NCBI GenBank assembly: GCA_905221615.1
Contig: CAJNDT010004668.1
Span: 881,001 to 945,000, forward strand
DNA length: 64,000 nucleotides
Direction of reading: 5' to 3'
DNA from: Symbiodinium sp. CCMP2592
Lineage: Eukaryota; Sar; Dinophyceae; Suessiales; Symbiodiniaceae
In this document: one piece after another, positions 1 through 64,000 of the stretch
Position numbering within the stretch: position 1 is the stretch's first letter
Layout of the letters: the number at the start of each line of letters is the position of its first letter
The notes under the pieces: model-generated
Told to the model about the DNA's origin: nothing
The model's database searches: none
Seen by the model: the letters and a program-made list of their open reading frames with translations, nothing else
Program-made: the position numbers and the translations under genes

Positions 1-1525
1 CAAAGTATATTATCATGTGAGTGCATGAACCTTTAGGGTAATCCAGGTCTTCTCCTGCTTCAGCCGCAAAGCAGTGCAGATCAAGGAGCACACGTTCTCC
101 GAATCGGCACCTCGGCTGCATGGGTTTAGGGGTTGTAGGGTTATGTCCGCTTTTCAGCACAGCCCTCTCATGCTGCTGTAGGAAACGTAGAGATATGAAG
201 ACCACCTCAGGCCGTGCTGGCTTCGTGGGGTGCCTTCATCAAGCCACGTGGCTGAAAACATCAGTTTTTTTCTACGGTGATGGGTTTGCATGCAGAAGGC
301 CGTGCCATGTGCCATAAAACGTCACGGGTGTCAGATGCACCGTGCAGGGTCTTTGCCATGCTCTGTGCTGCTTGTTTTTGGCGCGGTTTCTGCTTGGCAA
401 GGTCATCGGATCCATCGCCGGACAACTTCCATGGCGCAAAGCCAGGTGCCAAAGTTTGAGAACTACCGAAGCGCCGCTGAACTTGCTCGCCCACCTTTCC
501 GTAGACTTGAACTCGCAATACACCTCAAAGCGGAATGCTCTTGACTTTGCTTTGCTAGCCAAACTGTCAGAATGGCGGTACTGGTGCAAACCCTTCGTGT
601 GTTTTGGTTCGTTCTGTGCGGAGTAGCTGTATCGGGTTGCGGCTAGGTCGACGCTCTTCATGTTGAGATGCTATCTGGCCTTCCACTCACAGAAACAGTT
701 GTCCTACCGAGGGTCTACACGGCCAAGAGTGGAGGTGGCATGGTCGCTTGCATGGCCTGGCCCTCAACGAAGAAGCGGTTCAGGGTTTGGGGTCTGATGC
801 CGTTAATCGGCAGAGGTTTGGCACTGGCTCCACAGCACGTGCTGTGAAGGGCTTCCAGGGTCCAATTTCCGGGCGAAGTCGCGAGCCTGTTGCATCAGGG
901 TTCTAAGTGGTGGTTTACGAAATTTTGGGGTCGGTCCGCACCGTGCACTCCAGACGTCGGGATCTCCGTCGCATCATCAACACACGCCGGTAGAGAGTTC
1001 CATGTTTGTCCCGTCCTGAACTGATCATCCGGTTGCAAGAGCTCTCGACGAATTTCCTTCGCGGGTTCCACTTTCTGACCCGCTCACCACTTCATCTCTC
1101 GCACTTGCTTCCGCCACAGGCCGAGAACCACAGCCGTGGTCACTTTGCAGCCGGAAGCCTCAGCTGATCCCGAGAGTGCTTTCAGAGAATCGTTTTTTGA
1201 GTCACTCGCAGAAGCGAGGCCGAGTTGACCTTCAACAGCATTGAGGATGGCAAACTCCTCTTCTCAAGGCGTGCATGTGCTTAAGTCAAGGGGGCTCTTC
1301 CTTCCAGGCATCGCTTCTTGCGATGTCTTCGAAGACTGTCCGGTCTTTTTTCCCGAAAGGGTCCTAAGTACCTATAATAGGGGATACTTACCCATAGAAT
1401 ACTTATTAGTATTTCCTCCTCTAGACAAATCACGTCAAAATTCTTAGTGCTTAGGCCCCTTTGCGTTTGTCTTGGGAGCCCTAAACCCCCCAAAAACCCA
1501 ACCCCCGCCCCCACTAGAAAACCCT
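1..1525. other. Intergenic or intronic sequence, no gene recognised
   Basis: Short overlapping ORFs on both strands (up to about 130 codons) share no family motif and have no exon-like neighbours. The sequence is mixed GC with no strong repeat. The last part, about 1440-1520, holds CCCTAAA-like text typical of spacers and introns in this window. An unrecognised exon cannot be excluded, because real exons here are often only 30-80 nt. Confidence 0.5.
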
Positions 1526-1638
1526 ACTTAAAGGATCATGGGACTTAGTAACTAGGGTTATAATTAGGGTAACTATACTTGTAACCCCAATTAAGGTACT
1601 TACAACCTTACTTACTAAGTCCCATGATCCTCCAAGTA
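1526..1638. repeat. Inverted-repeat element, family E copy 1
   Basis: About 113 bp with long imperfect terminal inverted repeats. The left end reads AAGGATCATGGGACTTAGTA and the right end is its reverse complement, TTACTAAGTCCCATGATCCT. A near-identical copy lies at 17553-17673 and related copies at 41351 and 48107. It is non-coding and MITE-like. Confidence 0.85.
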
Positions 1639-1763
1639 AACCCTATTCTTGGGAGAAGCCCCTCGAAGTGTCAGGCGCAGCGGGATCACCAAAGATTGGG
1701 TCGCGCCGGGACAGGCTCAGATCCTGCAGGCAGGGATCCATGGAAGTTTTTCCTGAGGCTCCA

Positions 1764-1854
1764 CCCTTAGGCCCCATAGTAGTTCCTTTTTAGGATTACC
1801 TTTGTAGATTTCTAGATATGAATCCCAAAAAGGATCGACTATGGGGCCTATGGG
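1764..1854. repeat. Inverted-repeat element, family C copy 1
   Basis: About 91 bp. The left end CCCTTAGGCCCCATAGTAG pairs with the right end CTATGGGGCCTATGGG. CAG follows directly, as in several other copies where the element end sits beside a splice acceptor. It lies upstream of petC and may be in a 5' intron of that transcript. Confidence 0.85.
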
Positions 1855-2113
1855 CAGGCTGCATATGTCTTGTAAGTTGTTTGAGCTAGGTCATGCTTGC
1901 TGCATATGATTTTATTTCCTAGCCACTCTCATTGAACTTCACTCCTTGGAGGGCTGTCTTCGACAAGCTTCAGACTCTGTTTGCCTACCTTTCCTGCGAC
2001 AGCAAGTGAGGACCGGTTCATCCTGATCTCACCCACCTCGAACCATATGGTTCTTTGTGGCTCAGGTTGCCATATTACTCGGAGTACTCTTGGCCAAGAA
2101 GTAGCACCAAGCC

Positions 2114-3052
2114 ATGGCGAAGGTGCGAGTGATGAGGGCTATCGCTCTCCTGGCAGCAGCTCTTAATTAAAATAGGTTTTTGAGGACTATAATTATAAGA
2201 AGGAGCCCCCAAAAGAGTATAGGTAACTATAAGGCCCCTACATTAATGTAGAACCCTTAAAGGGAGCCCTAGACCCCTTAAAGGAACCCTAAACCTCTGA
2301 ATTAAAGGAATCCTATAGTAGATTTGAGGCAGCAGCGCTCATGGCTGCCTCCGTTGCCCGCGCCTTCGTGGGTGTGCAAGCGCCCGCTCCGCGAGTCCAG
2401 ACGCAGCTCCGTGCCGGTGGGGAGTACACCGGCTGCTTGGCTCTTACTTACTAGTTTTATGCTGTTATAGTATGAAAATCTTCCAAGCGGACCAGGAATT
2501 ACAGTTTTTTTAAGGGCTTCTAAGAACAGCCGAGGCTTCGTGCCGGACTTGCAGCGCCGCCAGCTGATGAACTTCGTGCTGGTGACCACCGCCGGCATCC
2601 CGGTGTTGGTGGCCTTGGGCTGCTACCTCTGGTACTTCGTGCCACCCGTGGCCGGCGGTGGCAGCGGTGCGACCCTGGCCGGCGATCAGGAGGGCAACCC
2701 CATCACTTTGGAGAGCTGGGTGAAGTCGCACAAGGAGAACGACCGCGAGTTGGTCCAGGGCCTCAAGGGCGAGCCCTACTACCTCATCTCCACGGCGGAC
2801 AACATCAAGGACTTCGCCCTGCTGTCCGTGTGCACGCACCTTGGCTGCGTCGTTCCCTGGAGCAAGAGTAACAACAAGTTCTGCTGCCCCTGCCACGGCT
2901 CGCAGTACGATGAGAACGGCAAGGTGGTCCGCGGCCCGGCACCGCTGTCCCTGGCCCTCGCCCACACAACCACCCAGGACGGCAAGCTGGCTCTCACCCC
3001 TTGGCCTGAGAAGGACTTCCGCACCGACCTGGACCCATGGTGGAAGGTCTGA
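2114..3052 (+). CDS. petC: Cytochrome b6f complex Rieske iron-sulfur subunit (nuclear, plastid-targeted), 3 exons
   Basis: Encodes the 2Fe-2S Rieske protein, which passes electrons from plastoquinol to cytochrome f in the thylakoid cytochrome b6f complex. Exons: 2114-2152, 2329-2439 and about 2525-3052; joined they give about 225 residues. Exon 1 begins MAKVRVMRAIALL and with exon 2 forms a hydrophobic signal peptide ending near SVARA, followed by FVGVQAP, which resembles the FVAP motif of peridinin-plastid transit peptides. Exon 3 has VPDLQRRQLMNF, one membrane helix ending in WYFVPP, and both cluster-binding boxes, CTHLGC and CPCHGS, with the usual C-terminal end. Both introns are GC-AG (176 and about 85 nt). 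Intron 1 is flanked by the direct repeat GGCAGCAGC (2152-2160 and 2328-2336). Identity is firm; the start of exon 3 could shift by a few bases. Confidence 0.93.
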
Positions 3053-6000
3053 GTCTAAGCCTTCTGGCCTCAGTGACCGTCTCAGTAGCATCTCCATATG
3101 GCGCAGCTTTGCACGCATGTCGCGTGTGCTGATGCGTTTACAGATGGAGTGAAACACACCTCAGTTTTCCGATTCTCTGCAGGGAGTGATCCATGTCGTT
3201 TCTCAGAGTGCATGCAGCATCGGTACATGTATTCGCCATTCCGTCAGGATGTGTTGTTTGACATGAACGTGGGGAATCATGCGTCTCGGTCTCAACGTTT
3301 CACGTGAGGAGATGCTACAATACACGAGACTGCTACATCATTGGCCATTTCTCCAGTTCTGCACTTAAAGCACAGGCCCTGTACACATTCCGTTCGCTTG
3401 AGAAGATGAGCTCTCTAGTCTGTGCTTCTCGAAAATGAAGGAACCCTCAGCATGGTGGGGGAGTGACTTTGCAGAACTGAAGTACCGAGACTGCTACATG
3501 TCGCAAAAAGCCGGTGTTCATTGCAATGTTCTTTGCCCGACTGCGACTTGCAAGAGTTTGTTTTGTCCGAGAAAGGGAGACCCACCCACTGTCGAAGGTG
3601 GTGCTGCCGCAAGGCTGGGGTGGGGGCTGGCGGAGCAACCAGCGCTACGAGATGCGATTCGTACGGCCCTGGGCCTCAGAGTTTGTGCTTCAGCAGCTGC
3701 GGCTCTCAGGTTGATTTCAGAAATCAGAAGCCCGCAATGATCGCTGAGAAACATCTATATCACAGACCGCACAGGGCTGGCACACATAGTTACCATGTTG
3801 CTGAACTTCATCCGCTGGTTCCGCCGCATGCCAAGAGCAGGGTTTGGTTGTTTCAGTGCAGTGCCTTCATCCATGGCCCAAGCATCTCTTCCCGGGCATG
3901 GCTTGGCTCAAGTTTTTAAGCAAGACCTGGACCCTTTTCGGGGTCCAGGTACGGCAGCAGCAGCAGAGATCCCTTCCATGGAAGGCTGGCCTCCGCGTTA
4001 CTGCAACAAGTTCTTAAAGGTCATCAGCGCCCATCAGGCCAAACCTCCTACTCGCACCCACTTGGATTTCAAGAGCTGCTCCAACAGAACAAGGTCGAAG
4101 ATTTCAACAACAACATCAGATTAGTAAGATTAGTAGTCTTATCAATAGCGAGAAAGTGACCAGTTGAAATTATGGCGACCTACATACCCCAACCTGCTAG
4201 AGTTCCGGCGGACAACAGCTGAGCAGCCGCTGGGCAGCAGACTTGCAAGACTCCGGAGTGGTTCACTTGGGTAGCATTTTACATGTCTATGGGTACTTAT
4301 ATAAATCCAGTACAGAATAGAAGTGTTATAGTTTTCATACGATGCCAACCATGAACTAGTTCTACGAGAGGGATTGCAATGCCTTTTGGGGATGCCCTCT
4401 TCAACCACTACGATCCTATATAAGCAAACGAGACAGCCCCACACAGGAGCGACAATTGACAGGGTCTAGCTACGTCTTCGGGTTCAAACAGGGAGAGTTG
4501 ATTCTCGAAGTCCATGTTCTGGCGAGGCGCCCTGCAGTGATATGCTCTTAACTCTTATTAGTGCTTGACAGGCACAGCAGCACAAGACCCTTCAAGAGAG
4601 AATGCTTAAACCCGAATCAACCTAATGCCCGTTCGCCGTAGCGTACCTATCGAAAATTAATTACTTCGAAACCGGAAGACTCGCCACACCTTCTCTGTAC
4701 CGTGCAATGCGAGCCCTTAGCTGAGATCGAAGCTGATGAAGCCTTCTGGAGGCAAGCTTGCACATGGTGCTTTCTGCAACACGGTGCACTTTCTGTTCTA
4801 TTCAGGGCCACTCGTGCGTCCTGGCCCTATGCGCTCACCAGCTGCAGCAAGTGATATCGCGTAACACAGCGCTCTGTACGAGTAGCAATCACATAGCGTG
4901 TCAAAATAAATGTTCCACTTTTGTGTATGCCGAGAACCATATTCCAACGACTAGACTAACGCCACATCAAGGGAAGGAAACCATCCAGAGCTGGGCTTCA
5001 TGCAGGTGGGCGATGGGGCCCTTCGCTGCAACTCGTCCTGAGCAGGGGAGCTAGAGCTTCTCCGATCTCTAGCTGACTGTGCTACAAGTACCATCAATGG
5101 AGAGTTCCGGGGCGTAAAGGTGCCAAGACATGCTGTATACACACCAACATTTCTGGCAGGAGTATGTGCTGTCAGATTCCGTCCGGAGCACTCCTTAAGG
5201 GGCCCTGAGAAGCAACTAAATCCCAGCTTGTGAAGCCGAAGGTCAAATCCAGGGCCCTGCCGGCTTCTTCAAACGCGCTGAATGGCTGGCTTAATGGTGA
5301 CATAAACCCAAAACCTGACCAGACATGGCAAATCAGAGAACCTAGACCGTCGGGGAGATACCGGCTAAGAGAGTGAACATGCATGTTTGTCTCGGCACCC
5401 GCTCTCTTTCTGAGACTGTACTCAGGATTCCTTGCACCGCAGGCGGTAAAATTCCGGGGGAGATCCCTGGATGCAGAACAGCTAGGAGGTGTGTTTCTCC
5501 AGATTATGTGGTTATTGCCGGGGTCGCAGCAATTAGGATCCTGGTGTTCGATTTGGCTTGAGGCCAGTTCACACAAGTCTAGGATAGTTTGGATTAACAT
5601 GATTTGCTGCAAGATGCTGCGTCGGCACAGTACAGACACGAGCATAGAGTATCATGCCACTTGAGACTAATTTGCTTCGATTCCCGGAAGCCCAAGTGCA
5701 TGTGAGATGAGGTACCAAAATGCAGTCATGCTGCTTGAGACTAGTTTGCCTCTAGACCTTTGCGAATTCCCGGAAGCCCACTTGACTGTATAATGGCGTA
5801 CCATACTGCAGTTGTACCTGGCTTCTAAGTGGATTTCATAAGTACGTTTCAAGGAGGGTCCCTAGGACGACCAACAGCAGAGAGCGCAGACCTCAGTTGT
5901 AACCTATTTTGCGGAGTCCCTTGATTATTCAATGCGGGGTTGCTGCAGGAGTGACTTCACCCACTGCCCATTTCAGCAAAGCTTCGTGCGCTGTGGACCA

Positions 6001-6222
6001 CACCACCGAGCAGAGCTGTGTGTGCTTGACAAAGACGATGCTTGTCATGATGATGAGGTCACGAGTTTAGTTGTCGTTGGGGAAATTCGCGGGTTTGTAT
6101 GGCCCAGGGGTACTTTAGAGGTAATACGGTTTTGCAATTGGGGCACATTATGTTATATTATTAGTATTGGTCATTATATTAAGGAGGCCCCTACAGTCTG
6201 TGGGCTTCTCGGTTGTGATCAG
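3053..6222. other. Spacer between petC and the first oxygenase gene
   Basis: No exon of a recognisable family was found in 3.1 kb. ORFs on both strands are short and overlapping. The first few hundred b should include the petC 3' UTR. A short tandem duplication lies at 5660-5815. Upstream exons of the oxygenase gene may be hidden near 5.9-6.2 kb. Confidence 0.45.
5660..5815. repeat. Imperfect tandem duplication, about 75-bp unit
   Basis: Two successive copies begin CTTGAGACTA (5660 and 5734) and share ATTCCCGGAAGCCCA, a GTACCA block and TGCAGT. The second copy has a short insertion. Function unknown. Confidence 0.7.
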
Positions 6223-8400
6223 GATATCCGTCGCCTGCACGGCGTCTGGGAGAAGTACAGGGACGACCTGACCTGGCCTGTGCATGAGAAAAAGCCGAAG
6301 TTCTCTCAAGAGGCAACTTGTCCGCAGCCATGTCCAGACTACCTAACGGATTGACTAGTGCTTAGATTGTAGGGTTGAAAGACGACTGTTTCTTCGCTTC
6401 CTCGTTTTGAAGTACGTGTTTTCTCTACTCGTTCGGGTTGGGATGTTGCTACGTTTCCTAACGTCCCATGTCTTCCAGTGGTCCCAGGACTTTGACACTT
6501 TTTACGGCATTGCGCAACAAGTTGTGGATGCCATGGTGGAGGAATACAAAGTGCCGATGATTCTGGATCAAGCGACCATAAGCAACACCAACCACATCGG
6601 GCACCCTCCACATTGCGTGCCTTGGCGGTTGAAGTCGACATGCCTCTCCAAGTTTGGGGCTTGATGGCCTCCGGCCAGACTCTGAGTGCTTTATTGTTTC
6701 CGCAGCCCCGGACATCCACATCCTGTTTTTTGTTTGGTCATACCCAGATGTTGATTCAAAGTTGCTGGGACTTTCTGCGATGGATCTTCGCATGATTGCC
6801 CCAAGCCCAAGGCTACCCTACAAGTAGCTTGGTGTACTCCACTACAAAACTTGACCCGCCAGATGGGTAGTTGTCAAAATTATGGTCTCTTTTGGGGTAC
6901 CCTGAATATCAGGTGCCGTATTATATTAAGGACCCAAAAAGGTACCATCATTTTGACAACCACCCAGATGTATTTTCTGAGGACAACGTGGGTTTTGACT
7001 CAGTCTGGCGGAATGGCAGACGCATTCGGGGAGAAGATGAGCTTCCCGCTGCACGAGGAGTAGTGCTTCTGTGCACTTCTGAGCATAAAGGGATCGAGCT
7101 CTGAGGGTCCATGGCAGTTTAGGTGTAGCTTGTAATCTAATAAAGGAGTAGCGGTGACATGAATCAGTCTTGCTGTGCAAACCAACCAGTGGAGACTGGA
7201 TATGACGCATACGCGAGCCGCAGACCTTTTCGCTGGCATTGATTCCGATTCCATAAATTAATCGGCCCCTGTTGGTGTGCAGGCGGCGCCTATGTTCTCT
7301 GGAGGCCTGAGAAAACGTCATACAGGAGTCAGGGCACAGCGGGTGGTTAGTTCCCTGTTCTGTTTCAGTGCGTTCCTGTCATGTGCTTGTAGAGTTCGAG
7401 AAGCTCCATGCCCTATTGCCGATGATGAAGAGGTCTTGCTGACGAAGCACACAGTTGTCGATTCGCAGCTTCCTAATTCCTGTGCCATCGCAGGAGTTAC
7501 AGCTGCTCTGTGGCGTTATCTGATCCAAATGGCACCTCAGTGGCAAGCCAGGGGCAGAGGGCGAGGCGGTGCAGCTTGCCTTGAGGCATCATGCTGTGAG
7601 AAACTTCGTGGCGCCGTCTCTTGTGTCAGCCGAGGCCATGTAGAAGTTGTAGAGTTTTTCTACGCTGAAAACCGAGGCTACGAAGGAGGCGAACTTCAGT
7701 TCTTCGACACCTGGGGTGCAAGGAAGCCAGTCGCCACCTACAAGTGCGGTGAGGGCTGTGGTGTCGCCTTCTGCGGCTGCCAGCGGCATCTGGGTCGAAT
7801 TCAATTCGGCTTCCGGCTTTTGACAGTTTCGGTCACCACTTATGGGCTGCGCTGTTGTTTGCAAGTCACGTCTGGCAGAGATTTTGAAATGCCTGTTGTT
7901 GTGATGCTTGATCTGTTCATGTGTTCTTCTCACGGCAAGCCCAAGACCTCACTTGGCCCTAAACCGTAAATCCCCAACCGCAGACCCAGAGGAACATCCA
8001 TGCAGTGACTGGTGTCAAGCATGGCTTTCGCCTGGTCCTTCTCATCTGGACGCGGCCTCCCGGTGTGCCTGTGCACGAGACTCAGGCAGGGCTCGGGACT
8101 GGAAGACTCTGAGCGCTGAGCTCTTGAAAAGTAATGGAAGACTTCAGCCTCTGGGCATTTATGATGTATAAGTACGTAGTTAACATATTTCTTGTGTACT
8201 TATGTATGCACGTACGACGTAGGTATGAACACCTGCATGCATGCATGCATGTATGAATGTACGTATGCATGTCGGTAGCTACTTGTCGGTAGGTGGGTAG
8301 GTAGGTAGGCAAGCAGGTAGGTAGGGAGAGAATATGATTAAGAGTGATGCCCAGACAAGAGCAGGCCCACATTTGCTACTTCCGGCCTGGCACCGGCCAC
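6223..8400 (+). CDS. 2OG-Fe(II) oxygenase, prolyl-4-hydroxylase-like, copy 1 (multi-exon)
   Basis: Predicted 2-oxoglutarate/Fe(II)-dependent dioxygenase of the prolyl 4-hydroxylase type. Exons I can place: 6223-about 6313 (RDDLTWPVHEKKPKF), 6479-6616 (QDFDTFYGIAQQVVDAM then LDQATISNTNHIGHPPHC), 6982-7059 (DNVGFDSVWRNGRR), a piece near 7194-7230, about 7596-7785 (RGYEGGELQFFDTWG then GVAFCGCQ), 7992-8085 (NIHAVTGVKHGFRLVLLIW) and 8365-about 8400 (AHICYFRPGTG). The HxD iron motif is H-C-D, formed across the 6617-6981 intron. The third iron ligand is the His of NIHAV, and the Arg of FRLVL should bind 2-oxoglutarate. A paralog at 11.9-16.0 kb confirms the exon order. The 5' end is not found and the substrate is unknown. 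Introns are GT-AG (6617, 7060) and GC-AG (7786, 8086). Confidence 0.8.
6864..6966. repeat. Inverted-repeat element, family A copy 1 (intronic)
   Basis: Ends TGGGTAGTTGTCAAAATTAT and ATTTTGACAACCACCCA pair over about 25 bp; total about 103 bp. It lies in the copy-1 oxygenase intron 6617-6981, which the paralog lacks. Other copies are at 12000 and 21973. Confidence 0.88.
8175..8330. repeat. Tetranucleotide microsatellite (TATG / GTAG types)
   Basis: Runs of degenerate TATG, TGCA and GTAG repeats inside the oxygenase copy-1 intron 8086-8364. Short ORFs here come from the repeat. Confidence 0.85.
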
Positions 8401-8730
8401 GGCTGCTGGCTTCATAGCCTGGTCACTGTGTGGCAATTTGCGCAATGTGTAGTTTTGTAGTTTTAATACTCCTTGCATATTTCCGGTGAGTCGAGAGTTT
8501 TTATGTTTGTTTTATTTGCCCAGGTTTCCGGAGAGGGCTGGGCTGATTTTGCTCTTCCCCTTAAGTATGGCCACAGATGGAGGTGTTCCTTCAGAGCGGA
8601 CTGCGGGGCGGGGACCCTGGACCCTAATCCCTTACGGCAGACTCCTACCTATAGTCTCCATCGTAGCCTTCTGTGGGGGTTTCCATTATCTAGGATCCAA
8701 CATAGACATTGGATAAGCCAAAAAAAGGAA

Positions 8731-8905
8731 CTGCAATGCAGACTACAATTAATAATTAGAATAGGGCATAGGGAGTTCTTGATTATACATTATACATATT
8801 GGAATTCTTAAGGCCCTTTTATGCTGAACCCCTATTGTCGCCCTTATAGACTCCTTCAAAACGGGGCCCTATTCCAATTATTAAGGCTTCTACATTAGAC
8901 TGCAT
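8731..8905. repeat. Inverted-repeat element, family I
   Basis: About 175 bp. The left end CTGCAATGCAGACTACAATT followed by AATAATTAGAATAGGGC pairs with GCCCTATTCCAATTATTA and a right end reading TAGACTGCA. Single copy in the window. Confidence 0.75.
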
Positions 8906-9586
8906 CTCAGGATATCCAACGTGGGCTGGCGCGGCGCGCCGGTCGTGAAGACGCCTGGCTCCCTGCCGAGGCCTGCTGGGATTCTCCTTCAGCAGCCCAA
9001 TTACTTGCTTAAATAATCAGAGATGCTTATCTAGATAGGGGAGAGAGACCTAGATGTGGTGATATACAGTAGATACAGATTGCAGGTATGTGGCGGTTTA
9101 TGTCTTGGGCCCAGAGACAATCGTCTCTCCCGTAGTAACTTAGTAGGTGACCTGGGCTTCTGGAAGGGAGTCCGGGAGCATGTAGGACGGGCGTCGTTGT
9201 CGAAGTTCGGTTTTCGAAAGGCTCGCTCAAATTGAGCAAAAGGAGGGGAGTTCTCAATTTCATACATGATGCCATCCGAACAAGTGGCTTTAGCTGACTG
9301 GCTTTGCGTTTGTTTTTCTCCGGCCGTCCCTTGCAAGCCAGAGGTAAAGAGTCGGAAAGAGCATCTTGCACCACACGGTTTTGGTTGCCTGAAGCCATTC
9401 AATCGAACCTAAAACTCGTACATCCTGCGAAGTTGTTGCTGGACTTTGGCCCCAGAACCCACACCACGGCCTAAACGCAGGTCGACGACGGCTGCCTCTG
9501 CGACGATTGCGTGGAGGAGAGGGCGAAGGTGTCCTGGAAGGCCGCTGGGCAGATTTTTTGGCGCTTTCAGTCTCGGACTTAGGCTT

Positions 9587-9647
9587 TAGGGGGTTTAGGA
9601 TTTAGGGTTTAGGGGGGGCTTAGGATTTAGGGTTTAGGGTTAAGGCC
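9587..9647. repeat. Degenerate TTTAGGG telomere-like repeat
   Basis: Several imperfect TTTAGGG units, the plant-type telomere sequence reported in dinoflagellates. They lie far from any chromosome end and recur in both orientations at many sites, e.g. 10236-10266, 15290-15316, 17060-17100, 17505-17552, 41281-41330, 47540-47610, 52640-52690 and 53280-53410. Confidence 0.8.
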
Positions 9648-10362
9648 TAGCAGAATTTTGGCTGAGGGACTTGTCTTTTGTTGTGATTGTTCTTGAAGTT
9701 TTGGACTGCCTGTGGGCCTGTCAAATTTCGGGTGTTGAGGTCTCAGACTTGGGTCTAATTTTCGTGTTGTCAGGATCGTTTTTGAAGTTTTTGGGTTCCG
9801 GAGACCTTCTATGACGACAATAAGCCACAGTGAAGGGGGTAGAGTGGTCTGAAACCTTTTCCCGGGCCATCTTGCCCAGTCGAACTGGAGTGTCAAGCAC
9901 GCCCACGGCTAAAGCAACGTCTAGAGTCGAAGTGCCCCTACCCACCAAACTCACCAAACAAACAAGGTACCAATGCATGAACGAAGTTGAAGGTTCAGAG
10001 AAGTATGAAGCATACCTTCAAGCTTAAAATGTCAATCTACATGAACCGCGTTTATGTAGGTTCAAGGAGCCGGGACAATGTCATTCAACTACCTCCAGAA
10101 TAAGTCCGCGGTATATGGGGTGTGGGTTCACGAAACCGGCGCCACTGTGTCCCAGGATTGCCTCCACCAAGTCACCGAATCGTCACTGGACAAGTCGGAC
10201 AAGGCTTCTACCGTTGAGGGTCTTGGGTTCCTAAACCCTAAAACCCCTAAATCCTAAACCCTAAACCCGATAGGGTTTGACGCCTGGAAGTGAATCCGGA
10301 CCGCGCTCAGGGTAGAGGAGCCCCAAGTGCGTTGACATACCCCGCTTACCCATCATAATTAC

Positions 10363-10447
10363 CATAAGGCTCCATAGTTTCTTTTTGGGGTTCATATATA
10401 GAATCCTACAAGGTAATCCCAAAATGGAACTATTCTGGAGCCTCTGG
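10363..10447. repeat. Inverted-repeat element, family C copy 2
   Basis: The left end AGGCTCCATAGTTTC pairs with GGAACTATTCTGGAGCCT. The centre (TATAGAATCCTACAAGG) matches the other family C centres. About 85 bp, more diverged than C1, C3 and C4. Confidence 0.75.
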
Positions 10448-10591
10448 GAAGACACCCCAAAACCCAAACGCTTCGAAAGTTCTCTCACCTATGTCCTGAG
10501 GCCACTCCGAGCACCAGCGCGGGCAGCAGCCCTCGCAGCCCAGCCACACCGGACTCGGTGGGAGCCCGGGGGATGTCAAGTGTACGAAGAC

Positions 10592-10810
10592 TTGAATATG
10601 TATGTATGTATGTATGTATATATGTATGTATGTATGCATGCTTGTATGTTTGCTTGATTGTTTATTTGCTTGCTTGCTTGTTTGTTTGTCTCTTTGTATG
10701 TTGTTTTTTGGTTTGTGTTTGTTTGTCTGTTTGTTTGATTGTTTGTTTGGCTGCTTGTTTGTATGCTTGTACGGTTGCGTGTTTGTATGTATGCATGTAC
10801 ATGTGTATAC
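10592..10810. repeat. Microsatellite, TATG then TTTG/TTGC units
   Basis: Long run of four-base units (TATG) changing into degenerate TTGC, TTTG and TTGT units. The Cys/Val/Leu-rich and Thr/Lys/Gln-rich ORFs on both strands are repeat translations. Confidence 0.9.
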
Positions 10811-11928
10811 ATGGCATGAGCGCTAAAGGAAGCAAACACACGTTGGGTCTTTTGTGCACGCCATCTCAACACGACTTAATCCATCAACGCAGTGGTTTGA
10901 GGCGACCCACTCCTTGAAGTTGGAACACTTTTGCATGACGCCACCTTGAAAAGTCAAGCTGAAGCGACGACTGCCATCGCAGGGGAGAGAGTCAGAGGAC
11001 GCCACACCGGTCTCGGACTTCTCCCGGCAGCTTGATTCGCAATGACTGCATCTGCCGAAGGAAGTCTGTATGAATTTCAGCATCACAGTCATGCCATGTG
11101 TATGGCTTCATGGTATGGTGTCTCGTAATTAGCTGCATGATGATGAAGTTCTGCCCCATCAACCTTGAATCCTAAACCTGAAGCCTAAACCTATGGCTAA
11201 GTGTTAAGCCCATATCTGGGAGCACTTTGTCATGGCAGGCACTGCCCGTACCAGCAGCCGCACAGATGGTGCAACGTCCATGAGCGCCGAGAGCTCACGG
11301 ACGTCGTCGACCAAGATGACATCAGGAACCCCAGGGCCCTGGGGATTTTGCCGGGTTTGAGGAAAAGTTCTTGCAGTGGACGCAAGTAGCATGCAGAAGA
11401 TGCATGCGACAGGTGCAGAACATGCATATCTAGTAACGTCAATAGCTCCGCCTTCTAGACTTCTACTCCTCTGCCCCAGCCAACAGCTGTGCCTCACGTC
11501 CAGCTTGCAGGACCCTCCGGCGTATTTGGAAGAGGCTGCGTCGGGATTAGTCTGACAGTACACGACAAAACAGTGTAGGAGTCATGGGAGGTCAACACCA
11601 GTGGCACGCATTCCTGTTATTTTCTAAAGAGCAAGTTTTGAAGTGTCACTTTGCGGTACACTCTGACCGTCACCAAGACCGGGCACTACATAATTTGCCG
11701 GTGTTTGCCCTAACTCGACATATCGATTGCAAGCATTCGCAGGCTATCACACTTTACTGCGATAGGCCCCTATCAGCCCAGTTCTCCGCCGAAAGCCCGA
11801 ACCCTCAACTCCTTTTGTGCGTCAGAACCCTGAACCCCTAACCTTCCCCCCGGATTTTTCTTCACTGCCAAGTTCCTAAACAATCCTAAACTAAACTACT
11901 CCCGATCCACGAGTGTGCTCCTGGTCCA

Positions 11929-14900
11929 GGCACCAGGATGACCTGACGCGCCCCTTCTACCGAAAGAAGCCGAAGCTTCGCCCAAGGTTGCTTAATATAT
12001 GGGTGCTTGTTAAAATTATGGTCCCTTTTTGGGTATTATAAATATTGCCGTATTGTAATGGGGGCCCAAAAAGGTACCATAATTTTGACAACCACCCATA
12101 TATAAGCCGAAAAAATTGTCAACATGTATTCCTTGGAGTTCAATATTGCTGTTTTTATATCATACTACAAAGAAGCCCGAAACCCTATTCCAAAAGTTAT
12201 GTCCTTCATGTTAAGGTTTACGGATGTTTAGGGGTCGGCACGTCCCGTGGCTGTTGGGGTGTACAGGTTTCATGAATCAGGGGGATAATGGGTCTGCGGT
12301 TGTCAGATGTGGAGATTATGCCGATGATAATATGCATAAGTTACAGCGTTTGTACTCATCTCTCAAAACCCTACATATGTGCACATGCTTTTTAGCTGCT
12401 TTTACTGTTTAAGGATCAGAGGTTCGGAGGGCTTATAGTGCATTGCAGGGTGTAGCGTGGCGGGCAGCTTCCAGTCTCCTTGCACAGACATCTACCTCCT
12501 TGGTAAAATGCGGCTACTTGCTGGGTAGTGTTCCCAGAATCCAAAATCACCCTGGGCATACCCTTCGAATCTCGGCCTGTGGTCTCGTCTGGTTCCGTAC
12601 CTATGTCCTGAAATATGGTTTATCGCGCTTGGTGAAATGACATGTTGAGGACTTATTCGACGGAGGAGTTCGATGACTTCAGCCGCATCGCACAGAAGGT
12701 AGTGAACGCCACATGCCTACAATGATTTTCCGCTGGGGGTTGCTTTGGTCTGGGTTCTTGGTCGCGAGACATGACGAGTGCCTCGTCGCAGTTGTTTCTG
12801 AAGTTCTCGGACCCCACACACACAGATACGTGTATACATATTATAGTATGTATTGTTTGTACCAAAATATCTGTGTATATATAACTGTTACAAAACCAAA
12901 AATAAGTACATACATGTGCATATATATATGTATATATATATATGCACATGTGTTTACATAGTCTCACACGCACGTATAGGCATCTACATATATAGATAGG
13001 TGTGCATATGTATACATGCCTGTATGTATGCATGCATGCATGCATACATATATACATACCTACATACATACATAGCTACATACATACACGCACAGCTACA
13101 GTAGGTATCTACCTTTGTACAAAGACAGATGGATAGAGAGATAGATAGATGGTTGGGTAGCCCGATAGATAGATGGATAGACGGATGGATGACGCTTGCA
13201 TTGGATAGATAGATGGTAGGTAGGTCGGTAGATGGATCGGTAGGTAGATAGATAGATAGCGGGATAGATAGCTTAGATATACGATTAGATAACGATATAG
13301 GTGTATAAACATACGGAACTATAGATACATATACAGTCGTACAGCTAGGCAGCTTCACAACTGCATAGCTATGTAGATGTATACAAAAGTATTGAGATGT
13401 ATCCCAAAGGGTCCAAGTATCATTATGGGATATACTTAGACCCCCCAAATACCCTATAAGTATATACCATAATGATACTTGGACCCTATGGGTATGTTCA
13501 CTTTCAGGCCATGTCCAAAGAGTTCGGCCAGCCGCTGGTCCTGGACCAAGCGTCGGTGAGCAGCACCAACCGTCGAGGCCGATGGACGATGAGTTTCGGG
13601 TATAGGGTTTCGGGCTGAAGCCCATACTGAAAAATATCGGTTCTATATTATAGAGGCTATAAAGTCTGTAGGGTTGAGAGGTTAGCGGGCCAGTTCTGGA
13701 AGTTTTGGGGGTTATGGGGTGTTTCAGGTTAGGGTAGCTGTAGACAGTAGCCAGACAGTGTGTACTTCAGTTCGGGAAAGGTTCTCATCCAAAGCTTCTG
13801 GATTCAAGTCTCGCAGGCCATCCACCTCATGCGGACAATGTGCAGTTTGACTCAGCGCCTGAGTTGCGGTTGGTTGTTTCGTATCAGTCAGACAGAGGAC
13901 GGAGCTATTGTATTGCATTGATCACACAGGGGCCATGCCAATGCTAGCCCGCTTGGGTGAGAAGGCATGCAAAGGGAGACCCCACGCCGATCCTTCTGAG
14001 CCGAGTCCAACGCTCACCCAAGGAGGGCCAGAAAGAGGGACCCACAAGCAAACTAAAACAAAAGAGAGGCCCCTCGCATCGGGCTCCGGGTGGTGTTCGC
14101 TTTCTCGGTGTCCCTCCGTCGATTTCGAAGTTGAGGTCTGGTGGCAAGGCCGGCAGCTCAAGCAGAGCGACGAGGTGGAGGCCGTCCGTGGTGGTGCTCC
14201 GGTGCTGTGGAGAGCTTCCAAGACGGGCTACAGGACGGACCTGCATGGTGGACCTGCATGGTGGGGCTTAGGGTCGCGATGTGGGTGTATGTCAGGCACC
14301 CTGGACCCTAGAATACCTTAAACTACTGAACCCTGATCCCGAATCCCGAAAACTCCTGGGGTTGCAGAAGTGAAGGGGGTAGGTTTCGGACCCTAATCTG
14401 TGCGGCAGAAACCTCAAGCTCGCGAAGCCCCTTAACCCGGCCTAGACCCCTTATAAAACCTATAGACCTCAGCTCCTTAAACCCCTGATTACACCAATCT
14501 CACAACCCCCCCCCCTTTTCCAAAGAAGTGAGAAGCAGCCAGTCGTGGATCTGCAGGAACTACAGCGCCTCCATCTCCCTGACGAGCCCTGAGGATTACG
14601 GCGGTGGAAGCCTCGAGTTCTTTGACTCTTGGGGAGCCTTGGAATTGAAGGTTTAGGGTTGTTTGGGGATTTAGTGTTTATAGGGTTTTAGAGCTTAATT
14701 GGGATAGATGGTTTAGTTGTGCAGGCGTGAGGGGTTTAGGCAGGGTTTGGGCTTGAAAGGGTTTCCTGCTTAGGATTTAGGCTTGAGGGGTTGGTTTATA
14801 GATCCGAGTTGAGGGTGTTAGGGTGTAGGCATGGTCTTGGGCTTTTGGGGCTTGCCTTGAGACGCATGCGAGCCGTTTGGGGATAACTGAAACATGGCAG

Positions 14901-16042
14901 GGTTCGGCGAACCCGAAAACAAATTAAGGGTTCAAGGTGGAGAGTGCAGGCTTAGGGTATTGAATCTGAGAAGAAAGAACCAGGCTCATCGTCGTTTGTT
15001 CTACTGCTTGCCTGCCGAATGTGGAACATCCAGAAACGCTGCAGAACAATAAGTGATGCTCCAGCATTTACCATCTGATAGTCTTTCCCCAAGACCTTTA
15101 CCATGTTGAATCATACTGGTTTAGCCAGCCTCTGAGCCTTGTGAAGATCATCATGGCCTTCAGCCCTACACAAGTTTAAAGTGGCTGCGATTTTTCTTAT
15201 TTTGTTAGTTTGTTCATGCAGTGTGGCTTTTTCGCTTGGACGCGGCAGGCCACACAGGCATACTCATCTTATGGATCTGTCCTGCACCTTAAACCCTAAA
15301 ACCCTAAACCCTAAACTCGAGGTGCTACAGCGCCTGAGGCTTGCATGCGGCCAGCTGCAGGGAGCGGTAGCCTTGACAGATCTGGCCGGTTGATGCTCGT
15401 GGTTACACTTCCCAAACGGTCCAAGTATCATTATGGTATATACTTATGGGGGACTTGGAGGGTCTAAGTATATACCATAATGAAACTTGGACCCTCTGGG
15501 TTTCAGCTCATGATTGTATACTGTCCATCTTCGCAGTACGAGGCAATCGTCGGTACCGCAGATGAACAATGCAGGTTGGAGCACAGTAGCATCATAGGGG
15601 CTTCGTGCCGGAATCACAGTCTCGGGGTTCAGGGTAAGAAAACGCGGGCTTCTCCTCCTGTCACAGCATATGCTGTTGGTGATGATGGTCAACTTAAGGC
15701 GTGGCATTTTGCGGGTGCCAACAGAACATCCACGCGGTTTCTGGAGTGACTTGGGGTTGCAGGCTCGTCCTGCTGGTGTGGACGCGACATCCGGATGCAT
15801 GTGTTCCGGAAGAGCAGACACACGTTTGCTATTTTCGGCCGGGCACCGGCCTGAGTATATGGTTGACTTCTGCAGATCTGCAGACCTACCCGAAGCGCAG
15901 GCGAAGAGATGTTGGCTATGGTAGACATTGGCATGGGGACGAGGTGCAAGAGGTGCTTGAGCTGAATACGACGACACCGAGTGCCGAATGCAAAGGGTCT
16001 GCAGAGAACTCCTCGTCCTTGTCTTGGTCGCTGGCAGACTAA
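11929..16042 (+). CDS. 2OG-Fe(II) oxygenase, prolyl-4-hydroxylase-like, copy 2 (multi-exon)
   Basis: Paralog of the 6.2-kb gene, same predicted reaction. Exons: about 11929-11986 (DDLTRPFYRKKPKL), 12650-12707 (EEFDDFSRIAQKVVN), 13508-13577 (EFGQPLVLDQASVSSTN), 13817-13854 (GHPPHADNVQFDS, with the HxD motif as H-A-D), 14136-about 14235 (VWWQGRQLKQSDEVEAVRGG), 14557-14650 (YSASISLTSPEDYGGG then EFFDSWG), about 15632-15687 and 15699-16042 (GVAFCGCQQNIHAVSGV then CRLVLLVWTR, CYFRPGTG, stop). The YGGG...EFFDSWG stretch and NIHAVSGV-x-x-G-C-R are classic prolyl-hydroxylase core positions. Introns at 12708, 13578 and 13855 are GC-AG and absent from copy 1. An 11-nt segment (15688-15698, GTCAACTTAAG) breaks the frame; without it the protein lines up with copy 1. 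Confidence 0.8.
12000..12098. repeat. Inverted-repeat element, family A copy 2 (intronic)
   Basis: TGGGTGCTTGTTAAAATTAT pairs with ATAATTTTGACAACCACCCA. TATA lies directly outside each end, a possible target-site duplication. In the intron after the first recognised exon of oxygenase copy 2. Confidence 0.88.
12830..13290. repeat. Compound microsatellites (TATA, CATA, GATA)
   Basis: Successive stretches of TATA, TGCA/CATA and long GATA-type repeats fill most of the 800-nt intron 12708-13507 of oxygenase copy 2. Peptides such as poly(Ile-Tyr-Leu-Ser) ORFs are artefacts. Confidence 0.9.
13403..13492. repeat. Inverted-repeat element, family B copy 1 (intronic)
   Basis: The left end CCCAAAGGGTCCAAGTATCA pairs with TGATACTTGGACCCTATGGG. 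TAT flanks both ends, a 3-bp target duplication. The acceptor CAG of intron 12708-13507 lies 15 nt downstream. Confidence 0.9.
15411..15500. repeat. Inverted-repeat element, family B copy 2
   Basis: CCCAAACGGTCCAAGTATCA pairs with GAAACTTGGACCCTCTGGG and is followed at once by TTTCAG, a potential splice acceptor. In the long intron region of oxygenase copy 2. Confidence 0.88.
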
Positions 16043-16797
16043 AAACAAGAGGCCTTTCCCCAGGGGTCACGGAGTTCCGATCCGGCTCTTCGCCTGCCAT
16101 GAATTTGTCGGTGGGCTTCCGACTGAGCTGGTTCTAAGGCTACTGCGATGCTGTTCTTTCGTGCCTCTCAGCTTCTGCTGGGCTTGTAAAGCCTGGTCCT
16201 CACATTCGCAGTACCGAAGATCAGTGGCCGATACACCTGGCCGAGCCGTACTGGACATCGGTCTCCGGCGATGGTGGCTTCGTCCTTATCCAGGCTTTGC
16301 GGCCAGCTCCAAGGGGAAAAAGCACGACCGACCTCTTTTCAGGCTTCACCCATAGGCCCCAAAGTAGGTCCTTTTTGGGATTACCTGTAGGATTCTAATT
16401 ATGAATCCCAAGAAGGAACTACTTTGGGGCCTTAGGGTGGAGTTTGTACCTGCGCATTTCGGGTTTAGCGTTTTCTTCATGCGAGCAGAAGACTGCAGGC
16501 GAGGCGCCACATGCTGCTCAGGGTAGGTAGGTTTGGGATGATCTGGTTTTTAGAGAGAAGATCGCTCCAGGGCTAAGCTAATGCCGTCTCACAGTTGCTG
16601 GATCAGTCTGTGGCAGATAGGTACCACCTACACAGTTAAATGAACCCACACCATCTCTAAGCCTGGGAGTGCATACAAGCTCGGGAGCAGTATCTCCTGT
16701 GTTGCGCACAGCACCGGCGAAGCTACGCAGTACCCTGTCGTCGGATAAAGGCATCTTTGCATAGCCAACACTTTTGATCACTCTTTAGCTGAAAGCA
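16043..16797. other. Spacer between oxygenase copy 2 and PSMD9; F-box-like segment possible
   Basis: A + strand reading frame at about 16098-16250 gives GLPTELVLRLLRC and a later CKAW, which loosely resembles an F-box (LPxEL...CxxW). It has no supporting neighbours, so I do not call it. A family C element is at 16349-16438. Confidence 0.35.
16349..16438. repeat. Inverted-repeat element, family C copy 3
   Basis: CCCATAGGCCCCAAAGTAGG pairs with GGAACTACTTTGGGGCCTTA then GGG. About 90 bp, closely similar to C4 and C1. Confidence 0.88.
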
Positions 16798-19700
16798 ATG
16801 GATCCTGCTGCGCTTGAAGAGTTCCGCAAGCTGGACCAGGACAGTGAAGATTCCGAGCCTTAAATCCCCAAGCATAAACCCCTAAACTAAAGACTAAACC
16901 TGCCCTTAAGAACAAAAAAAAACACAGCCCTAATTCCTGAACCCTAAACCCTAAACCAGCCAAATTGACTGGTACTACGCACCCGAGACCTCGTCTGGCT
17001 TGTCCGAGTTGCGAGAGCGTAATCCAGTTCAAAGCCCTCGGCACTCAACCATAAACCCTGAACCATGGGTAGACGGTCTCCTAAACCCTAAACCCTAAAC
17101 CGGTTGACGGGGCAGACCCGGTGACAGACAACGCAAAGGTCCGGCATTGGTTCTCATCCCATACTAGATGTGGGAGTTTCCGAAAATTAGGGGTACCCTA
17201 TTTTGGGGTCCTTATTATAAGGATCCTACTATTTAGGGTACTATATTAAGGACCCCTATTTGAGGCAACTGCCATATGAGATTAGATTTCTATTATTTTT
17301 ACATTGTCGTCTGTTCTGTTCTATGCTGCCGTATTGTATGATTGTTTAGACTGTATTTATGTTTTATTATGTGGAGGCTCAGGTTGGTGAAACTGGGGGG
17401 GATGCCACTCGCCTGCACCAGCAGGCCTGCTTTCATCAAGGTGCACAAGTCTAGCTTAAGCCGAAGCTGCTTGCACTTCCGCAGTTTTCCCCAGTTACCA
17501 AGCCCTAAACCCTAGACCCCTAAACCTTAAACCATCCTAAACCCTAAACCCTACTTAAAGGATCATGGGACTTAGTAACCTGGGTTATAAGTAGGGTAAC
17601 TATACTTATAACTACTTGTCCCCAATCAAGGTACTTATAACCTTACTTACTACGTCCCATGATCCTCAATGTAATCCTGAAGCTGTCGAGGAAAAAAACC
17701 GTCTCGAAGCCGAGATCAAGACCTTGTATGACTACCTCACGGAAGATGGTCATGCGGCAGAACTTGTGCAGGGCATAGCTAGTAAGGGTCCAAAGGACCC
17801 AATAATTAGGTACTCGGTTTTAAGATAGTACTTAATTATGTAGGTTAGGATTTTGGAGAGTATATGATTATTGGGCACTTGGACCCTTGGGGTAAGGTTC
17901 AGACATCACCTTGAAGAGCGGCCGTGAGTCCTGCATGCGAGGTATGCCAGGTGTCTCAGGGCCCCTCGTGGATGACGAGGGCTTTCCCAGAGGTGACATA
18001 GACCTCTATGCGGTTCGGCAAGCTCGGAACAAGTCCCCCGGCCGATGCGCTTGTTGAGGTTGTGTTGTGCTGAGCGGGTTTGGGCACAATTGGGCACAAG
18101 TCATCCGAGTTTTGCCGCGAAGACATCAAGTTCGCGGCGACCGTTTGAGAATAGGCTTGGAGGGTCGTTCCGGCTTGGAGGTGCGAAGGTATCTTGTGGA
18201 AGCACACAGAGTGAGCTCTGTAGCTGCCTGATGCAGGACGAAACCTAAGCCTGGTCAACTGAGGTATGTCTGCGCACAGACGGACCACACCGAAGTAATG
18301 AAGAAGATCGAACAGGCACCTTTCTTGCGCAAGCTGATGTTAACTTTAAGTCTCTCACACCTCCATGTCTCCTCTTCTCGGTACCATCAGCTTACATCGT
18401 GGAAACTTCAAGGTGAACATGCAACTTGAGGTATCAGACTTCACCATTTGATAAGAGTCGGGGCTTCCCTCTCTGTGTACCCTAAGGCCCCAGAGTAGTT
18501 CCTTTTTTGGGTTCATGTTTAGAATCCTATGAGGTGATTCCAAAAAGGAACTACTTTGGGGCCTCTGTGTAGTTTCTGGCCAGGCCATTGCAGCGATTCA
18601 CGCGGAGGCGAAGGCCGCATGAAATGCGACAATCCCTTCAAGCCATGGTTAGCTCAGTAAAGAATTGGGTGCTCGATTATTTAAGCTACTAAGAACTGGG
18701 TTTTTATTAAGGAACTCGGTTATTTCAGTTACTATGATAGAGTCATAGAGATCTTTGGAGGATGATAAGGTTTCCTTGTTGCGGCAACTAGCATTTCCAT
18801 TCTTAATAAGAGCCCAAGGGAAGGAAAACGAGCTGAAGCTGCACAAACACGTGGTGGGAGGTGTCCGGATTCGAGGCATAGTAGGTGTTTTCAAGGAGGC
18901 AGTCTTACCTGAATGACTACATGCTAGTGTCGTACTTCCGATGCTGTAGAACAGGGCATCCCAGTCTGTCAATGGCACAGCACACATATATAGGTCGAGT
19001 TGCACCTAATAGCCCAGCGCCACCGATTAGAACCCTTGTCAGGTGGACGTTCCGCGATCAGGGCCTGCTACAGCCGCTCCTGCCGATGCTGCCGAGGATG
19101 AGCCCATGTCGGAGAACCCGAGACCGGTATCAGATTGAGGTATTCGTGTTATTTTCATGGGCTTGGATTCTGATTCGATCATACATGGTTGCTATAAGGT
19201 TCGAGCTCAGATTGAGGGTGTCTTCCATGTCCACTCTCATGAGATTGCCCTGTGCGCCACATTTCTTATCCCATGATCACCGCATTTTATTTCATGTTTG
19301 GTCAAGTTCGCTTCGGCTCGCCAAGTGTATTGTTGTATGTGTGGCTTTCTCAGTACGGTAGCTGTCGCGCAAGTTGCCCTTTGTAGGTTAGGGCTGGGAT
19401 TGGAAGGCATGCCTCATCACACAAGGCCTATAGTAGCTATAAGAGTTGCAAGCCTGCTTGGTGTATGGAAGGCTGTAGCAGCAGGAAGCATGACAGTAAA
19501 GCACGGTACTCCATTTTGCAAGCTGGCACTCTGACAGAGGGTCAGCGACACTGACATTCAGGAACGTCCTCCTCCAGGTGAAGCTGGCAGCTCCTTTTGA
19601 TGTCTGGCTGCATCTAACATGACACCCCAGTTTGTGGGAAGCCCAAGCCTGCAAACTAGAGGTGGAATAATGAAATGGGAGTTTCCGAAAATAGGGGACC

Positions 19701-22700
19701 CTATATAATATAGTGCCCTAAATAGTAGGATCTTTATTATAAGGACCCCAAAATAAAGTACCCCTAATTTTCGGAAACTCCCAAATAGAGATACGGTTTG
19801 GGGTTTGTGGTTTAGGTTTTCGAGAATCGTTGGGAGTGCGGTTTCCCGTGTTTTGCAACGCCGTGCCTCGATTGCACAATAGCTGCCCTGCGAATTTATC
19901 CATGCCGCTGACTACTTCAGACCCTAATCGGCCCCAAACTCTAAACCTAAGCCCTACGTAAACGTCTAGCCCTGCTAGGAGGGTCGGGGGGCTTAGTACG
20001 CAGTTAGTTATCTTATAGAGTTATAGGTACCCTATTAATTTGCCGCTGCTATAGTTTTGGCTCTTTCGAACAACTAATTACTTACTACTGTTGATGATAA
20101 AAATTCTGCATTACCTTAAGAACCCCTAACTATGGGAATTATCGCATATTCCTTTTTATATGTGTAATGCAGGATTCATATCATCAACCGTATGTCCCGC
20201 GACCCTCTAAGAAAGCCGTTTGCTCCTTCTCGCTTCCCCGATCCCAGCTTCAGAGCTTCTCAGGCCGTGATCGACGAAGTCAGCGCGGGATCCCCCGCGC
20301 AGGCCTTGAGGGTTTGAAGGATTTGCAGGTAGGGTTCAAGGCTAGAGATTTATAGGTTTAGGTTTTCAGCTTTGGGATTTGGGGTTGAGGCCTCTCCTGC
20401 GCAGGCCTTGGGTCTGTAAGGGTTTATAGGTCTAAGGTTTACAGGGCTTATATGAGGTTGCATTTAATTAACTTAACGTTTGTAAGGGTTTGTTTATAAG
20501 ATTTGGATTTTATGTGGGGTTTAGGGTTTTGGGTCTAAGGTCTGTGATTTAGAGTTCGTAAGGTTTAAGGTGTCGGGTTCGGGGTGTAATTTACGCTTTG
20601 GGATTTAGGCCCAGCTGATCGGCAGAGTCTGGGTTTAAAAGAAGGGGCTTAGGGTAATTTAAGGTTATGGGATCTCGGGTTTAAGGTTTAAGGTTGGCGA
20701 TTTTCCAGTAGCAAAAAGGGTGTAGGATCAAGTAGATTCAGGGCTTGTGGCGCTTACGGGTTTTAGGGTTTGGGTGCTCAGGGCTTAACAGCTTTATTGT
20801 GGTGGTTTGGGCTGTGGGTCATGGGAGTTTGGAGCTGAGGGCATTTCAGAAGCTAAATCCCTTAGTTAATCGAGGGTCGCTCCAAGACGAGGTTCTCTAA
20901 TGCTATCATAAGTTACAGGGTTTGCAATGCTTGCAAGTGGGGAAGGCGAAAGCCACAGAATCCTTTGCAGACATTCAATCGGCTGGAGGCCTGGATCCTA
21001 AACCCGATAGCCTGAACTCAAAAACCCGGCATTCGGCCGGAAGGGCTTTCCATGCGCGCGCCAAATTCTGCAACCCCCTTTCCCACTGCTTTTTCACATG
21101 CTAAACTAGTAGTGGTCCCTGGTCCCTCCCTGCCGTCAATCCCGACAGGCAATGCGCGTGCTACACAGCAAAGCTTGCCCTCTACATACGCCCCTAAACC
21201 CTGTAATTAGCTCAAACTTCAAACCCCCATAGCCTTAAACCAAGCTAAACTCTATCTATCAGCCTACCCCTATAGCTTTAATCCAACCTAAACCCCGATC
21301 TACCAGCCTGTCTTTGGCAAAGCAGCCATGAAATCCGAAACCCCCAAACTCCTAAACCTTAAACCCCTCGCCCTCTTATCCTTTCTTGGGCACCAGAAGC
21401 CATAGGCTGCTGGCCTGCAGCTTGGCGATCTGATCTGTCGTTTCGGGCCGGTGAACCTTCAGGCGGGCAATCGGGCGTTTAAAAGTCCATTAACCTAGTA
21501 CTTAGTAGAGTACGTACCCTTCAACCTTGTGTGGGGTACTCTAATCCCTATAAACCCCCAAAATACTTTACAGGCGGGGGTGTAAGGTTTTTGGCGGTGT
21601 AAGCTCCAGCACTACAGGGTGTTTGCTTGAGTTGGGGGTTTATGACCACTAGGGATGGCATGTGGGGCCAACAGGGCACATTCCAGCGTTGAGGGCCTCA
21701 GTTTCATGTTTTCCTTTTGTTGGTGCCACGTTCTTGCTGTGATGTAGCCCAAAAAAGGGTCCAAGTATCAATATGGTATATACTTAGACCCCCCAAATAT
21801 CCTATAAGTCTATACCCATAATCTACTTGGACCCTTTGGGCAGTTCGTGGCTGTTCCGGACATGGAGATTCCAAGCACTGCAGGACACCGGGGACTTGGG
21901 CGCGTGCTTCCGTGCCATTGGCAACTCAAGCCGCGAATGGGCTTTAGGGTCTCTGCTTCTGAGACATACATATGGGTGGTTGTCAAAAATATCCTCATTA
22001 TAAAACGACACCTAATATTTAGGGTAATTACCCCATAAGGAGCCATAATTTTGACGACTACCCATATTAGCTTCTTGAGTTGACCGGTGTCGTGGCTAGT
22101 TCATGTATCACACAATAAGCAGAGTTGTTTGCAGCAGGGTTCAGTCTCGGCCATCCGCAGCTCGGCAAACAGGTGTACAACGAAGCCATTAAATCTAAGG
22201 TGCTTTGGTGCCTCAAAGCGTTGGCACTGCTATCCCTGTCACAGTCCTCAGCCGCTTGGACAAAGCAGCTGCAGCTAATGCACTGTACTTGTGATTTTTG
22301 TGTTCAGCTTTTTCTTTGTCAGAGTGCTGCTTGAAAAAATTCGAGGAAAAACCCATCCATACATGCATTCATGCATTTGTACATACATACAGACAGGCGG
22401 CTCGCATACATGCATCATACACACAGACGGACGGACGGACAGACATACATACTTGCATACATGCTTGCACGTTTCATAAAGTAATACTAAGTGTGTGTGT
22501 ATATATATATATATAGATGATGTATTTCTGTGTGTATGTATGTATCTATGTGCATACACACATGCATACATACAGACGTATACATACACATAAATACATG
22601 CATACATGCATATGTAAACAGTGACAAACATGCATGCATCTTAAACCTACGACATGTATATATGCGGATGCGGACCGCGTCCCATTTGAGGGATTCGCCC

Positions 22701-22936
22701 TCTTTGACTGCCGAGGGGGCGATACGCGTCTTGAACTCCAGATGACGCCGCAGTATCTCTGCTGCATGGTCATTCTTGATCGCAACTCGAAGCACTCTAA
22801 ACTCCAAAGGCATATAAGGGAGCAGGACATAGCTGTGCGAAAGCCAAGCCCAGGCGGTGGGCAGGGCGTGGCCTACTAGGACGCTGCTGGCTGTTGTTGA
22901 GTGACATTATTGTTGTTCCCAGGTTGTTCCTCGTAA
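16798..22936 (+). CDS. PSMD9: PSMD9-like 26S proteasome regulatory-particle assembly chaperone, at least 10 short exons
   Basis: Homolog of PSMD9/p27/Nas2, the PDZ-domain chaperone of base assembly in the 26S proteasome. Exons: probable first 16798-16839 (MDPAALEEFRKLD); 17683-17748 (EEKNRLEAEIKTLYDYL); 17951-18032 (GPLVDDEGFPRGDIDLYAVR); 18264-18315 (VCAQTDHTEVMKKIEQ); 18584-18613 (AIAAIHAEAK); possibly about 19076-19125; 20173-20302 (VIDEVSAGSPAQ); 21406-21456 (AAGLQLGDLICRFGPVN); 22200-22250 (PQSVGTAIPVTVL); 22716-22749 (GDTRLELQMTP); 22854-22879 (RWAGRGLLG); 22923-22936 with stop TAA. The order N-terminal coiled coil, LVDxEG box, PDZ core SPA...AGLQ-x-GD and RWAGxGLLGC terminus follows the family exactly, and exon phases join. 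Introns are mostly GC-AG, some GT-AG, one GA-AG, and carry elements E2, B4, C4, D2, J, B3 and A3. Confidence 0.9.
17171..17275. repeat. Inverted-repeat element, family D copy 1 (intronic)
   Basis: TGGGAGTTTCCGAAAATTAG begins the element. The right end is degenerate; the centre has ATAAGGATCCTACTATTTAG, shared with D2 (inverted) and D3. Confidence 0.75.
17553..17673. repeat. Inverted-repeat element, family E copy 2 (intronic)
   Basis: Near-identical to the 1526-1638 copy, with an insertion of about 8 bp. It ends ten bases before the acceptor of PSMD9 exon 17683-17748, so this exon is bracketed by E2 and B4. Confidence 0.9.
17784..17892. repeat. Inverted-repeat element, family B-like copy 4 (intronic)
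   Basis: GTAAGGGTCCAAAGGACCC at the left and GGGCACTTGGACCCTTGGGG then TAAGG at the right. It lies wholly within PSMD9 intron 17749-17950. Confidence 0.8.
18480..18568. repeat. Inverted-repeat element, family C copy 4 (intronic)
   Basis: CCCTAAGGCCCCAGAGTAGT pairs with GGAACTACTTTGGGGCCTCT. In PSMD9 intron 18316-18583, ending 15 nt before the acceptor. Confidence 0.9.
19676..19783. repeat. Inverted-repeat element, family D copy 2 (intronic)
   Basis: TGGGAGTTTCCGAAAATAGG pairs with CTAATTTTCGGAAACTCCCA. About 108 bp, the most intact family D copy, within the PSMD9 gene. Confidence 0.9.
20090..20188. repeat. Inverted-repeat element, family J, overlapping a PSMD9 exon
   Basis: GTTGATGATAAAAATTCTGC pairs with GCAGGATTCATATCATCAAC. 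The AATGCAG acceptor (20166-20172) lies inside the right terminal repeat, so the first 16 bases of PSMD9 exon 20173-20302 (codons for IHIIN) are element sequence. Confidence 0.8.
20330..20860. repeat. Long degenerate TTTAGGG tract in a PSMD9 intron
   Basis: Over 500 bp of GGTTTAGG/GGGTTT-like text with many imperfect telomere-type units, forming much of intron 20303-21405. The exon-end sequence GCGCAGGCCTTG recurs at 20400-20411 inside the intron. Confidence 0.75.
21748..21840. repeat. Inverted-repeat element, family B copy 3 (intronic)
   Basis: CCC then AAGGGTCCAAGTATCA pairs with TACTTGGACCCTTTGGG, followed directly by CAG. Flanking trinucleotides TAG and CAG differ by one base. Confidence 0.88.
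21973..22064. repeat. Inverted-repeat element, family A copy 3 (intronic)
   Basis: TGGGTGGTTGTCAAAA pairs with ATTTTGACGACTACCCA. About 92 bp, between PSMD9 exons 21406-21456 and 22200-22250. Confidence 0.85.
22360..22640. repeat. Microsatellites (CATA, TATA, GGAC)
   Basis: Degenerate CATA/TGCA units, a short GGAC run and TATA repeats fill PSMD9 intron 22251-22715. Confidence 0.85.
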
Positions 22937-25900
22937 AGTGGTCGGAAGAGACTCCTGCATCATTGGCTTGATCTCAATTTTACCAGCCATGCGATTGCGG
23001 GGCACGGCTGCTAACTTTTGGGACACCGTGATCCTTCTTGTGGCTTCCCCTTTGCACGCGAGGATGCTTGATGAACCCCAGGCAGTGAGGGGCCGCGCGT
23101 TGTCCTCTGAGGATTTCATCCAGGCTGAACCCTCTTGAGGTTTCTGATTCCAATGCTCTCGTCAAGAGTGGGGCAGCCTTCGGTGAATGCTAGCCGCGAC
23201 CCTCCGAAAGAGTCGTGCTTCAGACCCTCCGACAGCTCCCCAACAGCATTCGAGCACAAGTGCGCTCCGGAGTTTAGGGTGCTAAGCTTCGGGACTGATT
23301 TTGTAGATGATATTGGTGTGCTTCTTCGAACTTTTCATGCCATGGTCAGCAAACTATCTTTGTTGCATGTATGTTGCTAGGTGTAGGCACTATAGTCTGT
23401 ACTTCGGATCGACTATTTGAAGAAGTGCCTCACACTGGACATGTGAAGTCGGTGGAGAAGCTGTCACAGCCCACCTTCGCAGCTTGTCTCGGGCGAGTCG
23501 TGCCCACAAACCGGTTTAACGGGCTTCGCGGTGCTCTCGAAAAAACAGAAGGCTCATGCTGGCATGTTCTGCGTCACTGCACATGAATGCTTCTGCGCAA
23601 AAGCTCCCGGCGCATGAGCGGTGCTGTGTCCTCGTGGTTCCGAGCAGTCGAAGTCCACCTGCTCTGATCCCCGGTTTTTGGGAATCAAACATCGCAAAGC
23701 GGTGCAAACAGGGCCAAGTCCATCTTTGTACTTTAGCCCAAAGAGGGAATCGCTGTATTGCTTCAAGCACCCCTGTCTTCCCATGAGAGTGAGAATAAAC
23801 ACAAAGGAAAGTGAAAGAGAGAGCAAGGCCCAAGACCTTGATCGCTCGAAAGATGGCCTTAATACCTTTCGGGACCCCAAACTACCTGAACCCCAAACCT
23901 TAAACTCCAAACCCTCAGCCGAAAGTCCTCAACCGCCAATCCTGAACTCCAAAGCCTTGCAAAGCCTTGCCTGCCTCGTGCGAGTGCGAGGACCCAAACC
24001 CTAAACTCCAACCCCTGAACTTTGAGGCGCAAATTTATAAACCTGCAAGTTCCTCTACCCCCCAAAACCCAAAAATTGCGGCACCCTTACGTATAGGAAC
24101 CCTCAAAGGAACCATCATCGTAACCTAAAGGCCCTAACTGTGGCCCCAGGTCGGGCCAGGCCCTGAACACGCCGGACCTCGGCTTCGACTCGGCCTCGGC
24201 ACACTGGGCCTAGGGTTTAGGGTTTGGGGGTTTGGGGTTGGTGTTTTGGGGTTTCCTCCTGCGTCAATATGATGCTTCTTCACACGTCCAGCCCCAGCCC
24301 TTGACTCAAACAGGGATAGGGCGGGGTTGATTACTCTTAAATTTAGGGATTGGTGTTCAAGTTTTTGTTGGATTAAGGTTTGCAAACTGGGGTTGGGGGT
24401 CCAGGGTTTGGTCTGCAGGTAGGGATGAGGGTTGAGGGGTTTAGAGTTTGTACCATGAAGTGTGAAGAAGGGTACGGAAGAATAACCCCAACGAAGGTAC
24501 ATGTGCCCAACAGCCGTATGAAAGTAGGCACCAAACATGAAAGCGGAACACGCATGGTCTTATGGGGCCTAGTTTCGTAATGGTAGGTCCATCTCGGGAA
24601 GATACATGAGATCATGGCAAGCATCCCGGCTGAGGGACTTGTTTTTACATGAGAGCTGTATTTCTTGTTGTATCCCACAAGTCGTTTAGCTAAGTAATAT
24701 TGCGCATGCTGGGCGCATTTGCAGGTGAAGTAGCAAGCAAAATGGGATGTTTCGTGGAGGCCTACAAATGCCCCCAACAAAGAGAGGCAATGCAACGTGC
24801 CAAGCCGAAGCGAGCAACGCGAACTTCCCTGCTGCCACTCGATGGCTAAGGGCTGTGCAAAGCTGCACAAGCCCTTCAGTCTCTATGCTGGACAGGCCGC
24901 TGCGTTCATAGATGGGCCCTTGGGACGAGCACAGCTTCATGAGTTTAGGCCTCTCGGGGCGTCTTTGCTAAATGAATGACCGTGTGTCAGGCAAAAGCTG
25001 GAGGCCAAGCCAGAGAGGTGCTTAACAAATGGCTGCCGTGGTGAGCGGGGCAAGAGGTGGAGAATTCGGTTGGCCGAGTCTAGACACCCAAGCATCAGCA
25101 CTTTCGTCTTGATAGCTTGAAGTTCTTGATGTTATGCTGTTTGGTGCATTCGCTGGCAGTGTTGCCACCCATGAACGGAGCTTTTCAGACATGGCACCTC
25201 ACGACCTTTAAGAGCTCTTGGCAGCTGTGGTTGTCAAGTGCCCAGAGGCTCCATGTCCCTGATGCTCAAATTCTAATCCCAGCCACCGGATTCTTAGGTC
25301 AGTTCCGGGATGTTGGTGCCTCTGGTGATTTGCATGGTTTATTTGCACACTCGGGCGAAGCTAAGCTTCATCCCTTGCGTGCCGTAGGAGCTTCTTCGCA
25401 AGCTGGCCGCGAATTCTCAGCTGTCATGAACAGTTAGATGAAACGGTTTTGTTTTCAGTTCCTGCTATGTTGTTTAGTTGATTACTTTTTTGCGTGACGG
25501 GGTGCTTCGTACTATCGGTTTCATTGTTGAAGTCGCAATATGTTCGGGACTCCCGTTGCAGTTTGTGGCTGAGGGACACGTGCTGCTTGTCGGGGCAGAG
25601 ACCCTCCCACAAGCTTTTCCAGCTTCTCGTGTAGAGTGCTTGCTTCCGGGCAAGGTGCTTCAGCTGAGCAGGGCTGTCTCCTTGCTTGGACTGGGGGCGC
25701 GGAGGTCTTGTGCAGACAAACCGAGCTACTGGCGTGATCTAGGTGAACATGACGAGGAAGGATATGATTACTTCCGCACTGGATGTTGGAGGCATTCTGC
25801 AGTCGCGAAGTAAGTAATCTGCCTTGTTTGTTGCTGTGATGTCTGGACAGATGCAAATGCCGAGGCATGGATGGCAGTTGTTGAGTGTTCAGGGTTCAAG

Positions 25901-26690
25901 TGGCCTTCTCTTTTGACCCCTCGCATGCGGAGTAAGATCAAGTTCTGCAGCCAGTATGATGTAAAAACTAATATGCAAAACGCTGCACCAAACTCGCCCC
26001 TGGACATTTCAGTTGCTTGTCGGACAGATTTGGCAGGCAGACCGTGGTGGTTCGACGCCTCAGGAAGGCTCCTCCGCAAAAGCTGCAATGTGATGTATTT
26101 CAAAGGAAGAGGGTTTGGGGGTGTACGGGTTTAGGGTTTCGGGGGTTTAAGGTTTAGGGGGTTATCGGATCAGTTTACCGTGCGATTTTGCTGCACCCAC
26201 GTGGCCCAGATGCAACACAGTTCTGGCACGCAGGTGCAGCCACGCGAGCGAAGTTTGCCAACGCGGTGGGCATGTTTCAGCGGTGTGCGGGGGCTTCATA
26301 GCACCATCGGAAAGCAGGGGTGTTCACGGGTTTCCACTTCCGAGTGCGTGCAAGACATACATATGTACAGCAAGCTGCGGGTTCATAAGTTGATAAAACA
26401 AGAGGAACTTCAGTCGTGCCTCCCACGAAACTCACCTGCAGCAGGCCGATAGACTGCGTGAAGGAGTTTGCGGCAGAGGCGTGAATTGTGGCGGCTGATA
26501 TGTTTTAGGCATTCAACTATACCTACCTGCTATCACAGCAAAACTAGCATGTAATGTGGTCTCCTGATTATTAAACCCCCCCCCCCCCCAAACAAGTCCA
26601 GTCCCTGTAATATTAACGGGGGGTCCGCATATCTCTGACCTGAAGTTGTTTGGGGGGTCCGGGGTCGAAGTTGTTTGGGGGCCGGGGGTA
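22937..26690. other. 3.7 kb without a recognised gene
   Basis: Follows the PSMD9 stop. A few CCCTAAA/TTTAGGG patches occur (23875-24010, 24205-24250, 26110-26165). The longest + strand reading frames (for example 25117-25437 and 25871-26134) show no family motif and have poor exon context. A run of ten or more C at about 26576 marks the approach to the CTCT island. Small exons could be missed. Confidence 0.45.
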
Positions 26691-26692
26691 GT

Positions 26693-26775
26693 ACAGTAGT
26701 ACAGTAGTACATTAGTACAGTAGTACAGTAGTAGTACAGTAGTACAGTAGTACAGTAGTACAGTAGTAGTATAGT
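26693..26775. repeat. TAGTACAG microsatellite
   Basis: About ten tandem AGTACAGT units with few interruptions, just upstream of the CTCT-rich island. Tyr/Cys-rich ORFs on the minus strand derive from it. Confidence 0.92.
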
Positions 26776-26950
26776 AGCAGATTTTTGCAGCCCTCTTCGC
26801 TCCAGCAGCCCTCTTGCTCCGCTCTTTTCGCAACCTTCGACTCTCAACTCCGTTGGCATACTGTTCTCTTTGGAAGCCTCTAGTTCTGAAAGCGAAAATA
26901 CTCAATCTCTTGGGTTGGACTTTTCACTATTCCGAGGACCTCTGGGAAGC

Positions 26951-28331
26951 ATGGCAGCTGTGACTTTGGCCTCGGCGGAGGAGTCTCTAGGCAGCTCTAA
27001 TTACCCTAATTAAACCCTAAACCCTGGCAAAACTCTTGATTTTCCCAACCTCTAATTAAGGAAGCTCTTCGATGCTCTGAAGCTCTACGATCGGCGCAAA
27101 GACAGCATCGGCTGGGCTCGCAGAAGCCTCGTGTCCACGAGGGCCATCCTCTGGAGGCTGTGGGCTCTTGGTGCTAATGAAAGCGAAGCACACTCTAATT
27201 AATTAAACCCGAAACGAATCCCCGAAGGTGGATCTCTCAAGTCCTGGCTCTGGTCCACTCTGTGCCTGGCTCTGACGAGACTACCTTTGTGGCCCTCTGT
27301 GTCCTAGCTTCAATCCAGGAACCTCTATTTCACCTAAAACACTAATTAATTACACCCTAAACCCTAAACTCTAAACCCTCAACCCTAATCCTATCTAATT
27401 AACCCAAACTCTAAAGCATGTCCCAGGCATCTCTGTGACCTGGCAGCTCTCCGTTCAGCTCATCTACAGCCAGATCTCTTTCGATGCGGACAGACTCTAA
27501 TGGTGAATTAATGCCTTAACCTCTCTAAGGAAACCCTAAGTAACTAAGTAAGTAGCAGAGCCCCAAACCCCAATTGCTCTCTAATTGCGTGCAGGATGAT
27601 GCTCTGGACCCGGACATGATCTGCGAAGTTTCTCTCAACATCCGGTGGCTCTGGGATGAGTGCTTTGGCAATGTTTGGTGTCTTTCCTTCTGGTCCATTT
27701 TCTTTAACTAATTAATTAACTAGTGCAGTGCAGCCTCTGAGGTCCAAGCTGGTGCGGCGGGCGGATGTGGAGGAGGTTTTTGCCAACTCTGCACACGCCC
27801 GCTGGCTCTTCTGTCGAGAGCAGGAAACTCTGGCCCACTTGGTGTACCACTCTGAGCCTCTAGTTTGCAGTGATTAATTAATTAGGTTGGGTTTAGTCTT
27901 TGGGGTTCAAGGTTGAAGTGTTTGTGGGGTTTGGGGTTTAGGGTTGTGCTAGTTAATTAATTTCATTCGCACTCTCATCGGGGTGCCTCTGGCAGGCACG
28001 CCCGGTTCTCTGGCTTCTCCTGGCCGTCTCTGGTGCACTCTGTATCTGGCCTGCAAACCTCCCCCTTAAACCCTAAACCCTAAACCCTAAATCCCGAATT
28101 AAACCTTAATTAATTAGACTCTCATTAAATAGCCTTCAGGCCGAGCTGCTTCGCTCTGACACTTTGGCGAAAGCTCTGAAGCAGATGGCTGCGCCGGATC
28201 GCTATCCTGCCCGCGGAGGCTCTGAGGGCTCTGAGCAGCCGCCTCCCTCTGACAATGTGAACTCTACGGCGGCTGCGACGGCTGGGCCGGCCTCTGAGAC
28301 GGATGCTCTGGCCGCTGTGGCGGAGGAGTGA
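26951..28331 (+). CDS. Unknown multi-exon protein in the CTCT island
   Basis: I do not recognise this protein. Coding islands in order: 26951-about 26998 (MAAVTLASAEESLGSS), 27061-about 27195 (LFDALKLYDRRKDSIGWARR), about 27231-27318 (WISQVLALVHSVPGSDETTF), about 27417-27490 (GISVTWQLSVQLIYSQ), about 27595-27680 (LDPDMICEVSLNIRWLWDE), about 27735-27857 (KLVRRADVEEVFANSAHARW) and 28140-28331 (LLRSDTLAKALKQMAAPDR, then a Ser/Ala/Pro/Glu-rich tail and stop TGA). Several coding islands run into CTCTAAT or CTCTA, so splice donors look non-canonical and were not fixed. Between islands lie TAATTAATTAA runs and CCCTAAA repeats. Codon context shows the CTCT bias throughout. It may be an accessory gene of the same element as the transposase gene. 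Confidence 0.5.
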
Positions 28332-29627
28332 GCTCTTCGGCAGAAAGTCTCTCTTTTGTGGCTCGCTCTCTTTTTTTAAAAAAATTAATTACTCCTAAAC
28401 CCTCACATCCGAGGCTTAGAGAGGCCTCTCCGTGGATCTCTCTGATACTTGGCTCTTTATTTAATTAACAAACCCACCACCCTAATTAATTAATCAAAGC
28501 CTAAACACCCAAACCCTAATTAAAGCCCAAACTCTAAACTTACCCAAACCCTTAATTAATGCCTCGAATCTCTCAAACACTAAACCTCAAACTCTAAACT
28601 TAGCCAAACCCTTACTGCCTTAAATCTCTCTAAATTCAACCCCCAGACTCTAAGCTTACCCAAAGCCTTAATTAATGCCCGAAAACTCTCAAGCCCTAAA
28701 TCCCAAACTCTATGCGAGGCATTGGGGTGGAGCCTCTGTGCCTCGATTTTGGCGACGCTTGGCTCTGGTTTTAGGGTTTCGGGGTTTAGGGTGAAGGGGT
28801 TCCAGGGTTTGGGGTTCGTAATTAAATAGGTTTCGGGTTTTTCCTAATTAATTAAGCCCTATGTAGCTAAGGCTTGTACCCGTCTTAAACCTAAAACCTC
28901 AAAACCCTAATTAACCCTAAACCCTAAACCGTGGCTCTGCACCCTAACTAAACCTTAAACCCTCTAAATGCGAGGAGCTCTTTTGGCAGCCTTGGCTCTC
29001 GTCCGGCAGCACTCTATGCTGCTCGACGATTTTCTACTACATATATATATATATATGATAATATTTATGTATATATAATTAGAACAATAATAGCAATAAT
29101 AATGGTAATAATAATAATAATAAAGATAGCCATATACACATATATATATATATTTATTTATATATTTATTTATTTGTACTTATATTTACATACTCCCATC
29201 CCAGGCTTCGATGAGCCGGGCTCTACATGATCGAGAGCTCGCAGATGGAGCTGGTTTTTTAACTCTAAGCCCTAAATACTAATCCTTAAACCCGAAACCC
29301 TTACCTTTACTTCGAGCCTAAACCCTAAACTCTAAAACCCTTAGACCTGAACTCTCAGGTAATCAACCCAAACCCTAAACCCCCCTAAACCCTAAACCCT
29401 TACAGGCCTTACCTTTACCTTCGAGCCTAAACCCTAGACTCTAGAACCTTAAAACCTCTCCACTCTGCTAGAGCTTCTCTCTGGAACTGTCGTCCGAGCG
29501 ACTCTCTGCTTGGCTCTGCAAAAGAGGTGTCTCTTTTCTGCTTTGGGGTTTACGGTTTGATTAGGGTTTAGTTTCTAGTTGTTTTCGCACAAACACACAT
29601 TCTCTCTCTCTCTGTCTCTCTCTCTCG

Positions 29628-29688
<61 letters not shown>

Positions 29689-29760
29689 ACTCTGTTTTGT
29701 GGAGAACATTCAGCCCGGGAGCTCTTTTGCTCTGAGCATCTCGGCCTCTTGCTTGGAAAC
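28332..29760. other. Non-coding part of the CTCT island
   Basis: CCCTAAACCC-like text, many TAATTAATTAA runs and dispersed CTCT. An AT-rich microsatellite lies at 29037-29180 and a pure (CT)n run at about 29600-29682. The 29.0-29.5 kb part has CTCT-rich, exon-like fragments that I cannot assign. Confidence 0.5.
29600..29682 (+). repeat. (CT)n microsatellite inside the CTCT island
   Basis: Nearly uninterrupted TC dinucleotides with a few G substitutions. It could be a source or a product of the CTCT bias. Confidence 0.93.
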
Positions 29761-30275
29761 ATGGAGACCGTCTCTCGCAGTGTCTCTGTGAACCAGTGCC
29801 TCAGTTCGCATTTCACATTGGCTCTGATGTCCCTGATAATTAAATCTCCTGATTGCATCACGACGGACTCAGGTATGTTTCGCTCCTCTGCATCAGCAGA
29901 CTCTTCTTGGAGGACGATGCAGACATCGCCTCTCTGATCGGAGAACTCTTGGGCCTGCCTCTCCAAGATTGCTCTTGGTGCCTCCCGGACGGCATGAGGT
30001 TCTCTCCGGAGGTCTCTTGTTTCAGCTCTGAGAGGTGGACTCTTCAGGGATGGGTGATCCGACGCAGAGATCTCTCTGTTGGGGACCTCCTCTTGTTGGA
30101 GGGCGGTCGCGGTTGGTGGCCTCTGACAGAGGAGGATCTCGAGGATCTGGGAAACTCTCTGCCTGGCTCTCAGACACACTCTGAAGCTTCTGAGCACCAC
30201 TCTGATCATGATGAGCATCACTCTGATGATTGGGAGATGTTAGTTCCTCTCCCTGCCTCGCCCGAAGCGGCTTGA
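29761..30275 (+). CDS. Unknown protein in the CTCT island, Trp- and His/Ser/Asp-rich C-terminal part
   Basis: No family recognised. A possible first exon begins ATG at 29761 (METVSRSVSVNQCLSSH). The best-supported coding stretch runs in another frame from about 29873 to the TGA at 30273-30275, with LFLEDDADIASLIGELLGLP, RWTLQGWVIRRRDLSVGDLL, GWWPLTEEDLEDLG and a tail of HHSDHDEHHSDDW. Ser is mostly TCT and CTCT is dense, as in the neighbouring genes. Just before the stop the sequence reads GCG-GCTTGAGC, so the exon could instead end at a GC donor and join downstream exons. The start and the join to the first exon are uncertain. Confidence 0.45.
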
Positions 30276-31091
30276 GCTCTTGCGAGAAGAAAAGGGCGAT
30301 GCTCTGGACTCGAATCCCCAACATCTTAAACCCTTAATCTTCTCCGTTTCTGTTTCTCTGGCTTCGTGTTGGCTTCGTCTCCTTTGGTAGCTTTTCTCTT
30401 TTGTTTTGGAGACTCTAGTTGCAAGCCCTCGATTGGGATTGCTTGAGTCTGCCCTGGAGGATCAGCTCTGGCTTCTCTCATCGCAAGCTTCTCCACCGGA
30501 GGCGGGAGGAAACCTAAACTTTAAACCTCTTTTCTGGATTCATGACACTCACATCGGTCCGGAGGCTCTGCAGCTGCACCGGCCTCTGCTTCGGCAAGCA
30601 CCTCTGCTGAGCCATCGGCTTCTGCCTCGACGAGCACCTCTGCCCAGCCACCGGCCTCTACATGATCCTCTGTGCTGTCTCAGCTTTTATCTTCGGGGTC
30701 TAAAGCTTCGGGTTCTTAGCTCTCACTTGTTTCTTCAGGCTGCACACAGCGCGCTCTGTCGATTCATTCATGTCTGCAGTGGCTCTTCGAAGCAAGAGCT
30801 GCTTCTCTCGATACATGCATGTCTGCAGTGACCGACTCTTTCGAAGGAAGGATCGCCTGTTCGCAAAATGAACGGATCGTGGTCTCTCTGATGTGTGATG
30901 CAGGAGCTATCGAAGGATCACTGCCTTGAGGGAAGTCTGTCAGCTGTTTTCTTAACAGATCTCGAACTCTTCGCAGTTCTTCGTGGCTCTAAGAGACGGC
31001 AGCTCTAGGGAGCTGGGAGCACGATGGACCCTGCTGTCGAGGACTGAAGCTTCCAAAAGAGGTTTAATTAACTACAACACAGCCTCTAGAT
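30276..31091. other. CTCT-rich stretch with a possible Ser/Ala-rich coding tail
   Basis: At about 30563-30664 one frame reads a low-complexity Ala/Ser/Thr/Pro segment ending in TGA, with Ser again encoded TCT within CTCT. Another frame (30406-30831) is open but Leu/Arg-rich and less convincing. Possibly the last exon of the upstream gene. Confidence 0.35.
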
Positions 31092-32023
31092 CTTTCTGCA
31101 TAGAAGCCTAAATGCTTTGAATACAGCAAGGGATTCTGGTTTGCTGTTCTGGAGGCCCCCGGCAGGCCGCTGCACTATTGAGGGGACCTTTTCATCCGAA
31201 CTATTGCGGGGTGGGCAGCTATCGTATACTACCCCTTAGAAAAGTTGTTGGGATGGCTTTTTTAATAAGGGGTTTATATAAGAAACCTATAGATCTGGCA
31301 GCCGTGCAAAACCAGAGTTTGGAGCTTTGGCCTGAATCCCTGAAGGCTGGAGACTTGAGGTTTCTATATAGAAGCCTTATGGTTTTGAATACAGCAAGGG
31401 ATTCTGGTTTGCTGTTCTGGAGGCCCCCGGCAGGCCGCTGCACTATTGAGGGGACCTTTTCATCCGAACTATTGTGGGGTGGGCAGCTATCGTATACTAC
31501 CCCTTAGAAAAGTTGTTGGGGTGGCTTTTTTAATAAGGGGTTTATATAAGAAACCTATAGATCTGGCAGCCGTGCAAAACCAGAGTTTGGAGCTTTGGCC
31601 TGAATCCCTGAAGGCTGGAGACTTGAGGTTTCTATATAGAAGCCTTATGGTTTTGAATACAGCAAGGGATTCTGGTTTGCTGTTCTGGAGGCCCCCGGCA
31701 GGCCGCTGCACTATTGAGGGGACCTTTTCATCCGAACTATTGTGGGGTGGGCAGCTATCGTATACTACCCCTTAGAAAAGTTGTTGGGATGGCTTTTTTA
31801 ATAAGGGGTTTATATAAGAAACCTATAGATCTGGCAGCCGTGCAAAACCAGAGTTGGAGCTTTGGCCTGAATCCCTGAAGGCTGGAGACTTGAGGTTTCT
31901 ATATAGAAGCCTTATGGTTTTGAATACAGCAAGGGATTCTGGTTTGCTGTTCTGGAGGCCCCCGGCAGGCCGCTGCACTATTGAGGGGACCTTTTCATCC
32001 GAACTATTGTGGGGCGGGCAGCT
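31092..32023 (+). repeat. 268-bp tandem array, three full units plus partials
   Basis: The marker TAGAAGCC recurs at 31101, 31369, 31637 and 31904 (periods 268, 268, 267). Units are almost identical. Each contains CTATTGAGGGGACCTTTT and a TTTATATAAG block that resembles a TATA promoter sequence. Identical ORFs in each unit (for example beginning at 31178 and 31446) are products of the repetition. The array ends about 80 b before the transposase exon. Confidence 0.95.
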
Positions 32024-32106
32024 TTTTGTTTTTGGTGGTTTGGGGCTTAATGACGGAATTGAAATCCTAAATCCGACACCCTCTTTCTTTCAAGTCGCAA
32101 GTGCAG

Positions 32107-35100
32107 GACCGTGCGAAGCGGCTCTTGCAGCAAGCAAAAGAGCAGGCCGAGGCTCTGGTTGCCAAGGCCGCAGCTGAAGCGGAGGCTCTCTTGGCCCGCG
32201 CTAAAGCTGAGAGCAACGTGGAAACCTCTCAGGAAGAGGGTCTAGACACTCAGGGCAACGCGGAAAGCTCTCAGGCACGGACTCTGCCGGAGCGTTCTCA
32301 GGCACGGACTCTGCCGGAGCAGCCTGACGGCCAAGGAGCTGCTCTGGTTGTGTACTCTGAGGGGGAAGAAGAAACTCTTCCAGAACAGGCCCGAACTCCG
32401 GCCGTGAAGAGGCGGCTCTCCTTCGACAGTCTCTCGAGCTCTGGCTCGAAACAAAAGTCTCTGAGAAGTTTCTGGGGCTCTGCAGAAGACCGAGCCGCTC
32501 GCTCTGCCGAGTCTGTTCCTGTGAAGGCGACTCTTCGGAACAGGCACTCTGAGGCTTACGAGCGACTGCGAGCTCTCGCTCGGGAGTACCAGGACGCTCT
32601 CTCTGACAGGGCTGAAGCTGTGGTGCAGAAGAGCTTCAACAAAGGCGGTCGGCCTCTTGGCTCTGGCACAGCTCCCTCTTCCAGCAACAGGCGAGTACGT
32701 GGCCAGGTCTCTGCAAGAAGAGAGCTGACCGCCTACGAGAAGCTGCTCCTCTGCCAGGAGGCGGGCTCTCGCTCGCCCGAAGTCTCTGAGCAGAAGCACT
32801 GGAAGCAACTCTCGGAAAAGTACGGCCTCCCTGTGCAGACTCTCAAGGAGTACTCTGGCAAGAAGGCCGTCTGGGAGGCTCTCGTGGAGAAGCACAAGCT
32901 CCACCCGAAGAGCAGAGCCTCTCGCAAGGCCAAGCGCTCTTGTCGCTACATGCGGCAAAAGGGCGGCGGTCGCAAGGCGGACTTTCCCGACCTCTTGCCC
33001 GCTCTGAAGCAGTGGCATGCGACTGAAAGGCAACACGGCCACTCTGTCTCCAAGCAGGACTTCTTTGCGGAGTACTTGACTCTCTTGGTGCAGAAAAGCC
33101 AGGCTCTGCTTCGAAAGGCCGAACTCTTGCCTCACGAAGACCCTGAGAAGCACTCTCTGCAGAAGCTGGCCAAGCTTGCTCTGGACAGGAAGCGCAAACT
33201 CTTGGCCTCAAAGAAGTACCGGCTCTCTTTGACGGACCGCCTGGTGACGGACTCTGGTGCGAAGTTCTTGGTGGCGGAGCAGGTGACGCACCTCTCTCCC
33301 ACCGAGGAGAAGGTACGCTCTCAGCTGACCTTCCAGGCCTGTGATCGGGCCCTCTGGGCCATGACGTGTGCCTCTGAGGAGGCTCTGGCCTCTGAAAAGC
33401 TCGTGGCCGACCCTGCCTCTGTCCTGAACTCTCGCAAAGACTTTGTGCTCGGCATGAGCGACCAGGTGCCGCTCTGGGCCAAAGCTCAGCCGAAGAAGCT
33501 TCTCTTCAGCGAAGATGAGCTCTTGCAAGTTCATCCTGGCAGCGGAGACTCTCTTCGCCAGGAGCTTCAGGCTGCCCGAACAGCTCTGGAGGAAAGTCTG
33601 GGCGAAGACGGCCTCTCCAGGTCTTGGGAGACATGGACGAGCAGCCTTCCGACTCTAAGCTCAAGCCCGGCTCTAAGGTCAAGCGAGCACACTCTGAGGC
33701 GGACAAGTTCCGCATCACCTATGAGGCCCGGCAGAAGATCCACGGCCTCTGCGGTGATGGCACTCCCTTTGCTGAGGTGTCCGCTGGTCTCTTGGTGTTC
33801 CCGGGGAAGCACTGCCGCCTCTCGAACTTGGACTCTGAAGGCCGGTACATCTCCATGGAGCGGTACCGTGTGGGGAACTCTGAGGTTGTGCACCTCTCTG
33901 GCGAGAAATGCCGGTCTCTTCAGTGGGCTGTGAAACTGCGGGCTCTCTACCCGCAGGAGTTCTCTGAGATCGACATAATGCAGCAACCTGCCTCTAACAT
34001 GGACGGTGTGCTCTTGAACTGGGTGGTGCAGCAGCAGGGCTCTGAAGAACCTTGCTCGCTCTACATCCGAGACTCTTTCGCGGCCATCTTCTCCTCTGAA
34101 GTCCAGCAGACTCAGCAGGTCGTGAACCAGGCCTCTGTCGAGATTCTCGGAAAGCTCACTCACTATCTCCAGGTGACGGACACCGACTTTGCTCGCTCTT
34201 TCAAGTCACTCTTCCGAGAAGCCTTGACCGAGCAACGGACCCTCTGGAGAGAGAAGAACAAGGGTCTCTTCCAGGCCGCTCTTACTTAGGACCTAATAAT
34301 AAACTAAATGAAAACAATTGGAATCTCTCCCTTCGCTGGCAGGTGACTTACGAGCACATAGTCCTCTGCACCGTCGCTGCCCAACGTGCTCTGCAGAAGC
34401 GGCAGGCCGAGAAGGACTTCGTGCTCTCTGCCACCGTCCGCAACGGACTCTTGGTGTACCGCCCCTGCAACGGAGCTCTCGTGAAAATCTGCGACCAGGC
34501 CTGGGCCAAGGAGCTGTCTCTGGGAGTGGGAACAAAACGAATCCCAGAGAGTTGGCTCTCCGACCGGTACAAGTGGCTCTCCAAAGACGGTGTTCCGCAG
34601 CCTCCGGACTTCAAGCTCTCTTCCAACATCAAGGCCGTCTCGGACTTGATCCAGTGGAGCTATGACTCTCCGGCTCCTGCGGAAGATGGCGCCGATGACT
34701 CTCTGGACGTCCCGGACAGCATCCAGGAGGAGCTTCTCTTGCCGCTGAACAACAGCCTCTTCCTCAGGCTGTCCCCGGCTCTCCGTCGGAAACATCTGCG
34801 GCTGGAGGCCACCTCTGCAGACTACAAAGCTCTTCTGGAGAAGACGAAAGAGAAGGCTGCGGAGCGCCAGAACAGGGCTCTGGTCAGGAGGGTTCTGCGA
34901 TCCAAGCTTCTCTCTGCTCTCGGTAAGAAGCTGAAGGAACGCAGCAAGAAAGAGGTCCTCTCCGGCATCGTGCCTCGAGCAACCACCTCTAAGGCGAAGA
35001 AGGTGGCCGCCTCTACCGTCAAGGACTCGGAGAAGGCCTCTGCCAAGGCCTCTGCCAAGAAGGTGCCGAAGCTCTCCGCGGTGACGAAGCCCTCTGTGAC

Positions 35101-36551
35101 GACGAAGCCCAGCCTCAAGCTGAAAGCCTCTGCCGCGAAGAAAAGAAGAAGAAGCACTCTAAGAAGAAAGCAGCGGAGGCTCTCGCCGACAAGATGGTCG
35201 CAAAAGCCAAGAACGGCGAGGAGACCTCTGGCGAGGTGGATGCAAGCTCTTGGCCGCTGCCTCTGAACACCACGGTGCGAGTGGTCTCTGAAGAGGCTGG
35301 GGCGCTCTTCTTCGGCAGAGAAGGGGACGTGAAGGGCTTCTCTGACGGCAAGCTGCACCTCTTTTCTGCCTACGGGAGCTTCTCTGTCCCTGCCTCTCTC
35401 GTGCAGGCAAAGAACTCTGGCTGGGCCTCTCCAAGGCACTGGAAGGGCTTCAACTCTATGACCCGCGAGACTCTACGATCCATTCTGAGAGTTAGCGGTG
35501 CTCTTCAGATGCCTCTAGAAGAGAGGTCTTTCGACCACGTCCTCCTCAAGGTCCCGACCTCTTTCAGTGTTCTCTTGGAAGAACAGCACTTGCTCTGGGG
35601 CTGGGAGCTGCTCTCCTGGACGTGGCCTCTCGAGACGAAGGAGTTCGCTCTTCTCGAGCCCGCTCTGCTCTACCAGCTCGAGGTTGTGAGTGCAGGCTCT
35701 GACTGGCCGCACAAGGCTCTCGAGCAAGTCTTGGCTGGAAAGTGCCGCCTGCTCTGCCCCATCTGGTCTCTGGGCCCCAACCACTGGACGCTCTTGGAAG
35801 GGGAGAGGGCCTCTCCAGATGAGCCCTGGTCTCTCACTTACAGAGACTCTTTGCACCCACCCTCTGAGAATGCTTTGAAGCAGGCCAGGACTGTGGCTGC
35901 TCTGCTGGGGGTGCTCGACCCTGCTCTCCCGCCTGTGAACAACACTTTTCAAGCTTCGTCCGAGTGCGGGTGGTTCGTGCTCTCTTGGATGGAATCGATC
36001 GTTGCAAGCCTCTCCGAGGGACCTGCCTCTCGAATGTGGCCGGCTGAGCTCTGCAAGGTCTGGCAGAAGCAGCGGCTTCTGCCTCTTGAGAAAGCTCTGC
36101 AGAAGGAGACTCTGCTGGGGTGGGGAGGGTTCTCTGTGATAGTTAGGGTTTAAAGCTCTGCTGCCAGGAGAGCGACAAGCTCTCCGAGGAAAGCAAGGCC
36201 TCTCAGCAGAAGGCTCTGAAGCTCTCCAAAGCGCTGGAGGCCTCTCAGGCCAAGGCTGCCAAGGCTCTCGCAGCCTCTGCGAAGCTCAAGGCCTCTGCAA
36301 AGGCTGCAGCGAAAAAGACTCTCGAAGAGAACAACAGCCTCTTCCGGTGGAGCGATCTCTCCAAGGAAGCTGTCTCTGAGATCCGGCACCTCTACCTCTT
36401 CGGCCTGCAGAGGTGCTCTCGCTGCCGCTGGCAGGGGGGCTGCCTCTCTTGTGATCATGATTTTCTCTTCAAGTATCTCATGCGCAAAGAGGCTCTCAAG
36501 CGGAGCAAGGTGCCTCTCTTGACAGGACCAGGGAGCTCTTCAAAGCTGTAA
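32107..36551 (+). CDS. Large mobile-element gene: DDE-type transposase, Ulp1-type cysteine protease and Cys-rich tail
   Basis: Pieces: 32107-33582, 33621-34277, 34343-about 35150, about 35150-36135 and 36168-36551 (stop TAA). The order is an Ala/Glu-rich coiled coil; a basic region with a CENP-B/HTH-like part (LLPALKQWHATERQHGHSVS); a probable DDE core with Asp in GMSDQVPLW (33460), Asp in YIRDSFAA (34071) and Asp in LQVTDTDFARSFK (34179); a Lys-rich linker; a C48/Ulp1-type protease with His in NHWTLL (35782), Asp in YRDSL (35845), Gln (35950) and Cys in SSECGWFV (35965); then an Ala/Lys coiled coil and CSRC...CLSC, zinc-ribbon-like. Introns fit GC-AG (38 and 65 nt) and GT-AG (32 nt). The frame also changes at about 35135-35150 in an AAG run, by an indel or a tiny intron. 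The start is spliced or upstream: an AG acceptor precedes 32107 and there is no ATG. CTCT is dense throughout. Transposition plus deubiquitinase-like activity is inferred. Confidence 0.7.
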
Positions 36552-36679
36552 ACCCTTAAGTCTGGCTGGCTGGCTATCTCTCTGTCCTTTATCTTGCCTG
36601 TTTCTGTCTCTCCTCTTCCAGGGCGTCAGTTTGTAGTAGGAGTGCTTCTCTACTTAAACCTTAAAAATTTTAGGACGGG

Positions 36680-36805
36680 ACGGGTTTTAGGACTATTGAG
36701 GGGTCTTTATTATTGTGTGCGGGCCGAGTTTAGCTCTATTGAGGGGACCTTTTATTATTGTGTGCCGGGCCGAGTTTAGCTCTATTGAGGGGACCTTTAA
36801 TAATC
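36680..36805 (+). repeat. 48-bp tandem repeats sharing a motif with the 268-bp array
   Basis: Three units contain CTATTGAGGGG(A/T)C then TTTATTATT, two with GGGCCGAGTTTAGCT. The 17-mer CTATTGAGGGGACCTTT also occurs in every unit of the 31.1-32.0 kb array, in the same direction, so the transposase gene is bracketed by it. Confidence 0.85.
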
Positions 36806-37441
36806 ACGAGCTCACATTAGCTGCGGCCGGGAGTTGTCACCACTGCATCGACGAGACAAGGCTGAAGTCGTGCCTGTTAAAGCTATCGTGGCATTAGCAG
36901 CTCTGATATGTGGTCTAAATCTGGCCCAGGGGCGATGACTGCCGTGGAGTTCGAGTACTTGGCTGTGCCAGTCCCCCAACATAAGCTGCACCGCTGTGGC
37001 ACTGAAAAGCGAAAGTTCCGGGGTCTCGAGAGAGCTGCGGGTGGTTCAACTTGTGGATCTCTAGTCTCGCATGAGTGCAACAGCTTCGCCTCTAACGACT
37101 ACTTCCCAAAAGGGTACCGCTGCCTGGCTGGCACTTTGGTTGGCTACATAGGGCTGCAATCCCAAGGCGTGAGCTCGGTTTCGAATTGGAGGTGGCGCAG
37201 AAGGCGAGGGATACAATTATTGAGTATTCCGTCAGAGCCAGGTTGGGTTCCTTCGACTCTGTGTGCATGCACGTCCATACAATGTCTGAGACAAGCGCCG
37301 TCTCAATGCCATTGCAGTGCCCATGTTTGCTTGGCAGCGCACTCCAAAACATCTTGAGCCCGCAACTCATGTTTAAACGTTCAGACTGAGCCCAAACACA
37401 TTCGCATGGTTGGGTGAGTCGGCAAGCATAACTACATCGGG
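36806..37441. other. Spacer upstream of the AP2 gene
   Basis: CTCT density falls to background. A + strand reading frame at 36908-37357 is open for 149 codons but is rich in Ser, Arg and Cys and shows no motif. It could be leader or UTR of the next gene. Confidence 0.35.
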
Positions 37442-39094
37442 TTGAAAAGACTCCTGTCAGTATTTTTCAGTATAGTGCTAGTCAGTTTCAGCTCAGGGTT
37501 GGTTAAAGCCTTAAACACGGTCAGCAAGCAGTGCCGTCGTAATGCAGGGCAGCGTAATTGTCAAGCTCAGCGCCTGCATAGTGGCCACCCGCGGTTGGTG
37601 GGTTGCCGTCCCGAACTTGAAAACTTATTATCGTCGCGATTGCCGAGGGGCAAACAGCATGTTTACAAGTATTACTTAAATGGTGTTCCTACCATGTCTT
37701 GCATCGGGGGTTGTCACACGATTTTCAGCCACTGGGGTGGAGGGTGGACCAAAACCTTTGCGCGAGCCTGGCGCCAGCATGCCTCGAGCTCGTTCACCGG
37801 GGTCAGCTGGAATTCCAAAAACAAGAAGTTCCAAGCGACGGTTTCCTTCCAAGGGATATCATATTATGCTGGCTGCTTCAACTTTGAGGTCGCTTACGAT
37901 AATTTGCTGAGGCAGTTGTGCCCAAAAGGTGCTCGACTCAAGAAGTCGCTGAACTTTCCGTCGTTGTCAGAAGCCAATTTCGAGGAGTCTTTGCAGGATG
38001 CGCGGGCCCGTGCTCTCGCAGGTGCTGCTACATCTGCAAAAGAGGAGGAGTCTTTCATTCGTCTTCATGATCGCTTCTCGGCAACACCTCTAGCTCTGAC
38101 ACACGAAATAATCCGTGTCTCTGGCTCCTCCAGGGTCGATGCTCTGTTGCAGCGCAAGGGTTGTGATGAAGGCCTTCCTCTCCAGCTCAAGGCTGCCAGC
38201 ATGTCGGGCAATTTGAGGAGGTCTTACTACTTCTCACGAGCCAGCGGCTATTGCGGAATGCTTCTTCTCTTGATTTCCCTAGACCGTGATATCATGTGGG
38301 CGATTCCAGGGTCCGTGGTCGCCAAGCCAACCATCACGATTCGGCTTGATTCGGAAGCGGACGAGGCATATCGCGTGATCGACCTGGGTTCAACACTGGA
38401 GCAACATTTTTTGGACCAAGAAGCGATTGCACATATTTCACTCAAGCATGCTCGGCTTTGGTGCAGTCAAAGTCACCGGGTGGAAGAATATGCGCATCTA
38501 CAGATGGCAGATCTATTCGCCCGTGTTGGCTTTCAACTCGAGAAGGCCCACACCTTGACCGCAGTCGATTCTGTACTTGTTGCGGAGGGCTGCCGGTGGC
38601 TCGTTCAAGAGAAGGCATCGTCTCGGCAAAAGCCTCGCGGCGACTTCTGTGTGTCGCTTCGAAAGGGGAAGTCGTATCAAGCATATTCCGACTCCGATTT
38701 CGATCTTTTGCTTGCCGCGGTCTTGGAAGACAACAAATTGCTTGGCGTGTTCCTCATTCCAGTTCAAGTTCTGCACAAGCATGGGCTGGTTGGTGGCAAG
38801 CCCAGAAAACTATTGCTGTGGCCGCCATGGAAGTTGCCCGTGCTGGAAGCACGCAGGGTCAAGACAGCATGGCAGCTGGAGTGTTTCGTTGACCTGCGGG
38901 GCTGGAGTCAATCGGAAGCGGTCCTCGAGAAAGCAAGTAATCGACTAGTCCAGCTGCTGCGATTTGTCCAAACATCACCAGCTTCTGAATCGACAAAACT
39001 GTCCTCACTTGTGGCTTGGCAGCTTCTCCCTGGAGACACGTATACATGCACAAAGACGCATCATGCTCTGTCTCGGTCACGTCCAGAAGTTTGA
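37442..39094 (+). CDS. Intronless AP2-domain protein with two possible PD-(D/E)XK nuclease-like domains
   Basis: Open frame of about 550 codons, unusual among the shredded genes here. There is no in-frame ATG upstream of 37694 (MSCIGG), while the frame is open from 37418. An upstream exon is possible, or translation starts at 37694. Residues below are numbered from the TTG at 37442. Residues about 118-160 read TGVSWNSKNKKFQATVSF then YYAGCFNFEVAYD, a good match to an AP2/ERF DNA-binding domain. Two later segments look like duplicates of each other: DALLQRKGC...LQLKAAS (Asp233, Gln248-Leu-Lys250) and DSVLVAEGC...VQEKASS (Asp376, Gln389-Glu-Lys391). Both fit the D...QxK pattern of PD-(D/E)XK folds. 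A sequence-specific nuclease, homing-type or transposon-derived, is an inference. It lies just outside the CTCT island and does not share the bias. Confidence 0.6.
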   Translation: MKRLLSVFFSIVLVSFSSGLVKALNTVSKQCRRNAGQRNCQAQRLHSGHPRLVGCRPELENLLSSRLPRGKQHVYKYYLNGVPTMSCIGGCHTIFSHWGGGWTKTFARAWRQHASSSFTGVSWNSKNKKFQATVSFQGISYYAGCFNFEVAYDNLLRQLCPKGARLKKSLNFPSLSEANFEESLQDARARALAGAATSAKEEESFIRLHDRFSATPLALTHEIIRVSGSSRVDALLQRKGCDEGLPLQLKAASMSGNLRRSYYFSRASGYCGMLLLLISLDRDIMWAIPGSVVAKPTITIRLDSEADEAYRVIDLGSTLEQHFLDQEAIAHISLKHARLWCSQSHRVEEYAHLQMADLFARVGFQLEKAHTLTAVDSVLVAEGCRWLVQEKASSRQKPRGDFCVSLRKGKSYQAYSDSDFDLLLAAVLEDNKLLGVFLIPVQVLHKHGLVGGKPRKLLLWPPWKLPVLEARRVKTAWQLECFVDLRGWSQSEAVLEKASNRLVQLLRFVQTSPASESTKLSSLVAWQLLPGDTYTCTKTHHALSRSRPEV

Positions 39095-39628
39095 GCCCTG
39101 AAGGTGTAAGCTGCTCCAGAGCATGAGCTAGCTAAATTGCATGTGTCCGTCCTGCCGGCAGGTCTACACCGCTTGTATAGATGCCGGCTATGTCCCGACC
39201 CCGGAATTGAGTTGGCTGAGACAGAACTCGAACGATTTTCAAATCTGCGTGTGGGGGGAGATGCCGACTCTGTCTCGAGTATAAGTAATGGTACCGGCAT
39301 GCTGGTCAAAGGCTGCTGTTAGACGACCCAGCTCGCGTCTTGTGCTCCTGTGGCACTTGTGCCACAGCCCTCGATCTGCTCCTGTTTAGTTTGGGTTCAA
39401 GCCGACAGCCGGCCGAAAAGCAACACGTGTGTAGATCCTCGCCGGCTTCAAAAACAAGGCCCTGCGGCTTGTCTCGTGTAGTCGAGACATGAGGCCTCCG
39501 CATTCGGGAGCAAGGAGGATGCTTCTCAATGTTTCCGACAATTCAGTTAATGCGAACTGGATCAAGACCATGCGCCGCAGCAGGCATAAAGCTTGAGCAA
39601 ACACTGATGTCAGCATTGCCAGGTCATC

Positions 39629-40983
39629 ATGTCGTCTGCTGGTGGACAGAGGCCTCCTGCCAACCGAATGACGCTGCAGCCCCTCGGCGAGCAAAGGCAG
39701 AGCAGTGCATTTCGAGGTGCCGTTTTGCATTCTATATTGCTCATTGTGCAGCTTTGTGCAAGCTGCTTTGCCCGCTTCATGGAGCCTCCCAGAAGGGGTT
39801 TGCAAATCTGATTGTGTCCTTGGTTCTAGAGTCTGGAGGAATGCAGACTCGGATTCTTTGCCTGCCTAGGACCTTCAAGGCGCGCTTGGGCGGAGCCTCG
39901 AAAGGCGGAATCGTGATCTTTGCGAGCGTGCGAAGTTTCATGCAAGTTCAATATAGGCATCGGATTGAGGCATGGCAAGCTCCCAATTTGTCAGATATAG
40001 GCAAATATAGCAAAATCCAGGAGAACTCAGACGGGCACAAGCGAAGAGTATGCTTTCGCAAAAACGAGCTTCGACCAGCCTTAATAATGCAGGCTTCAAG
40101 CTGCTGAAGAAGAAGCGCGATGCCCTCAAGGCTAAGTTTCAGGCACTTCGGACCTGCACCGGTAGTCCCATGCCGACGCCAAGGGCAGTCGTGAGTGGAC
40201 AATTTCGGAGTTTGTTTACAGTGGTTTGTCAAGTTTAGGTCGAAGGTCGCTCTTCACTGAATCGCGCAATCTAGCTTTGTGGACGCAGTATAAGCTAACC
40301 TCACACGGTCGCAACTGGGCTGGCCAGATTGGGCTTCCAGCTTTTGCTCTCATGTATGGGCGGAGAGCACTCAATTCTTTATCCTGTATGGCTTGTTTTC
40401 GCTGTGTCAGAACCTAAGGCACTGCTCAAAGATGCTGGGCTGCAATTTGGCGACTACATCCCAAGCAATGGTCACGTGAAGTAGGTTTTGCAGAGTATCA
40501 ACGTCCAGGACCACAGAGGTCCAATCTCATCGAGGTTGCAGTTTCATCACTGCCCTGCCATCGTTGCCCTCAACTCTCTCGACCACGCATTTCCAATTCT
40601 ATCCCTTGACTTGCATGTGCCTCTGAGGAGATCGTAGACACGAAGCTGGCGGTCGGCCAAAGCCTCAAGGACCTGCCTGGGAGTTGAGCGAAGGATGCCA
40701 TGAACTCCCTGGCTCAGGCTGCAAGGTCTGAAATGGAAGTATACCGACACGTGTAATTACGCTTTGATAATCAACAGACTGGCCATTTTTGCCTTAACCC
40801 ATCTTGCTGTGTACAGTCCAGACAAACCGTATGAAGTTGTTTGACCGAGGCGTACCCCAACATAATCCCAAGCCACGTGCTAGATCTGCACCCCGCAGGA
40901 TGGTGCCTTTGCTCTCGCCAAGGTGCGCGGCAACAGGTTGTAAAATAGGGGGCTAAGTCACCGCTTCTGGGCTTCTAAAAAAT

Positions 40984-41021
<38 letters not shown>

Positions 41022-43340
41022 AACTTATTCACCTATGCTGTTGATTTGTCTATGTTTCTCTATTTGTAGACCACAAAACTAGGCGGCTTCAGGTCCATCA
41101 GCTTTCGGACTGAAGATTTCTTAGCAGTACGTCGGAAGCCTTTGGCTGAAGTGAAGGGCTCGTGGGCAAGGGAGTTTTGCGGCATCGGTTTCGTCAGCGT
41201 CTTTCCGCAACCAAGCCGGCATTACTGTATTAGTGGGTCTCCAGGGTTATGGTTTGCACGATTGTTTGGGAGGGTCTTCCGAAACCCTAAACCCTACAAT
41301 CCTAAACCCTATATAACCCTGAACCCCAAACCCTGCAGGGATGTACCCCGCTTAGAGGCCCAGGGGATTTAGCAAGTATAGTAATAGGTTATAAGTAGAG
41401 TTATAAGTCGCCTAAATGGAGTTACCCCAATTATAACCCTACGTATAACCGACTTACTACGTCCCCAGATGAGGAACCCTATAGATCCTTTCAGGAGCCC
41501 TTGAAGGAACCCTATAGATCCCTCTAAGGAGCCCTTTAAGGAACCCTATAGATCCCTTTAAGGAGCCCTTTGAGGAGCCCTTACTAAGTCCCCTGGGCCT
41601 CCACGCTTTGCTCTAAAGGCGCACTACGCCAGCTCTGGAGATGACATCGCCTCCACAGTCATCGAGAGGGCCGGGAGCATTTCATGCTACAGGGGCCTTA
41701 ACAAATGGGGATTCCGAAAAAGAGAGGTACCTTATCATGGAGTCGTTATAATAAGGATCCTACTATTTAGGGCAGAGAGGGCCGGGAGATTCTCATGGCC
41801 TGTTCCGCACCAAACCTCGAAGCTTATAGGATCAGGGTCTCTATAGCAAGATATAGGCAAATAAACAGATCGAAATCAAATTAGTAAAATGAATATACAT
41901 ATATATATATATAATGTACAGGTAGTATGTGTGTATATATACTTGTTTATTTGTTTAATTAATGCCTATAGAGTGTCTAGGATTTTTGTTGAACTTAGGT
42001 TTGAGTACAGCTGATGCCTGAGATTGTGTCAAGCCAGCCTTGTTTTCGCGAATGCTAGCCCGTCCATATAGGCAAAGAAGCCAACCTTGACGACGAAGCT
42101 GTACCCAGACAACGTCGCCGGCGCAGGAGCCTTAATGTTTGACGTGAAAACTGCGTGGAGGTCCAGCTGCATGGAGAAAGTCAGAGTTCGTGTGACCATG
42201 CACTAGGTCTCGATCCCGGTGTTCAAGATGAACTACGACTCCTCGCAGGACAGCTCAGCAACATGGCTTTTAGTCAAGAGTGGATGTGTTACTAACCCTA
42301 AGGCTCAAAATGGCCCAAAAGCCTTGTATAATGTGGTCTTTAGGTCCAAAAGCCATAAAAAGTGAGTCTTTAGAGCCTTAGGGTAACGAATCAACCGTCT
42401 GGTGTGATTTTGTCATTTACGCGGTTTCAGCAAGGCCCAGACCATGGGGGTTGGATCTGGCGGCGCAGTCCTGAATGCCACGCGCGAAACCTATGTGAAA
42501 GCCATGCCACTTGGCCGTTGCTGACAGGGTAGTTTAATCTTTGCTGTTGTCCTGCTCCCTTCGTCTAAATGTTGTCAGCACCTATCTCCAAGATCCATGG
42601 GTAGCGCATTTTCTTGCCCAGACAACCCGAGAGCTCTGAACCAGAAATGCCCGTCTCTTGCGAGGGAGTGCATCGTGAAGCTCGCGTCATTGCAGACGGC
42701 CTTCCACACCCTGGATGAGGAAATCAAGATGACCAGCCGACGAGCGGCTTGGACAGTGAAGCGAAGATGCGCACTTTGTGTGCATGTATGTACCTTACAA
42801 AACAAGTTAACCACATACACAGATGGTTCACAGCATCCAGTGAGAAAGGCGTGGCACTTAACCAAAGCATACTGTACCAGGCCAAGTGAGCGAATTTCCA
42901 AGGTAAATGCCTTGGAGTACGTTCTGATTCCCAGGATCGAGGCCTGCGCCAACTTGACAAAGGGTGTTTGTTCGTTTGTTTGCGTCTCTGCTAGTTTGAC
43001 ACAGGAACTGATTCATTACATTACGCAAGAGATGGACGAAGAGGCCTGGAGATCGTGGTTTGTAATTGAGGGGCAGGAGAAGCAGTGAGACATGTGGCTT
43101 CAGGCTCGTGAAGAGTTCTTCAGAGTGAAGAAGGTCGTCGAGAAGAAGAAGGTCAAGATGGTGCAACTCTTACACACGAGCATGGGTTGAACTGTTGTGG
43201 CGAAGTTGCCAAGCATGAGTGGCCCAAGCAAGCGTTCCTCACGACAGCTTCGTTGTTGCCGCTGCCGAGGCCAGAGAGAAGGAGTCGGCGCTGAAGCAGG
43301 GCAAGGAACAAGTCGCAACTTGCAAGAAGTGCATGCAAGG
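39629..43340 (+). CDS. ATP6V1D: V-type H+-ATPase subunit D, about 14 very short exons
   Basis: Central-stalk subunit D of the V1 sector, coupling ATP hydrolysis to proton pumping at endomembranes. Exons: 39629-39678 (MSSAGGQRPPANRMTLQ), 39870-39904 (TFKARLGGASK), 40093-about 40150 (FKLLKKKRDALKAKFQALR), 40628-40669 (EIVDTKLAVGQSLK), 40899-40922 (DGAFALAK), 41619-41669 (YASSGDDIASTVIER), 42072-42122 (AKKPTLTTKLYPDNVAG), 42207-42257 (VSIPVFKMNYDSSQDSS), 42441-about 42505 (TMGVGSGGAVLNATRETYVK), about 42668-42743 (CIVKLASLQTAFHTLDEEIK), 42903-42962 (VNALEYVLIPRIEACANLTK), 43005-43043 (ELIHYITQEMDEE), 43104-43160 (AREEFFRVKKVVEKKKVKM) and 43270-about 43337 (AREKESALKQGKEQV). The total of about 240 residues matches the family (about 245). 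The pairs LASLQTxF-xTLDExIKxTxRR and VNAxExVxIPRIE are diagnostic. Most introns are GC-AG; one is GA-AG (40670) and two GT-AG. The terminal exon is incomplete. Confidence 0.92.
40983..41021. repeat. (AT)n(GT)n microsatellite
   Basis: About 26 b of TA repeats followed by TG repeats, in V-ATPase D intron 40923-41618. Confidence 0.95.
41351..41602. repeat. Inverted-repeat element, family E copy 3, with internal tandem repeats
   Basis: CTTAGAGGCCCAGGGGATTT pairs with TTACTAAGTCCCCTGGGCCT. Inside, GAACCCTATAGATCC...AAGGAGCCC is repeated about three times, so the element has grown to about 250 bp. In V-ATPase D intron 40923-41618, ending 16 nt before exon 41619. Confidence 0.85.
41664..41788. repeat. 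Duplicated exon-donor segment around a partial family D element
   Basis: GAGAGGGCCGGGAG occurs at 41664-41677, covering the end of V-ATPase D exon 41619-41669 and its GC donor, and again at 41775-41788. Between them lies a partial family D element (about 41706-41774, with TAAGGATCCTACTATTTAGG). Confidence 0.75.
42297..42383. repeat. Inverted-repeat element, family H (intronic)
   Basis: CCCTAAGGCTC pairs with GAGCCTTAGGG, with internal pairs GGCCCAAAAGCC and GGTCCAAAAGCC. TAA flanks both ends, a 3-bp target duplication. In V-ATPase D intron 42258-42440. Confidence 0.82.
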
Positions 43341-43427
43341 TTCCACATCTCGGAGTTCAAGCACGGATCACAACTCCATGAAGCAAATATTGTCAAGTCA
43401 GGCTACTGTAGGCTTAGGAAGGCTCTA

Positions 43428-43459
<32 letters not shown>
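43428..43459. repeat. (AT)n microsatellite
   Basis: About 16 TA units downstream of the last recognised V-ATPase D exon. Confidence 0.95.
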
Positions 43460-43463
<4 letters not shown>

Positions 43464-44280
43464 GGCTCAGGCAGCAATCGATGCAGCTTGGCTTGCAATC
43501 AGTCTCCTTCCTGCAGCGGCTGGTTAACTTTGCATAGCACACAGTCATCACTCATTTGGGGCATGTCTGGGTATCCCAGAGTGTTGATCCGCGTCTTTTT
43601 GGCAAGACTTCCATGAGCTTGATCATTTTAACTCCACCCGAAATCACGCTTGCGAATCCTTCAGGCTTGCTGCTACGGTTCAACGTAGGGTCTACTTTCC
43701 GCGAGCGGTTTCTGTTTCCATTGTCTCATCGAACCTTCGTTATGCTCTTAGTCTGCACCGAAAACCCGCCAAAACACCCCATACCGTGAACTCGAAACGG
43801 GCCAGGCACCTAGCATCCTGCAGACCAAGAAGGATGACGACCTCGTGTTCTGATCGAGGGCTTAATTCCCTGCGAGGAACACCCCAAAGCTCTTGGTTTC
43901 CTGTTTTGTTGCTTGCTGAACTCCTCGCTGCCCTCAGAGATTTCGGTTTTGTAAACTAGTAATTATGCGCTAGGTGGCTTTGTGTGGTGCTGTGCAAAGC
44001 CATGTGTGTACACATGTGCATTTACATATATGTTTGTGTGTATATATATATATATATATGTATATACACCTACACACACACATATATATATATATATATA
44101 CAGTGACGTTTTTTAAATATATGGGGGCCCGGCCAGCCGAACTGGCCGCAGAGCTAGTATAAAATATTTGTTTAAATCCGTATATTTAAATCCCAGTATG
44201 ACGTGATCTAGCCTTCAGCCTTAAAAAGCTGAAGGCTGGGCCCCTACACGGCAGCTGCTCCAAGACTGTAGAAGATTGTT

Positions 44281-44362
44281 TTTTTTGGTTTTTTTGGGAC
44301 AGTACAGCACTTTTGCAAAAAAGGATTGATTTTTTGGGGACAGTACAGCACTTTTACAATAA
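44281..44362. repeat. Short direct repeat with GGGACAGTACAGCACTTTT
   Basis: Two copies of T-rich sequence plus GACAGTACAGCACTTTT about 46 bp apart. A partly complementary CCACTGTACTGTCTC follows at 44375, giving a possible hairpin. Confidence 0.65.
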
Positions 44363-44819
44363 AATTAACGAAACCACTGTACTGTCTCAATCAAGCGATC
44401 TTTTGGAAGGTTTCCGTCACGCGCGCGGCGCCCGTGCAAAACGCACTGCAGATTTTCTTCTCGCGCTATTTTTGTAAGTGTTTGTTGGAGATGGTAGAAG
44501 GGTGTGTTTTGTTTCTGGTTGCCAGTCTCACTGACGTTTTATGTTTAGGGTGATGAGTGTGATATTTGATTACTTCAGTGAGCACTGTTTACGTGTGTTA
44601 GGTAAATGAGATAGACTGATGTAAGTGAATGATATGTTAATGCTGTGTCCTTAATTACATCTAAACCCATAAATATGGGTAGCTTTTTGATTTATGATAG
44701 GATGGAAAAGCTTGCTTAAGGCATTGTGGCAGGAATATGATGATTAGCATAAGGGTATGGCGGTAGTAGTATAACAGGATAAAGGTACAGTGTAATCGTG
44801 TTTAATACTATGGATTGAC

Positions 44820-44955
44820 TAGTAGTGGTAGTAGTAGTAGTAACAGTTGTAGTAGTAGTGATAGTAGTGATAGTAGTAGTAGTAGTAGCAGTAGTAGTAG
44901 TAGTAGTAGTAGTTAGTAGCAGCAGTAGTAGTAGTAGTATCAGTAGTAGATTGTA
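44820..44955. repeat. (TAG)n trinucleotide tract
   Basis: More than 30 TAG/TAGTAG units with scattered changes. It is stop-rich in one + frame, so not coding there. Confidence 0.92.
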
Positions 44956-46369
44956 GTCGTAGTACGGTTCTTGTGATGGTTTGTTATGACCATCTTGATA
45001 ATAGTTGGATATGTGACAGGATTTAACTTAATATCATGATACGAAATTTAGGAGCAATATGGTGAGAAGACATGGTCTAGGAAAAGGTCGCCTGGATACA
45101 TTTGGGGCAAGATGTGGAATGACGCTGAAACACATAGACCTAACTAAACATGTAGTAATGTGGTAGTAGCAGTAATAGCAGCAGCAGCACGAGGAGGAGT
45201 GGTAGTGGTAGTTGTTGGTGTTAGGGTTGTACTATTATTAGCGTGCGATAAGGAAGGATGGGTGATAGATTAGAGGCACGTCTAAGTAATACAGAGGGTG
45301 CCATTAAACCGTTACTACCTATCATGTGCTGAAGCATCCTGTATGTGTATGGCATCAATGTAGTCAGGCTTGCCTGGCCCTGTATTAAGCGCCTCCTGGA
45401 TGCATGCGTCTTGAATTGCGGGATCTAGGGGATGAACAAAATCACCTTCTGGTCGTGCACTAGAAGTATCTGAGACCTTCGAGTGTCTTGGTGTCATGAA
45501 CTGCAGGGTTTAGAGCACAAAACACACAATTCTATTGGTATCTGGGGGGGGGGGTAGCATATATCTATATATATATATATATATGTATGTGACGTACCAT
45601 ACATACAGTTGATGTACGGTCCTAATGTAGTAGCTCAATGCATCAATCAGGAAAGCTGCTGCTACTCTCAGGGTACATACTTACAGTAGCGCTTGGCTAC
45701 CTTTCTGGGACAACTGCCTTTTTTTGATAATTGTCTATCGTAACTCTTGTGAGCAACGTGGAGAAATAGGTGACCATAGGTTTGAACTCCCAGACTAGCA
45801 AGCCCCGACGCGGAGTTTGGCAACGGGTAGCGCAGTGAGGAATGTCAATGGCTCACTGGTTGCAGTTTTGGGACCGTCGGGAACGGCACAGAGCGCCCTG
45901 CAACAGCCCAGCGCGCCCAGAAGCCCGTGAAGATATTTCTTATGCTCAGGGCTAGAGCCCTCGACACAAGTCCTCTAAGCAAGCACGTGTATGGCCGTGT
46001 ATGTTGTGCCCATGTCTAATTATGTACATATATATATATATATACACACATACAAACAACTTACCGGTCGATATTGAGCTCAGGGCTTCCGGCACCAATT
46101 GCAGTGGCATGCTGTGTGAGCCTAGAGGCGTAGCTGCTGCATCACACCGCTTCTCACTGTGTTTGCTGCTGCTGACGTACATGAGGACGCATGTAACCAG
46201 CATCTCCTCCAAGGAACGTTCCTAGAGCCTTAGAGGCCCTAGAGTGTCAAGCAGCTTTGAGCAACCAGCCGGCAGGCCTTAGTGTCCGTCTATAGGCACC
46301 TATATACGACTATACGGTATACCAGGAAGTGCTTCAGCAGAGGCTATGACAGAAAAGGCCCCCCCATCG

Positions 46370-47061
46370 ATGAGCGAGTTTCTTAGGGCGGCCATTTCTG
46401 ACTCTCCACTCCACGGGAGCCTGCGAGCCCCGTCCACCAAAAAGTATGCAGCTTCCCTGCCCATGGCTCACGAGAGTTTATAAAGGTTTCAGGCTTATGG
46501 AGGCACTTCAGAGAGACCTCGTTCAAGAATGGTGCTAGCACTTTTAGGCTTTAAAGGGCTTTTACTCTAGTCTAGGCCTTTCAGGGTTTGAGGGTCCGGA
46601 TTTTTGAGTATTTAGGGTCTAGGTTCTGATGTGTGGAAGGATGCCGGGCTTCTGCTTGATCCCAGAGACTCCAATACCCCTTAATTCAGGAATATACCTT
46701 ATAAATTATAGTAGGATCCTCAATATGATTTAAGGAATATTCCTAAATTCAGGGATATTGGAGTCTCTGGGATACACAAACCTACACGCTCAACCCGCCC
46801 AGGGATTGCCAAACCTGGTCCCCACCGATGCATTGGCAGACGCCGTGGCCCCAGGTGCTTTGACACTTCCAGCGGCTTCATCCGCAGAATCTTAGGGGCC
46901 GGATGATTTACTAGAACTATCTCCCTGTCGTCCTGATATGTGTATATGAGAAAAACATTTGTGTACACAGGAGGTTGTGGGCCTTGATATAAATTTAAAC
47001 CTCAATATATACATTGTAGACACCCACATATACTTTTTTATGTATTGATATATGCATATCT

Positions 47062-47092
<31 letters not shown>

Positions 47093-48759
47093 TGCACATG
47101 TAAATACAGATAAACTCTATATATATATATATATTTGTTTGTGTATTGTATTCAAATGATTGCGGCCCCTGACTTCACACTAAGCCCCAACACTCGCCCG
47201 GTACAAACCCTGCAACCTGAACCCCCAACACCTAGAAGCAAGCCCTTCCTCGAACCCTTCTCCAATCCTTAAACAACCCCTAAGCCCTTAAACACCCCTT
47301 GATAGAATCCCTAAAGAAACCCTAAGCCCTGAAACACCCCCTTATAGAATCCTTATAGAAGCCTCAAAGCCTCAAAGGCGCCCTTCTATCACCCCGAAAT
47401 CCCTGTAGACTCGTCGGTCCCAGACTACCCTAAACTATACAAGCTGTGTTCTTTCTTAGGTCCTGGAGGAGCTCTCCCTGCGAAGGCCAGCAGAGCGGGA
47501 AGATCCCGGCGACCTACTGGAGGCCTTTTTTGGTTTGGGGGTTATGGGGTTTAGGGTTTGGGGTTTGCAGGGGTTTAGGGCATGGGTTTGGGGGTTTAGG
47601 TTTAGGGTGCAGGAGCGGGGTACTGTGGCTAGGATTGAGAATTAGGGCTCGAAAAGGCTTTGGGTTTCGGGCTTGTAGGGGCTGTTCACGCTGACGCCTT
47701 GCAGAGTGTCATGCCTCAGGTCGTGTGTTTGCTTTCGGCCTGGTGTGCGGAGTCCAGCTGAAGCGCGTGCGTATTTCATGCGAGAGATGCAGCTAACCTA
47801 GACGCCTAGAATTGGATTGCCGTTCACTTTCTGGCTTGCGATGCGGGAGCCAAAAACAGCAAAGCCTAGTAAACCCATGAGCCAATAAGGTAGAGAACGA
47901 AGGGTGCTTAATTACAGAACCCTCCACCGCAAACACTTAACTAACTTTCTGGTAGTTCACTTCCTTAACTCTTAAGCCCTCATACCCTAAACCACGAAAC
48001 CGAGTGTGAGCGCCGAAACCACGACACCCCTTACCCCTGTAAGCCTTAACCCCTAAACGCTCAAGCCCCAAATCCCCCCCAAAAGCGCCGAGCAACAAAG
48101 AACCGTACTTAGAGGCCCAGGGGACTTAGCAAGTAGGTTATGGGTAGAGTGAGAAGTATCCTACATGGAGTTACCTCAATTATCCCTAAGGGTCCATGTA
48201 CTCATATAGTATATACATTGGCCTTAATGTAGTCCCTATATAGGTACTTTGGGGCTCATGTATCTCTATATGGGTACATGGACCCTTAGGGTATAATCCT
48301 ACTCATAACCGAGCCTCCAAGTAGGCCCGCCTTGAGCTCGACTGGCGTTCCACCATGGGCCAGTCCCTCAGGGAAAAATCCGGGGCGGAGCTTAGAGGTC
48401 TAGGTTAGGATTTACCTTAAACTACCAAACCCTACTTTTTTGTAGGTTCTTACTATAAACCCTAATATGGAGTTGACAGGGACCCTACAAAAAAAGTAGG
48501 TTTTGGTAGGTTAAGGGAGGGTTTATACATAATCTCGGAAAGCTTCATGCGGAAGCTTCCCCGGGAATACAGACCCCAAAAGTCGTTTGCCAGATTCATG
48601 TTGACCCTTGTACTTTGGAACGTGACTAAACCCTCAACTTTAAATCTTAACCTAACTTAACCCTAACATAGCAAAATGGCCCTGCGAGCCCGATTCTCTT
48701 TTCGTGAAATTTGGCATGGAGCGGCGTTGCAGATGGCAGAGATTGAGTTGCTGCAGTAA
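46370..48759 (+). CDS. Putative unknown protein, about 7 exons
   Basis: No family recognised. Coding islands separated by intron-like sequence: 46370-about 46480 (MSEFLRAAISDSPLHGSLR then KKYAASLPMAHES), about 46800-46890 (GLPNLVPTDALADAVAPG), about 47462-47523 (LEELSLRRPAEREDPGDLLE), about 47704-47790 (ECHASGRVFAFGLVCGVQLK), about 48328-48395 (LELDWRSTMGQSLREKSGAE), about 48541-48610 (SFMRKLPREYRPQKSFA) and about 48685-48759 (RARFSFREIWHGAALQMAE, stop TAA). Inverted-repeat elements F, E4/B5 and G lie between them, as in the named genes, which supports exon status. Phases were not all solved. The start ATG 46370 gives a plausible N-terminus. Confidence 0.45.
46661..46771. repeat. Inverted-repeat element, family F
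   Basis: CCCAGAGACTCCAATACCCC pairs with GGGATATTGGAGTCTCTGGG over about 30 bp. AT lies outside both ends. It ends about 28 nt before a probable exon. Confidence 0.9.
47050..47135. repeat. TATA/CTATAT microsatellite
   Basis: TATATC and TA repeats in an apparent intron of the 46.4-48.8 kb gene. Confidence 0.9.
48107..48320. repeat. Inverted-repeat element, family E copy 4, interrupted by a nested element
   Basis: The left part ACTTAGAGGCCCAGGGGACT matches the 41351 copy. The right part continues after 48291 with TATAATCC and CTCATAACC. The family E sequence is broken exactly by element B5 (48184-48291). Confidence 0.85.
48184..48291. repeat. Inverted-repeat element, family B copy 5, nested in family E
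   Basis: CCCTAAGGGTCCATGTA pairs perfectly with TACATGGACCCTTAGGG. TAT stands on each side, while the uninterrupted E copy at 41.4 kb has a single TAT there. That makes a 3-bp target-site duplication and shows transposition. Confidence 0.9.
48413..48517. repeat. Inverted-repeat element, family G
   Basis: CTTAAACTACCAAACCCTAC pairs with GTAGGTTTTGGTAGGTTAAG, and CTTTTTTGTAGG with CCTACAAAAAAAG. About 105 bp. Confidence 0.87.
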
Positions 48760-49049
48760 GATGCCTCTTGTTTCAAGGTGTATTTGGGGTACAAGGATTT
48801 GGGCGACTGAATGTTAAGGACATGGGGTTTAAGTTTTGCTTTGAATCACTATTATATTACACTTGCCTGAGACTGGGGATTGTGGTGGGTGTCAGGTTGC
48901 CGAATGCTGGCTTCGGGTTTGCGAAGCCTTGCCGTTTCGGGTTTGGGACGTGATTTGGTGTAGATGCAAGCTGTAATGGTTTAACTAATTGCCTCGACGT
49001 TGTATTACGATTGTATTGTTTGGGGCCATATGGTCGCATACCTGTTGCC

Positions 49050-50306
49050 ATGAAGCGAAAGCAGCCTGCAGGGACACCCGACAAGACGCTGCGAGTCTTC
49101 CAGACGTCCGGTGAAGAGATCGCTTCCATATCCGCAGACGAAGTAAGCAATGTCCAAGAACTCAAGCGTAGATTGTATGGCTTCTGTGGGGTGCCACGGT
49201 TCAGGCAGAGGCTCCTTCACGAGGGCGTCGTCCTGGAGGATGGCATGTGGTTTGAGTCCTCTATGGATATTCAGCTGGTGTTGCTAAACTTCTGCGACGC
49301 CACGGAGGAGCAGGAAGAGGAGCTGATTGCCGCCGCCGATTCCTGCAATGCTGCTCGAGTTGAGCGGATACTTCAGCGACCCCAGAGCCCGGATACAAGT
49401 CTTGAGGCGATGACACCGCTGGGCTCTGCATGCAGCAATGGTGACTTAGACACTGCGCTTTTGCTTCTGGAGGCTCGGGCAGATGTGGATGCTACCGACA
49501 TCGATGATGACACACCGCTCTTGAAAGCAACTTTTGAAGGCCATGTGCATGTTGTTGGTGCTCTATTGGAGGCCAGGGCCAGCACCGAAGTGATGCAACG
49601 GGATGAGGCGACACCACTTTCCGTGGCAGCTAGCGAAGATGACGAGGAGCATCGCGACATTGTTCGCTTGCTGTTGCAAGCACGGGCGGACACTGAAGCA
49701 ACCAATTGCGACAACGAGACGCCCCTTTTCGTCGCCTCTGAGTTTGGCAATGAGTCCGTGGTGTCTTTGCTTTTGCAAGCCCGGGCAGACCCACACGCAG
49801 AAAACAACTCAGGTCGCACGCCCATGCTGGCAGCCAGTAGAGAAAATCACACAGGGATCGTACGTCGGCTTGTGCAAGCCACAGCAGGGAGCGAATCGGA
49901 TGGTGCCCCTCTTCGTGTGGCGGCAAAGTGTGGCCGAGTGGAAGTCATGCGCGTGCTGTTGGCATCCCGCGCCGACCTGGAAGCAAGAGACCCATTTGGG
50001 AGAACTGCATTATCCCTTGCCTGTGACCGTCGAAAAGACGACGATTCCTGTAACCATGTGGTGCAACTGCTAGTGCAGGGCCGGGCCGACGCAAATGCCG
50101 AAGACGATGAGGGTCTAACGCCTCTCTGGTATGCAGTTCGCCGCGGTAACTTGCGACATGTGCGTTTACTGTTGGAGGCTGGTGCCGACAGAGGCAAACC
50201 AGACCGGCATGGGACAACGCTTCGGCAGGCTGCCTGCCGAAGCGTCCAAATTCTACGCTTGCTTTCAAACCGAAAGCTTTTGCGCATGCCGCGCAAGAAA
50301 GTTTAG
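49050..50306 (+). CDS. Ubiquitin-like/ankyrin-repeat protein, intronless
   Basis: Protein of about 418 residues from ATG 49050 (MKRKQPAGTP); the frame is open upstream but has no earlier ATG. Residues about 12-75 form a ubiquitin-like segment (LRVFQTSGEEIASI...VQELKRRLYGFCGVPRFRQR) as in many dinoflagellate ankyrin proteins. From about residue 100 to 400 there are roughly eight ankyrin repeats with the typical TPL-x-x-A and LLL-x-x-x-AD pattern (for example TPLFVASEFGNESVVSLLLQ). The C-terminus is basic (RMPRKKV). A protein-interaction or adaptor role is inferred. No introns, unlike the housekeeping genes nearby. The next stretch is the ACC/AAC repeat tract. Confidence 0.85.
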   Translation: MKRKQPAGTPDKTLRVFQTSGEEIASISADEVSNVQELKRRLYGFCGVPRFRQRLLHEGVVLEDGMWFESSMDIQLVLLNFCDATEEQEEELIAAADSCNAARVERILQRPQSPDTSLEAMTPLGSACSNGDLDTALLLLEARADVDATDIDDDTPLLKATFEGHVHVVGALLEARASTEVMQRDEATPLSVAASEDDEEHRDIVRLLLQARADTEATNCDNETPLFVASEFGNESVVSLLLQARADPHAENNSGRTPMLAASRENHTGIVRRLVQATAGSESDGAPLRVAAKCGRVEVMRVLLASRADLEARDPFGRTALSLACDRRKDDDSCNHVVQLLVQGRADANAEDDEGLTPLWYAVRRGNLRHVRLLLEAGADRGKPDRHGTTLRQAACRSVQILRLLSNRKLLRMPRKKV

Positions 50307-50544
50307 AGGCAGAGAACTTTCGAAGCATTCAACAACAAAAGGCTTCCAACAGCTCCTGCATGAGAGCTTTGAGGTGCGAGCGAGAGATGCAGATTGCGAT
50401 GAGGCATGCAGTAAGTACGTGCATATCGTAACCATCACTGAGCCGTTGATGTGTTCCGTCAGCCCAATAATATATGAAGCCACAGTATGAGCACCAACGC
50501 AAGTGCAAACGCGTAACATAGCCACAAGGCCTGGAACAATATCA

Positions 50545-50921
50545 ATGATGCCGCAGCAACAGCAACACCGTCAGCAGCAACATCAGGAATGCTAACCATG
50601 ATAGCAACACCACTAACACCACCAGCAGCACCACTGCGACCCACACGACGGCCACCGCCAACGACAAGGCCAACTACAACTAACTACAACAGCAGGAACG
50701 ATAACAATACCAATCGCAATAACAGCAGCACCACCAACCCGCCGCCGCCAACCGCCAGCACCACCACCACCATCCAACCACCAGCACCAGCACTACCACT
50801 CAACCACCATCGCGACCACCATCAACAACAACAGCACAAACAGCAACAGCCACAGCAACAACAACCACCACGACCGCAAGCCCATGGCGATAACCACAAC
50901 GACGACAACACCACCGCCACC

Positions 50922-50952
<31 letters not shown>

Positions 50953-51165
50953 CCACCACCACCACCACCACCACCACCACCACCACAACCGCCACAACCG
51001 CCACAACAACCTCCACCACTGCCGCCACCACCACCAACAACAACACCACTGTCGCCACCACCACCAACAGCAACGACAACATCAACAACGCAACAGCAAC
51101 AGCAAGCCTTAAGGGCAACAGCATCAACAGCAACAACCAGAGCAACATCAGCAAAAGCCACCATT
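50545..51165. repeat. ACC/AAC/CAG trinucleotide tract
   Basis: About 600 b of degenerate CAA, CAC, CCA units with a pure ACC core (about 50925-50990). All three + frames are open (Thr/Pro/Gln/Asn-rich) and the minus strand gives poly-Gly/Val/Trp. This reflects composition, not a protein. It may lie in the 3' UTR of the ankyrin gene. Confidence 0.9.
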
Positions 51166-51580
51166 AGCAATAACAGCCAAGACCCGTACTACAGTATTAT
51201 TTATCGCTATCGCAAAAAGTGGATCGGCAGTTGTCAACTCCAAGGTGTTCGCTTTTATGTAGTACGTATATGATGACACGTCAGGAGTAGTGTTTCGTGG
51301 TTGCTGGCCGCTGGCTAGCACTTGCAAAGTTTAGTGACAAGCTATCATACCAAACTGGCACCACTTGCTTCTCCCACTTTCAAACCTAATTAGCCTACAA
51401 GCTATCATGTCAAACCCAATGCCGAAAAGCAATGAGTTTGCTGTTTCAAAGGGTGAGATGGCAAGGCTTCAATTGCGGTTCTAAGTTCGAGCCTCCCAGT
51501 GGAGCCCCGTAGCCTCCATCCCGGTGGATGATCCCGCAACCCTGATTACCTAGTCCTGATGCCCCAAGCGACGCCGAGTC

Positions 51581-54164
51581 ATGGGCAACAGCGCTGCAGC
51601 CGGGGAGCTGCGCATCTTCGCGGCGGACTTGCGACTCTGCAGCGGGGGGAGAGCGCGAATGGGAGGGTTCCAGAGTAAAGTTTGGGTTTTGGGATTTAGG
51701 GCCGAAGCGCGGAGATATAGGGGGCTTGCAAATCAGGATCCTCCTTGTTCTGTTTGGAACTTCACTTTCATGGGCCGCACACGGACTTCAACGATCGATG
51801 CTGTTGCGTTTAGGATGGAGGGTTTAGGAAGTTTAGGGTTCAGGTGTTTACATGGAGACTATAATCTATGCAGGTCTATAGGCTCTCTTGCAGCCCCAAA
51901 AGTTTGTATTAAGAACGTGCAAGGGTTGGCAACAGCTTTCGGTACTTACCAATTTCAGTTCTCAAGAAGGCAACTCTGTTCCTGATTACTTTGAACCACA
52001 ATTGAGGTACATATTCGTAAGCTCGGCTACCGGTTCTTAAGGCCGGAAGATCGGATTTATAGAGCAGGCTCTTCTCAAATTAACCCGGTTGATGCGCAGA
52101 ATGTGCTTTTGGGCCTCATGTCACATACCGACAGGGAGAACTTGAATCGCAACGCTCTGGGACTAATATGACGGGGTATCCTGCATAGTATCCGGGAGCA
52201 CTGGAACCATTCTCGTCTTGTTACAATCATGGCAACTGCACGGCACAATCGCATGCCCTCGAAGAGAAGCTCCGTCACGCTGTAGCCGCTTCCTTCAATC
52301 CTAAACCACAGAGAGAAAGAGCCATTGCACCTTAGACAAAAAAACAAAGCCCGAAACATTCAGACACCGACTGCGACCGAGAGATTTCATTGGGCTTGTC
52401 CGGGCTGCGAGAGCGTGCGCCCAGTACCTTTCGGAATCTGGACAAACCAAGCCCAAGAAACACCCTTATCCCTTTTCCCAAAATCCTAAACCCTAGAGCG
52501 TTAATCCAAGCTCATGAAACACCCTGAACTAGGGTTGTTTTTTTTGAATTTTGCATCCTTGGGTAGCAAGATGCTGAGGCGACCTAGGGAGCTTCCAAAG
52601 GCCGTGCCTTTCCTGCTTTTCAGGGCTTTGGGTTTAGGGATTTAGGGGTTAGGGTTTAGGGTGTAGGGGTGTAGGGTTTATGCGTAGTCCAGGTGTAAAA
52701 GGGGTGTAGGGTTTAGAGTTCAGGGCTGCTGCAGGGATTTCAGTTGTAGGTTTGTTGTTAAGGGTTCATGGTTTAGGGCTTTCAGTTGAGATGAAAGGTG
52801 TGAAGGATACTGGCAGTTCCGCGGAATCAAGGAATGCCTTTCAACTGATGGCATCCTAATAATCCGGAAGGGCTCCGTTGTTGAGTCTTTCTGAGTTCTA
52901 CGATACACCTAAACACTAAACCGCAGATCCAAAACCCTACACTCGACGTTTTGAGTTCTACCCCGACAGGACACGCTGTTGGCGCGACTGAATGCGCGTG
53001 AAGCAGACCTCGGATACGGCCGCTTTCCGCTCAGCCATTGTAACGTTATACCGACATGTACATTGCATATGTGTTTTGTATATATATATATATATATATA
53101 CATATATCTATATATATATATATAATGCTGTATTTGTCCTTTATCGAGATAATATAATCCATGTACATTGACCCTTCATGGTTAGCAGGGTTCGGGCAGT
53201 CCTTGAGGCGATGCACCGAACAGAGAGGCTGTGGTGGGCCCTCCGCGCCCGGGTACTTCGCGGAGGTCGGGGCTTCAGGGGATATAGGGTTCAGGGTTTA
53301 ACGGGTTTAGCGTTAAGGAACATAGGATTTAGGAACATAGGGTTTAGGATTTAGGACTATAGGATTTAGAGTATAGGGTTCGACTCTTTAGGGGTGTAGG
53401 ACTTAGGGTTTCAGACCGTTTAGGATTTATGAGGTTTTGGTTGGGCTTTTGCTACAGCTGAGACTTCAGGTGGGTTTCGGTCTGCATAATTAGTGATAGC
53501 ACTAGCCTTTAGCATTATGTAGAGCTCAGGCAACTCAATAAGTGTTTGTATGCCAAGAGGCATATATTAGATCATGAACATGAAGCATCAGTTGTGCACA
53601 AAAAAACCCTCTGTATTCGCGATAGTGACTTGGAGACAACAGAGGAGGGAATAATGTGCGTACCCGAGTGACTGTCAAGAACCAGGCAATTTCAAGCCAC
53701 AGATCTTACTCTAGAAGTGCAGATGATGGATGCACATTCCCCAGTATTGTGATTATTCTCAGCCGGAGCTTAACACGGCGAGATGCTCTAAGCCATGCCG
53801 CCCCCCAGTGCCTGTAAAGTCCTTACAAGAACCGAACACGTTTCTTTATTTCTAGGGTATTTATATGCGAATTGCGCGCTTGCGCCATTAAGGCTGCTTG
53901 GTGCGCCACTGTTGCAACTATGCCAGGCTGTACGGCGAAGACCTCCAAACTGGAGAGGCAAGCCATGTACTGACCCGATGCTTAGGGACAGAATACTGAT
54001 GTGCCATTTCTTTGCTATGAATCATGCAGAGTGTTGTGCGTCGGTGGTTTCACGTTGACAGCCACTCCACGGTTTGGACCTCGTGAGTTGAATCGCAAAG
54101 ACCGGCAGAGTTCTTTGCACACTGAGGTTTGCCTTAACCCCCCGGAACCTACCTTCAAACAGAC

Positions 54165-54203
<39 letters not shown>

Positions 54204-54375
54204 GATACCATCAGCAGAAGAAGCCCTAAAACTGCAGGGTCCTCAGGGTTCAGGTAGGTCTTAGGTGTACATCCCCACCGTTTTGCAAGGCCGAGGCTTC
54301 CGTCCTGGAGAAAGCAGAGGAGACCCAGTTTAAGTTCGACAGTTGCGATTTTGATGATCTGGCGAAATTGAGAGC
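51581..54375 (+). CDS. Putative unknown protein, scattered exons
   Basis: Tentative. Exon-like islands: 51581-about 51668 from ATG (MGNSAAAGELRIFAADLRLC), about 52968-53035 (DTLLARLNAREADLGYGRF), about 53190-53270 (AVLEAMHRTERLWWALRARV) and 54296-about 54375 (ASVLEKAEETQFKFDSCDF then DDLAKLRAYYTR). Each follows an AG acceptor and is separated by TTTAGGG-like or TA-repeat sequence. Whether they belong to one transcript is not shown. Charged, helical composition; no family motif recognised. Confidence 0.35.
53076..53125. repeat. (TA)n microsatellite
   Basis: Two TA runs in an apparent intron. A similar run lies at 54166-54200. Confidence 0.93.
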
Positions 54376-54403
54376 ATACTACACGAGAGCGAGTGTATGT
54401 GCG

Positions 54404-54410
54404 TGCGCGC

Positions 54411-54443
<33 letters not shown>
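54404..54443. repeat. (GT)n microsatellite
   Basis: GCGC then about 16 TG units, just after the last exon-like island of the 51.6-54.4 kb model. Confidence 0.95.
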
Positions 54444-54445
<2 letters not shown>

Positions 54446-56929
54446 CGCGCTTGTCTTGAACCCGGCGTTCGTTCGGGAGTTGAAGTGTCGTTTTGTCGTT
54501 CAGGGCCATAGGGCTTCGTGTCTGGTGATGCAAGCGTCTGGGGTCCGAGCCTCAGAGCCAGATGGATCAACAGACTTTTTGCTAGATTAGCACAGACTCC
54601 GTCTGACGTTGGTCAGGATCCAGTAGGTATGGAGTTAAATGTGCGGAGTGATCGAGCCTCCTTTCACCTCACACGTAGTACGCCTGTAGTCGAACCCAAA
54701 GACCTCGCCTGGCTTGTCTGAGTTGCGAGAGCGTAAAGACGTAAAGACTTAATTGCCAGAAACCCTGTGGTTGTTCAGCTCGACGAATGCTCTCCAGGAC
54801 GGTTCCGTGCTTTTCCTGAAGGTCGGCCTTTGTGCTAGTCGCGGAGCTCAGGCCGACATTGCGGTGCGATAGCACGAGTTGGCCATCCGATGTATTATAT
54901 ATTGTGTTTTGTTTTTTGTTTTGTTGGTGGGACTTGGGGGTCGGGTGCAAATTCCGTACCATTGCAGATTTGTGCGCTGCTAAAATCTTCTGTGACAGAC
55001 ACCTTCATGTTCCGAACTTGAGCCACATTCGCAACTGTCAGCGCTGAGGCCGGGACGTTTATCCCGACTGTGCAGAGGCATTCATTGGGCGCCGGAGTGT
55101 ATTGCTAATTGTTTTTTTGTAAAAACTGCTTGTGATGTGTTTTTAGAAGAACAATTCAAAAACAGTGTTTTTAAGATAGAAGCAGTTCACAAGCTGATGT
55201 TCAATAATGTTGAGTGTCCATGTGCAATTGGCCTGGCATGTAGAGAAGCTCTGAGACCCGAAGCACTCGCTTGAATGTCTGGCTTTGCCATCCATAAACC
55301 CTCCAAACCCCAAGATCATACAATGAACGAGCAGGCGACCCATCGAGGAATGCTGGCGACCCCACGGCTCAATGGACCCGAGGCGGTGTGTGAGGGATAG
55401 GCGATCTTGAAACTGACTTCAGGGCGTTTCCTCATGCAGAGAATTTGCGACAATCGAACATGAGCAAATCACTCATGATTCGCTTTTCTGCTCAACGATC
55501 TCGTGGTATGAGTTGCCGACAGTTGCCAGCACTGCCCCTTCCCATGCGTGGTACGCCGGCATCAACCGTTGTTCCCCTACTTTGCTTGCAGTCCCCTAAA
55601 CCACATACGCCAGCCGCTGAAGTGAGCGATGCTTCAGTCTCGAAGGCGGCTGCAGTGCTGCCGCATTTCGTCTTCGTGTCGCCGGCGCTGCTTCATGCAA
55701 GGCTTCCGACCACTGGAGAGCCGTGGCCTCAGCAAAGAACCCTCAATTCATGCAGGCATTGAGCAATCGAAGAGCATAGCAGTGATTATCGAACTTCCTT
55801 CCATGTTCTCCCGAAGTTGTGGACCCCGAGTCTTGATTTATTCCGGTCGTCTTCAGTCTCCTGCTTCACCTCAGTGTGTGGTTCTTTTGAAGCCGGAACC
55901 TGCACCTTCAGCTTCAAAGTCTCCGGCCTTCCTTTCAAGGTGCTGTGCCTATATGCCGCCACCAGAGCATGCTGCAGGCTGTGTGGCACGGCGCTCAGTG
56001 CAAAGCCTGAAGAATCCTCGGGAAGCAGAAACGGCTGGTCTTATTGCCTGAAGAAGCATGCTTGGCCAAACTGTTTTCTAGTCCTGGTGTGCAATTTGAC
56101 AAGGATTGAACAGGTGTTTGCGATACTCTTTCTCCCGAGACGTGCGTTGCAGACATGGCCTGAACCAAGGACTGGGGGAGTAGGTCTTGCTTTTGCGTTT
56201 CTTTGTTCGGTCTGAAGCAGTGCACGGAGCCGTTGCTGCAGCTCCTGTTTAATTACATTCTTTGTCATAGTTGGTGTAACCCAATAAGGGATACAAGTTT
56301 AAATTTCTAATGTATACTATCCCAACCATGAACTATAGGACATTTTCTGCATGCTGTAGCGATTCTCGTCCTTGCCGGGCGCGTGGGGAATCGCGACGAG
56401 TAGATCCTAAAGCGGCCCTGAAGTCTTTAATCTCGGTTCTTGTTAAGGAATCTAGTTTAAGCTACCATAACAGTGATCTATAGTAAATGATATGGTTCCT
56501 TTATTAACGGCAACTTAAATCCTTAACCCTTTGCGCCGAACCAGAACCACAGGGTTTAGATCAACAAGGCTTATATGAAAGGAACCCAAAATCTCATTTT
56601 TGTATGTGGTTGGCTTTATTTGTGTTTAAAAGTGTTTTTTTGTATTTAAAAGTATTGTTTTGTATTTAAAAGTTTTTTAAATAGGTTTTTTTGTGTTTTA
56701 CAGTTGTTAAAATTCTTTTATTTTATTTTTGGTGTAAAAAATACATGTTTGTGAATTTTGTTTCTGAGTGAGTCAATTGGCTTCCTGTTGTTCTACCTGG
56801 TTTCCTGCTGCTGTATGTCTACAAAATTGTTGTTTATTTGTTGTTGAAGTTAATAATTTTTAAAATTTAATCTTTTTAAATAGTTTTGGGTTGTGATTGA
56901 ACAAAGAAGGGAGGCCGTAGTGACATGTT
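54444..56929. other. 2.5 kb without a recognised gene; AT/T-rich second half
   Basis: Contains a copy of the GAGTTGCGAGAGCGT repeat (54719-54733). Reading frames at 55445-56215 lack motifs. About 56590-56890 is unusually T-rich with repeated TTTGTATTTAAAAGT. This marks a shift in composition before the GGCAGAGTGCC region. Confidence 0.45.
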
Positions 56930-57486
56930 GACTTGCCTTGAGATCTTGCCCTTACCCACACGGATCGACTGCCCTTCTCGGTTCGTGGGCACCGTTGGCC
57001 GGGTGTCAGGTTATGAGGCGATTGTATCTAGACCGCCTTGGGGCCAACGTGCCAGGGCAGTGGCATATGACACCCGGACAAATGGGCTAAAGTGCCGGGT
57101 GGGGCGGTTGAGGGGTTGTTCGCAGCCGTGCTTACAGCCTTGAAGGGGAGGCCATCCATGCTTGTCGTCACGTTTTGTTAGGGAGCCTTGCGACTTGGAT
57201 CGACAGAGGCAGAGTGCCACCTTACCCACACGGATCGACTGCCCATCTCGGTTCGTGGACACCGTTGGCCGGGTGTCAGGTGTTGTCGATGGTACCTGGA
57301 CCGCCTTGGGGCCAACGTGCCAGGGCAGTGGCATATGACACCCGGGCACATGGGCTAAAGTGCCGGGTGGGGTGGTCCAGTGGTTGTGGCTTTTTTATTT
57401 TTCTCCCAACCAGGAGGGGAGGCCATCCATGCTTGTCACGTTAGTTAGGGAGCCTTGCGACTTGGATCGACAGAGGCAGAGTGCCA
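56930..57486. repeat. Tandem duplication, about 270-bp unit
   Basis: CTTACCCACACGGATCGACT recurs at 56951 and 57221, GGGAGCCTTGCGACTTGG at 57181 and 57448, and GGGGCCAACGTGCCAGGGCA in each unit. The GACAGAGGCAGAGTGCCA junction is in both. Confidence 0.92.
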
Positions 57487-57845
57487 GTCGAGCCTCTCGA
57501 GGTTGCCTTACTTAAGTCCCTGCCCCATCGGGGTTGCTCCCCACACCGTTGGCCAGGTCTAAGTGTTCGGTTTGAATCCAAGCCTAGTGAACGCCTTCTC
57601 TTCCATTTCCTTCTCTCCCATCGGTCTTCATCGGCTTCCAGCCCATCGAGAAGTGGATGCCAACTGCTGGGATCTCAGCATCAGCTTGCTTCAGCTACTT
57701 CCATTATTATGGTACAGTCCTGGCACCGAGGCTCATGACGAGGATCCTGAGGACATGCTGCCATCGCAGCGTAATCTACTATAGTCGTGTTACAGCTGCT
57801 CTGTCTCAAGTCTAAGTCGTAGTAGGCCCCCCTGCAAGCCGGCAG

Positions 57846-58184
57846 ATGTCGTCGATGTCGTGGAGTGACAGTGAGTCTGTGGGCTCGGACTGGGTTCTGG
57901 TTGACGATGAGGGTGCAAGTACTGCGGGCTCGGTCGCGGACAGTGCTGACGACGATGATTATGTGATTCCGTTCGACGAGATGCTAGAGGAGTCCTTTTC
58001 GACATTGTGGATGTTTCTGGATTCTAAAGAGCGTGGGCAAGTCTTTCGAGCAGCCTTCCATATCAATGAACAGATCATGTTCGTACTGTTTCCGAGACTT
58101 TTGCGGGATTTTAGGCAAGGCAGAGTGCCAGGAATTTTATATTTCAATGTGACAGACGAATGGCTGTCGTCACTGAATCAATGA
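57846..58184 (+). CDS. Small acidic protein, tandem paralog 1
   Basis: 112 residues from ATG 57846 to TGA. No known family recognised. The N-terminal half is acidic and Ser-rich (MSSMSWSDSES then ADSADDDDYVIPFDE). The second half is hydrophobic/aromatic (LEESFSTLWMFL, FVLFPRLLRDF). GGCAGAGTGCC encodes GRVP in GRVPGILYFN. The neighbour 851 bp downstream differs at many residues yet keeps the frame, which supports a real protein under constraint. Confidence 0.7.
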   Translation: MSSMSWSDSESVGSDWVLVDDEGASTAGSVADSADDDDYVIPFDEMLEESFSTLWMFLDSKERGQVFRAAFHINEQIMFVLFPRLLRDFRQGRVPGILYFNVTDEWLSSLNQ

Positions 58185-58696
58185 TTTGTCGTGTTTGTAC
58201 AGCCTCCGCGACAGTATCACGGATCTTGGGGAAGGCAGAGTGCCGGGTTTGCGTGTGTTTAGGGGATTTTGAATTCGACGATCTAGCCAGCAGAGCTAGA
58301 CTGTCCGATTTGAGACCTCAGCGGTAGTGTGCGCAACTTGGATTCAAAACGGTTACCCAGCATGACATGCTGACTACACAGTGCCGGGTGGCAGTGATGT
58401 CCTCAGGACCCTGCTGTCTCCGAGGCTGGCTGCCTGCCTGCATAGTCTGTCAGTGAGTTGACTTGCACCATACATGATCGACATCTGCCGGCCAGAGAAT
58501 CAAGCGATTCATGCATACTGATGTAACAGTAGTAACAAAATGTTACATATCATTGATTAATGTACTATATAGTGATGCATTAGTCACTGTTAATGTTTTA
58601 ATCGTTGGACAATTGTGTGCTCGATGAAAGCAGTGATGCCGACGACCTGCTCTGTCTCTAGTCTAAGTCGTAGTAGGCCCCCCTGCAAGCCGGCAG

Positions 58697-59038
58697 ATGT
58701 CGTCGATGTCGTGCAGTGACAGTGAGTCTCTGGACTCGGACTGGATTCTGGTTGCCGATGAGCGTGCAAGCACTGTGGCCTCGATCATGGACAGTGACTA
58801 CGATGATTATGTGATTTATTTCGACGCGCTGCTAGAGGAGTCCTTTTCGACATTGTGGTTCTTTCTGAATTCTGAAGAGCGTGGGCATGTCTTGCAAGTA
58901 GACTGGCATATCAATGATATGATCCTGCACGTACTCTTTCCGAGATTTATGCAGGATTACAGTGAAGGCAGAGTGCCAGGAATTTTATATTACAATGACG
59001 TGCGAGACGAAGCTCTGTCGTCAATGATGAATCAGTGA
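58697..59038 (+). CDS. Small acidic protein, tandem paralog 2
   Basis: 113 residues from ATG 58697 to TGA, alignable end to end with the 57846 gene. Shared blocks are SDSES, LEESFSTLW, EERG/KERG, HVLFPRFMQDY versus FVLFPRLLRDF, GRVPGILYYN, and a final SS..NQ. Copies differ by in-frame indels near the acidic part. Function unknown. GRVP again comes from GGCAGAGTGCC in the same phase as in paralog 1. Confidence 0.7.
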   Translation: MSSMSCSDSESLDSDWILVADERASTVASIMDSDYDDYVIYFDALLEESFSTLWFFLNSEERGHVLQVDWHINDMILHVLFPRFMQDYSEGRVPGILYYNDVRDEALSSMMNQ

Positions 59039-59485
59039 TTCATCGTGTTTGTACAGCCTCCGAGACCGCATTACGGATGTTGGGGAAGGCAGAGTGCCGG
59101 GTTTGCGTGTGCTTAGAGGATTTTGAATTCGACGATCTAGCCAGCAGAGCTAGACTGTCCGATTGGAGACCTCAGCGGTAGTGTGCGCAACTTGGATTCC
59201 AAAAGGTTACCCAGCATGACATGCTGACTACACAGTGCCGGGTGGCAGTGACGTCCTCAGGACCCTGCTGTCTCCGAGGCTGGCTGCCTGCCTGCCTGCC
59301 TGCATAGTCTGTCAGTGAGTTGCCTTGCACCATACATGATCGACATCTGCCGGCCAGGGAATCAAGTGATTCATTCATACTGATGTAACAGTAGTAACAC
59401 AATGTTACATATCATTGGTTAATGTACTGTATAGTGATGCATTAGTCACTGTTAATGTTTTAATCGTTGGACAATTGGGTGCTCG

Positions 59486-60784
59486 ATGAAAGCAGTGATG
59501 CCGACGACCGTTTCAAGGTGCTCAGGGAGTTCCGAGGCAGAGTGCCAGACTTCTGCTGCTGACCATCAGAATCAGGCCAATCACATTGACCTTGGCAGTG
59601 ATTACTGGAACGAAGCCGTGCAACAACTTCGGTGGAATTGTTTACACTGTGGCAGATCAGCTGCCGACTATACCACCGGGCTCCGAAAGATCCAAAGGGC
59701 TGCACAATTGGATCAACGAATCAAATTGGCAGTTGAGGCCATCTCAGATTTCGGAGATATGGATATGAAGTTGTACAAAGCATGGACCGGCCAGACAGAT
59801 GTGCTGCCTGGGTCGATCCCGCCACCTCGGCCATGCCAGCATGATGTCGAGACGTGGCCCATGGATGATGTTTTGATTTACGACCATCCCCAGTGGCAAC
59901 TGTTTGTTGGCAGTATTGGTTGCCCGATCCGATATGACCAGCTCCGGGTCAAGCCTGACATTGTCATCTCTATGAATGCAGATGACAGACCTCGGAATTT
60001 TGAGCCATGGGACTGGTATCAGTATTTGGCGAATTGTGGACCGTTTGGCACTGCACATCTTCGGTATGGTGGCTGGGATCAAACACATGCCAATGACTTT
60101 GATGCTGAACAAAGAAGTCATGAGTTCAAGACCATTTGGCGCCGCCTCATTTCAGATTTCAGAAAGATTATGATGTGCTGGCAGCGCTCAGCAGAGGAGT
60201 TCAGCCAGAGTCAAAGGCAGAGTGCCATCAAGGGCAAAATGATGGGCAAGGCCAATGGCGGCAGGGGCAAGGGCAAGACAATCAGCAAGGGCTACAGCGG
60301 CCCCTGTCAGGTTTCCAATCACATGCAAAGCCAGAAGGCATCGACGAAGGGCTCATTTGGCTATGGCTGCTCCTATGACAAGGGCTTCAGCAAGGGAAGT
60401 GACATGGGCAGCCTGTTCGGAAGAGCCGCTGAAGGAAGGCAGAGTGCCGATGGAAGGCAGAGTGCCTTGAAGGTGGCCGATGAGACATTCCCTGGTGAGC
60501 TCGGTAATGCTCTTGCTTTGTTGGAGGCGATGAAGCTTCAGGGAGGTGGTCGGAAGCGTGGAGGCAAGAAGAGGCCAATTCGTGTGCTTGTCCATTGCTA
60601 CGGTGGCATTAACAGGACCTGTGCTGCTTATTGTGTCCTAGTCATGGCCTTTGCCTCGATGACCATGGAACAAGCCATTGTCAGGTGGATCAACCACCGA
60701 GCCTACTATGCTCCATTCCGGGATCGTGAGTACATGATTGAAGCACTGCTGGAAATGCAGGATGAGCTGCACACGTACAGTTGA
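59486..60784 (+). CDS. Protein with tyrosine/dual-specificity phosphatase signature and Gly/Lys-rich linker
   Basis: 432 residues. Near the C-terminus RVLVHCYGGINRTCAAY contains HC-x5-R-T, the PTP/DSP P-loop: nucleophile Cys371 and Arg377 by this start. The following MTMEQAIVRWINHRAYY fits the helices after the loop. The general-acid Asp is not assigned with confidence. The N-terminal third has a CLHCG segment and WPMDDVLIYDHPQWQLFVG. Residues about 245-325 are rich in Gly, Lys and Ser (GKANGGRGKGKTISKGYSG). Three GGCAGAGTGCC copies add RQSA peptides and a fourth gives EAECQ. ATG 59486 lies inside the tail of the 851-bp duplicated unit, so the true start may be later or spliced. Predicted phosphatase; substrate unknown. 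Confidence 0.65.
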   Translation: MKAVMPTTVSRCSGSSEAECQTSAADHQNQANHIDLGSDYWNEAVQQLRWNCLHCGRSAADYTTGLRKIQRAAQLDQRIKLAVEAISDFGDMDMKLYKAWTGQTDVLPGSIPPPRPCQHDVETWPMDDVLIYDHPQWQLFVGSIGCPIRYDQLRVKPDIVISMNADDRPRNFEPWDWYQYLANCGPFGTAHLRYGGWDQTHANDFDAEQRSHEFKTIWRRLISDFRKIMMCWQRSAEEFSQSQRQSAIKGKMMGKANGGRGKGKTISKGYSGPCQVSNHMQSQKASTKGSFGYGCSYDKGFSKGSDMGSLFGRAAEGRQSADGRQSALKVADETFPGELGNALALLEAMKLQGGGRKRGGKKRPIRVLVHCYGGINRTCAAYCVLVMAFASMTMEQAIVRWINHRAYYAPFRDREYMIEALLEMQDELHTYS

Positions 60785-61300
60785 TCATCGACACTGAACC
60801 CGAAGTCCATGGTCAAACAGTTCTGCTCCAATGAATGATTCTGAGCCGTCGAAATTTGTGTCCCGACACTGGCCCAGCCAGAGAGTCCTGGACCCGACAC
60901 TGGACTGCTGGCTGGAAGTGAAACACAGTCCTTACCTTGAAAAGGCTAATAGTTACATTCCCACTTTCAGCTGGCAGTCACAGCTTAATTCGTGCGTTTA
61001 AACCTGGCTGCCGGTGTTACTGACTGAGCTTAAAAAGAAAGTGAGATCATGCCCGTCTCGGTTGTGGAAACTGTCAGTTCCTTTGTCGGTTGTGCCGACA
61101 TGGTGATCAGGGCCGCTGGGGCGATTGGATGAGTGAATCCAGCCGGCGACTCAGTGGGTGCAAATGTGACTTTAACAGTCAGTCTCCGGTGATTGTAATG
61201 AGTGCTCATTTTTGCCTACTTGTGCTGTTGCAGCAGTCTGGTTCAGGTAAGGCAGAGTGCCCTTGTCCCAATTGTGCAGTGGGCAAGTCATTATCCGCCA

Positions 61301-61888
61301 TGGAAAACACAGGGGCAGGCCGCCACCGCACTCAGCTGCAAGAGTTTTCAAATTGGCAGCTGACCAACTCATTGAACAACGCTCAAGCCCAAAGAACAAG
61401 TCAGGTCGGGAAGGGAGCAGGAAAGCCAGGGCAGACTGCCACAGGGCAGAGTGCCACAGGGCAGAGTGCCAGCGCGAGCAAGGGCGATCTTGGCAAGGGC
61501 AAGGGAAAGAAGGGCAAGACCCCGATGCAAGACCCCAACCAGACCCTTCACACATACTTCATGTGCGTGGAGGACGTTTGGCAGGCAGTGGGCAGTGTGT
61601 TTGATGATAATCATAGCATGTGTTGATTGTGACTGTTTCTTACTGCTTGACTGGATGTCTCCCTGCAGATTCGCTGGGACTTCTTGAAAGGGAACGGCAT
61701 CAGCGCTTGGGCGCAACCCGGTTCCTCGGAGACCAAAAACCATCCGCACTGGTCCTTGCGCCCCACGGCCCAGTTGGCCCTTGAACGCTACCAATGGTGG
61801 CCAGACAGCATTAGATGGCCACTCAGATGCAAGCCATGCTTCGACGCTACATTTATTTATTATCTTATATCTACGGATCTTAATAATT
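61301..61888 (+). CDS. Unknown protein, Gly/Lys-rich, probably two exons
   Basis: The open frame continues from upstream (61251, KAECPCPNC, a Cys pair made by the GGCAGAGTGCC element). The first in-frame ATG here is 61301 (MENTGAGRHRTQL). Exon 1 has TGQSATGQSASASKG, two tandem 11-mer insertions, then a KGKGKKGK stretch and LHTYFMCVEDVWQAVG. It fits a GT donor at about 61594. A second exon from about 61669, after CTGCAG, reads IRWDFLKGNGISAWAQPG then RPTAQLALERYQWWPDS and stops at 61888. The KGK-rich linker resembles that of the phosphatase-like neighbour. No family recognised. Confidence 0.45.
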
Positions 61889-61990
61889 AAAACTGACTAG
61901 AATCAAGTAGCAACTTCAACATGATCTCAGTTCAGGATCGATAAACAGGCACCGCCACTTTACCTGAAGCTGGAGCTCACCGGTGCAGGC

Positions 61991-62251
61991 ATGCAAGTGA
62001 TGACGGAGAGAAGATGGCTCTATGCCTGTCATCAGGGCTGGGCGCGGGGGGCTGAGAATTTGACGCTGTGGGAAGGGGAAGTCCGCGAAGGTGAGCAACT
62101 CTTGTGGACCACGACCATGGTGAGATTCGGTTACGACGAAGATGATCCGGAGGCCTGGAATGAAGAGCGTGTGGACGATGAGGAGGATTACAACGAGTTC
62201 GAGCCTGCTATTGTGCAAGAAAACATCCTGATGATGGACGGCGAATCGTGA
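61991..62251 (+). CDS. Short acidic protein or terminal exon
   Basis: 86 codons from ATG 61991 to TGA (MQVMTERRWLYACHQGW; GENLTLWEGEVREGEQLL-like stretch; DEDDPEAWNEERVDDEEDYN). GTGCAG just upstream could be a splice acceptor, so this may be the last exon of the preceding gene. No family recognised. Confidence 0.45.
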   Translation: MQVMTERRWLYACHQGWARGAENLTLWEGEVREGEQLLWTTTMVRFGYDEDDPEAWNEERVDDEEDYNEFEPAIVQENILMMDGES

Positions 62252-63377
62252 GAAAAAAGAAGGGCAGAGTGCCTTAAAAGGCAGAGTGCCAAAGGCAGAG
62301 TGCCCAGAATTGGACCATTCAGTGAGTGGCAAATTCCAACATCAATTTAATTTACAGGCCAGGACAGTGACGAAGGCAGAGTGCCAGGTGGGTCAGGCTT
62401 CGTCGACTGACTCTTCTCAAGTTTTTCAGTGCCGATGTCTGCTCATGTGGACTTCTGCCTGCCTTTCGCACAGCAACAGGTTATTTGTTTGTGGTGCAGG
62501 CAAACCAACAAGTCATGATCAAAGTTGTGAGTGTTTTGGAGAAGGCCTCGTCGCTGTCAGAGTAGTGCCTCCAGAAGAGCATTGCTTGCTGCAGAAGCAA
62601 AACTGTGAGTGCTGAGACTTCTGAAGACCGAGCACTTCTGAGTTCTGTTGGATGTGTTGGGTTTGCGACTGTGCTGAGAGAGTCTGAGTATGAATGAAAG
62701 TGACCATGCAAGGTTTGGCCGTCAGCTGGCGTCTCCAGACCCCAGGATTGCTGGTCATCGGTGCTGTTCTTAGCTTCCGATCATGCTGCTTCTGCGTTGC
62801 CAAATTCAACTTAGCATTCTCGGGCTTCTGAAGTGTCATGTCATGATTGTTTTGCCTATGGCTTATGATGGTTGCTCAGGTTTCAAATGTTGCTGCAGTG
62901 GTCCTTGAATCATGGCATATGGCAGATTTGAATATCAACACAGCCCTTGAATTAGGTTTCATTCGTGTGCTAAGCTCCCGATCATGCTGAGTCTGTCTGG
63001 CCCCTCAATTAAGTTAAACTCCGTGTAGCTGCTGCTTCAATAAAAGTGTCATGTCATGATTATTCTGTCGATGGAGTTGCTCAAAGTGAAGTGAGTCGTG
63101 GTCCTTGAATGATGGCATATGCATGATATTTAATGTCAATGTGAGCATAATATCAAAATATAGTTGATATAATTTAAATTGTGTCAAATACTAGTAACTA
63201 TAATCTAACAACACATTGACGTCAGAGGTAGTATATCATTTCGACATTATAAGGCAGAGTGCCGCCTCGCCATTCTTTGCAGAGTGCCTTGAGCTGGACT
63301 GAGAAGGCTGAGTGCCTGCATCTGGCTGGACAAGGCAGAGTGCCGCAATCTGGCTGGACAAGGCAGAGTGCCGCAGG
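62252..63377. other. Spacer with eight exact and two near GGCAGAGTGCC copies and a direct repeat
   Basis: Three copies of the 11-mer lie within 42 b at 62263-62304. The 62.77-63.15 kb part is an imperfect direct repeat. No convincing coding sequence. A short frame at 62490-62615 with Cys residues is unassigned. Confidence 0.5.
62773..63150. repeat. Imperfect direct repeat, about 200-bp unit
   Basis: GATCATGCTG, GTGTCATGTCATGATT and GTGGTCCTTGAAT(C/G)ATGGC recur in the same order about 200-215 b apart. Confidence 0.8.
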
Positions 63378-64000
63378 ATGACAGCGCCTGTGCATACGAG
63401 TCCGCTTGGTCAGACGTTTTGGGCCAATGTGCGAGCCGGCAACATCACCTGTGAGTTTTACGAACAACAGCTGGATGGATCCTTGCAGATGGGTCCGAAT
63501 TATCCCTGGCCGATCAAAAAACCTCTAGAATACTATGTCACAGCCTTCGGTGAGGTCCGCCTGCAATTCCGCGTGAGAGGCGGGAAAGGATTCAAACAGT
63601 GCAAGTGTGAATGGAAATACATCGGTCATGGAATGAATCGGGACTCAATGATTGCGAGGATCCCACAGCCGTGGGTCATCGACATTCTGAAGCTTCTGCG
63701 CGAGGTCAGGATTCCTCGGTCTGAAAGGCAGAGTGCCGAAGTCCTCAAAGCCTCGACAGTCGCAGCAGAGGCCCTGAGACTGGTGGATTCTATTCCTGAA
63801 GATGCTCTGGACTTCCATCATCCGACAGATCAGGTGCACCTCTGTGTCAAGCTGCACAGGCCACTCGCAAAGGATGAAAAAGAGTGTGGAAACCAATTTG
63901 ACTGGCGTTTTCTGCAATCTCGAATGTTCACAACCCACTGGCAATCGTTTCCTGTCCCGCTCGCTTTCGACTTGAAAACCTTGGTCACCCATGCCTCGGG
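63378..64000 (+). CDS. Unknown protein, truncated by window end
   Basis: Open from ATG 63378 to the last base (207 codons, no stop). ATG lies five bases after a GGCAGAGTGCC copy. Sequence features are TPVHTSP-like start (MTAPVHTSPLGQTFWANVR), CEFYEQQLDGSLQ, YYVTAFGEVRLQFRVRGG, CKCEWKYIGHGMNRDSM, then ILKLLREVRIPRSERQSAEV, where RQSA is the 11-mer at 63727. The remainder is regular and charged. I do not recognise a family. Length and composition make it credible as coding. Confidence 0.6.
   Translation, partial: MTAPVHTSPLGQTFWANVRAGNITCEFYEQQLDGSLQMGPNYPWPIKKPLEYYVTAFGEVRLQFRVRGGKGFKQCKCEWKYIGHGMNRDSMIARIPQPWVIDILKLLREVRIPRSERQSAEVLKASTVAAEALRLVDSIPEDALDFHHPTDQVHLCVKLHRPLAKDEKECGNQFDWRFLQSRMFTTHWQSFPVPLAFDLKTLVTHAS

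Follow-up and report, generated by a model that had tools for sequence, protein, structure and literature searches.

The 11-mer GGCAGAGTGCC marks one giant DNA transposon family in the genome of Symbiodinium sp. CCMP2592. In 264 kb from two contigs the word is restricted to two islands, each one element copy, and both islands are copies of the same giant transposon, which has inverted terminal repeats. A family-specific, strand-oriented self-tag, read by an element-encoded factor in RNA more probably than in DNA, would be our preferred reading; taken as a whole it is tentative, with slightly less than an even chance.

Ends, copies and transposase of the giant element

The two copies measure 33.2 kb (C4667) and 43.5 kb (C1), and match each other at 97-99% identity over their full length, in several blocks. 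The C4667 element (33.15 kb) begins in the window, the whole stretch of 64,000 nucleotides analyzed, and has its right end beyond it, at about C4667:970,670. The window holds the following parts:

56515..56519, unstranded: left copy of the target-site duplication (TSD), TTAAA, found on both sides of the element
56520..56570, + strand: left terminal inverted repeat (TIR; TCCTTAACCCTTTGCGCCGAACCAGAACCACAGGGTTTAGATC...), with an inverted partner at the right end
56520..64000, + strand: first 7.5 kb of the giant transposon, placed by similarity to the C1 copy, ends and TSD

The right TTAAA copy lies beyond the window, directly after the element's right terminus. TIRs are imperfect and about 50 bp long. 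The TIR pattern matches the genome at 608 places, its reversed control at none, and the first 100 of the 608 places yielded 35 pairs in inverted orientation and 30 ends without a partner; extrapolating from this sample, long copies number, very roughly, 140-260, and the giant element would be a sizeable part of the genome. TIR-to-TIR length spans 11-59 kb in the long class, and shorter elements of 4-7 kb with these TIRs form another class. The one derivative read, 4.2 kb long and sharing both ends with the giant element, has no GGCAGAGTGCC in its body; near its right end it has one exact copy and a second with one mismatch. A matching 5-bp TSD was read by eye at 12 of 13 insertions examined, three of the 12 (C1, C58, C341) being weak because set in repetitive flanks, and the exception, C125, being ambiguous. 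The element shows TIRs, a TSD of fixed length and dispersed near-identical copies, all features of TIR DNA transposons. No earlier description of the giant element was found in the literature, as judged from search listings, and a literature text search listed the 11-mer in 10 papers and its complement in 2, with no dinoflagellate title among them.

The element encodes a transposase, nearest by predicted fold to Hermes/hAT, and modeled as a hAT-type RNase H-like enzyme with a helical insertion. An open frame of 962 aa is found in 48 of the 52 scored loci (the best of 831 candidates), and is 950-957 aa long in the other four. In one locus a later segment contains a stop. Among the Pfam matches of 24 homologues at E<=1 there was no hAT family. 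Hermes generates 8-bp TSDs, according to the available text of PMC10368747; this hAT-typical length is absent from the giant element, which differs from Hermes in its 5-bp TSD, the missing Pfam hAT domain, its size and its extra open frames. The ORF at 79046-80107 (window-extended coordinates) looks by eye like the P0019 N terminus, and the transposase may therefore span two exons. P0016 had no relative in IMG/VR.

Starships are further giant transposons. Starships, Polintons/Mavericks and Terminons resemble the element in extending over tens of kb with several genes, but the element differs from them in its 5-bp TSD and Hermes-like transposase fold. In the available text of the sources, both Polintons (typically 15-25 kb) and Terminons can reach 40 kb.

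Distribution, strand and spelling of the motif

GGCAGAGTGCC occurs 20,442 times in the 1.098-Gb assembly, its reversed control word 244 times. Not one copy lies in 187,340 flanking bases (2,500 of them N) around the two elements on two contigs, and a scan of these flanks for another dispersed oriented word found nothing comparable. On the 4-Mb contig C1 the first GGCAGAGTGCC is at 1,147,141. Orientation tracks the element, + in the C4667 copy and - in the C1 copy. The sequence-only reading had named a tiny mobile element as one possibility; such an element hopping through the genome is not supported, the motif in the 264 kb covered traveling with a giant TIR transposon and the flanks being empty.

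An exact-word scan found 21 copies in the window, all on the + strand within 57208-63737, starting at:

57208, 57475, 58119, 58234, 58967, 59088, 59536, 60216, 60438, 60456, 61251
61445, 61460, 62263, 62280, 62294, 62375, 63253, 63334, 63362, 63727

In 100 dinucleotide shuffles the word appeared 0.09 times on average and never more than once. Allowing one mismatch raises the window total to 25, including a minus-strand match at 19525. The 21 same-orientation copies in about 6.5 kb, the tandem clusters and the peptide readings GRVP, xAEC and xQSA reported by the sequence-only reading were all recovered on rescanning and retranslation; the absence from the first 57 kb holds for the exact word, because the giant element begins at 56520. 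Some of the copies belong to segmental duplications within the element, at 56950-57486 and 57796-59509. Aligned with their flanks, the copies give an asymmetric extended consensus, AA-GGCAGAGTGCC-A/G.

The whole C4667 element has 77 copies on the gene strand, about 2.3 per kb, or one roughly every 400 bases. Outside the terminal array, gene-strand and opposite-strand copies number 77 vs. 1 in C4667 and 105 vs. 2 in the second copy; nine of the ten minus-strand copies in C4667 lie in a ~94-bp tandem array near the right end, outside the window. The motif strand is the coding strand of both frames that have homologues. The 77 copies fall into 57 flank clusters and hence do not stem from a single duplicated block, so that segmental duplication of one ancestral sequence, which had been considered as a source of all copies, does not hold. 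A polar DNA signal, similar to Chi or KOPS and orienting repair, replication or a chromosome process along the element, would suit a motif that is oriented, dense, exact and frame-insensitive, and whose orientation flips at the terminal array. It is nevertheless quite improbable: elements of 4-7 kb with the same TIRs exist, the one read lacking body motifs, and no process of this kind is known to us in cut-and-paste transposons.

Long open frames contain motifs in all three frames (32/13/12), and other motifs lie outside such frames; ORFs of at least 150 aa hold 57 of the 77, yet cover 63% of the element, and their coding status is mostly putative. Exact copies on the gene strand number 77, but one-mismatch forms just 9. 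The exact 11-mer underlies 32 of 32 GRVP readings in one copy and 42 of 43 in the other; the nucleotide word is therefore what is kept, in keeping with the earlier suggestion that selection acts on the nucleic acid, not the peptide. Between the two copies, gaps excluded, substitutions affect 5 of 1548 motif columns and 314 of 50408 columns outside, a rate about half as high within motifs, though a weak difference with such small counts. One site has an intact motif in one copy and a shortened, broken form in the other.

Open frames in the window, all on the + strand, are:

57816..58184, +: 122-aa open frame, putative coding, with one GRVP-reading motif; the first unit of a tandem duplication of about 850 bp
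58667..59038, +: 123-aa open frame, putative coding, duplicate of the preceding one with the motif retained
59456..60784, +: 442-aa open frame with a protein-phosphatase-like C terminus (HCYGGINRT), placed by weak Pfam matches and homologues
61045..61626, +: 193-aa open frame, putative coding, three motifs, retained in the C1 copy
61925..62251, +: 108-aa open frame, putative coding, without motif, called as an open frame only
63312..64000, +: start of an open frame of about 1,300 aa running to 67226 (window-extended), 11 motifs in total

The 442-aa frame has four motifs, one read as AEC and three as RQSA, and its Pfam matches (CDKN3/DSPc) lie under curated cut-offs. Ten homologues were found. 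In all 11 aligned sequences RQSA at 254-257 is unchanged, whole columns averaging 47% identity. Among all homologues, the only ones named to organism come from Symbiodinium necroappetens and Polarella glacialis, in line with a dinoflagellate host. The AF2 model of this protein is poor (pLDDT 48). Pfam analysis of ten downstream ORFs gave one ORF with weak low-complexity matches (TFIIA, Yju2, dehydrin), that of 17 ORFs (one in part) no polymerase, integrase, capsid or reverse transcriptase domain; a protein-primed polymerase, an integrase and capsid genes are characteristic of Polintons/Mavericks. A PDB sequence search with two element ORFs gave no match, as did Rfam at gathering thresholds in L214, L215, L216, L234 and window positions 56000-64000.

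Local multiplication, suspected earlier, is borne out by a 14-bp unit, AAAGGCAGAGTGCC, which one element copy has singly and the other in duplicate; tandem expansions are spaced 13-15 bp. Both would also be expected if slippage or gene conversion had neutrally spread a functionless 11-mer. Such a by-product is very improbable, given an exact core amid 57 flank clusters, RQSA conserved in relatives 47-68% identical, synonymous spellings nearly absent and a derivative body free of the motif.

HIP1 of cyanobacteria is genome-wide and symmetric, and Rickettsia palindromic elements are about 100 nt or longer and use one frame. Both resemble GGCAGAGTGCC as short words or palindromes over-represented within genes, but GGCAGAGTGCC is oriented, three-framed and seen in one transposon family only. 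Neither analogy, drawn in the sequence-only reading, fits: the 187-kb flanks on two contigs are empty in the first case, and the motif is 11 nt long and distributed 32/13/12 among frames in the second. A hairpin or RNA structure had been suggested as well, and sequence context does not clearly favor pairing: in RNA folding mean stem pairing probability is 0.30 in context vs. 0.26 (one flank shuffle each). The weak predicted hairpin counts against the self-tag reading too.

In public collections, AAGGCAGAGTGCCA was found in at least 120 IMG/VR stretches, each with a single 11-mer copy, and two motifs at most 31 bases apart at 2 IMG/VR and 61 GTDB loci. The richest public loci are bacterial repeats in other contexts, such as GGACGGCACTCTGCCGTCC in an Oscillospiraceae MAG.

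Proposed recognition of the motif and its putative family versions

Hermes BED domains bind subterminal repeats near transposon ends (available text of PMC10368747). As an extended form of such hAT repeats, GGCAGAGTGCC could be a transposase binding site, and the short derivative does retain its two copies, one exact, near the right end. This role has little probability: the derivative has no further copies, and motifs of the long element span 32 kb, with none in its leftmost 688 bp.

The binding sites of VANC proteins are short motifs peculiar to each family (YAGTATTAY; AGTTGTCC/AGTTGTAC), which multiply as tandem repeats and change along with the protein; the VANC21 signal is stronger in non-coding regions, coding probes being bound far less efficiently (available text of PMC5735166). 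With these Arabidopsis MULEs (VANDAL elements), as far as that text describes them, the giant element would share a family-specific short motif in many copies, tandem multiplication and joint change between families, other families having been read in protein only through a post hoc pattern. It differs in that VANDAL elements are several kb long with mainly non-coding motifs, and here the element is about 33 kb and motifs lie mostly in long ORFs, are one-directional outside the terminal array and accompany a Hermes-like transposase fold. GGCAGAGTGCC might by analogy be a duplex DNA site for an element-encoded anti-silencing protein, dense sites keeping the element open; a tag apparently varying by family, tandem multiplication and the array near the right end speak for it. 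We consider it rather unlikely, as a 77:1 strand bias outside the array is unexpected for a duplex site, and 57 of 77 motifs occupy ORFs of at least 150 aa, where VANC21 favors non-coding DNA.

From the strand bias, the use of three frames, the exactness of the word and the derivative body without it we infer a family self-tag. A putative element-encoded factor would bind the tag, most likely in sense RNA (a nascent or polycistronic transcript), and recognition would license the element's own expression through anti-silencing, elongation, export or stability. New copies would arise where the sequence tolerates them, for instance in disordered linkers, through duplications of 13-15 bp. A purely sense-RNA reading leaves the nine opposite-strand copies of the terminal array unexplained. 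In its most specific form the self-tag reading is possible though doubtful: an 11-nt, one-directional password in all of the element's transcripts, coding ones included, by which an element-encoded RNA-binding factor sorts self from host and rival elements, families diverging by switching all copies.

In more distant transposase families, the same linkers or adjacent ones feature GVVP, GVLP or GTVP/GIVP, and in the transposase tree these tetrapeptides are family-specific and mostly uniform within families, proteins alone having been read and the G-x-V/I/L-P pattern picked post hoc. Related transposons seem each to bear a tag version of their own. When recognizer and tag drift jointly, a whole family would change over, yielding GRVP, GVVP or GVLP versions; if the tag is nucleotidic, GVVP- and GVLP-type families would carry an 11-mer like GGNNNNGTNCC or GGNGTNYTNCC.

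Gene regulation in dinoflagellates is poorly understood. An exact word repeated every 400 bases or so through ORFs in three phases points to selection on nucleic-acid identity that overrides protein sequence. If the family versions hold at the DNA level, these transposons would be a natural experiment in discrimination between transposon self and host.

Distribution of the motif and the giant transposon

The 11-mer GGCAGAGTGCC occurs 21 times in the window (57208-63737), on the + strand only, the recount agreeing with the 21 exact, oriented copies of the sequence-only reading; 100 shuffles of the window contain on average 0.09 copies. Four further matches have one mismatch, one of them being distant (19525) and on the opposite strand. 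Counted on both strands of the whole assembly (1,098,105,373 bases), as had been suggested there, the motif amounts to 9,890 + 10,552 = 20,442 copies, vs. 118 + 126 (244) for the reversed word used as control. The first 100 places listed all reside on contig C1, starting from position 1,147,141. Two contigs were read over 100 kb each besides the window. The copies cluster in two separate islands, and neither the motif nor any other dispersed, oriented word similar to it was found in the 187,340 bases (2,500 N) outside the islands. Both islands are copies of one transposon.

Islands and terminal array (coordinates count on past 64000 from the window start)
C4667 (contig of the window, which is C4667:881001-945000), 56520 to 89670, 33.15 kb: copy 1, with one 100-base gap
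C4667, 88424-89233 (stretch L216), motif on minus strand: tandem array of about nine ~94-bp units
C1, reverse strand, 43.5 kb: copy 2, with an extra internal duplication of ~14.8 kb

The two copies can be aligned end to end, in blocks 97-99% identical, and are closed by imperfect inverted repeats of ~50 bp. A 25-base pattern of these termini has 608 matches in the assembly, its reversed control none. The first 100 of these places make up 35 inverted pairs and 30 unpaired ends; 23 pairs are long (11-59 kb, mean 32 kb), 12 short (4.2-7.3 kb). Matching 5-bp duplications, read by eye, surround 12 of 13 insertions examined, three of them (C1, C58, C341) sitting in repetitive flanks; the duplication is not resolved in C125 only.

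Five-bp duplications flanking the insertions, by contig
C4667 TTAAA; C1 TATAT; C31 GCTTG; C58 TACTG; C80 AAGAA; C127 TTGTA
C153 TCCTG; C169 TATAG; C305 TAGAA; C462 TTAAA; C102 CTATA; C341 TTAAA

The 35.5 kb spanning the full C4667 element contain 77 exact motifs on the + strand and 10 on the other, with 9 one-mismatch forms on the + strand. Long elements carry 87-116 motifs (two copies counted) and, by extrapolation from the first 100 terminal places, number very roughly 140-260 in the genome; multiplied together, these figures would match the 20,442 copies in order of magnitude, assuming that all copies lie in elements. An element ORF of 385 aa (L215:3344-4498, +), with EIFAGQG and GTPC motifs, looks by eye like a C5-methyltransferase, and has no Pfam match at E<=0.05.

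Papers matching GGCAGAGTGCC or its complement include no dinoflagellate title among those listed. No such element showed up among the open-access journal papers listed for giant transposons of dinoflagellates, for transposons of Symbiodiniaceae and for hAT elements of Symbiodinium, nor in passages of PMC11071213 and PMC6431247.

Other sequences were noticed in passing. GGCACGGACTCTGCC is found twice, 27 bp apart (window 32274-32288 and 32301-32315, in ORF 32071-33933), is read QARTLPE, has GGCA...TGCC arms like the motif, and lies in another gene region. Short palindromes occur in a tandem repeat of ~268 bp (31162-31976), where GCAGGCCGCTGC recurs at four places spaced 267-268 bp. The ORF at 2471-3052 (+), which by eye resembles a plastid Rieske iron-sulphur protein, is presumably a host gene. 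Tandem arrays of GTAGGGACGGCACTCTGCCGTCCGCG... in an Oscillospiraceae MAG (JAEEZZ; stretches L132, L140, L164, L165 and L182) are a bacterial repeat with the 11-mer in its core. An IMG/VR contig (3300030104_005486; L121:5826-5851) holds the motif twice, 15 bp apart, with spacing and flanks resembling the transposon.

Spelling and tandem growth of the motif

The extended consensus, AA-GGCAGAGTGCC-A/G, is an asymmetric word, and the flanks of the 77 copies fall into 57 clusters (threshold 64%). ORFs of at least 150 aa, 63% of the element, hold 57 of the 77, distributed 32/13/12 among frames. GRVP, for which those 11 bases allow 96 spellings, is the exact 11-mer in 32/32 cases in copy 1 and 42/43 in copy 2, RQSA-type readings in 13/14 and 17/19, AEC-type readings in 19/19 and 23/23, overlapping ORFs being entered separately. 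In the window's 442-aa protein RQSA (residues 254-257) is invariant in 10 homologues, mean column identity being 47%; a second motif site, where present, consists of one to three tandem copies. The homologous proteins P0006 and P0007 apparently contain one 21-nt repeat in two frames, RQSA and GRVP, which combined spell GGCAGAGTGCC (deduced by hand). Motif copies multiply in tandem, since the number of 14-bp AAAGGCAGAGTGCC units differs between copies 1 and 2, and the local multiplication proposed earlier is thus borne out. Substitutions between the two copies differ weakly (5/1548 in motif columns, 314/50408 outside).

Strand bias, terminal array and a short derivative

The gene strand is the coding strand of two frames with homologues (442 aa and 962 aa), other ORFs being mostly putative. 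Outside the terminal array, motifs on the gene strand outnumber those on the opposite strand 77 to 1 in copy 1, and 105 to 2 in copy 2, the lone opposite-strand motif of copy 1 residing in a stretch array-like by eye. This bias favours RNA as the recognised form. The right-end array, made of ~94-bp units with telomere-like CCCTAAA, has nine opposite-strand motifs in each copy, which speaks more than anything else against a simple reading as sense RNA. With the array inverted relative to the gene strand, and with hairpins not clearly enriched, the motif may instead be read as DNA. The nearest tested precedent found are the VANC anti-silencing proteins of Arabidopsis VANDAL transposons (PMC5735166, PMC10398659). 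VANC motifs are duplex sites in mostly non-coding DNA (PMC5735166), whereas here motifs are strand-biased, 57/77 lying in ORFs of at least 150 aa.

The C125 insertion (4.2 kb) shares both termini with the long element, the left end over ~375 bp at 84%, the right end over ~590 bp at 82%, a stretch of the latter region matching one to two array units; its body mostly has no match. The gene strand of C125 has no motif, the other strand one exact and one one-mismatch copy close to the right end. This one example indicates that body motifs are dispensable in cis for movement, and go with open frames.

Family versions and recognition

Transposases were compared at linkers corresponding to P0012 positions about 141, 378-385 and 655 (same or neighbouring in other proteins), where P0012 model confidence is about 70 at 141 and <50 at the others. 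With a G-x-V/I/L-P pattern picked post hoc from the sequences themselves, GRVP makes up 4/5, 4/4, 4/4 and 2/4 words in the close family (P0011 to P0014), GVVP 3/4 in P0015 and 5/5 in P0017, GVLP 5/6 in P0016; P0020 has GTVP and GIVP. Compared with 2000 composition shuffles, such words are over-represented in the close family and in P0015, P0016 and P0017 (P<=0.0015), with a borderline value in P0020 (0.053); P0036, which is partial and related to P0015, contains a single GVVP (0.246). Eighteen other proteins (P0018, 19, 21-30, 37-42 among them) have 0-2 words, none above shuffles. In the tree P0015 with P0036, and P0016, adjoin the GRVP clade; P0017 and P0020 lie on long branches, the unmarked P0018, P0019, P0021 and P0022 being placed among them without resolution. 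The putative DNA motifs of non-GRVP families we infer from the proteins alone.

The motif is exact, strand-biased and independent of frame, grows in tandem and comes in family versions, all of which points to its being recognised by something that co-evolves with the element; the analysis found no such recogniser. Because most ORFs are putative and the pattern behind the family versions was picked after the fact, we place the best explanation as a whole a shade lower than otherwise, at slightly under an even chance: the motif may be a family-specific self-tag, recognised by an element-encoded factor, most likely in sense RNA.
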